Of a DNA stretch of 31,466 nt, positions 1 through 31,466 are shown piece after piece (position 1 is the first letter of the stretch; each line of letters begins with the position of its first letter). The notes beneath the pieces were generated by a model that was not told the origin of the DNA, made no database searches, and was given only the letters and a program-made list of their open reading frames with translations. The stretch comes from a virus. The translations under genes were made by a program, and so were the position numbers. The stretch lies in the IMG/VR virus record IMGVR_UViG_3300046519_000298, positions 1-31,466 of that record; one strand, written 5' to 3'.

Positions 1-1
1 A

Positions 2-511
2 ACTTCGGGCGACCGCCTGAGCTTGTCGGGCTCGATGGGCTACATCCGGGCGGACTATAAGGAATACATCACCCAGATCGCCGGGCGCGGCCCGGTCGAC
101 GTGGCCGATTACCGCAAGGTGCAGAACACCCCCAAGTTCACCGGCAGCGCGACGCTCGGCTACACCAGCCCGGTAGGCGAGGGCGATCTTTCGTTCAGCG
201 CCACCGCCTCGTACCGCAGCAAGACCTACCAGTTCGAGATCCCCAATCCCTACATCGACCAGAAGGGCTATGCGCTCATCGACGCCAGCCTCGTCTACAC
301 CGCGCCGGGCGGGCGCTGGACCCTGGGCGTCCACGGCAAGAACCTGGCGAACAAGAAGTACAAGACCTCGGGCTACACCTTCATCGCCGCCAACGCCGAG
401 ACCGGCGCACTGCCGGCGACGATCATCCCGACGCTGGGCCGGGAAGGCACGCTGACCGCCTACTACGGCAACCCACGCCAGGTCTTCGCGACGGCAACGC
501 TGGAGTTCTGA
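2..511 (+). CDS. TonB-dependent receptor, C-terminal part (gene starts before the window)
   Basis: The frame is open from the window edge and ends at TGA 509-511, giving about 169 residues of the C-terminal beta-barrel of an outer-membrane TonB-dependent receptor. Seen: alternating aromatic/polar strands, a 'GVHGKNLANKKY' segment typical of the last barrel strands (normally x-NLxDxxY), and a C-terminal 'ATATLEF' ending in Phe, the usual signal for outer-membrane barrel assembly. Such receptors import siderophores or organic substrates and are very numerous in sphingomonads. The hydrolase and MFS genes follow on the same strand, so a shared role in uptake and breakdown of one substrate is a reasonable inference; the substrate cannot be read from this fragment. 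Confidence 0.85.
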   Translation, partial: TSGDRLSLSGSMGYIRADYKEYITQIAGRGPVDVADYRKVQNTPKFTGSATLGYTSPVGEGDLSFSATASYRSKTYQFEIPNPYIDQKGYALIDASLVYTAPGGRWTLGVHGKNLANKKYKTSGYTFIAANAETGALPATIIPTLGREGTLTAYYGNPRQVFATATLEF

Positions 512-568
512 GTACCCGCCGTCCGAACAGCCCGTCGTCCCGGACCCGATCCAGGACGACGGGGGTAC
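512..568 (+). terminator. Stem-loop between receptor and hydrolase genes
   Basis: CCCGTCGTCC (531-540) pairs perfectly with GGACGACGGG (554-563), with a 13-nt loop. An outer GTACCC (512-517)/GGGTAC (563-568) can extend it. It starts right after the receptor stop codon. No T-run follows, so it may be an mRNA 3'-end stabiliser or a weak terminator rather than a classical intrinsic terminator. Confidence 0.45.
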
Positions 569-582
569 GAAAGGGAAGTTTC

Positions 583-1461
583 ATGGACTACCGCGTCCAC
601 CGCTATCGCAGCGCCGACGACCGGCTCGACCTCGCCGCGCGCGACTACCCCGCCGAGAGGCACGCGCCCGTACTGCTGATGATGCACGGGCTCACCCGCA
701 ACGCCGCGGACTTCGAGCCACTCGTCGCACGGCTGGCTGGGCGTTACCGCATGGTCGTGCCCGACCAGCGCGGACGCGGGCTATCGCAGTGGGACCCGGA
801 CCCGGCGCACTACCGCCCGGACGTCTACGCGCGCGACATGTTGGCGCTGCTCGACGATCTGGGCATTGCACGCGCGGGGCTCATCGGAACGTCGATGGGC
901 GGGCTGATGGCGATGGTGATGCACGCGCTGCGACCCGATCTGGCGCAGTGCGTGATCTTCAACGACATCGGCCCGGTGCTCGAACCTGCGGGCCTCGCCC
1001 GTATCCAGGGCTACGTCGGCCCCGGCGGTGCGATGGCTGACTGGACTGCCGCCACCGCCCGCACCCGCGCGATCAACGCCGTCGCGTTCCCGGACTACGG
1101 CGGCGCCGACTGGGCCGCCTTCGCCCGCCGCCTCGCCCGCGAGAACGCCGACGGCACCGTCTCGTTCGCCTACGATCCGGCCGTCGCGCAAAGCGTCTCG
1201 GGCGACGACCCGCAGACCGTCCCGCCCGACTTGTGGCCCTTGTGGGATGCGCTCGATGCGGTGCCGGTGCTGGTGGTGCGTGGCGGCCTTTCCGACCTCC
1301 TGAGCGCCACGAGCGTCGAGGCGATGGGGCGTCGTCACTCGGGCCTTTACGCCAGCGTCGAGGTGCCGCGCGTCGGCCATGCGCCGATGCTTGACGAGCC
1401 GGTGGCGCTGGCGGCGGTGACGGCGTTCCTGAACGCACATATACCGTCGCCCCGGACGTGA
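583..1461 (+). CDS. Alpha/beta hydrolase
   Basis: A 292-aa cytoplasmic alpha/beta-hydrolase-fold enzyme (esterase/lactonase type). Seen: oxyanion-hole 'MHG' near residue 29, a nucleophile elbow 'GTSMGG' around residues 103-108 (catalytic Ser in G-x-S-x-G), and a C-terminal 'VGHAPMLDEP' supplying the catalytic His. The length is normal for the family. ATG 583 is preceded by AGGGAAG at a good distance. The stop overlaps the region just upstream of the MFS gene (next ATG 27 bp downstream), so the two are probably co-transcribed. The substrate is unknown; the neighbouring receptor and transporter suggest catabolism of an imported ester or lactone. Confidence 0.85.
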   Translation: MDYRVHRYRSADDRLDLAARDYPAERHAPVLLMMHGLTRNAADFEPLVARLAGRYRMVVPDQRGRGLSQWDPDPAHYRPDVYARDMLALLDDLGIARAGLIGTSMGGLMAMVMHALRPDLAQCVIFNDIGPVLEPAGLARIQGYVGPGGAMADWTAATARTRAINAVAFPDYGGADWAAFARRLARENADGTVSFAYDPAVAQSVSGDDPQTVPPDLWPLWDALDAVPVLVVRGGLSDLLSATSVEAMGRRHSGLYASVEVPRVGHAPMLDEPVALAAVTAFLNAHIPSPRT

Positions 1462-1487
1462 TCCGGCACGACGACCAAGGATCGCAA

Positions 1488-2756
1488 ATGACCCAGCCGA
1501 CCACGCGCCCGTCCACCTCGCCCCGCCTGGTGCTGGCGATGCTGTTGCTCGTCTACATCTTCAACTTCGTCGACCGCCAGATCCTTTCCATCCTCGCCGC
1601 GCCGATCCAGCGCGACCTCGGGCTCGACGACGCGCAGATGGGTATGCTGGGCGGGCTCGCCTTCGCGATCCTCTATTCGACGCTCGGCGTGCCGCTGGCC
1701 TGGGTCGCGGACCGGACCAGCCGATCGTGGGTCATCACCGGCTCGCTGGTGGTGTGGAGCCTCTTCACCGCGACCTGCGCGCTGGCGCAGGGGTTCTGGC
1801 ACATCTTCCTCGCGCGCGTGGGGGTCGGTGTCGGCGAGGCGGGCGGCGTCGCCCCAAGCTATGCGGTGATCGGCGAGCATTTTCCCAGCCACCGCCGCGC
1901 CTTTGCGCTGTCGGTCTATTCGCTCGGCATTCCGCTCGGCTCGGCAGCCGGCGTGCTGGCAGGCGGCTACGTCGCGCAGGCGGTAAACTGGCGCACCGCG
2001 TTTCTGCTCGTGGGCCTGTGCGGCATCCTGATCGCGCCGCTGTTCAAGCTGGTGGTGCGCGATTCCCCGCGCCCGGTGTCGCAGGCCGGTTCGCAGGCCC
2101 CCGCGATCAGCTTCGCAGATGTTGCCCGCACACTGGCCGAAAAGCGCGCGTTCTGGCTGCTGAGCTTCGGTGCCGCCTCCAGTTCGATGCTGGGCTACGG
2201 CGTCGCCTTCTGGCTTCCGAGCCTGCTCCAGCGCAGCTTCGGGCTCGACCTCGTCCACGCCTCGTGGTTCTTCGGCGCGGTACTGTTGCTAGGTGGGACC
2301 GTGGGCGTGCTGATGGGCGGCACCCTGGCCGACCGCCTCGGCAAGGCCGACCGCGCCTGGTACGGCCGCGTCCCGGCGATCGCCTTCGTCTGCGCGGTGC
2401 CGCTGTTCGCCGGCGGCATCTGGACCTCGAGCGTTGCGACCGCCTTCGCGCTGTTCCTCGTCCCGCAGGCGCTTGCCTACTTCTGGCTCGGCCCGGTGAC
2501 GAGCGCGATCCAGCACCTCGTCGAGCCACCCGCGCGGGCGACCGCTTCGGCGCTGTTCCTGCTCATCAACAACCTGATCGGCCTGGGCGGCGGCATCTAC
2601 GCGCTCGGCGCGCTGTCCAAGGCGCTGGCACCGGTGTGGGGTGCGCAATCGCTGCGCTACTCGATGCTTTTCGCGCTGGTGCTCTACCTCATCGCCGCCA
2701 CGCTGATGACGCTGGCCGGGCCTGCCTTGCGGCGGGAGTGGGTTGCGGAGAGGTGA
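1488..2756 (+). CDS. MFS transporter, spinster-like
   Basis: A 422-aa inner-membrane major facilitator superfamily permease with about 12 hydrophobic segments. Seen: first-helix 'NFVDRQILSIL' as in spinster-like MFS proteins, and the loop 2-3 signature 'GVPLAWVADRTSR' (G-x3-D-R/K-x-G/S-R/K type). The frame is open from GTG 1458, but ATG 1488 has AAGGA six bases upstream and is the better start. It lies directly behind the hydrolase gene. The transported compound is not evident. It is the last host gene before the prophage junction. Confidence 0.85.
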   Translation: MTQPTTRPSTSPRLVLAMLLLVYIFNFVDRQILSILAAPIQRDLGLDDAQMGMLGGLAFAILYSTLGVPLAWVADRTSRSWVITGSLVVWSLFTATCALAQGFWHIFLARVGVGVGEAGGVAPSYAVIGEHFPSHRRAFALSVYSLGIPLGSAAGVLAGGYVAQAVNWRTAFLLVGLCGILIAPLFKLVVRDSPRPVSQAGSQAPAISFADVARTLAEKRAFWLLSFGAASSSMLGYGVAFWLPSLLQRSFGLDLVHASWFFGAVLLLGGTVGVLMGGTLADRLGKADRAWYGRVPAIAFVCAVPLFAGGIWTSSVATAFALFLVPQALAYFWLGPVTSAIQHLVEPPARATASALFLLINNLIGLGGGIYALGALSKALAPVWGAQSLRYSMLFALVLYLIAATLMTLAGPALRREWVAER

Positions 2757-2876
2757 GGAAATGGTGCCGGCTAGAGGGTTCGGATTTCATTGCTTAAGAT
2801 CCCGGATTTGCGTGGTTTGTGCTTCTCGGGATTGTGGCGATGCCCCCATCAATCCCCCCTCGTTGCAGGTTGATGG
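2757..2876. other. Presumed left prophage/host junction
   Basis: 120 bp without a convincing gene between the host MFS gene and the first phage gene. It contains a 7-bp inverted repeat CCATCAA (2846-2852)/TTGATGG (2870-2876) directly after the alpA stop codon. The attachment core should lie here if the phage integrated behind the MFS gene, but the partner copy (attR) is outside the window, so the core cannot be defined. No tRNA or tmRNA end is visible. Confidence 0.4.
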
Positions 2877-3101
2877 CTACATTTCAGACAACTTCGTGAT
2901 TGCCCGCGAAGCCTTCCAAGCGTCGATTGCGGTACTCGACCACGCCACCATGCGGTGGCCGGTGCGAAGCGGGCGCGGGAACTCCCCTTCGTCCATGAGG
3001 CGGTAAATCGTAGAGCGGCTCATGCCGGTTTCACGCTCGACTTCAGGTCGGCGAAGCAGTCGGCCGATTGCTGCCTCGGTACAAAGCGCGGCGTCAGACA
3101 T
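2877..3101 (-). CDS. AlpA-family phage regulator / excisionase-like
   Basis: A 74-aa MerR-like winged-helix protein of the AlpA/Cox type. Seen: 'LLRRPEVERETGMSRSTIY' helix-turn-helix followed by 'MDEGEFPRP...GHRMVAW', the standard AlpA core. Family members activate integrase genes or act as excisionase/transcription switches. ATG 3101 has GGGAGG five to six bases upstream. The frame is open upstream to 3356 through an Ash-like motif, but the SD and domain boundary favour 3101. Its start overlaps the stop of the upstream ORF by 8 nt. No integrase lies downstream: only 120 bp separate it from the host gene. Confidence 0.85.
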   Translation of the reverse strand: MSDAALCTEAAIGRLLRRPEVERETGMSRSTIYRLMDEGEFPRPLRTGHRMVAWSSTAIDAWKASRAITKLSEM

Positions 3102-3618
3102 GCGCGCCTCCCGGAGCGCACGCGGCGCTAAAGTACGAGGTGCAAGGCAGTGACGAGAAAAGAATAGAGGCGCGGTCAACGGGCAACTTCCGACAGAGGA
3201 AGCCCTTCGACCAGCTGCAATTCTGGAGGTCGGGCAACACCGAGTTTGCAGACCGGTGAAAGTTGCCGAAACCGGCAGGCCCGAAAGCCTCACGGTGCGC
3301 CCGACCATAGAAAAACGCGCTCCGCAAAACGGGGCGCGCCGGACGGCAACAATCATAGCGGCTGCAAATCCGCATCGCTACCTTTTTTGTAACGACAACA
3401 GGCACGTTGCGTTGCTGTCGTGGGGTTGTCAAGGTCATGAGCCTTAAGGCCTTTTTCGGCTTGTGAATGGGGGTTGGTTTGTGGCGACGGGGGTTCACAA
3501 CGCGGCCTCTAGCGCCGTCCGACATGGCGGCGGCGGTGCAGCTGCATGGGTCGATGCGCAGCCAGGCGTAATCGGTGAAGCCGGTGTCGTTGCAGGCGCG
3601 GCAGCGGGGAGCGTTCAT
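3094..3618 (-). CDS. Hypothetical protein with N-terminal Cys cluster, running through an Ash-like leader
   Basis: ATG 3618 overlaps the methyltransferase stop (ATGA), so initiation here is well supported. The predicted product is up to 174 aa. The first ~25 residues contain 'CRACNDTGF' and 'CSC', a zinc-knuckle-like pattern. The frame then stays open through 'FFYGRAHREAFGPAGF' and ends by overlapping the alpA start. The distal half covers a hairpin/T-run terminator and an alternative-frame Ash-like motif, so only the N-terminal part may be a true protein. Function unknown. Confidence 0.5.
   Translation of the reverse strand: MNAPRCRACNDTGFTDYAWLRIDPCSCTAAAMSDGARGRVVNPRRHKPTPIHKPKKALRLMTLTTPRQQRNVPVVVTKKVAMRICSRYDCCRPARPVLRSAFFYGRAHREAFGPAGFGNFHRSANSVLPDLQNCSWSKGFLCRKLPVDRASILFSSLPCTSYFSAACAPGGAHV
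3311..3338 (-). terminator. Intrinsic terminator in the leader of alpA
   Basis: Read on the minus strand: CGCGCCCCG (3338-3330), TTTTG loop, CGGAGCGCG (3324-3316; one C-A mismatch), then TTTTT (3315-3311). It lies about 210 bp upstream of alpA, in the direction of transcription, so it could stop read-through from the early operon into alpA. The sequence just after it encodes MVGRT... in one frame, the hallmark of Ash-family leader sequences of P4-like elements. Confidence 0.6.
3404..3432 (-). promoter_or_regulatory. Possible promoter upstream of the alpA leader
   Basis: A perfect TTGACA -35 hexamer lies at 3432-3427 on the minus strand, about 90 bp upstream of the leader terminator. No good -10 hexamer sits at 16-18 bp spacing (best CAACGT), so the call is weak. 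The surrounding region also carries an ACGACA/TGTCGT inverted repeat. Confidence 0.25.
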
Positions 3619-4289
3619 GCTGGGTAATCCCCCTCGCGTTCGAGGCGCAGGCGGCATTTCTCGATGCGGCGCAGGCGGGTGTCCTCTTCGCCCTTGATCC
3701 AGACGATCCAGCAGTAGGAAGTGGCGCTGGACGCCTTTCGGGGCTCGCCGGTCTTCGGGTCGATGTTCGCCGCGTCGATCGCGCCCGAGCGCACCAAGCG
3801 CCCCTTGAGCATGACGACACGTTCAGCGAAGACGAGCACGTAGGCGGGGCGCATCGTGGTCGAGAGCCATTCCCGGCTCTCGCTCTCAAGGAATGCGGTG
3901 CGCATCAGCATGGCAACGCCGACTCGGCTCCGCGCGAGGGCGCGGGCGATGAACTGCTCGGCAAGCTTGAACGGCGGGTTGGTGATGGTCCAATCCGTCA
4001 TGATCAGCCATTCGGCGGGCCCGAAGAGGTAGTCCTCTACGCGGAAGCCCTTGCCATAGTCGAAGATATCCGAGGCTAGCACGTGCCCGAAGGCCTCCCG
4101 GAGGGCCTTGACCATGTAGCCCCGGTTTGCGGCCGGCTCGCGGACGTCCGACATGGCAAGGTCGTAACGACGACGGGATAACCACTCTGTCAGAGCCCTC
4201 ACTGCCCATGGAGGGGTCGGAAAGTCGTCCAGGCTGTCGTGGGGCTCGGCGCGCTGCTGCATCACAGCGCTGCTGGTGTTCTGGCTCAT
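3615..4289 (-). CDS. SAM-dependent DNA methyltransferase, N6-adenine type
   Basis: A 224-aa class I methyltransferase. Seen: 'DFPTPPWA' (22-29), a motif-I-like SAM site 'EPAANRG' (51-57), 'ASDIFDYG' (72-79) for the next strand, and catalytic 'NPPF' (104-107), the motif IV of N6-adenine/N4-cytosine amino-methyltransferases. Motif I precedes motif IV (gamma-like order). No target-recognition domain is obvious, as in small phage enzymes. ATG 4289 overlaps the upstream stop (ATGA), fixing the start, and its own stop overlaps the next ATG. Likely role: modification of phage DNA against host restriction. No cognate endonuclease is nearby. Confidence 0.75.
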   Translation of the reverse strand: MSQNTSSAVMQQRAEPHDSLDDFPTPPWAVRALTEWLSRRRYDLAMSDVREPAANRGYMVKALREAFGHVLASDIFDYGKGFRVEDYLFGPAEWLIMTDWTITNPPFKLAEQFIARALARSRVGVAMLMRTAFLESESREWLSTTMRPAYVLVFAERVVMLKGRLVRSGAIDAANIDPKTGEPRKASSATSYCWIVWIKGEEDTRLRRIEKCRLRLEREGDYPA

Positions 4290-4546
4290 CCGCGTTGCGC
4301 CCCGTCGCGCGCAGCCTTCCACGCCTTGTATTCCACGGCGTGTGTCGCGCAGAGGTCCTTGCCCGGCGCGGGCGACGTGGAGCACGAGCGGCAGATCGGG
4401 GCATCACACGTTCCGCTGCGCTTTCCAGCTATCTTCCAATCGCAAAGCAGTGGTGCGGCTCGGCCGCAGTGGCATCGCTGCCCACGGCGGGATGAGCACA
4501 CGATAGCGAAACCGCCACCCGGCATAGGGACATGTTTACACGTCAT
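4286..4546 (-). CDS. Small Cys-rich protein, putative zinc-binding
   Basis: An 86-aa protein with about eight Cys, including 'CHCG', 'LLCDW' and 'CDAPICRSCS', an arrangement like a double zinc-finger or HNH-type metal site, but no HNH catalytic residues are clear. The start overlaps the preceding 20-codon ORF (ATGA) and its stop overlaps the methyltransferase start (ATGA), so it is a genuine member of the early operon. The location next to DNA-modifying genes suggests a nucleic-acid-binding role; this is inference only. Confidence 0.65.
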   Translation of the reverse strand: MTCKHVPMPGGGFAIVCSSRRGQRCHCGRAAPLLCDWKIAGKRSGTCDAPICRSCSTSPAPGKDLCATHAVEYKAWKAARDGAQRG

Positions 4547-4605
4547 GCCGCCACCGGGTACTTGTTTGATATCGTTGGGGACTTGACGCGCGAGATGGCT
4601 GCCAT
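4543..4605 (-). CDS. Mini-ORF, 20 codons, translationally linked
   Basis: ATG 4605-4603 lies one base after the DpdA-like stop (TGAcATG), and its TGA overlaps the ATG of the next gene (ATGA). It exactly fills a 60-bp gap in an operon where every other gene is coupled. The peptide (MAAISRV...KYPVAA) has no recognisable domain. It could be a real microprotein or simply a relay that carries ribosomes across the gap. Confidence 0.45.
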   Translation of the reverse strand: MAAISRVKSPTISNKYPVAA

Positions 4606-4606
4606 G

Positions 4607-5206
4607 TCAGGCAATTCGCAATTCCTCTTGGCGGTGACGGGAAGCGATTGCTCGCCGCATATGCGAGTATCGAGCGAGCCCGGTGCCATCGCAGCTGTCG
4701 ACCTCCAGCCCTTCAAAGTGCCGCCATCTTCCCGGCTCGTTGACTCGGCCGACATGGACATGCTTGCCGAGCAACTTAGCGGTGCGGATGATCTGCTCAA
4801 CGTGAAGAGAGCATTTCCAATTGGTCGAACCTCCGATGAAGACGGCCGCGATCTCGTCCCATGGGATTGGCAGCATTTCTTGTCCGTCTTGGCACACCAG
4901 CGCGAGAGGCCAGCCGACTAGGCAGGGCGCGAACCGCTCGAACAATTCCAAGGTGCGCTGTGCAGACCCAACGATGTCGGGGACGGCGACGAACAGGCAC
5001 CTTTCTTTGTGATGCGCCTCTCGTTCCAAGAGTGCTTTGAAGGCTGGTATGTCGAGCTTCTTAAAGCCGCCGTTATCTATCGCCCAAGGGCGCTCCGGCG
5101 CTCGAAGCCTGAAGCGTGTGAGGGGCGTCAGCAACTGCCCTACACGCGCTCCCAGTTCCTGCTCACAAACATCAAGGTCCTGGCCGTTATCGAGGAGAGC
5201 CATCAT
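4607..5206 (-). CDS. DpdA-like protein (7-deazapurine DNA modification / TGT superfamily)
   Basis: A 199-aa protein resembling phage DpdA-type relatives of tRNA-guanine transglycosylase, a TIM-barrel family that swaps guanine for a 7-deazaguanine base. Seen in order: 'PWAIDNGGF' (40-48), 'FVAVPDIVG' (72-80, with the Asp expected in the active site), 'LVCQDG' (103-108), 'VFIGGSTNWK' (122-131), 'VHVGRVNE' (150-157) and 'DSCDGT' (170-175). ATG 5206 overlaps the stop of the methylase stub (ATGA); ATG 5203 is an alternative. No preQ0 synthesis genes (folE, queC/D/E) are in the window, so any substrate would come from the host's queuosine pathway. Actual modification is inferred, not shown. Confidence 0.7.
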   Translation of the reverse strand: MMALLDNGQDLDVCEQELGARVGQLLTPLTRFRLRAPERPWAIDNGGFKKLDIPAFKALLEREAHHKERCLFVAVPDIVGSAQRTLELFERFAPCLVGWPLALVCQDGQEMLPIPWDEIAAVFIGGSTNWKCSLHVEQIIRTAKLLGKHVHVGRVNEPGRWRHFEGLEVDSCDGTGLARYSHMRRAIASRHRQEELRIA

Positions 5207-5343
5207 GCTGCCAACGCCTCCGGTGCCTGCTCGAGGTCGATGGCGAGGTTGGCGCGCACGAGCGCCGCCCCAATGCCGGTGCTGGCACCGCCGCCGCCGG
5301 CAAAGCCGTCCACCCACAGGCCGGGGAGTGCGAGGGCGCTCAT
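5203..5343 (-). pseudogene. C5-cytosine DNA methyltransferase stub (motif I only)
   Basis: A 46-residue ORF beginning 'MSALALPGLWVDGFAGGGG' and containing motif I 'GFAGGGGAS', the SAM-binding start of cytosine-C5 methyltransferases. The sequence ends at residue 46, before the PC catalytic motif and the target-recognition domain (full enzymes exceed 300 aa). The start overlaps the previous stop (ATGA) and the stop overlaps the DpdA-like start (ATGA). It is most simply a deletion remnant whose tail joins the DpdA-like gene; a conserved short peptide is less likely. Confidence 0.65.
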
Positions 5344-5648
5344 GCGGGCACCTCGGGCAGGTTTGCGGCGCGTAGGGCGGCGACGCGATCGGCGGGAGCA
5401 TAGACCCTGCCGTCGAGCCCGTGCCACGTCAGCACGCCCTCGGTGATCCACTCCATCGGCAATTCGAAGATACCGCCGTTGATGAAGGGCTCAATATGTT
5501 CAGGGTGCGCGGCGAGGTACGAGATCAGGCCGCCAGCCGTCTCCCTGCCTCCGACGCCGGCTTGCCAGGCGAACTCGGCAGAGCGGGTGGCGAGCAGTTC
5601 GATGAACCGGGCGGGGTGCCAGCCTGCGAGGCGTTCTTCGGCGCTCAT
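5340..5648 (-). CDS. Hypothetical phage early protein
   Basis: A 102-aa soluble, acidic-to-neutral protein rich in Trp (about five) with 'LAGWHPARFIELL' at the start and 'LPMEWITEGVLTWHG' in the middle. No known domain recognised. ATG 5648 follows the upstream stop by one base, and the stop overlaps the methylase stub start. Context only: early operon. Confidence 0.6.
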   Translation of the reverse strand: MSAEERLAGWHPARFIELLATRSAEFAWQAGVGGRETAGGLISYLAAHPEHIEPFINGGIFELPMEWITEGVLTWHGLDGRVYAPADRVAALRAANLPEVPA

Positions 5649-5649
5649 G

Positions 5650-5952
5650 TCAGTGCGCCTCTAGACTTGCGAGCATCGCGTCGAACTCGGCACGATGGCC
5701 TCGATCACTCAGCGCGAGAGGGCGAACGACGTCCTTCCAGAGAGCGTCGATCCAAGCGGTATCGTCGCCCTCGCCGTATACACCTGCACAGATACCTGCC
5801 GCCGTGGCGAATGCCTGAGAAGCGGCAGCGAGGCCGACCTTAAGCTGCCCATGAGGCGTATCGACAAGTTGCAGGTTACGAAAAACAGCATCCCTCACGT
5901 CCTGCCCAGCCTTCAGAGCGACGTCGTGTTCGATGGTTTTCGGATCACCCAT
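5650..5952 (-). CDS. Hypothetical phage early protein
   Basis: A 100-aa soluble protein with an Ala/Gly-rich central helix region and acidic ends. The start overlaps the upstream gene by 8 nt and a TGAcATG junction leads into the next gene, so it is part of the coupled early operon. No domain recognised. Confidence 0.6.
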   Translation of the reverse strand: MGDPKTIEHDVALKAGQDVRDAVFRNLQLVDTPHGQLKVGLAAASQAFATAAGICAGVYGEGDDTAWIDALWKDVVRPLALSDRGHRAEFDAMLASLEAH

Positions 5953-6226
5953 GGCGGGCCTCTTTCGTGTAGGGGAGGAAGTGCTCGCAGCCGATCACGC
6001 CGCGTGTGCCGCAGTTCGGGCACGGGCCGGGCGTCGGGGCCGCGACGGTGGGGACCGGCATCCAGAGCCGGCGCGGCTTGGCGCGGTAGGCGGCAGCCAG
6101 GCGGCCGGGTTCGAACGCGAGGGAGCGGCCAGCGGCGCGGCTCGTCTGGATTGCCCGTAGGTTGGCGTGGAAGTCCGCAAGGTCGAGGTCGGGCGCTTCA
6201 AAGAGCGCGGCGGGGCTGATGTTCAC
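5945..6226 (-). CDS. Hypothetical protein with C-terminal zinc-ribbon-like motif
   Basis: A 93-aa protein. The GTG start at 6226 overlaps the upstream TGA (GTGA) and is preferred over the ATG at 6259 because it matches the coupling seen throughout the operon. The C-terminus has 'CPNCGTRGVIGCEHF', a possible half zinc ribbon. The N-terminal half is helical and charged. Function unknown. Confidence 0.6.
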   Translation of the reverse strand: MNISPAALFEAPDLDLADFHANLRAIQTSRAAGRSLAFEPGRLAAAYRAKPRRLWMPVPTVAAPTPGPCPNCGTRGVIGCEHFLPYTKEARHG

Positions 6227-6345
6227 AGGTTCACCCCGCGAAGCAGGATGTGGCCGCAAATCATGGCAACGGCCGGCCCGGTGGCGGCGAAGCCGCGCAG
6301 GCCGGGCAAGGTGAAGCGGTAGTAGCTGGCGGGCTTCTCGCTCAT
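6223..6345 (-). CDS. Very small protein, 40 aa, partly hydrophobic
   Basis: ATG 6345 overlaps the upstream stop (ATGA) and the stop overlaps a GTG start (GTGA). The sequence begins MSEKPASYYRF and has a hydrophobic C-terminal half (GFAATGPAVAMICGHILL) that could insert in the membrane. No homologue recognised. Confidence 0.5.
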   Translation of the reverse strand: MSEKPASYYRFTLPGLRGFAATGPAVAMICGHILLRGVNL

Positions 6346-6548
6346 TTGAAGGTGCTCCAGTCGATTTCGGGAAGGTTGGAGAGGCCCTTGGCGCGCATGT
6401 CGGCGCGCAGCTGGTTGGCCATGGTGCGGACCTTGTCGCGCTCCCGCCGCGCCTTGGCGGCGCGTACCTCGGCGCTGCGTTGCCCGAGGGTCTGCGCGGC
6501 GGCGGTGGTGGCCGCCTTCCGGCGGAAGAGGCGCGGCAGGCGGAACAT
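6342..6548 (-). CDS. Small basic helical protein
   Basis: A 68-aa protein rich in Arg/Lys/Ala ('AAKARRERDKVRTMANQLRA'), probably a single long helix or coiled coil, ending 'LPEIDWSTF'. It is translated directly after the FtsK-gamma/GapR fusion (stop 6552, start 6548). DNA or RNA binding is plausible from charge only. Confidence 0.55.
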   Translation of the reverse strand: MFRLPRLFRRKAATTAAAQTLGQRSAEVRAAKARRERDKVRTMANQLRADMRAKGLSNLPEIDWSTFK

Positions 6549-6551
6549 GGG

Positions 6552-7049
6552 TCAGTCGATGCCGAGGCTGCACTTGTAGGTGTCGAGCAGCATGTCCATT
6601 TCGCGGCGATCGTCGGGCTTCATCTTCCGAATGCGGACGATTGCGCGCATGATCTTCACGTCATATCCGACCGCCTTGGCTTCGCCGTAGACATCGCGGA
6701 TATCGTCGCTGATGCCCTTCTTCTCTTCCTCGAGGCGCTCGACGCGCTCGATCAGGAGGCGCAGGCGATCGTCGGCGGCGCGGTTCTCTTTCGGCAGGTC
6801 GACCGGGATGGTCATCTGCCGCTCGACCGGCGCTGCCGGGGTGAGCGCCTGGCCGTCTTCGCCAAGCAAGGCGCGGCGGCCGACATGGTCGGGCGCGGAG
6901 ACGATACCGTCTGCCTCCATGCGCTCGATCAGCTTGGCGGCGACGTTGTAGCCCACGCGAAGCTGGCGCTGCAGCCACGAGGTGGAGGCCCTGTCGTGCT
7001 GGCGCACGAGTTGGACGGCGGTGCCATAATGATCAGTGTCGGTCGTCAT
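6552..7049 (-). CDS. Fusion of FtsK gamma domain and GapR/DUF2312 domain
   Basis: A 165-aa two-domain DNA-binding protein. Residues ~6-65 match the winged-helix gamma domain of FtsK ('RASTSWLQRQLRVGYNVAAK', 'ADGIVSAPDHVGRRALL'), which reads KOPS sequences and contacts XerD. Residues ~95-165 match GapR/DUF2312 ('IERVERLEEEKKGISDDI', 'DVYGEAKAVGYDVK', 'VRIRK'), an alphaproteobacterial protein that clamps overtwisted DNA ahead of replication and transcription. ATG 7049 overlaps the upstream stop (TGATG). No ATPase motor is present. It may bind host KOPS/dif regions or protect replicating phage DNA; the role is unproven. Confidence 0.8.
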   Translation of the reverse strand: MTTDTDHYGTAVQLVRQHDRASTSWLQRQLRVGYNVAAKLIERMEADGIVSAPDHVGRRALLGEDGQALTPAAPVERQMTIPVDLPKENRAADDRLRLLIERVERLEEEKKGISDDIRDVYGEAKAVGYDVKIMRAIVRIRKMKPDDRREMDMLLDTYKCSLGID

Positions 7050-7225
7050 CAGCCGATCCTCATGAGTTCGTCGATCTTCGCGCGCGCGAGATCGGCTCCG
7101 CGCTGCCAGAAGAGGCCGCGCTTCGTTGTCGGGGCGTAGGGGTTGCGGGCCGGCGGGGCGGCGCGGAGGCGCTCTGCAATTACGGCGTCGCGGCCCTCGC
7201 GGATGTGCTGGGCGATGGGTGTCAT
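7049..7225 (-). CDS. Hypothetical small basic protein (58 aa)
   Basis: ATG 7225 overlaps the upstream stop (ATGA) and TGA 7051-7049 overlaps the FtsK-gamma/GapR start. The protein begins MTPIAQHIREGRDAV and is Arg/Ala-rich with a 'RGLFWQRGADLARAKID' segment. No domain recognised. The double overlap is the main evidence that it is real. Confidence 0.55.
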   Translation of the reverse strand: MTPIAQHIREGRDAVIAERLRAAPPARNPYAPTTKRGLFWQRGADLARAKIDELMRIG

Positions 7226-7362
7226 GCCGGCAGCATCGCCCAGGCAAGCGCGAAGGCGTATGCGATGGAGGGGGCCGTGCAGCAGAGCCGCAGCATGTCG
7301 CGCCGCACGTCGATCGGGGCGCTTCGCCAGAGATCGCGCCAGGCGGTAAGTGAGGCGGTCAC
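7222..7362 (-). CDS. Small protein, 46 aa
   Basis: A GTG start at 7362 overlaps the preceding TGA (GTGA) and the stop overlaps the next ATG (ATGA). The product (VTASLTAWRDLWRS...) has a moderately hydrophobic C-terminal half (SIAYAFALAWAMLPA), perhaps membrane-associated. Function unknown. Confidence 0.5.
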   Translation of the reverse strand: MTASLTAWRDLWRSAPIDVRRDMLRLCCTAPSIAYAFALAWAMLPA

Positions 7363-7571
7363 TGAGGGCGACCCGAGAGCACGCGCTGTTCGGCGCTGAC
7401 GGTGCAGGGCCCGCAGTAGACGTGGATGTCGCGCCGGGTTTCCTTGCGGGCCCAGCCCTTCGGTAGGGACGTGCTGCGGGTGTGCTCGACGCATTCGCAG
7501 GCGTTGCAGATGAAGGTGAATTGCGGGGTTGCTCGGCGCGCTGCGGGCGCGGGTTGGCGATGGAGGCGCAT
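7359..7571 (-). CDS. Small Cys-rich protein (70 aa)
   Basis: Contains 'CNACECVEH' and 'YCGPC', i.e. two Cys pairs compatible with a zinc ribbon. ATG 7571 has GAAAGG upstream at normal spacing. One of several short Cys-pair proteins in the early operon. Function unknown. Confidence 0.6.
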   Translation of the reverse strand: MRLHRQPAPAARRATPQFTFICNACECVEHTRSTSLPKGWARKETRRDIHVYCGPCTVSAEQRVLSGRPQ

Positions 7572-7591
7572 GGCGTGGCCTTTCGGTTGGA

Positions 7592-7768
7592 TCAGCGGTA
7601 GGTTGAGAGGCTGTCGATCTGCTGGCCGACCAAGAAGGCGAGCAGCAGGACCGACACGATAAGGACGGCGACAGCGCCAATGCCGAGGACCATGGCACCG
7701 CCGTCCAGCTTGGGCGGGGTGCAGGCGCGGCAGGCGCACTCCATCGAGTGCAGATCGGGCTTCAGCAT
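7592..7768 (-). CDS. Small single-pass membrane protein (58 aa)
   Basis: The N-terminus carries 'CACRAC', followed by one strongly hydrophobic helix ('MVLGIGAVAVLIVSVLLLAF', about residues 26-45) and a short polar tail. ATG 7768 has GAAAGG upstream. Possibly a superinfection-exclusion or lysis-related peptide, but nothing specific identifies it. Confidence 0.6.
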   Translation of the reverse strand: MLKPDLHSMECACRACTPPKLDGGAMVLGIGAVAVLIVSVLLLAFLVGQQIDSLSTYR

Positions 7769-7781
7769 GTGGGGATGCCTT

Positions 7782-8150
7782 TCAGGCGGCTTCCGCCGAG
7801 GGCGGGCCGATCTCGAACATGTCTGGTTGGGTGGTGTCGCGCGGGCGCGTAGCCTCAAGAAAAGCCTGCCGCTCCATGGGGCGCAGCGGGAGGTCCACCT
7901 TGGGGTTCGGGATGCCGCTTGGGACGATCCCGTATTCGTAGGCGAGCGAGGCGCGCCAACTGTGGCTACAGAACAGGTTGACGCACTGGTAGTACATGTC
8001 CCGGTGCTGGCCGGTGACCTGCTTGCTGGAGCGGATACGCCCCCGGAAGCCGCAGTGCGGACAATAAAGAGGGGCGAACCGGCCCGCGTCGTCTTCGGCG
8101 ACGACGGTCGGAACGTCCTCTGCGGCGGTATGCTTGTGTCCCCCCGACAT
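7782..8150 (-). CDS. ogr: Ogr/Delta-family late transcription activator
   Basis: A 122-aa zinc-finger activator of phage late promoters. Residues 30-61 hold C-x2-C-x22-C-x4-C (C30, C33, C56, C61), the exact Ogr/Delta spacing, with 'CPHCGFRGRIRSS' and 'YYQCVNLFCSHSW' as in P2 Ogr. The protein is longer than P2 Ogr (72 aa), with N- and C-terminal extensions. Ogr binds TGT...ACA dyads upstream of late promoters and recruits RNA polymerase; matching dyads are present at 17038-17061 and 30387-30410. Unlike P2, where ogr follows gene D, this copy is the third gene of the early operon, so late activation would depend directly on early transcription. Confidence 0.85.
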   Translation of the reverse strand: MSGGHKHTAAEDVPTVVAEDDAGRFAPLYCPHCGFRGRIRSSKQVTGQHRDMYYQCVNLFCSHSWRASLAYEYGIVPSGIPNPKVDLPLRPMERQAFLEATRPRDTTQPDMFEIGPPSAEAA

Positions 8151-8153
8151 CGG

Positions 8154-8609
8154 TTATTCCCCCGGCACGAGCGATTTTAGGTTGTGGAGCAGTGCGGCCC
8201 ACGCCTGCAGGGCCTCTTCGCCCTCGCGGATCGCGGCCTGACGAGCAGCGGAATCGCCGCTGGTTGCAGCTTGCATCACCGCGTTCATGGCTTCGCCGCT
8301 TTCCTTCGCGGCGATGCCCGAGGCCATCATCAGGCAGGCAGCGTCAGCACCGGACGCGGTGGTGTCGATGCCGAGGCGCGCGGCGTGGCAGTCGAGGAAG
8401 GGCGAGCAATTTCCACCAGCCTGCCGGTATGCAGCATCGAGGCGGATCGCATCGCGATACTTGAGTTCGCGGCCGGTGTCGGGATCACCCAGCTTGCGGG
8501 TCTGCGAAACCGAAAGCTCTACAATCTCCGCGCACGTTTCCCACCCAAGGAGGTCGGAAACGGTTTCGAGGGCGCGGTACTGGGTCAGAGGCTGGCGCGG
8601 CTTGGTCAT
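8154..8609 (-). CDS. Putative phage regulatory protein (CII-like)
   Basis: A 151-aa protein, second gene of the early operon. The N-terminal half ('VSDLLGWETCAEIVELSVSQ', then 'LGDPDTGRELKYRDAIRLDA') resembles DNA-binding regulatory proteins of the CII/Cox position in P2-like phages; the C-terminal half is a long Ala/Glu-rich helix suited to oligomerisation. ATG 8609 overlaps the upstream stop (ATGA). Assignment rests mostly on position and a possible helix-turn-helix. Confidence 0.5.
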   Translation of the reverse strand: MTKPRQPLTQYRALETVSDLLGWETCAEIVELSVSQTRKLGDPDTGRELKYRDAIRLDAAYRQAGGNCSPFLDCHAARLGIDTTASGADAACLMMASGIAAKESGEAMNAVMQAATSGDSAARQAAIREGEEALQAWAALLHNLKSLVPGE

Positions 8610-8962
8610 GCTGCCACCGTCTGTTCAGAAGTGGGCAAAACCGGCGCGCGTTTTCCGTATTTCCCACTCTGCGCAAGCCCTACAGGATTCGTATCGGCGG
8701 TGGTGCGGGGTATGACATGAGGGCGATGACCGCCGGCGGCGAGAGCAACAGTTTCAGGAACATCACCCGAAGGGAACATGACCAGTTCCGCCGTAACGGG
8801 CAGGCCCAGTGCCAAGCCTACGGCGAGAACGTGAGGCTGCTTCTCTGCCGGGATGCGGTCATTGCGCTTCCAGCCAGCGACGGTCGAGGGGGACTCCGAA
8901 AGTTCCCGCGCCATCGGTCGAATGCCGTCGAACAGTGTGAAAATTGAGGTCTGCGGTTCCAT
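8606..8962 (-). CDS. Cro-like helix-turn-helix protein
   Basis: A 118-aa protein opposite the repressor gene. 'FDGIRPMARELSESPSTVAGW' with 'RIPAEKQP' is a Cro/YdaS-type HTH (the protein reads W-K-R-N-D-R-I-P after the recognition helix, as in YdaS antitoxin/Cro proteins). The likely start is ATG 8962; an upstream in-frame start (8998) would lie inside the operator. It heads the leftward early operon and would be expected to turn down the repressor promoter. Confidence 0.7.
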   Translation of the reverse strand: MEPQTSIFTLFDGIRPMARELSESPSTVAGWKRNDRIPAEKQPHVLAVGLALGLPVTAELVMFPSGDVPETVALAAGGHRPHVIPRTTADTNPVGLAQSGKYGKRAPVLPTSEQTVAA

Positions 8963-9047
8963 GAACACGCATGTGCGGGAAAATGAAACACTTGGCAAAC
9001 CATTTTTAGAACTGACACTGTGTCAAATTTCCGCACGGCATGCTTGC
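8963..9047. promoter_or_regulatory. Divergent operator/promoter region of the lysis-lysogeny switch
   Basis: Lies between the Cro-like (minus) and CI-like (plus) genes and is more AT-rich than its surroundings. It contains the 13-bp palindrome TGACAC-T-GTGTCA (9013-9025), flanked by an inverted pair GTGCGGGAAAA (from 8974) and TTTCCGCAC (to 9036). A TTGACA -35-like hexamer reads leftward at 9026-9021 inside the palindrome, though no consensus -10 follows. These are candidate repressor and Cro binding sites. Confidence 0.6.
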
Positions 9048-9587
9048 ATGAACATTTCCGTCTCCGAGCGTCTCAAGGAACTGCGCGTTTCTGCCGTTCC
9101 TCGCCTCTCAATCCGCAAGATGGCGGAGGAGCTGGGCATAACCTTCCCGCGATATGTTTATTTTGAGGACCCCAAGCGCTTCAAAAAGCGCGAGCTTCCG
9201 CTAGATTTAACGCGGCAGATTGCTGATGTTCTTTCCCGCTACGGCGTCGATACGCTCGAAGTGATGAAGCTCGCTGGTCTGAGCGATGCCGAGGCTGAGC
9301 CAGAGGTGCGCGACATCGAAGCGGCACAGCCGAAACGGCACTGGATCAGCCTACCGGTTTGCCTCCCTAGTGAAGCAGCCCTCGCCGCAATGTTTGAAAC
9401 GCTTCTAGCTTTGATCCCGGAAGACGCGACTCGGGCTGAAGCCGCGCGCATTCTCGCTCAGCGGCTTCCAACTGGGTTCGCAGCGATCGGACCTGACGTT
9501 TATGAAGAGGGGTCGGACGAAGAGCATGTTCCCGTCGCGCCGCTTCGAGCGCGCGCCACAAGTCGTCGCGATTCGCCACGGCCGTAG
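9048..9587 (+). CDS. CI-like phage repressor with N-terminal HTH
   Basis: A 179-aa protein. Residues ~3-70 form a Cro/C1-type HTH ('SERLKELRVSAVPRLSIRKM' then 'EELGITFPRYVYFED'). The C-terminal half ('MFETLLALIPEDATRAEAAR') is helical and may dimerise; there is no LexA/CI Ser-Lys autoprotease, so RecA-driven self-cleavage is not expected. ATG 9048 is used because the HTH begins right after it, although the frame is open to 8853. Divergent from the early operon; its job is presumably maintenance of lysogeny. Confidence 0.7.
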   Translation: MNISVSERLKELRVSAVPRLSIRKMAEELGITFPRYVYFEDPKRFKKRELPLDLTRQIADVLSRYGVDTLEVMKLAGLSDAEAEPEVRDIEAAQPKRHWISLPVCLPSEAALAAMFETLLALIPEDATRAEAARILAQRLPTGFAAIGPDVYEEGSDEEHVPVAPLRARATSRRDSPRP

Positions 9588-9798
9588 CGCAGCTGACGCT
9601 GCAACGCAGGCACGCCGACGCGCAGCCAGGCGTTAGCCGATACACATTGTTGTTCACTGCGATCCCACCGTGTTCCCCTTTCGTTCCACTCTTGGCCGGA
9701 ACGGAACCTGTAGGAAAGCCGTAAAATCAGACCGTTGAAAATTTCCGTGTAGACACGGCGCAGACGTCGCGTTTACGCGTGCTCTCTGATTTTTCCGG
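9588..9798. other. Non-coding stretch downstream of the repressor with a perfect dyad
   Basis: No convincing plus-strand gene. Contains CCGTGT-AG-ACACGG (9745-9758), a perfect 6+6 bp dyad just upstream of the next plus ORF, which may be an operator. The opposite strand carries overlapping ORFs of doubtful status. Confidence 0.4.
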
Positions 9799-10044
9799 GT
9801 GGATTGTTTGGCGCCGATTACGGGCGTGTGGGGGTGCGAAAACGAAGAAGACGGGTGCCAACACACGGAAAACCGTGGGTTCGGTTGTTTGATAGTTCTC
9901 GCTGTCTTCACGGTGCTGGGCGTGGCTGGGTCGCTGTTGGACGATGGGAAGCGGCCAACTGCCCAGGTAAGCAATCGGCAGATTCGGCATCGGCACCAAA
10001 ATCGGCGACGCCCGTTCTCGCGCCAAGGTTGGCGGGGCCGTTGA
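9799..10044 (+). CDS. Putative small membrane protein
   Basis: An 81-aa ORF with a polar N-terminus ('GCENEEDGCQHTENRGFG'), one hydrophobic helix ('GCLIVLAVFTVLGVAGSLL', about residues 29-47) and a basic tail. GTG 9799 is the track start but has no clear SD; a TTG at 9808 is an alternative. Its stop overlaps the next ORF's TTG (TTGA). Function unknown. Confidence 0.45.
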   Translation: MDCLAPITGVWGCENEEDGCQHTENRGFGCLIVLAVFTVLGVAGSLLDDGKRPTAQVSNRQIRHRHQNRRRPFSRQGWRGR

Positions 10045-10337
10045 GCGTCAGCGATCAGGAAAAGCGCTCTGCAACCTGCAGGCGACGTCTTCAACACTTC
10101 CGAGACCTTGGCGTGTGGATCAATGGCGGTGTGAAGCCCGGAGTCGATCGCACGGCGTGGGATACGCTGGATGAGAGTGAGCGGGCGGAAATCTTCGACG
10201 TTGCAGCTTGCATCAGCACGGCTGGGCAGGTCGCTGAGCGCATCGTGATCGTCACGCAAAGCGGAAACGGCCCCGAAATTGAAACCCGGCGTGTGGCCAA
10301 CGACCGGAACTTTGCCGCCGAGGCTGTCCGAAAATAG
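10041..10337 (+). CDS. Hypothetical phage protein
   Basis: A 98-aa protein from TTG 10041, which overlaps the upstream TGA; the frame is open further upstream but the Arg-rich reading there looks non-coding. Contains 'VWINGGVKPGVDRTAWDTL' and 'ERAEIFDVAACISTAGQVAE'. No domain recognised. It ends TAG 10335-10337, immediately abutting the stop of gene D on the other strand, with no intergenic base. Confidence 0.55.
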   Translation: MSVSDQEKRSATCRRRLQHFRDLGVWINGGVKPGVDRTAWDTLDESERAEIFDVAACISTAGQVAERIVIVTQSGNGPEIETRRVANDRNFAAEAVRK

Positions 10338-11369
10338 TTAGATAGCTACTTCCAAGGTGAGGTCTGTGCCGAGCCCTCTTGGGTCCATGAAGTGCGTCGC
10401 CGAGGCAACGAGCCACGTCGACGCCGCTATGTGAGGACGAAAATCCGTCAAGGTTATGCGAACGCCTGGCGCCAGTAACGGATTCCCGAGCGACAAACTG
10501 ACGTCAAGGCTGGCACTGGCGCGCTGCAGGCGTTGGTGCTCGGCTTTCGCCGCCGCTTCGGCATCGCCCCTGCTAGCATAGACCCGCTTCAGCCGCTTCG
10601 GATTGGAGCCGCCGGTGCCTTCTGTCTTACGCTGGCCCGCCTTGTTATCGTGGTATTGAGCCTCGGCACCATCCTGCGCCTTGTCCCGCGCGGCGCGTTT
10701 CCAGGAATAGCGGCTGCAGTCCCGCCGGCTGATCGCGGCGCCGGGAATGGCGGTTCCAGTTGCTGTCGTCTTTGCCCCTACCGGCGCGAAGATGAGGCAA
10801 CCGTTCTTGACAGTGGATGTGGCGTCGTATCGCCGTGCGAGATCGCGCAGGAACTGCATGTCGGACTTGTTACCCTGTTCGGTCGCCGTGATGGATTGGC
10901 CCTGCAGGTCGGCATGACAACGCGACTTCAGACTGTGCTTGCCCGCGATGTCGGTGACGATCGCCCCGAGAGTGGTATCCTTCCAGATGTGGTTCTTGCG
11001 GGTACGGAAGGACTGCTTGAAGTCCGCGCTCTTGGCGCTGATCGTCACGCGATCTGGCGGACCGTCGCAAGTGAGTTCGTCCACGATGAAGGTGCCCTTG
11101 TTTACCAATCCGGGGCTGACGCCAGTCCCGCGCAGCCACCCCAGCGACACTTGCAACACCGATCCCTGCGAGGGTGGCTGAAACAGCCCATCGGCGTCTT
11201 GCACCACGATCTCCAACTCGTCTGCTTCCTCTCCCCGCCGTTCCGAAAGGCGAAGGGAGACGAGGCGCGGCGCATAGTCCACTGTCAGGCTCTTGCCGTT
11301 CAGGGACACGTCCCAAGCGGCACGCGGTTCGACATAGGGCTGTCCGGCAATGATGGGCATGCTGGCCAT
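10338..11369 (-). CDS. D: Phage late control protein D (tail hub)
   Basis: A 343-aa baseplate hub protein of the gpD/gp27-like family, sitting between the tape measure/tube end and the gpV spike. Seen: 'SLRLSERRGEEADELEIVVQ' near the start, 'DFKQSFRTRKNHIWKDTTLG', 'KSDMQFLRDLARRYDATST' and a C-terminal 'TDLTLEVA'. The length fits P2 gpD (387 aa) with modest shortening. ATG 11369 overlaps the gpU stop (TGATG); GTG 11372 is equally possible. Last gene of the V-to-D late operon. Confidence 0.9.
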   Translation of the reverse strand: MASMPIIAGQPYVEPRAAWDVSLNGKSLTVDYAPRLVSLRLSERRGEEADELEIVVQDADGLFQPPSQGSVLQVSLGWLRGTGVSPGLVNKGTFIVDELTCDGPPDRVTISAKSADFKQSFRTRKNHIWKDTTLGAIVTDIAGKHSLKSRCHADLQGQSITATEQGNKSDMQFLRDLARRYDATSTVKNGCLIFAPVGAKTTATGTAIPGAAISRRDCSRYSWKRAARDKAQDGAEAQYHDNKAGQRKTEGTGGSNPKRLKRVYASRGDAEAAAKAEHQRLQRASASLDVSLSLGNPLLAPGVRITLTDFRPHIAASTWLVASATHFMDPRGLGTDLTLEVAI

Positions 11370-11743
11370 CACGCCACCCGCGACAGGCTGATGGTGAAAG
11401 CGTTCTGTCGCGCCCGACCATTGTCCGCGAGGTTGCTCTTGTCTTCGTCGATGGCGTCGATCGTGAAGGTCCCCAGATTGTAGTGCTCGCCATCGAGAAG
11501 GGGCAGGGCTTCACCCTCGTCGCCCATCTGGGCAAGCGTCTCGATCGACCAGAAGTCGCCGACGAGTTCGGGCACCAGCGTGCCGGCAAGAGTGATCTTG
11601 TCCTCGCCTGGCCCCGTAAACTGGCTGGCCGCGCGGGCACCGAAGCGGTCGGTGCGCTCGTGCCGCCAGTCGCGGCGACGGGAGAGACTGTCGGGCAGGA
11701 CAGTGCTCGAATTGAAGACGAACATGCCGAGGGCGTAAAGCAT
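11369..11743 (-). CDS. U: Tail protein U
   Basis: A 124-aa P2 gpU-family tail terminator/assembly protein. 'MLYALGMFVFNSS' and the C-terminal pattern 'FTIDAIDEDKSNLADNGRAR' are typical of gpU, as is a 'GTLVPELVG...LAQMGDEGEA' middle. ATG 11743 overlaps the gpT stop (TGATG). Gene order T-U-D is as in P2. Confidence 0.9.
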   Translation of the reverse strand: MLYALGMFVFNSSTVLPDSLSRRRDWRHERTDRFGARAASQFTGPGEDKITLAGTLVPELVGDFWSIETLAQMGDEGEALPLLDGEHYNLGTFTIDAIDEDKSNLADNGRARQNAFTISLSRVA

Positions 11744-13755
11744 CAGAAATCGTCCCCAAAACCGCGCCGCTTCTTGGCGTCGTTGGCCTTGGCAACCAGA
11801 TCGGCCACCCGCTGCGCGAAGGCTTCCGAATCTTCGCCTGGCTGCTGCGTGATGTGGAAGTGGTACTCGTCCCCACTGCCACCGGCCGCCGGGGCACGGG
11901 CCGATGCTGCTGGCGCGAGCGCCATCGCGCCCGCCCCGGCGACTGAGGCGGCCATCCTTCCCACCGCGCGCACTGGTCCGTCCTGTCCCTTACGGATGCC
12001 GATGCCCAAGCCATCGTTGATGTGTCCACCCATTTCCATGAACAGACGCGAAGGCGAATGAATGCCCAGCATGCTCGCGAACTTGGCACCTACGCTTCCC
12101 GCCAAGTTCACGATCGCTTGCAGCACCTTACCGGACATTGAAACGATGCCGTTGACCAAGCCGCCGACGATGTTCGCTCCAAAGCCGAAGAAGCGCCCGA
12201 CCAGACCGGATAGATAGGACTGGATCGCGACAAAAGGTCGAATGAAAGGCCCCACGATCCCGGCCACGCGCGAGACCATCGACATAGTAGCCGCGCTGAT
12301 CCTGTCCCAATTGCGGTAGATCAAGGAGGCGACATAGATCACGCCTGCGACCAGAGGCATGAATATGACAATGCCCCCGAGAAGTACGTTACGGATCGTC
12401 GTCCAGTTGCGCGTGAAGGCGCCGGTGACCGTAGCCCACAAGCCGGTGAAGAAGCCGGAAATCGCCCCCCAGTTGGAATAGATCAAGTAGGCCGCGCCAG
12501 CCACGGCAGCGACAGCGGCGATTACGGGCAGTGCGGCAAGCGCCAGGGCACCGAACCCAGTCGCCGCGCCGCCGGCAGCAACACCGGCTGCGCCCACTCC
12601 GGCCGCGCCAACACTGGCCGCCGCGCCCGTTCCGATAAACAGTGGTGCGAGGGTTCCGACGATCGAAACAATCGAGGCCACCCCCAACAGCATCGGGCCG
12701 ATCGCGGCCGCGCCGACGCCGAGCAGTACGATCCATTTGCGCGTGGACGGCGAAAGTGCGGTGAACATGCGGATCAGGTCACCGAAAGATCGTATAGCAG
12801 GCGTGACCGCGGGCAGGAGTTCAGTTCCGATAGCAACGGACATGTCCTGCCACGCGGCATTGGAAGCGCGCAGCTGATTGGCCATCGAATTGCTCGTGCG
12901 CAGGACGTCACCCTGGGCGTTGGTGGTCGACGCCATGATGAGGCCCGCACGCGCCATGATCTTCTGCTGTTCGGTAAATTCCTTCCCGACCGGCTTCATT
13001 CCCATCTTCAACGCCTGCGCCTTTACGGCGGCGTCCGAGAGGAAGATGCCGAAATCGCGGAGCGGTTCAGCTTCGCCGGTGAGGCCCGAGCGCAGTTTTT
13101 CCAGCGCCTCACCCGGTTCGACGTTGTAGAAGCTGGAGAGGTCCTGCGCGAGCACGGCGAATTGCTTGCTCATGGCCGCAGATTTCGCCGGGTCGGCAGC
13201 ATTGAAAAACACGCCGAAGGTGTTGGCCGCCTGCTCGATCTCCATTTTGGAGCGCCCCATGGCGGCGCCGGTCTGTTCGGCCCAGAGGGTCATCACCGCC
13301 GCATTCTTGCCAAAGGTGACATCGAATGCGCTCTGCAGTTCGTAAGCATCGGAGGCGGCCTCGACCGCCTCCTTGCCGAAGGCAATCAGCGGTGCGGTGA
13401 GCGTGGCCGATGCCGCCGCGCCACCGATGGCGGCGGCGTGCGCGATCTTGCTGGCCTTCGCCTGCACGGCGTTGACCCTTTCCAGTCGATTGCGCTGCTG
13501 CTCGATACGGTGGTTGGTTTCTTCGATAGCGGCGGCCAGTTCGCGTTCGGCCATCACCAGGCCGCCTTGCAGCGATCCTGACGCCAGAAGTTCACGGACG
13601 CGGACCAACTCTTTCTCGTTGGCTTTCACCTCCTTCTGCATTTCACGCAGGGAAGCGGCCCCCGCCTTACTGGCGCCCACGATGTTGCGGATCGAGCCGG
13701 AGACCTTGTCGATCCCGGTGAACTTGAACAGCAGGTTGAGCTTATTGTCGGCCAT
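11743..13755 (-). CDS. T: Tail tape measure protein (gpT)
   Basis: A 670-aa tape-measure protein that sets tail length. An N-terminal coiled coil (~20-100, 'EMQKEVKANEKELVRVRELL') precedes a TP901-type core ('QSAFDVTFGKNAAVMTLWAE', 'SFYNVEPGEALEKLRSG'), several hydrophobic/Ala-Gly segments (~330-430 and 470-560), and a C-terminal 'GIHSPSRLFMEMGGHI' motif common in tape measures. It is shorter than P2 gpT (815 aa), suggesting a shorter tail. A 'HFHITQQPGED' segment closes the protein. Confidence 0.9.
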   Translation of the reverse strand: MADNKLNLLFKFTGIDKVSGSIRNIVGASKAGAASLREMQKEVKANEKELVRVRELLASGSLQGGLVMAERELAAAIEETNHRIEQQRNRLERVNAVQAKASKIAHAAAIGGAAASATLTAPLIAFGKEAVEAASDAYELQSAFDVTFGKNAAVMTLWAEQTGAAMGRSKMEIEQAANTFGVFFNAADPAKSAAMSKQFAVLAQDLSSFYNVEPGEALEKLRSGLTGEAEPLRDFGIFLSDAAVKAQALKMGMKPVGKEFTEQQKIMARAGLIMASTTNAQGDVLRTSNSMANQLRASNAAWQDMSVAIGTELLPAVTPAIRSFGDLIRMFTALSPSTRKWIVLLGVGAAAIGPMLLGVASIVSIVGTLAPLFIGTGAAASVGAAGVGAAGVAAGGAATGFGALALAALPVIAAVAAVAGAAYLIYSNWGAISGFFTGLWATVTGAFTRNWTTIRNVLLGGIVIFMPLVAGVIYVASLIYRNWDRISAATMSMVSRVAGIVGPFIRPFVAIQSYLSGLVGRFFGFGANIVGGLVNGIVSMSGKVLQAIVNLAGSVGAKFASMLGIHSPSRLFMEMGGHINDGLGIGIRKGQDGPVRAVGRMAASVAGAGAMALAPAASARAPAAGGSGDEYHFHITQQPGEDSEAFAQRVADLVAKANDAKKRRGFGDDF

Positions 13756-13759
13756 GCGG

Positions 13760-14238
13760 TCATTCCACCCGGTTGATCCGGTTCCAGCGTTCGACGGCGA
13801 GCGTCGACCACATCACAAGTTCCTCGATCTCCATCACCAGCATGTCTGACAGCGGCCAGTGGAAGATGAGGGCGATATTGGCGATCAGTTCCTCGATCAG
13901 CCCCCGAGCGCCTTCGCGATCGCTTCCTTCATCGACGGGGGCATGAAAAAACCCTTCACGGCACCCGCGATCTCCAGCAGGTCCTCGGTTTCGAGGCCGG
14001 CCACATCCTGTTGCGTGAGGGTGGGCTGGGTGATGCGTGGCAGGAGCACGAAGAGGGTGTTCACGTCGGTCGCGAAAAGGTCCTCGACCTTGAGTGAGCG
14101 CAGTTCGCCGGCCTTGGGCTTGCGCAAGCTGATCTGCGAGATCGTGCTTTCGCCGCGCTGGATGGGCGTCGTGAGGGCGATGGTTACGGTCTGCGGCTGC
14201 GAGGGGGTGGGGGCGGGGTCGGCGTCTGCATCGGCCAT
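13760..14238 (-). CDS. E': Tail assembly chaperone E+E' made by -1 frameshift
   Basis: The E reading frame joins E' by slipping back one base at T-TTT-TTC (13951-13945). The predicted fusion is 98 + 61 = 159 aa (P2 E+E' is 142). The E' part ends 'MLVMEIEELVMWSTLAVERW', the GpE-family C-terminal signature ('...W...'), and stops at 13762-13760, two to four bases before the tape measure start. In P2 and relatives the short and extended chaperones assist folding of the tape measure; the same arrangement directly upstream of T fits. An independent E' start is not needed. Confidence 0.75.
13897..14238 (-). CDS. E: Tail assembly protein gpE
   Basis: A 113-aa product of the unshifted frame: acidic, Pro-rich N-terminus, then 'ISLRKPKAGELRSLKVEDLF', 'VLLPRITQPTLTQQDVAGLE' and 'AGAVKGFFMPPS'. 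This is the P2 gpE / tail assembly chaperone pattern. ATG 14238. Lies between tail tube FII and the tape measure, as in P2. Confidence 0.85.
   Translation of the reverse strand: MADADADPAPTPSQPQTVTIALTTPIQRGESTISQISLRKPKAGELRSLKVEDLFATDVNTLFVLLPRITQPTLTQQDVAGLETEDLLEIAGAVKGFFMPPSMKEAIAKALGG
13945..13951 (-). promoter_or_regulatory. -1 frameshift slippery heptamer
   Basis: T TTT TTC in the gpE frame (codons 97-98 read TTT TTC). It satisfies the X-XXY-YYZ rule and corresponds to the T-TTT-TTG site of P2 gene E. After slippage the frame continues open to the E' stop. Confidence 0.75.
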
Positions 14239-14273
14239 GGCGGGCCTCCTGTTTCAGCGGCGGGCGAGGAAAG

Positions 14274-14313
14274 CCCCCTTCCGGCGCGCCCGCCAGAATT
14301 CGCCGGAAGGGGG
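14274..14313 (-). terminator. 13-bp perfect hairpin between FII and E (candidate attenuator)
   Basis: CCCCCTTCCGGCG (14274-14286) pairs with CGCCGGAAGGGGG (14301-14313), with a 14-nt loop. It is located just after the FII stop on the transcribed (minus) strand and is followed there by the short run CTTTCC, so a partial terminator is plausible. It would lower E, T, U and D relative to the abundant tube protein. Confidence 0.55.
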
Positions 14314-14355
14314 TGAGCGGGCCGCCGATTGGAAGGAGGCGACCCGGCAACGGGA

Positions 14356-14862
14356 TCAGGAAAGGCCTTCACGGATCTCGGCGCGACGATCGACGCCGAA
14401 GACGACGAAGATGCCGGCGATCATGTCGATTTCGAGGATCACCATGTTGTCGAGCGTGAGCTTGTAGTAGCTGCACGCCATCTTGTAGGTGGTCTCGGTA
14501 TCGTCGCCCGGCTTTTGCGTGCCGAAGTCCACCTCGCTGTAGCGGCCACGCGCGACGACTTCGGCGAAGTTCACCGATCCGGTGCCGTCGTTCTGATAGG
14601 CACCTGCGAAGCGCAGCTGTGCCGCGTCGGCCGCAGTAGCACCGAACTGGGCAAGCGGTGACAGCAGGAGGCCACCGGCCTTGAATTCGAACTCGATCTT
14701 TTCGAGGCCCTGGTCGATCGGGACCGGGCCCAGCATGCCGCCGCCGCGCCAATCTTCCATCTTGAGGGCGAGCTTGGGAATGGTGACTTCGGCCACCTCG
14801 CCCTTCCAGCTTTCGCCGTCGCCATAGAGGTTCTGATCCTTCAGCTTCGAGGGGAAGCCCAT
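14356..14862 (-). CDS. FII: Major tail tube protein FII
   Basis: A 168-aa contractile-tail tube subunit. Seen: 'EVTIPKLALKMEDWRGGGML', 'IEFEFKAGG' and 'TTYKMACSYYKLTLDNMVIL', all typical of P2 FII (172 aa). A good SD, GGAGA, lies upstream of ATG 14862. It follows the sheath gene and precedes E, as in P2. Confidence 0.92.
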   Translation of the reverse strand: MGFPSKLKDQNLYGDGESWKGEVAEVTIPKLALKMEDWRGGGMLGPVPIDQGLEKIEFEFKAGGLLLSPLAQFGATAADAAQLRFAGAYQNDGTGSVNFAEVVARGRYSEVDFGTQKPGDDTETTYKMACSYYKLTLDNMVILEIDMIAGIFVVFGVDRRAEIREGLS

Positions 14863-14903
14863 TTTCGTTCTCCTATGTCTGGCCGTGTTCGAGGGTGACG
14901 CGA

Positions 14904-16049
14904 TCAGGCGGCCAGCGCGGCGGCGAGGTCGGCGTAGTATTTGTCGGTGATGCGCTGGTTGAGCGTGAGGCCTTCCAGCGGCGCGGCGGGGGTGAAATCG
15001 TAATCAATCACCAGCTTGCCGGCGGCGAGATCGGTGGAGGAATTGAGGGAGGCGTCGAACCAGGCGGTGGCACCGATGATGCGGCCTTGCGTCACCAAGC
15101 TGCGGAACCGCGCGTTGATGCTTTCGAGCACGTCCTTGATCAGCGCCTTCGTCAGCGGCTTGTCGACGGCCCAGATGAGCCCCTGTGCAATCTCGTCCTG
15201 CAGAATTTGCGAGGTCCGCACCGCCGGCTCGAAAGCGTAGAGCGGTTCGTCCGAGCAGGTGCGGTTGCCCCAGTAGACGAAGCCGCCGGACGGCGAGCGG
15301 ATCAACGTCACGATGTCCGCGTCGTTCAGCGCGGCCACATCAGTCGTCTCGTCCTGAATGTCGAAGAACAGGTCCTCCGAAATTCCGGTCACGCCGTTGA
15401 CCGCGACGTTGCTGAGCGATTTGTGCCAGCCCTGCGTCTCGTCGATGTAGGCGCGCAGGCCGAGGGCGCGGGCCACGGCATCACCCGCGAATGCGTTCGA
15501 CCAGTTCGGCCAGATCAGGGACAACTCTCGCGCAGAGAAGTTCTCGCGGTAGGTAGTAACTTCGGCGATGGTCTCGCCGTCGCCCGCCGCAAAGACGCGG
15601 GCGCGCAGCTTCTGCGCCACGGTGGCGAGAACGGTGGTGACTGCCTCGGTATCGAGCCCCGGCGCGCCGATGTTGCGCGGACGGTATGCGGTCTGCGCCT
15701 CGGCCGCGAGCAGGGCGTAGATACCCGAATAGTTCGCCGCGCTGCCGATCACGGCCTCGTCCTGATCCTCTGCATCGATCGGGACACGCACGACGATGAC
15801 GACTGGGCTCACCTGATCGTAGATCGCCTCAAGGGAGGGCAGCAGCGTTCCGCCGGTGCCTGCCTGGCCGATGGCCTTGCGCACATCGGTGACCAGAACG
15901 GGCGTGTTTAGCGGAAAAGCGACGTCGAGGGCGGTGGCGGCTGCACCTACGGGGGCCGAGGCCGTGGCGATCAAGCCGATCACGCCCGAAGCGAGGCTGG
16001 CAATGGTGCGGGTGCCGGTGAGAAGGATGTTCGTCTTGATGCCGTGCAT
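14904..16049 (-). CDS. FI: Tail sheath protein FI
   Basis: A 381-aa contractile sheath protein (P2 FI, 396 aa). Seen: 'ASAPVGAAATALDVAFPLN' near the start, 'DQVSPVVIVVRVP', 'GFVYWGNRTCSDEPLYAF', and a C-terminal 'GKLVIDYDFTPAAPLEGLTL' region that forms the sheath handshake. ATG 16049 with GGAG upstream is chosen; the longer open frame overlaps gpW. Standard tail order FI-FII. Confidence 0.93.
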   Translation of the reverse strand: MHGIKTNILLTGTRTIASLASGVIGLIATASAPVGAAATALDVAFPLNTPVLVTDVRKAIGQAGTGGTLLPSLEAIYDQVSPVVIVVRVPIDAEDQDEAVIGSAANYSGIYALLAAEAQTAYRPRNIGAPGLDTEAVTTVLATVAQKLRARVFAAGDGETIAEVTTYRENFSARELSLIWPNWSNAFAGDAVARALGLRAYIDETQGWHKSLSNVAVNGVTGISEDLFFDIQDETTDVAALNDADIVTLIRSPSGGFVYWGNRTCSDEPLYAFEPAVRTSQILQDEIAQGLIWAVDKPLTKALIKDVLESINARFRSLVTQGRIIGATAWFDASLNSSTDLAAGKLVIDYDFTPAAPLEGLTLNQRITDKYYADLAAALAA

Positions 16050-16060
16050 GGTGGCGGCTC

Positions 16061-16417
16061 CTATCGGGAAAGGGGGATGGTCAGGCGGGTAAGGGCGTTG
16101 CCGGCGACGTCGGTGCGGTTGCCGGTGACGTTGAGGACGGCCTGCCCGCTGGTGAAGTCGCCCTCGAACGTCACCTGAGTGACGGCAATGCGCGGCTCCC
16201 ACTTCGCCAATGCGATCGTGACGGCCATGGCGCCGAGCAGGAGGGTTGCGCGGTTCAGCGGCCGGTCGATCAGTTCGAACAGGTAGCAGCCGTATTCGCG
16301 CAGCATCACGCGGCTTCCGATCGGGGTCGTAACGATGTCGCCGATGGACTGCACCAGGTGCTCGTCACCCGACAGCGCTTTACCCGTGGTGGCGCTCATG
16401 CCGGTCAGGGACGTCAT
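16061..16417 (-). CDS. W: Baseplate wedge protein W (GPW/gp25 family)
   Basis: A 118-aa baseplate protein with 'LTGMSATTGKALSGDEHLVQ', 'DIVTTPIGSRVMLREYG' and 'FELIDRPLNRATLL', the classic gpW/gp25 pattern. ATG 16417 overlaps the stop of a 16-codon ORF (ATGA). In P2, W is followed by J; here it is followed by FI in the same direction. Confidence 0.9.
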   Translation of the reverse strand: MTSLTGMSATTGKALSGDEHLVQSIGDIVTTPIGSRVMLREYGCYLFELIDRPLNRATLLLGAMAVTIALAKWEPRIAVTQVTFEGDFTSGQAVLNVTGNRTDVAGNALTRLTIPLSR

Positions 16418-16464
16418 GGAAGCCACCGCCCGAGGTCCGGGGGCAGGGAGGTGAGGGCGATCAT
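16414..16464 (-). CDS. Mini-ORF, 16 codons, between V and W
   Basis: ATG 16464 overlaps the gpV stop (ATGA) and its TGA overlaps the gpW start (ATGA), so it bridges the gap exactly. The peptide is MIALTSLPPDLGRWLP. It may act purely as a ribosome relay coupling W to V translation. Confidence 0.4.
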   Translation of the reverse strand: MIALTSLPPDLGRWLP

Positions 16465-16994
16465 ACCGGCGCGCCGGACTGCGCAGCACCGGCCTGCACG
16501 CCGCTGTGCTTGTGGCTTTTCAGGCTGATGCTGCCGGCGAGCACATCATCGCTCGCGGTCAGCTTGCCCGTCACCGTCACGTCGCCGACGATGTCGACGG
16601 TGTCGGAAGCGAGCACGGTGGACCCGCCTGAGGGTAGCTGGATCAACAGTTCGGACGCGGCGGGGTCGTAGGAGATAACCGCACCGTCCGAAAAGCGGAT
16701 CAGGGCGACCGCTTCGTCTATCGGCGCGGGGTTCTGGTCCGAGACTACGCCGCCCGCGACGATGCCCGCGCCGATCTCGCCGCCGGGGCAGAACAGGACA
16801 ACCTGTTCGCCGATGCTGGGTGGGAGCCAGACGCGGGTTTCGCCCATGCGGGGGGCGAGCCACGGCAGGGCGGGGGACTCCACGTCATCATCGAGCAGCA
16901 CGGTGCAGCGCGCGGCTCCAAGGTCGACAGAGGCGACGGTGGCGTAACGCAGCAGTGCATCGGGATCGGTGGGGGCGTCTTCGGGCGTTCTCAT
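16461..16994 (-). CDS. V: Baseplate assembly/spike protein V
   Basis: A 177-aa gpV central spike. The N-terminal OB-like domain ('VASVDLGAARCTVLLDDD', 'LPWLAPRMGETRVWLPPSIG', 'EQVVLFCPGGEI') precedes a repetitive beta-helix and the tip 'SLKSHKHSGVQAG' with an HxH iron-binding-type pattern seen in P2-type spikes. ATG 16994 has TAGGGG just upstream. First gene of the leftward late operon. Confidence 0.9.
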   Translation of the reverse strand: MRTPEDAPTDPDALLRYATVASVDLGAARCTVLLDDDVESPALPWLAPRMGETRVWLPPSIGEQVVLFCPGGEIGAGIVAGGVVSDQNPAPIDEAVALIRFSDGAVISYDPAASELLIQLPSGGSTVLASDTVDIVGDVTVTGKLTASDDVLAGSISLKSHKHSGVQAGAAQSGAPV

Positions 16995-17037
16995 GCCCCT
17001 ACAATGGCGGCGGGAAAAAACCGCGCCACAGTGCGGG

Positions 17038-17061
17038 GTTGTGAGCCCCGTCGGCTACAAC
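17038..17061. promoter_or_regulatory. Candidate Ogr binding dyad between V and J
   Basis: GTTGT-(14 bp)-ACAAC, with near-perfect inner extension (GTTGTgAGCC/GGCTACAAC). It sits midway between the divergent genes V and J: 43 bp before V and 44 bp before J. An identical arrangement occurs at 30387-30410. P2 Ogr sites are TGT-N12-ACA; here the spacer is 14. Confidence 0.65.
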
Positions 17062-17105
17062 GCGCACGGGTAGCAGAGAGGCCCCAGCCTGCCGATAGCT
17101 GGGAC

Positions 17106-17999
17106 ATGGTTGGTTCGATCGCCTCATCCCCCGCCGTCGATCTTTCGACGCTCCCCGCGCCGGTACTTGTGCCGCAGCCCAGCTACGCGGCGCGCAAAGC
17201 CGCGAAACTGGCAAAACTGATGGAACTGCATGCCGAATTTACCGCGCTGGTCGAAAGCGATCCGGCGGTGAAAGTGATCGAGGCGGACGCCTATGACGAA
17301 GTGACGCTGGCGCGGGCGTTCAACGATGCCGCAGTCGGCATGCTGCTGGCTTTCGCCGAGGGGACGAACCTCGACCAGATCGGGGCGCTCCTCGACGTAC
17401 CCCGCCTTGTTGTAGCCGCCGCGACCGAGACGACAGAAGCGGTCATGGAAGGCGATGTCGCCTACAAGCAGCGCATTCAGCTTGCGCCGCACGCTTTCTC
17501 CGTTGCCGGGCCGGAACTGGCCTACGTGTTCCATGCTCGCTCGGCACACGGCGATGTCGAGGATGCCACCGCCGTATCGCCGTCGCCCGGCGAAGTAGTG
17601 GTGACGGTGCTTTCGTCCAGCGGCACCGGAGTACCCACGGCCGAGGTACTGGCAGCGGTCAACACGACCTTACAGGGGCCCGTGCGGCCGCTAACCGACC
17701 ATGTCACCGTACAGGCAGCCGGGTTGGTGGACTTCACTGTCGAAGCGCGCCTCTACGTGTTCGCCGGCCCCGACCAAGGCCTGATCCTTGCCACCGCGCA
17801 GGCTGCGCTTGCCGCGCATCTTGCCGATGTGCGCAAGCTGGGTCGAGACGTCGCCCGCTCGGCCATCGTCGCCGCGCTCCACGTCGGCAACGTCCAACGT
17901 GTGGAGCTGCTGCAGCCGGCGGCCGACGTGACGATCGACTGGAGCCAGGTCGGCAACGCCACGGCCACGTCGGTCACGATCGCGGGGACCGAGCTGTGA
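17106..17999 (+). CDS. J: Baseplate assembly protein J
   Basis: A 297-aa P2 gpJ baseplate wedge protein. 'TEAVMEGDVAYKQRIQLAPH' followed by 'SVAGPELAYVFHARSAH' is the gpJ/gp47 core, and 'GEVVVTVLSSSGTGVPTAEV' continues it. ATG 17106 is preferred over upstream frame starts because family members start near here and because the Ogr dyad lies 44 bp upstream. Its stop overlaps the gpI start (GTGA). Heads the rightward late operon. Confidence 0.9.
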   Translation: MVGSIASSPAVDLSTLPAPVLVPQPSYAARKAAKLAKLMELHAEFTALVESDPAVKVIEADAYDEVTLARAFNDAAVGMLLAFAEGTNLDQIGALLDVPRLVVAAATETTEAVMEGDVAYKQRIQLAPHAFSVAGPELAYVFHARSAHGDVEDATAVSPSPGEVVVTVLSSSGTGVPTAEVLAAVNTTLQGPVRPLTDHVTVQAAGLVDFTVEARLYVFAGPDQGLILATAQAALAAHLADVRKLGRDVARSAIVAALHVGNVQRVELLQPAADVTIDWSQVGNATATSVTIAGTEL

Positions 18000-18625
18000 G
18001 CCTGCTGCCCCCCAACGCCACCGCCGCCGAACGCGCGCTGGAGGACGCCATGCTGGCGCGCATCGACCTTTCCGTAGTGGGGACGCTGTGGAACCCGTCC
18101 ACGTGCCCGGCCGAGGTTCTGCCCTTCCTCGCCTGGGGCCTCGCGATCAGCCATTGGGACACCAGCTGGTCCGAGGCGCAGAAGCGCGCCGAGGTCGCGG
18201 AAGCGATCCCGTTCCACAAGATCAAGGGCACCCGCGCCGCCGTCGAGCAGGTGCTTGCCCGCTTCCACCCGCTGCTCACGCTGGTCGAGTGGTGGCAGGC
18301 CAACCCGCCCCGCGCGCCGCACACGTTCGAGGTGCGCGCGGCGACGCTCGACATCGGCGCCGACTTCCTGACCGCCGAGACGGCCGAGGCGATCATTCGC
18401 GACGTCGCCGCCGCCAAGCCGCTGCGCTCGCACTTCGACTTCGTCCAGACGCTCGATGCACAGGCCGCGCTTTACATGGCGGCCGGCGGCCTCGTCGGCT
18501 CGATGTTCCGCGACGATTTCAAGACCTCGATCGACACGAGCCGCGACTGGAGCGCCGTCTTCCAGACCGAGGACGGCGAACCGATCCTGACCGAAGACGG
18601 CCTCGACTATCTGGAGACGAACTGA
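17996..18625 (+). CDS. I: Tail protein I
   Basis: A 209-aa gpI baseplate protein: 'LLPPNATAAERALEDAM', 'LWNPSTCPAEVLPFLAWGLA' and 'EAIPFHKIKGTRAAVEQVLA' are characteristic. GTG 17996 overlaps the gpJ stop. P2 gpI is 176 aa. Confidence 0.9.
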   Translation: MSLLPPNATAAERALEDAMLARIDLSVVGTLWNPSTCPAEVLPFLAWGLAISHWDTSWSEAQKRAEVAEAIPFHKIKGTRAAVEQVLARFHPLLTLVEWWQANPPRAPHTFEVRAATLDIGADFLTAETAEAIIRDVAAAKPLRSHFDFVQTLDAQAALYMAAGGLVGSMFRDDFKTSIDTSRDWSAVFQTEDGEPILTEDGLDYLETN

Positions 18626-18626
18626 G

Positions 18627-19694
18627 ATGGCCGCGCTTGCCCTCAAGCTGACCGACGCGGGCCTCGCCGCCGTGCAGGGTGCCTCAGGTTCCGACCCGGT
18701 CGTGATCTCGGCGCTCGGGCTGACAGTTACCCCGTTCGCCTATGCGCCGACGCTCACCGCGCTGCCCGGTGAGTTCAAGCGCATCGCGGTCGAATCGGGC
18801 ACAGCGGCGGCGGCGAACATTACCCACCTGACCGCCTACGACACTTCCGCCGATGTGTGGTCGATCACCGGCTTCGGCCTGTTCATGGACGATGGCGTGC
18901 TGTTCGCCGTCTATACCGGCGACGCGGTGGTCATGAACAAGGCGGGTCTGGCCTTTGGCATGATCGCGCTCGACATCGCCTTCGAGGCGGACCTCGCTGG
19001 CAACATCTCCTACGGCAACGCGGTGTTTACGTGGCCGCCGGCCACCGAGGGGATGCGCGGCGTTGCGCGCCTGGCGACGCAGGCTCGCGTGAGCGCGGCC
19101 GCTGATGGCGAAGACGATGCCGAGACCATCGTCACCCCCAAGACGCTGCGCAGCCGTCTGACGGGCCTGCTGACAGCGGTGAACGCTGCGATCGGCGCGC
19201 TGGGCGAAAGCCTGACCGCCGCGCTCGATGGCGAGGCGACCATTCGCGCCAATGCGGACGCCGCGCTGCACGACGACGTCGCCACCCGCCTCCCGGCCGC
19301 CAGCTACACCGCCGAGGACGTCCGCGCGAAGCTGGTGACGGTCGACGGCGACGGCTCGGCCATCGATGCCGACATGCTCGATGGTCACCACGGCGCGGAA
19401 TACGAGCGCATCGTCGAGGAAAGCCTCGTCGCGAACAACGGCTACACCGTCTACGCCAGCGGCAAGAAGGAATGCTGGGGCAGCGTCACGATCGCCGCTG
19501 GTGTCGCCGTTGTCGTTCCCCTGCCGAAGGCGCACGACAGCTGGTTCATCGTCTCGCTGGGCTCAGGCCTTCGCTCGACCTCCGACGCTCAGAACAACAC
19601 CGCCGTGCAGGCGTGGAACGGCGTCGAAAGCTTCACCCTGCGCAATTGGGAAAACGTCGCCGTGCGCGTCGACTGGTCCACCAAGGGCGTCTGA
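18627..19694 (+). CDS. H: Tail fiber protein H
   Basis: A 355-aa tail fiber. The N-terminus ('ALALKLTDAGLAAVQ') is the P2 gpH baseplate-attachment domain; the middle ('VRLATQARVSAAADGEDDAE'-like, 'TPKTLRSRL') is the linker typical of fibers; the C-terminal ~90 residues ('GYTVYASGKKECWGSVTI' onwards) form a receptor-binding beta domain. It is shorter than P2 H (669 aa). A separate tail spike follows directly, so host recognition may be shared. Confidence 0.85.
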   Translation: MAALALKLTDAGLAAVQGASGSDPVVISALGLTVTPFAYAPTLTALPGEFKRIAVESGTAAAANITHLTAYDTSADVWSITGFGLFMDDGVLFAVYTGDAVVMNKAGLAFGMIALDIAFEADLAGNISYGNAVFTWPPATEGMRGVARLATQARVSAAADGEDDAETIVTPKTLRSRLTGLLTAVNAAIGALGESLTAALDGEATIRANADAALHDDVATRLPAASYTAEDVRAKLVTVDGDGSAIDADMLDGHHGAEYERIVEESLVANNGYTVYASGKKECWGSVTIAAGVAVVVPLPKAHDSWFIVSLGSGLRSTSDAQNNTAVQAWNGVESFTLRNWENVAVRVDWSTKGV

Positions 19695-19704
19695 GGAACC
19701 CATC

Positions 19705-22293
19705 ATGTCCAAAATCTCCCTTCTCCCTCAGATTGCCACCGCAGACATCGACGGCACGGAAACGCTGCCGGTGGTCAAGAGCGGCATCACCAAGCGGTTG
19801 CTGGCCGGCACCCTTGTCCAGAAGCTGGCGCAACCATTTATCGATCTGGCCAAGGGGTGGGCTGATGGCGCTGCACCTGGCGGCGCGGGCACCAAGTCGT
19901 CGAGGGAATGGGCCCTCACATCACAGGCGTCCGCCTCTGCCCTCGCTGCGGGGCTGGACAAGCTGACTGTCACCGGCAGCCAGCAGATGGGAAGGCCGGT
20001 TGCGCCAGTGACCGGGCCGGCCGCCTCAGCGCTTGCCCTGACGCTTAGCACGCCAGTTGCGGCAGCGCCCTATCCGGGCGTCCAGATTTACCTTGAGACT
20101 ATCAAGTTTTGGCAGCTTTCAGCGACCGCGCCCTTCGTCGTCTACAAACGAACGAAGAGCGGCAATGACTTTACGACGTATCTGACACATACCGCGATGC
20201 TGAACGCGGCTAACAACGGCTCGCTGGTGACGTTGACCGGCGCGAGCTTTGGACTCACTGCGGACGGCATTCCCTTTTCCGCCGGCGATTACGCGATGGT
20301 CACCGCCAACAGCCTTTGGCCCGGCACGGACGAAAGTGCGGATGTCACCGCGCAGTGGGCCACGTCGAACCCTGCCAACACCACGCAAACGATCGCCGCC
20401 TGGAGCGCGGGTACGCGCCTGCAGATGCAGCTCAACTTCAAGTGGGTGTACCAGGTAGTCAACAAGGACACGTTCCTTGCTCTGCAGGCTTCGGTGGTTG
20501 CGAATGCGGCCACCGTGGCCACGTTTGACACCGCAATCGGCCTGTTGAAGACGACCGTTTCGGGCGCGCGCGGTCGCCCTGCTGGCAGTGCATTTGTCGA
20601 TGCCGCTGCCGCCACCGTGAACACGCTGGTGTGGGATTACCCGATCGAGGAAGACACCACGATCAACACGGCCGAACTGCTCGCGCGTACCGGCGGCGCG
20701 GTGAAGATCGGCCGCGCCACCGGCTTCATCGGCGCTCTTACCGTCAAGCAGGTGTCCAACAGCGTCACCGTCGCGACCGGCACCAAGACGATTGGGGCCA
20801 GCGGCCCGTCCGACTTCGGAACATTGAACCTGGCCGCGGGCGATCGTCTGGTGATGTCCGCGCCCAACGTGATCGCGCTGCCTACTGCGACCGACGATAC
20901 CGATGGGTGGTCCTACACGAATGTGACCATCGCGGCGGACGCGGCGTTGGGCGGCCTGAGCAAGTTGGGCGGCTCGCGGCCCGAGGTGCGGTTCAACCTG
21001 TCGAAGTCGAACCAGCCCGTCACGGCGGGGGCAATCCAAGCCATGCTCAACGGGAGCATCGCACCGACCGACCCGCGCAGTTGGCAGCCGCGCGCGGAAA
21101 TGCTGGGCATCCTCATTGACGGTCAGTCGCTCACGCGCGGGCACGACAGCGGCACTCTCAATGGGACCGCTCCGCAGGGCCCTTACGCGCTAAAGTTCAA
21201 CGGTGGTGTCCGCGCGGACGACGGTGGCGCAACCGCATCGTTGACCCACGCGTCGCTCGTCGCCCTCACTGAAACCACCTTCGGCAACTTGGGCGAAACG
21301 CCTGCGTCCGGCATGGCACGGATGCTGAAGCAGCTGTTCCTCGCAGACGGCATCGACATTACGACCTGGGGTCGCTCGTTCCTGTTCTCGGCGCCGGGCG
21401 CATCGGGTACGCTGGCATCCGGGTTGATGGACGGCACCGCGCCGTTTCAGCGCCTGCGCGACGACATCACGTTCGCACCGGCCGCCGCTGCTGCGTATGG
21501 TCGGCCCACCTATGCGCCCTTGGTCATGTGCCAAAATCAGGGCCAGCAGGAGTACGCGAGCAACACGCCGGAAGCGACGTGGGAGCGTGTCTGGCGGGGC
21601 ATCCGCACGATGGCTCAGGTACAGGCCCGCTTGACGACGGGCATCCCCGATCTCGTCCTTCCCATGATCATGACCCAGATCAGCAGCCATTTGGGCTATG
21701 GTCGCGCGTACCCGAGCATAGCGCTTCGGCAAACGGCGCTCCATGCGAGCGAAAAGTATGCCGTGGCGTGCCCGGAATACTTTCTCCCGCCCAACGTCAA
21801 CAGCCCCCCCCACCTCGTGTCCAATGGCTACGAGTGGCTGGGCGCATACTGGGCGGTGGTGCTCTACAACTGGATCTGGAAGGGCAAGAAGCCGCCGGCC
21901 ATGCAGCCGATCGAGGCGAGGCGCTATGGCAACTGCGCTGTCCTGAAATACCCCGTCCAGCCCGGTAAAAAGATGGCCATCGACACTACGCTGGTGGCTG
22001 AGCAGACCCGGTATGGCTGGCTGGCGAACGATCCCGTTGGAGCGGCTTTGACGATCACCGACGTGCGCGCGGTCAGCGATTCGATCGTGCTAGATTTCGG
22101 AGCGGTCACGCCGCCTATCGGCAGCGAGTTGCGCTACGCCTTCGGCAACACTTCGGACACCACCCCCGTGTTCGGCAAGGGTAACATCCGCGACAATAGC
22201 GGGGACAGCTTGATCTACGCCGGCTCCGCGAACCTCGGCAACAAGCCGATGCACAACTTCGGACTGCACAGCAAAACGGTGTTGACGTCATGA
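19705..22293 (+). CDS. Tail spike with SGNH/sialate-O-acetylesterase-like domain
   Basis: An 862-aa protein. The N-terminal ~60 residues ('SKISLLPQIATADIDGTETL') are an attachment domain seen in phage spikes. Residues ~465-760 resemble SGNH carbohydrate esterases: 'ILIDGQSLTRGH' with nucleophile S475 and 'SPPHLVSNGYEWLGAYW' with H703; the Asp normally three before the His is replaced. The C-terminus is a beta-rich cap. Likely role: de-acetylation of capsular/exopolysaccharide on the host surface during adsorption. ATG 19705 follows the gpH stop by 10 bp; replaces the gpG fiber chaperone slot of P2. Confidence 0.75.
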   Translation: MSKISLLPQIATADIDGTETLPVVKSGITKRLLAGTLVQKLAQPFIDLAKGWADGAAPGGAGTKSSREWALTSQASASALAAGLDKLTVTGSQQMGRPVAPVTGPAASALALTLSTPVAAAPYPGVQIYLETIKFWQLSATAPFVVYKRTKSGNDFTTYLTHTAMLNAANNGSLVTLTGASFGLTADGIPFSAGDYAMVTANSLWPGTDESADVTAQWATSNPANTTQTIAAWSAGTRLQMQLNFKWVYQVVNKDTFLALQASVVANAATVATFDTAIGLLKTTVSGARGRPAGSAFVDAAAATVNTLVWDYPIEEDTTINTAELLARTGGAVKIGRATGFIGALTVKQVSNSVTVATGTKTIGASGPSDFGTLNLAAGDRLVMSAPNVIALPTATDDTDGWSYTNVTIAADAALGGLSKLGGSRPEVRFNLSKSNQPVTAGAIQAMLNGSIAPTDPRSWQPRAEMLGILIDGQSLTRGHDSGTLNGTAPQGPYALKFNGGVRADDGGATASLTHASLVALTETTFGNLGETPASGMARMLKQLFLADGIDITTWGRSFLFSAPGASGTLASGLMDGTAPFQRLRDDITFAPAAAAAYGRPTYAPLVMCQNQGQQEYASNTPEATWERVWRGIRTMAQVQARLTTGIPDLVLPMIMTQISSHLGYGRAYPSIALRQTALHASEKYAVACPEYFLPPNVNSPPHLVSNGYEWLGAYWAVVLYNWIWKGKKPPAMQPIEARRYGNCAVLKYPVQPGKKMAIDTTLVAEQTRYGWLANDPVGAALTITDVRAVSDSIVLDFGAVTPPIGSELRYAFGNTSDTTPVFGKGNIRDNSGDSLIYAGSANLGNKPMHNFGLHSKTVLTS

Positions 22294-22481
22294 AATTCGA
22301 CCACCTGCCCGACGGCCTCAAGCTCTCGCTCGACGCCCTGTCTTTCACCGCCCTGCTGGGGAGCCTGACCGCCTTGCTGCCTGCCGTCGCATCCCTGCTC
22401 ACCATCCTGTGGACGGTCATCCGCATCTACGAAACCGAGACCGTGCAGCGGCTCGTCAAGCGAAAGGAACCTGAGGCATGA
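22290..22481 (+). CDS. Small membrane protein, holin-like or antiholin
   Basis: A 63-aa protein with one hydrophobic helix pair (residues ~18-46, 'ALLGSLTALLPAVASLLTIL') and a basic C-terminus ('RLVKRKEPEA'). ATG 22290 overlaps the spike stop, and its stop overlaps the next ATG. Position directly before the holin/lysozyme suggests a lysis-timing role. Confidence 0.55.
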   Translation: MKFDHLPDGLKLSLDALSFTALLGSLTALLPAVASLLTILWTVIRIYETETVQRLVKRKEPEA

Positions 22482-22720
22482 TCGACCGATTAAAAGCCCG
22501 TCTCGTCCCCGGCGCTCGCGACTGGTGGCGCTGGTCGAGCGTCCACTTTGCCCTTGTCGGCGGCGCAGTGACCAGCTGGGCGGCATCCGACCCCAAGGCC
22601 TTTGCTCAAGTCACCGCGCTGCTGCCGCATTGGGCACAGCCGCTGATCGGCGTGGCCCTCGCCGCCGCCGCGATCGGCCTGCGCGTCACCCAGCGAAAGG
22701 ATGCTTCCAATGGCCGATGA
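22478..22720 (+). CDS. Putative holin
   Basis: An 80-aa protein with two hydrophobic segments ('SSVHFALVGGAVTSWAA' ~20-37, and 'WAQPLIGVALAAAAIGLRVT' ~52-71) and a basic end 'QRKDASNGR'. The small two-TM, charged-tail layout and the place directly upstream of a lysozyme are those of a class II holin. Confidence 0.6.
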   Translation: MIDRLKARLVPGARDWWRWSSVHFALVGGAVTSWAASDPKAFAQVTALLPHWAQPLIGVALAAAAIGLRVTQRKDASNGR

Positions 22721-23297
22721 TGCCAAATCCCTCTCGCCGGCCGCTAAAGGCGGCACCCTTGCCGCGATCGTCGGCCTGCTGTCCGCCACGATGCTGCTGG
22801 TCGAAACGCCGAAGGAGGAAAGCGGCCGTACCGTGCAGGCGACGGTCGCATCGGATGGCACCGCCGCCGTCACGCACGTCGCCGGCCCTCAGTACCTCAC
22901 GCCCTATCTCGACATTGCCGGTGTCCCCACCGCCTGCGACGGGATCACGAAGGGCGTGAAGCTGGGCCAGCGCTACACCGAGGCGCAGTGCGCCGCGATG
23001 CTCGAGCACGAGCTTGCGGTTCATGCCCAGGGTGTCATGCGCTGCACGCCCGCGCTTGCCGGCAACGGCCGGGACCCCCAGCGCGTCGCCGCCGTGCTGC
23101 TGGCCTACAACATCGGCGTCGGTGCCTATTGCGGGTCCACCGTCGCCAAGCGCTTTAACGCCGGGCATTGGCGCGCCGGGTGCGATGCCTTCGGGATGTG
23201 GAACAAGGCCAGGGTCAACGGCTCACTTCGTCCGGTGGCGGGGCTTACCGCGCGCCGTGCGCGTGAAAGGGCGATTTGCCTGCGCGGTGTCGCATGA
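22710..23297 (+). CDS. Phage lysozyme (GH24-like endolysin) with N-terminal membrane anchor
   Basis: A 195-aa peptidoglycan hydrolase. One N-terminal hydrophobic helix ('GGTLAAIVGLLSATMLLVE', ~14-32) suggests signal-anchor-release export. 'YLTPYLDIAGVPTACDGITK' is the GH24 active-site strip, followed by 'QRYTEAQCAAML' and 'AVLLAYNIGVGAYCGSTVAK'. The D-x5-T pair is present, but the Glu expected nine residues before the Asp is a Gly. ATG 22710 is used because AGCGAAAGG is nine bases upstream; ATG 22701 would be too close. Confidence 0.75.
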   Translation: MADDAKSLSPAAKGGTLAAIVGLLSATMLLVETPKEESGRTVQATVASDGTAAVTHVAGPQYLTPYLDIAGVPTACDGITKGVKLGQRYTEAQCAAMLEHELAVHAQGVMRCTPALAGNGRDPQRVAAVLLAYNIGVGAYCGSTVAKRFNAGHWRAGCDAFGMWNKARVNGSLRPVAGLTARRARERAICLRGVA

Positions 23298-23878
23298 AGC
23301 TGCTCCTCGTCCTTCTCGGCCGGCTGCGCGCGCTCGCGTCAGCCGCTCTCGCCCTGGGCGTCCGGCACCCGTGGCCATGCGCCTGCGCTGTGCTGTTGGC
23401 GCTCGCGTGGTGGCAGTGGAGCGGCAAGGAGCAGGCGCTGGGGCAACGCGACAAGGCGCGCGTTGCGCTCGCTACCGAGAAAACGTCGCGCGAGGCTGAG
23501 CGGGCAGGGTGGCGGCGGCAGGTTGCCGCCGCACGGGCCGCGCGTGCAGCCGCTGAACGCAAATCACAGGAGATCGCTTCCGATGCCCAATCCACCCGCA
23601 ACGCGCTCGCGGCAGACAATGCTGGTCTGCGCGCTTTCATCGCTGCTCGCCGCGTGCGCTCCGGCGGCGCAGTTGCCGCCCGCCCCGCCGACGATCTCGG
23701 TGCCCCCGTTCCTGCAGACGCGCCCGAGCCCACCCTCGTGGCGACGGACGAAGCCGACCTCGTCGCGTGCGACAGCTACTTCGTCGATCTCACCGCCGCT
23801 TACGAGTGGGCACAAGGGCTGATCCGCGCCGGCCTCGCCAAATCGTCGGAAAAAGGCCAAATTATGCCGGTTCGATAG
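23294..23878 (+). CDS. Rz-like inner-membrane spanin
   Basis: A 194-aa protein: an N-terminal transmembrane helix ('HPWPCACAVLLALAWWQW', ~25-42), then a long charged coiled coil ('ATEKTSREAERAGWRRQV', 'AAAERKSQEIASDAQSTRNA') and an acidic periplasmic end. ATG 23294 overlaps the lysozyme stop (ATGA). An Rz1-like lipoprotein is encoded inside in the +1 frame. The last 16 codons overlap the end of a decayed transposase read on the other strand. Works in the final outer-membrane disruption step of lysis. Confidence 0.75.
   Translation: MKLLLVLLGRLRALASAALALGVRHPWPCACAVLLALAWWQWSGKEQALGQRDKARVALATEKTSREAERAGWRRQVAAARAARAAAERKSQEIASDAQSTRNALAADNAGLRAFIAARRVRSGGAVAARPADDLGAPVPADAPEPTLVATDEADLVACDSYFVDLTAAYEWAQGLIRAGLAKSSEKGQIMPVR
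23583..23822 (+). CDS. Rz1-like outer-membrane spanin lipoprotein, nested in Rz
   Basis: A 79-aa ORF in a different frame within Rz. A hydrophobic signal and lipobox 'MLVCALSSLLAAC' put the lipidated Cys at 25; the mature part is Pro-rich ('PAAQLPPAPPTISVPPF'), the Rz1 hallmark. AGGAG lies nine to ten bases before ATG 23583. The nested layout is as in lambda and P2 (LysC inside LysB). Confidence 0.8.
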   Translation: MPNPPATRSRQTMLVCALSSLLAACAPAAQLPPAPPTISVPPFLQTRPSPPSWRRTKPTSSRATATSSISPPLTSGHKG

Positions 23879-24029
23879 CGGTAGAAGCGTCTACCGGTTC
23901 GACCAGCTTCTTGGGCGGTTCATGTCGATTGGGGAAAAGGCGGTTGCGGAGCTGCATAATCGGCTGCTGAACCAACGTGGTTAGGATCACTGAGAACGAG
24001 ATCACCGAGGCATAGGCACTCAGCACGCT

Positions 24030-24397
24030 GAACAGGCGCTCGACGTGATTTCGATCGCGGTAGCGTCTGAAGTCGCAAGCGGGTGGCTCTCGGCGGTTCG
24101 TCTTTGGCGGGATGATCGGCAGGATACCGCGCCAAAGCAAGTCTTCTCGGACGGCGTCACCGTCATATCCCTTGTCGGCGAGCAGGGCCTTGGGTTTGGC
24201 CACAGGCATGTCGAGCAGCGCAGGAAAGGCCCGGTAATCCGACACCTCGCCGCCTGTCAGGACGAAGCCAAGAGGGCGGGCCTGGACCGTCACAGCGGGC
24301 GTGGATTTTGCTCGTAAAGCCGCCGCGGCTTCGACCAAAGCCTTCCTTACATGTCCCCTTTTAGCGCCCGCTGCCTGAGAATGGCCGCGGACGATCG
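24030..24397 (-). pseudogene. Decayed IS5-family transposase fragment
   Basis: Pieces of an IS5-type DDE transposase in three frames: 'IVRGHSQAAGAKRG' (near 24397-24350), 'GRSRGGFTSKIHARCDG' (near 24345-24290), then 'RPLGFVLTGGEVSDYRAF', 'ALLADKGYDGDAVREDLL' and 'DRNHVERLF' (24280-24035). The expected C-terminal end after VERLF is lost and at least two frameshifts break the gene. Terminal inverted repeats are not evident. It marks an insertion scar between the lysis genes and the acyltransferase. The residual open frame extends over 24338-23862. Confidence 0.75.
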
Positions 24398-24470
24398 GTG
24401 AACACAGATGCTTGCGAATCTGCCGCTATTCACATACGAAGAACCGCGAATTTCCTTTCCTGCGGAAGGA

Positions 24471-24499
24471 TTAAAACTTTCCCAAACTGTGCGGTATAA
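24471..24499 (+). promoter_or_regulatory. Sigma70-like promoter of the acyltransferase gene
   Basis: TTAAAA (24471-24476; 4/6 match to the -35), 17-bp spacer, TATAAG (24494-24499; 5/6 match to the -10). It lies 28 bp upstream of ATG 24527 in an AT-rich stretch. This would give expression independent of phage late control, as expected for a lysogenic conversion gene. Confidence 0.6.
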
Positions 24500-24526
24500 G
24501 TGGGCAATTTTGTGAATGGATCAAAT

Positions 24527-25537
24527 ATGTCGTCTCAAGCGCAAAGAAACGACTTAATTGATGTTTTTCGAGCTTGTTCCATACTGGCGGTTTTAGTGTT
24601 TCACTATACCGTAGAAGGGCTTAATTTTTCGCGAGATAGCTTGTGGATGAAGGGTGGTCTTGGGGTTCAGGTATTTTTTTGTATATCTGGTCTTGTTATT
24701 ACGATGACGGCTCTTCGTTCTAACGGGCCCTCTGACTTTGCGGCACGACGGTTCTTTAGAATTTACCCGACATTCTTTTTGGCCTGCACCGTCACTTACC
24801 TCGTATTAGCGCTCCATGATCCGACCGGCTACAATCTCAAAGTCCTCGATTATTTAGGATCCTTGACGTTTGCACCAGACCGTCTCGGGCTTAAATACGT
24901 AGACGGTGCCTACTGGTCGTTATTCGTGGAGGCGCTCTTTTATGGCGTGGTAGCTCTTTCCCTCGCCGCTTTTCGGGCTCGGTTTTGGGTGGGCGTGCTT
25001 GGGTTGCTGGTTTTCGGCGCGATTGCTCGTCCTCTTTTCAGCAAGGCAATCGGGGTGCTATTGTTTGCACCGTACTCAGGCTTTTTTCTGATGGGCATGG
25101 CGGGATGGTACGCCATCTACGAGCGCGACAAATTAGCGAGTATATCGCTCTCCATCGGCGCGATAATCTGTCTTTCCCTCGATCCACTGATGGGATTCCA
25201 TTGGCCCGCGATACCGGCAGCATTGTTTATGTTGGGTTTGCTGGCGCTGGGAGTAAACACTTCTGTCGGACCTATGGCGTGGATTGGCCGCTGTTCGTAC
25301 CCTCTGTATCTTATTCATCAAAGCCTTGGTCTTAGTCTTTTGGCGGACTTACTGGCTTGGGGGTGGCATCCACTGGTCGCACTGGCATCTACGATCGCGA
25401 TTGCAATAATCATTGCGGCGGCAGTTCATCGCTACGTAGAGGAGCCTCTCAACAAGCATCTTATGAAGTGGTGGCGGAGCCAAAGAGCGCCCGCGCATGC
25501 CATCGAGCCCAAAGCGGCTGAGCTTCTGTCCGATTAG
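24527..25537 (+). CDS. Acyltransferase-3 family membrane protein (lysogenic conversion candidate)
   Basis: A 336-aa inner-membrane O-acyltransferase with about ten TM helices. Seen: N-terminal 'DVFRACSILAVLVFHYTVEG' (catalytic-type H in FHY), 'GVQVFFCISGLVITM' (helix 2) and 'ARRFFRIYPTFFLA' (R-x10-R-like loop), the OafA/WecH family core. The gene is visibly AT-richer than its neighbours and uses rarer codons, so it was acquired from another source. ATG 24527 is favoured over GTG 24500. It sits in the P2 lysis/S-gene gap next to an IS scar. Likely role: acetylation of host surface polysaccharide, changing receptors. Confidence 0.8.
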   Translation: MSSQAQRNDLIDVFRACSILAVLVFHYTVEGLNFSRDSLWMKGGLGVQVFFCISGLVITMTALRSNGPSDFAARRFFRIYPTFFLACTVTYLVLALHDPTGYNLKVLDYLGSLTFAPDRLGLKYVDGAYWSLFVEALFYGVVALSLAAFRARFWVGVLGLLVFGAIARPLFSKAIGVLLFAPYSGFFLMGMAGWYAIYERDKLASISLSIGAIICLSLDPLMGFHWPAIPAALFMLGLLALGVNTSVGPMAWIGRCSYPLYLIHQSLGLSLLADLLAWGWHPLVALASTIAIAIIIAAAVHRYVEEPLNKHLMKWWRSQRAPAHAIEPKAAELLSD

Positions 25538-25702
25538 ATTTTAGCTTCCATGGCCGAAACCATGGCCGGCAGTGCCGGCTGAATTGAGCGAAGGCGTCGT
25601 CGTCACGTCGTCCACCGAAGCCAACGGATACCACTTCGATTATCCGGTAGACCCAAGCTTGGCCGGTGCCGTAGCTGGCCTGGTCTCGGGGGAATCGCTG
25701 CT
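25538..25702. other. Intergenic region with tandem CCATGGCCG and hairpin
   Basis: Convergent junction between the acyltransferase and gpS. CCATGGCCG is repeated, followed by a short perfect hairpin GCCGGC-AGT-GCCGGC (25565-25579) without a T-run. It may serve as a bidirectional stop for the two converging transcripts. No gene is convincing here. Confidence 0.35.
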
Positions 25703-26170
25703 TCAATCGTCGAGCATCGCGATGATGGTATCGGCGATCATCTCGATGTCCTCCGAGGCGAACCCTAATAGCTGTCTGGAAGGATATTTGGTGTGGACGG
25801 CTTTGCCGGCATCGGTTCGCCCTACGAAGTCTGTCAGGCCGTAGTGATGAGCACGTGCTGTCTGTCCGACAGGGCCAGTAAAGCCGACCGAGACACCGCC
25901 CGGTGAGGCATTTATCTTGAACGACCGCGCCAGGCGCATCTTGCGGAACATCCGGCCGCGTTTGATGGCGCCCTTGCCCGCTGTCGACTTGCGCGGCTTG
26001 CGAGCGTGCATGGCGCTGCCGTCAGGCTGGATATTCTCGGCGATACGCTTCGCATTCGCCTTGCGGATTTCCATGCCGATCTTGCGGGTGATGCGGCGGC
26101 GACGGGCTGGTGACAGCTTCGCCAGTTCGGCGGTGAGGAAGGATTCGAGTTCAGCGAAGCCGTCAGCCAT
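25703..26170 (-). CDS. S: Phage virion morphogenesis / tail completion protein S
   Basis: A 155-aa gpS. 'MADGFAELESFLTAELAKLS', 'ARRRRITRKIGMEIRKANAK' and 'VGFTGPVGQTARAHHYGLTD' match the virion-morphogenesis family (P2 gpS 150 aa). ATG 26170 overlaps the gpR stop by one base (TAATG). The last gene of the O-to-S late operon in this phage. Confidence 0.9.
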   Translation of the reverse strand: MADGFAELESFLTAELAKLSPARRRRITRKIGMEIRKANAKRIAENIQPDGSAMHARKPRKSTAGKGAIKRGRMFRKMRLARSFKINASPGGVSVGFTGPVGQTARAHHYGLTDFVGRTDAGKAVHTKYPSRQLLGFASEDIEMIADTIIAMLDD

Positions 26171-26655
26171 TAGGGCGCGACCTGAAACGGCGCGTCATCA
26201 CCCCTTGCCCAAAGAGCGACGATCGGCGCCTCGTCGGCGCGCAGGGGAGTATCGTCGGGAAACAGCGGAACCGTTTCGGCCACGACGGTAAGCTGCCACT
26301 CGCCGCTGACCTGGGCGGCGGTGACAACCTCGCGTAGGGGCAAGGTCATCGTCACATCGACTGTGCTCACATCGATCACGTCAACCTCGAACGGGAAGCC
26401 GGGGCCGTTTGCCTTCAGTAGATCGGGCTGCTGAAAACGTAGCCAATCGACGACGACGAAGAACAGTTGCGCTGGATCGCCGGTGTAATTCTCGGCGACA
26501 ACGATCAGATCGTATTCCCACGAGAAGCCGCGCTGCCGGTTCCCGGTGGCGCGCACGGTCCCGCGCTCTACCCACATCGCCAGGCGGTCGGGATCGCGGG
26601 CAGTCTCGGGGATCAGCGCGGCGATGGCTTCGCGTAGCAAGCCGGGCTTCTTCAT
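26170..26655 (-). CDS. R: Tail completion protein R
   Basis: A 161-aa gpR family protein: 'MKKPGLLREAIAALIPE', 'PDRLAMWVERGTVRATG', 'GFSWEYDLIVVAENY' and 'FFVVVDWLRFQQPDLL' are typical. ATG 26655 is chosen; the longer frame would overlap X. Acts in tail-to-head joining. Confidence 0.88.
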   Translation of the reverse strand: MKKPGLLREAIAALIPETARDPDRLAMWVERGTVRATGNRQRGFSWEYDLIVVAENYTGDPAQLFFVVVDWLRFQQPDLLKANGPGFPFEVDVIDVSTVDVTMTLPLREVVTAAQVSGEWQLTVVAETVPLFPDDTPLRADEAPIVALWARGDDAPFQVAP

Positions 26656-26659
26656 GCGA

Positions 26660-26878
26660 TCAGTCCCAGAGGTTGACGGTCTGCAGCGCAACGGCGGCGG
26701 CAGCCGGCGGATCGGGCAAGGTCACCGCGGTGCCTTCCGGCAGGATGGTGCCAAGGGCGGCAAGTCCGCGGTTAAGGGCATAGGCCTGTTCGACGACTTC
26801 GCCTTCCGTGGTGCCGAGGACGCGCCAGCATATCAGGTCGAGCGTATCACCTTGCAGCGCGGTGGTGGTGGACGTCAC
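26660..26878 (-). CDS. X: Tail protein X
   Basis: A 72-aa LysM-like tail protein ('QGDTLDLICWRVLGTTEGEV', 'EQAYALNRGLAALGTILPEG'), as in P2 gpX. GTG 26878 is the only start in frame; ATGs just upstream are out of frame. Lies between L and R. The lysis genes that follow X in P2 are absent here and are found instead at 22290-23878. Confidence 0.85.
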   Translation of the reverse strand: MTSTTTALQGDTLDLICWRVLGTTEGEVVEQAYALNRGLAALGTILPEGTAVTLPDPPAAAAVALQTVNLWD

Positions 26879-26888
26879 AGCATCACCA

Positions 26889-27365
26889 TCAGATCAGTTC
26901 CACCGCAGTTCGTGTGACGCCGAGGATGTCGCGCACCGCGTGGGTGGCGCGGCGCAGGTATTCCTCGGCGGTAGTCGCTTCAGTGTCCGCGCGCGCTTGG
27001 CCGTCCTGTGTCGCAGTCAGATCGCGGTGCGTCTCCGCTAATTCGGCCGCCGCGTGCATGCGCACGGCGCGGGTGTAGATCAGCGTTAGGCGATGCTGGC
27101 CGCCAGACCGCCGGTTCGGCTCTACCTCGGCCAGCGTCTCCGCGCCCTCCGCTTCGCGCGCGGCGCGCCAAGTGGCGAGTTCCCCTTCGACGGTTATCTG
27201 CGCACCTTCGATCGCGCCGACCAGGCGTTCCTGTGTCACCATCCCGCCACCGAGGCGCAGGGCATCGCGGAGGGCGTTGCAGTCTATGTCGGGATACCAG
27301 TCGTCGCCGGGGACCACGGAAGCGGCAGGGCTAGCGGGACCGGGCGGCAGGGCGACGAACGACAT
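26889..27365 (-). CDS. L: Head completion/stabilisation protein L
   Basis: A 158-aa gpL. 'DDWYPDIDCNALRDALRLGG', 'VTQERLVGAIEGAQITVEGE' and 'YTRAVRMHAAAELAETHRDL' are typical of P2 gpL. It closes the DNA-filled head. A 105-bp spacer separates it from M, with a possible CCGGGGG/CCCCCGG stem (27410-27453). Confidence 0.88.
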   Translation of the reverse strand: MSFVALPPGPASPAASVVPGDDWYPDIDCNALRDALRLGGGMVTQERLVGAIEGAQITVEGELATWRAAREAEGAETLAEVEPNRRSGGQHRLTLIYTRAVRMHAAAELAETHRDLTATQDGQARADTEATTAEEYLRRATHAVRDILGVTRTAVELI

Positions 27366-27470
27366 GGGCGGCTCCTTGCGGCGAAGGGGTGGGGGGTGAG
27401 GATCAGGGACCGGGGGTGGGCAGATGCCTTCTCGGTTCTGTTCCGCCCCCCGGCGCGGTGGCGCAGCTGG

Positions 27471-28223
27471 TTAAGCGGGAGGTGCAGGCGGCGGGGCGGC
27501 GAGCTTCTTCAAGTCAGCCTCCATCGCCTGTTTTATCTTCTTGGCGCCGCACTTGCCATCGAGCGCGATGGCGCGGTCCAGATGGCCGATGGCGGCGGAG
27601 AGCAGCGCGGGCTTTCCACCAGCCACCGCGCTTTCGGCGGTGGGGTCGAACGCGTCGGCGCGGGCCTTGAACGCGAGGCCGAACGCTTTCTCCAGCTTGG
27701 CGCGGACCTGATCGAAGATGTCCGCATCGCTAACCAGATCGGCCACCGCATTGAGCACCTCAAGCGGAACGGCGCCTGGCGCGTCAATGGCAACCTGCGC
27801 GACTTCCTCGGCAATCATGGTGGCCGGGGTGCGGGTGAAGCGTTCGGGCAGGTTGATGCCGGCCAGCAGCACGTATTCGGCCAGCTTAAGCGCAAGCGGC
27901 CAGTCGCGGATGTCGATCGCCCAGATCATGATTTGGGAAACGATCTCGTCCTGCGCGCCGGCCGAGGCGTCGGCCGCGCCTTCCACCCATGCGCGGTACT
28001 TCTCGATCATCGCGCGCTTGGCTTCGATCTTCCGTTCCGTCGACTGGGTGTTGCGCAGGGTGTTGAGGTCGATGCCCAGCGCGGCGAGCAGCAGCTGGTA
28101 TTCGCTGGCGACAGGGCCATCGGTGGGCATGGGCGCGGCGGTGCCGGCGGCGGGCGCGAGGTCGGGTCGAGACGCGGCGGCGAGCTTGCGTTGCAGGCTG
28201 GCTTGGGCGGGAGAAATTCGCAT
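27471..28223 (-). CDS. M: Terminase small (endonuclease) subunit M
   Basis: A 250-aa gpM. 'ALGIDLNTLRNTQSTERKIE', 'KYRAWVEGAADASAGAQDEI' and 'VSQIMIWAIDIRDWPLALKL' match P2 gpM (247 aa), which cuts cos ends with gpP. ATG 28223 is the likely start; the open frame extends a little upstream. Confidence 0.9.
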   Translation of the reverse strand: MRISPAQASLQRKLAAASRPDLAPAAGTAAPMPTDGPVASEYQLLLAALGIDLNTLRNTQSTERKIEAKRAMIEKYRAWVEGAADASAGAQDEIVSQIMIWAIDIRDWPLALKLAEYVLLAGINLPERFTRTPATMIAEEVAQVAIDAPGAVPLEVLNAVADLVSDADIFDQVRAKLEKAFGLAFKARADAFDPTAESAVAGGKPALLSAAIGHLDRAIALDGKCGAKKIKQAMEADLKKLAAPPPAPPA

Positions 28224-28248
28224 GGCGGGCGGGCTCCAGAAAGGCAAC

Positions 28249-28314
28249 CTGCCCCGCCCGTGGATCAGAGAGACGGGCGGGGGCAGGGAAGGCGGCCAAA
28301 GGGGGCCGGCCGCC
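28249..28314. other. Two strong stem-loops between N and M
   Basis: CTGCCCCGCCCGT (28249-28261) pairs with ACGGGCGGGGGCAG (28273-28286; one bulged G). GGCGGCC (28291-28297) pairs with GGCCGCC (28308-28314), followed on the plus strand by TTTT (28315-28318). Within the leftward operon they lie between the N stop and the M start and could limit or process the transcript; on the plus strand the second could stop antisense transcription. Confidence 0.5.
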
Positions 28315-28324
28315 TTTTGTCGGG

Positions 28325-29353
28325 TCAGGCGTTGAAAGCTTCGATGTTCTCGATCAGGCAGGCGACGTCGAGGTCCTCGAGCACGTAGGCTTCGTTGGAC
28401 GAGTTGTAGTCGGTCACCTGATCGAGTTCGGGCTCGTCCTTGATCAAGCGGCGCTGCTTGCCGTCCTGGTAGTAGATCGACATGTTGTCGGGGCGGGTGA
28501 TGAACACCTTGCCGTTGGGGAAGCCCGGCACGCGCGCGGCCGGGAGGCCGCCGAGGCGCTTGGTCGACATGATGACGTCGCGGGCCAGCTGCTCGGTCGG
28601 TGCTTCCGCCTGGTTGACCATCGGGAAGTATTTGTCGTGCAGCAGATCGCCGCCGACGAAGGCCACCAGTTCGGTGTCATCCTTCGCCCACGAGGCGAGC
28701 AGGCTTTCCTTGGCATCCCAGACCATGGCGTCGAGCGTCTCGTAATCGCCACCAGCGCCGTAGGTCACCTTGTTCGCCACGTTGCCGGTGTCGAGGATGC
28801 GCGCGTCGTTCTCGAGGCGCATCTTCTGCAGCCAACCGATGTTGACGTCGGTGAGCAGCGGCGTCGTGGTCGGGTTGGTGGTGGCAGCGGCAGCGGCGCT
28901 GGTGCCGTTGAAGCCGATCAGGATGCGATCGAGCGCGAAACGCTTGATGTTGTTGTCGCGCCAAAGCGTCTCGAATTCGGGGAACTTGGCCCACATGTCG
29001 ATCTTGGCGTAGCGCAGCGCGACGTCGAAGTTGGTCTGCACGCAGGTATAGATGCGCTCGTCCATCGTGCTGGGATCGCGGCCGACGCGGCGGGTGCCGC
29101 CAGCGGTGTTGGTGCGGCTTGCGATGGGGCTACCGACACCAAGGCCTAGCAGCGCGCCCGACATTTCGTCGACCGGGCTCATGTTGATCAGCGACAGGAA
29201 CGCGCTCGATTCCTGCACGCGCTGCTGCAGCTTCTGCTGGACGGTGGGAGCAACGGCGAACTTGCGGGTCTGCGCGGTCGCCGCCGCGACGCCGTTCAGC
29301 GATGCGATGTTTTCGACCATCGCGGTGAACAGGGCGAGGGTTTCATTCTTCAT
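28325..29353 (-). CDS. N: Major capsid protein N
   Basis: A 342-aa gpN (P2 gpN 357 aa). 'KFAVAPTVQQKLQQRVQES', 'SAFLSLINMSPVDEMSGALL', 'YTCVQTNFDVALRYAKIDMW' and 'PAARVPGFPNGKVFITRPDN' are typical. It forms the T=7 head and is normally trimmed at its N-terminus by gpO. ATG 29353. Confidence 0.93.
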   Translation of the reverse strand: MKNETLALFTAMVENIASLNGVAAATAQTRKFAVAPTVQQKLQQRVQESSAFLSLINMSPVDEMSGALLGLGVGSPIASRTNTAGGTRRVGRDPSTMDERIYTCVQTNFDVALRYAKIDMWAKFPEFETLWRDNNIKRFALDRILIGFNGTSAAAAATTNPTTTPLLTDVNIGWLQKMRLENDARILDTGNVANKVTYGAGGDYETLDAMVWDAKESLLASWAKDDTELVAFVGGDLLHDKYFPMVNQAEAPTEQLARDVIMSTKRLGGLPAARVPGFPNGKVFITRPDNMSIYYQDGKQRRLIKDEPELDQVTDYNSSNEAYVLEDLDVACLIENIEAFNA

Positions 29354-29405
29354 GGGTGGTGGTCCTTGAACGGTGGAAGGCTGGCGGCGCGTCGGATGGT
29401 TGGGA

Positions 29406-30284
29406 TCAGCAGTCGGTGCGGACCGTGGCTGCCCCGCCGGTGGCGAGCTGGCGCTGGGTGAAGTTGCCGGCGGGCGTGGCGTCGACCTTGGTGGTCAGCG
29501 CGGCGAGGTCGGCGGTCAGCTTTGCAAGCCCGGCGGTGCTGTCGGTCGCGATCTTGTCGATCGTGGTCGACATCTGCGCGAACATCATGCCGAAGGCAGC
29601 CATGGCATCGCCCTGCGGCGCGATAGCAGGGGTGGCGAGGGCTTGACCCTCGGTCAGCGACGGGGCCTGCTGCTGCGCCTGCTCAGGCGCCTTCGTGAAA
29701 CGATCGAAGAAAGCCTTGGCCGATGCTAGGATACCCGTTGGATCGGGTTCCGCAGCGGCCTGCTCGGCAGTGAAGACCTCCTGCGGAATTTCATGTGCCT
29801 GGCAGAGCAGGTTGTCGGCGGCGAGCTTGCGGTTCGAATAGAAGCCGGGCGTCTTGGCGGCGAATTCCAGCGCCTCGGTGCCGAAGGATGCGGGGCTGTC
29901 GGTGGCGGCCATGCCCACGAGGAACGCCTTACCAGTGCCCCGGCAGTTCTGCCCGACCTCGATCGACGAGAAGACCTTCTGCTTCTTCTTGTTGATGTCC
30001 ACGAAGGCCGGCAGCGGCGTGATCGCGGCAAACAGGGCCATGACCTTCTGGGTCACGTTGCCAACCGGCAGGTCGATCTCTTCCGCCTTTACCGCGGTGA
30101 CGTCGCCCAGCATGTCGAAGGGACCGCCCGGAACGATGCTGCGATAGTGCTCGAGGTTGATGCGCACCCCGTACAGCTGCGGGTTGAAGGTCTCGGCGCA
30201 GTCGAGGATGTCCTGCCGCGTGATCTTGCGGCCGTCGGTGGTGTCGCCTTCAACGGCCACGCGGAAAAAGCGGGGGTCTGCCAT
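29406..30284 (-). CDS. O: Capsid scaffolding protein / protease O
   Basis: A 292-aa gpO (P2 284 aa). The N-terminal Ser protease has its likely triad at D17 ('DTTDGR'), H46 ('INLEHYRS') and S107 ('VFSSIEVG'), equivalent to P2 D19/H48/S107. The C-terminal half is a Gln/Ala-rich helical scaffold ('APEQAQQQAPSLTEG', 'TIDKIATDSTAGLAK'). ATG 30284 has GGAG seven bases upstream and matches P2; the frame is open to 30335. First gene of the leftward head operon. Confidence 0.92.
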   Translation of the reverse strand: MADPRFFRVAVEGDTTDGRKITRQDILDCAETFNPQLYGVRINLEHYRSIVPGGPFDMLGDVTAVKAEEIDLPVGNVTQKVMALFAAITPLPAFVDINKKKQKVFSSIEVGQNCRGTGKAFLVGMAATDSPASFGTEALEFAAKTPGFYSNRKLAADNLLCQAHEIPQEVFTAEQAAAEPDPTGILASAKAFFDRFTKAPEQAQQQAPSLTEGQALATPAIAPQGDAMAAFGMMFAQMSTTIDKIATDSTAGLAKLTADLAALTTKVDATPAGNFTQRQLATGGAATVRTDC

Positions 30285-30386
30285 CGGTGTGCTCCGGTCC
30301 TCAGGGTTCGCGGCCCCCGTCGCCGGGCAGGCCAAATTCAGTCAGGCCAGAGGACAGGGTTGGAGACATCTTCGCAACGCGTGCGC

Positions 30387-30410
30387 GTTGTGACCCCCGC
30401 ACTCCACAAC
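30387..30410. promoter_or_regulatory. Candidate Ogr binding dyad between O and P
   Basis: GTTGT-(14 bp)-ACAAC; the first part GTTGTGACCCCCG is nearly identical to the V/J site GTTGTGAGCCCCG. The site ends 44 bp before the terminase ATG 30455, the same as the V/J site to the J ATG, and about 100 bp before O. Confidence 0.65.
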
Positions 30411-30454
30411 CCCACCCGTTAGAGCGAGGCGGATTTCGCCCTTAGCGTGGGCCC

Positions 30455-31466
30455 ATGGCGAGCAAGGCAGCAGCACCGATTGAGGCGGAGGACGAAACCG
30501 GGGGCGAAACGCCCGCGCCCGGCGTTGTGCCCGCGATCGTCGCCAAACGAACCATGGCGCGCTCGCTGTTCTGGCGTGGCTGGACAATCCAGCAGGTGGC
30601 CGAGGAGATCGGCGTCCCCTACCACACCGTGTACTCGTGGAAGCAGCGCCACAAGTGGGACGACGCGCCAGCCATCCAGCGCGCCGAGGAAGGCACGCTC
30701 GAGCGCTACCTGACCTTGATGGCCAAGGAGAATAAGACCGGGCACGACTTCAAGGAAATCGACCTTCTCGGCCGCCAGTTCGAGCGCCTGGCGCGCGTGG
30801 CGCGGTACGCGGACGGCGGCAACGAGGCGGACCTCAACCCGGCCCGCTCCAACGGTGCCAAGGCGACCAACGCGAAGAAGGAGAAGACGAAGAACCTCAT
30901 CACCCGCGACATGCTGGCGAAGCTTCGCGCGGATCTCGAGGACGGACTTTTCGGCCACCAGCAGGCATGGCTCGCGACCACGTCCCAGCGCACGCGCATG
31001 ATCCTCAAATCGCGCCAGATCGGCGCGACGTGGTACTTCGCCCGCGAACGCCTGCTCGTTGCGCTGGAGACCGGCAAGAGCCAGATTTTCATATCGGCAT
31101 CGCGCGCGCAGGCGAACATCTTCCGCAACTACATCATCCAGTGGGTGCAAAAGGTCTGCGGCATCGCGCTTGCCGGCGATCCGATGGTGATCCAGCGCGG
31201 CGAGGACGAGGACGGCGAAGTCCTCGAGGCGGTGACGCTCTACTTCCTCGGCACGAACTACAGGACGGCGCAGGGGTACACCGGCGACGTCATCATCGAC
31301 GAATGCTTCTGGATTTACGGTTTCGAGGAACTGTTCAAGGTCGCGTCCGCGATCGCAACCCACGAGCATTTCACCCGCACGCTGTTCTCGACGCCCAGCA
31401 CGCTGGCGCACGAGGCCTATCCCATGTGGACCGGCGAGCGCGTCAACAAGCGCCGGGCCAAAGCTG
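30455..31466 (+). CDS. P: Terminase large (ATPase) subunit P, 5' part
   Basis: The frame is open to the window end: 337 residues of about 590 are seen. An N-terminal HTH ('TIQQVAEEIGVPYHTVYSWK', ~44-63) binds cos; a Walker-A-like 'KSRQIGATWYFA' (~185-196) and Walker B 'VIIDECFW' (~279-286; D282/E283) power packaging. Matches P2 gpP. ATG 30455 is the natural start; no strong SD precedes it. Divergent from O; the portal gene Q should follow beyond the edge. Confidence 0.92.
   Translation, partial: MASKAAAPIEAEDETGGETPAPGVVPAIVAKRTMARSLFWRGWTIQQVAEEIGVPYHTVYSWKQRHKWDDAPAIQRAEEGTLERYLTLMAKENKTGHDFKEIDLLGRQFERLARVARYADGGNEADLNPARSNGAKATNAKKEKTKNLITRDMLAKLRADLEDGLFGHQQAWLATTSQRTRMILKSRQIGATWYFARERLLVALETGKSQIFISASRAQANIFRNYIIQWVQKVCGIALAGDPMVIQRGEDEDGEVLEAVTLYFLGTNYRTAQGYTGDVIIDECFWIYGFEELFKVASAIATHEHFTRTLFSTPSTLAHEAYPMWTGERVNKRRAKA

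Follow-up and report, generated by a model that had tools for sequence, protein, structure and literature searches.

Candidate Ogr sites with a 14-base spacing between the divergent late operons of a P2-like prophage

The late promoters of phage P2, which respond to Ogr or to P4 Delta, share with the locus described here an Ogr/Delta zinc-finger protein, a TGT/ACA dyad, a common O/P site and, as predictions in our case, a dyad centre at about −55 and a V start point that coincides with the start codon; the N12 spacing of Ogr sites (TGT-N12-ACA) is established (PMC3931495). The P2 record shows one activator site common to pO (start point 3127) and pP (start point 3016), about 55 bp to either side, and has V transcription beginning on the start codon itself, as a leaderless message. 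P2 sites are degenerate: those of O/P and F end in CCA, and that of V reads TGT-N11-ACA. An N13 motif, TGTTGT-N13-ACAACA, has been published for the Ralstonia phages phiRSA1 and phiRSY1 (PMC5694545). These phages resemble our locus in their longer arms, their four late promoter regions and a dyad 50–90 bp from the start codons, and differ from it in having N13 instead of N14 (PMC5694545). Smp131 of Stenotrophomonas also has a predicted common P/O site, J and V operons and a similar gene order, whereas its reported sites are TGT-N12-ACA and its J and V sites are separate (PMC3931495). The Ogr switch, the shared O/P site and the N12 and N13 spacings are all known, and late promoters of P2-like phages, Smp131 among them, have been predicted with the TGT-N12-ACA rule.

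We analyzed a 31,466-base linear IMG/VR virus record, referred to as the window, that carries a P2-like prophage. Because its nearest relatives are prophages in Novosphingobium silvae and Sphingomonas sp. IC081, the host is probably a sphingomonad. The left 2.7 kb (hydrolase, MFS transporter) resembles host DNA. Scaffold O, capsid N and the connector genes run leftward, as do V, sheath, tape measure, D and then ogr; J, I and the fibre genes run rightward from 17.1 kb, and terminase P lies at the right end. The genes central to this analysis are as follows.

7782 to 8150, minus strand: zinc-finger activator of the Ogr/Delta family (122 aa), in the same orientation as the V operon (PF04606, E=7e-12; PHROG 603, transcriptional regulator; alignments)
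16461 to 16994, minus strand: gene V (baseplate assembly/spike), opening the leftward tail operon (PHROG 9992, E=2.5e-19)
17106 to 17999, plus strand: gene J (baseplate), opening the rightward tail operon (PHROG 4226/6)
29406 to 30284, minus strand: gene O (capsid scaffold/protease), opening the leftward head operon, start inferred (PHROG 73, E=3.5e-70)
30455 to 31465, plus strand: gene P (terminase large subunit), running past the window end (PHROG 3746, E=7e-91)

For J, the mechanical open reading frame begins at 17004; the conserved start is 17106, the ATG at which the relatives' alignments begin. An ARAGORN tRNA-Ser call at 12535–12617 falls inside the tape-measure gene and was taken as a false positive. 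The window also encodes a single protein in which a GapR DNA-binding domain is joined to an FtsK gamma domain of the KOPS-binding type (6552–7247, minus strand), an O-acetyltransferase (24500–25537) whose gene sits between the fibre operon and the head operon, and, close to the left end, a DNA methyltransferase (3615–4385).

A sequence-only reading of the window had proposed that the V/J and O/P intergenic regions share a GTTGT-N14-ACAAC dyad. Both dyads were recovered exactly, with spacing 14 and a match at all ten arm positions, and the V/J and O/P pairs were confirmed as divergent late genes.

17038 to 17061, no strand: V/J dyad GTTGTGAGCCCCGTCGGCTACAAC (N14), candidate bidirectional Ogr site; exact match, kept at V/J in loci L178, L180 and L186
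30387 to 30410, no strand: O/P dyad GTTGTGACCCCCGCACTCCACAAC (N14), candidate bidirectional Ogr site; exact match, kept in loci L005, L006/L085, L086 and L090

When GTTGT-Nk-ACAAC was sought across the window with k from 0 to 60, these two were the only exact matches. Dinucleotide-preserving shuffles (300) gave a mean of ~0.01 exact matches per spacing; none contained two matches at k=14, and in 0.3% a pair of matches shared some spacing between 8 and 20. The two copies had been called almost identical, which is correct for the arms (exact) and a little strong for the spacers, where 8 of 14 bases are in common. Compared with P2, the arms of the window dyads are stronger and more regular, the spacing is N14 instead of N12, and a single V/J site is shared where P2 has separate V and F sites. 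Because the spacing is 14 at all three window sites (the third is described below), departing from the strict N12 consensus of P2, these sites represent a variant and not a P2-consensus promoter.

The proposed activator was likewise confirmed as a member of the Ogr/Delta family. The 122-aa protein scores 45.5 bits against PF04606 (cut-off 26.3) and has the cysteine signature C-x2-C-x22-C-x4-C. Its best match in the PDB is a weak one to the Rpb9 chain of RNA polymerase II (E=0.004), so it is without a close solved relative. We consider it very likely that the phage's own Ogr binds the dyads, doing so as a dimer ~55 bp upstream of the starts in both directions and activating V/J and O/P. The dyads themselves, their conservation and constant geometry, the phage-wide spacing and the ogr gene are observed; binding, dimerisation, activation and the start points are what we infer in this scheme. 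A dimer of the zinc-finger protein would sit on the half-sites GTTGT/ACAAC, with its centre ~55 bp ahead of either start, and activate RNA polymerase. Because the site is symmetrical, one copy could serve both directions, so that 17038–17061 would drive V and J, 30387–30410 would drive O and P, and two bidirectional sites would switch on four late operons. Additionally, ogr lies downstream of the V operon in the same orientation and could reinforce its own expression.

The position of the dyads is consistent with this scheme. Taking start codons, and not mapped start points, as the reference, the dyad centres are 55.5–57.5 bp from V, J and P. The distance to the V ATG is 55.5 bp in the window, that to the J ATG is 56–57.5 bp, and in the window's clade all four phages have the P ATG at 56.5 bp. 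Outward from the dyad toward each of these three genes, a −10-like hexamer occurs ~32–38 bp from the dyad end, with the ATG 6–7 nt further on.

17001 to 17006, minus strand: inferred V promoter −10, CATTGT, 6 nt before the ATG (CATTGT/CATGGT-N6-ATG in four phages)
17094 to 17099, plus strand: inferred J promoter −10, GATAGC, 6 nt before the ATG (general form GATAGC-N6/7-ATG)
30443 to 30448, plus strand: inferred P promoter −10, TAGCGT, 6 nt before the ATG (TAGCGT-N6-ATG in the window, N. silvae, IC081 and the IMG/VR phage G022)

On the O side lies a leader, together with a conserved block that reads TTGCGA-N17-TCCTCT in the window. From the placing of hexamer and ATG, the V, J and P messages are predicted to start at or beside the start codon, probably within a base or two of it. 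This geometry fits Ogr acting near −55 of divergent, leaderless promoters, and to that extent it supports the earlier proposal of two bidirectional Ogr-type sites; the proposal overlooked that the shared O/P site is already known from P2, and it missed the third site.

The same observations bear on whether the dyads work at the RNA level, as hairpins or as terminators of transcription separating the operons, which we regard as extremely improbable. As RNA, the V/J 24-mer does fold (−9.1 kcal/mol, z = −3.1), but folding of the other two copies is weak (O/P, −4.3 kcal/mol; third, −4.5 kcal/mol), no T-run is present 3′ of the dyads, and the sites lie between divergent starts and not at operon ends. 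This reading was rejected on those grounds. What is conserved about the dyads is their distance to the start codons.

Conservation in the homologous intergenic regions, on which the Ogr-site proposal had been made to depend, was found, and the proposal is supported. The N14 dyad is kept at both O/P and V/J in N. silvae, Sphingomonas sp. IC081 and G022, and in Brevundimonas three identical N14 24-mers lie ahead of O/P, J and V. N13 takes its place in many other P2-like phages of sphingomonads, betaproteobacteria and gammaproteobacteria. Over 64 distinct O/P regions, TGT-N13-ACA was the commonest class (29 occurrences), followed by TGT-N14-ACA (9), while every other spacing occurred at most six times, mostly overlapping N13 or N14. 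Twenty-seven of the 29 N13 dyads and eight of the nine N14 dyads lie 55–60.5 bp from an in-frame P ATG; distance was measured to the ATG nearest 57.5 bp, which somewhat favours such a cluster, and the excess at k=13 and 14 is independent of that choice. N14 is a real and recurrent minority spacing class. It had been put forward as a new variant of an N12 rule; the recurrence bears this out, but N12 is not the sole known spacing, since N13 has been published (PMC5694545). With N13 commonest and N14 recurrent, a scan for N12 only would miss most dyads of the present sample.

The association between Ogr and the motif is not universal, because ~9 of 29 Sphingomonadales O/P regions with a P match have no convincing TGT-Nk-ACA dyad, and 186, PSP3 and Xanthomonas prophages, all of which carry an Ogr gene, show no O/P dyad under the pattern used. 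KS14 had been considered as an Ogr-less negative control and was dropped because it encodes a PF04606 protein of its own.

The spacing behaves as a property of the whole phage. With exact 10-base arms, no phage has both N13 and N14. For an out-of-sample reading, we took larger pieces of eleven further Sphingomonadales prophages, picked by O/P spacing alone, and used a looser core of eight bases (TTGT/ACAA). Nine of the eleven had more than one site of the 13/14 class, and the O/P spacing predicted all 21 of their other sites: 6 of 6 were N14 in the three N14 phages, and 15 of 15 were N13 in the six N13 phages. Of the other two, G347 had one site on a short contig and G355 had none with TTGT/ACAA arms. 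Over 19 phages, the looser core was unmixed in 16. The exceptions (Brevundimonas, N. meiothermophilum and G025) each had one or two matches at the other of the two spacings, N13 or N14, which is near background (0–5 for other spacings over the 19 phages). Independent drift of single sites would not yield this pattern. Uniformity within a phage implies one trans-acting reader with a fixed distance between half-sites, most simply Ogr, the obvious candidate because it is the known activator for the TGT/ACA dyad.

The spacing has also changed repeatedly, since well-supported branches of a terminase tree force no fewer than five changes in the N14 label. Terminase P was used because Ogr is too short for a firm tree, and the histories of terminase and ogr may differ. 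In the Ogr alignments, we found no residue or indel that splits N13 from N14. The zinc finger has no insertion or deletion between the compared sphingomonad N13/N14 pairs; sphingomonad N14 proteins have x4, as do their N13 sisters, and Brevundimonas (N14) has x8. Because N13 and N14 switch among close relatives without a finger indel, what sets half-site spacing in a small activator is directly testable.

Similar to the V/J and O/P copies, the third dyad in the window has spacing 14, and it lies upstream of a C4 RNA.

3478 to 3501, minus strand: third dyad, N14 with one arm mismatch, TTTGTGGCGACGGGGGTTCACAAC, minus-strand reading GTTGTGAACCCCCGTCGCCACAAA; conserved in N. silvae and IC081
3222 to 3312, minus strand: C4 antisense RNA, lying downstream of that dyad (Rfam RF01695; 60.7 bits, gathering score 45)
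2877 to 3101, minus strand: regulator of the AlpA/excisionase type, encoded downstream of the C4 RNA, with a putative start taken from the conserved GGGAGGCGCGCATG (PHROG 2790/66; alignment)

On the 3′ side of this dyad, a conserved block that includes the palindrome GCCTTAAGGC and also CTTGACAAC precedes the C4 RNA and then the AlpA-type gene, and this order is the same in N. silvae and IC081. RF01695 scores 60.6 and 58.1 bits in the relatives' loci L178 and L180. The leader carries UUUGCAG, complementary to CUGCAAA of the C4 RNA, in the window and N. silvae, although cognate duplexes are not always the most stable; in IC081 these are UUAGCAG and CUGCUAA, a compensatory change between leader and C4 loop. 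The Rfam C4-target model gave no match. Among the loci scanned, the C4/AlpA module is present only in the window, N. silvae and IC081.

The third dyad is probably an Ogr site as well. It keeps N14 in all three phages, is exact in IC081 (L180:3207) and is followed by the conserved block. However, its outer arm has a mismatch in the window and N. silvae, and no −10 hexamer like those of V, J and P was found there. There is consequently an appreciable chance, below even, that the Ogr sites are V/J and O/P only, the third copy being a remnant or a site for some other factor; this would be compatible with Ogr control of the late operons. The location of the third dyad also favours a different phage protein, such as the AlpA-type regulator or a repressor, using the dyads as operators to coordinate the same genes. 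We find this highly improbable, as the placing near −55 at late operons, the TGT/ACA arms and the bidirectional use at O/P are the known Ogr design, and a repressor site would usually overlap −35/−10. Moreover, the dyads occur in many Ogr-encoding phages of several bacterial classes, whereas among the loci scanned the module was confined to three phages.

The P4 PLL promoter in the immunity region is activated by Ogr and Delta. At 9133, P4 has TGT-N12-ACA, a candidate Ogr site that lies upstream of both an excisionase-type gene and an RNA (8420–8507) belonging to the same Rfam C4 family as that of the window. The window differs in being a helper-type P2-like phage, in its order (dyad, C4 RNA, AlpA gene) and in N14. 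Positions 2877–3501 resemble a P4-like immunity module inside a P2-like phage. A possible lead from the comparison with P4 is that the third site provides the immunity region with late transcription. More tentatively, half-site spacing (12, 13 or 14) could be an identity code, each Ogr reading only its own spacing and so insulating related phages in one cell and Ogr-borrowing satellites, with the Ogr of the window's clade also driving the C4 immunity operon from the third site; we think this full proposal doubtful, though conceivable.

As far as the literature searched shows, the new elements are the recurrent N14 class, the constancy of spacing inside each phage, the single site common to V and J in this clade and the presence, in a P2-like phage, of an Ogr-type site before a C4 operon. 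Neither N14 spacing nor a C4 RNA in a P2-like phage was found in the open-access literature searched, where broad and noisy searches are weak evidence of absence.

Several minor observations were made in the relatives. KS14 (NC_015273) encodes an Ogr/Delta protein at 3635–3772 (70.6 bits) that is absent from a 2010 comparison table (PMC3091744). In two Brevundimonas-type phages (L184, L185, L190, L191), the three 24-mers are identical in arms and spacer, and the Ogr finger is C-x2-C-x22-C-x8-C. N. meiothermophilum has an extra N13 dyad (L182:17600–17622) ahead of a lysis-peptidase-like open reading frame, possibly a further late operon. Lastly, Sphingomonas sp. IC081 contains another P2-like prophage (G001:C1, about 1468104–1485910), which encodes an Ogr of its own.
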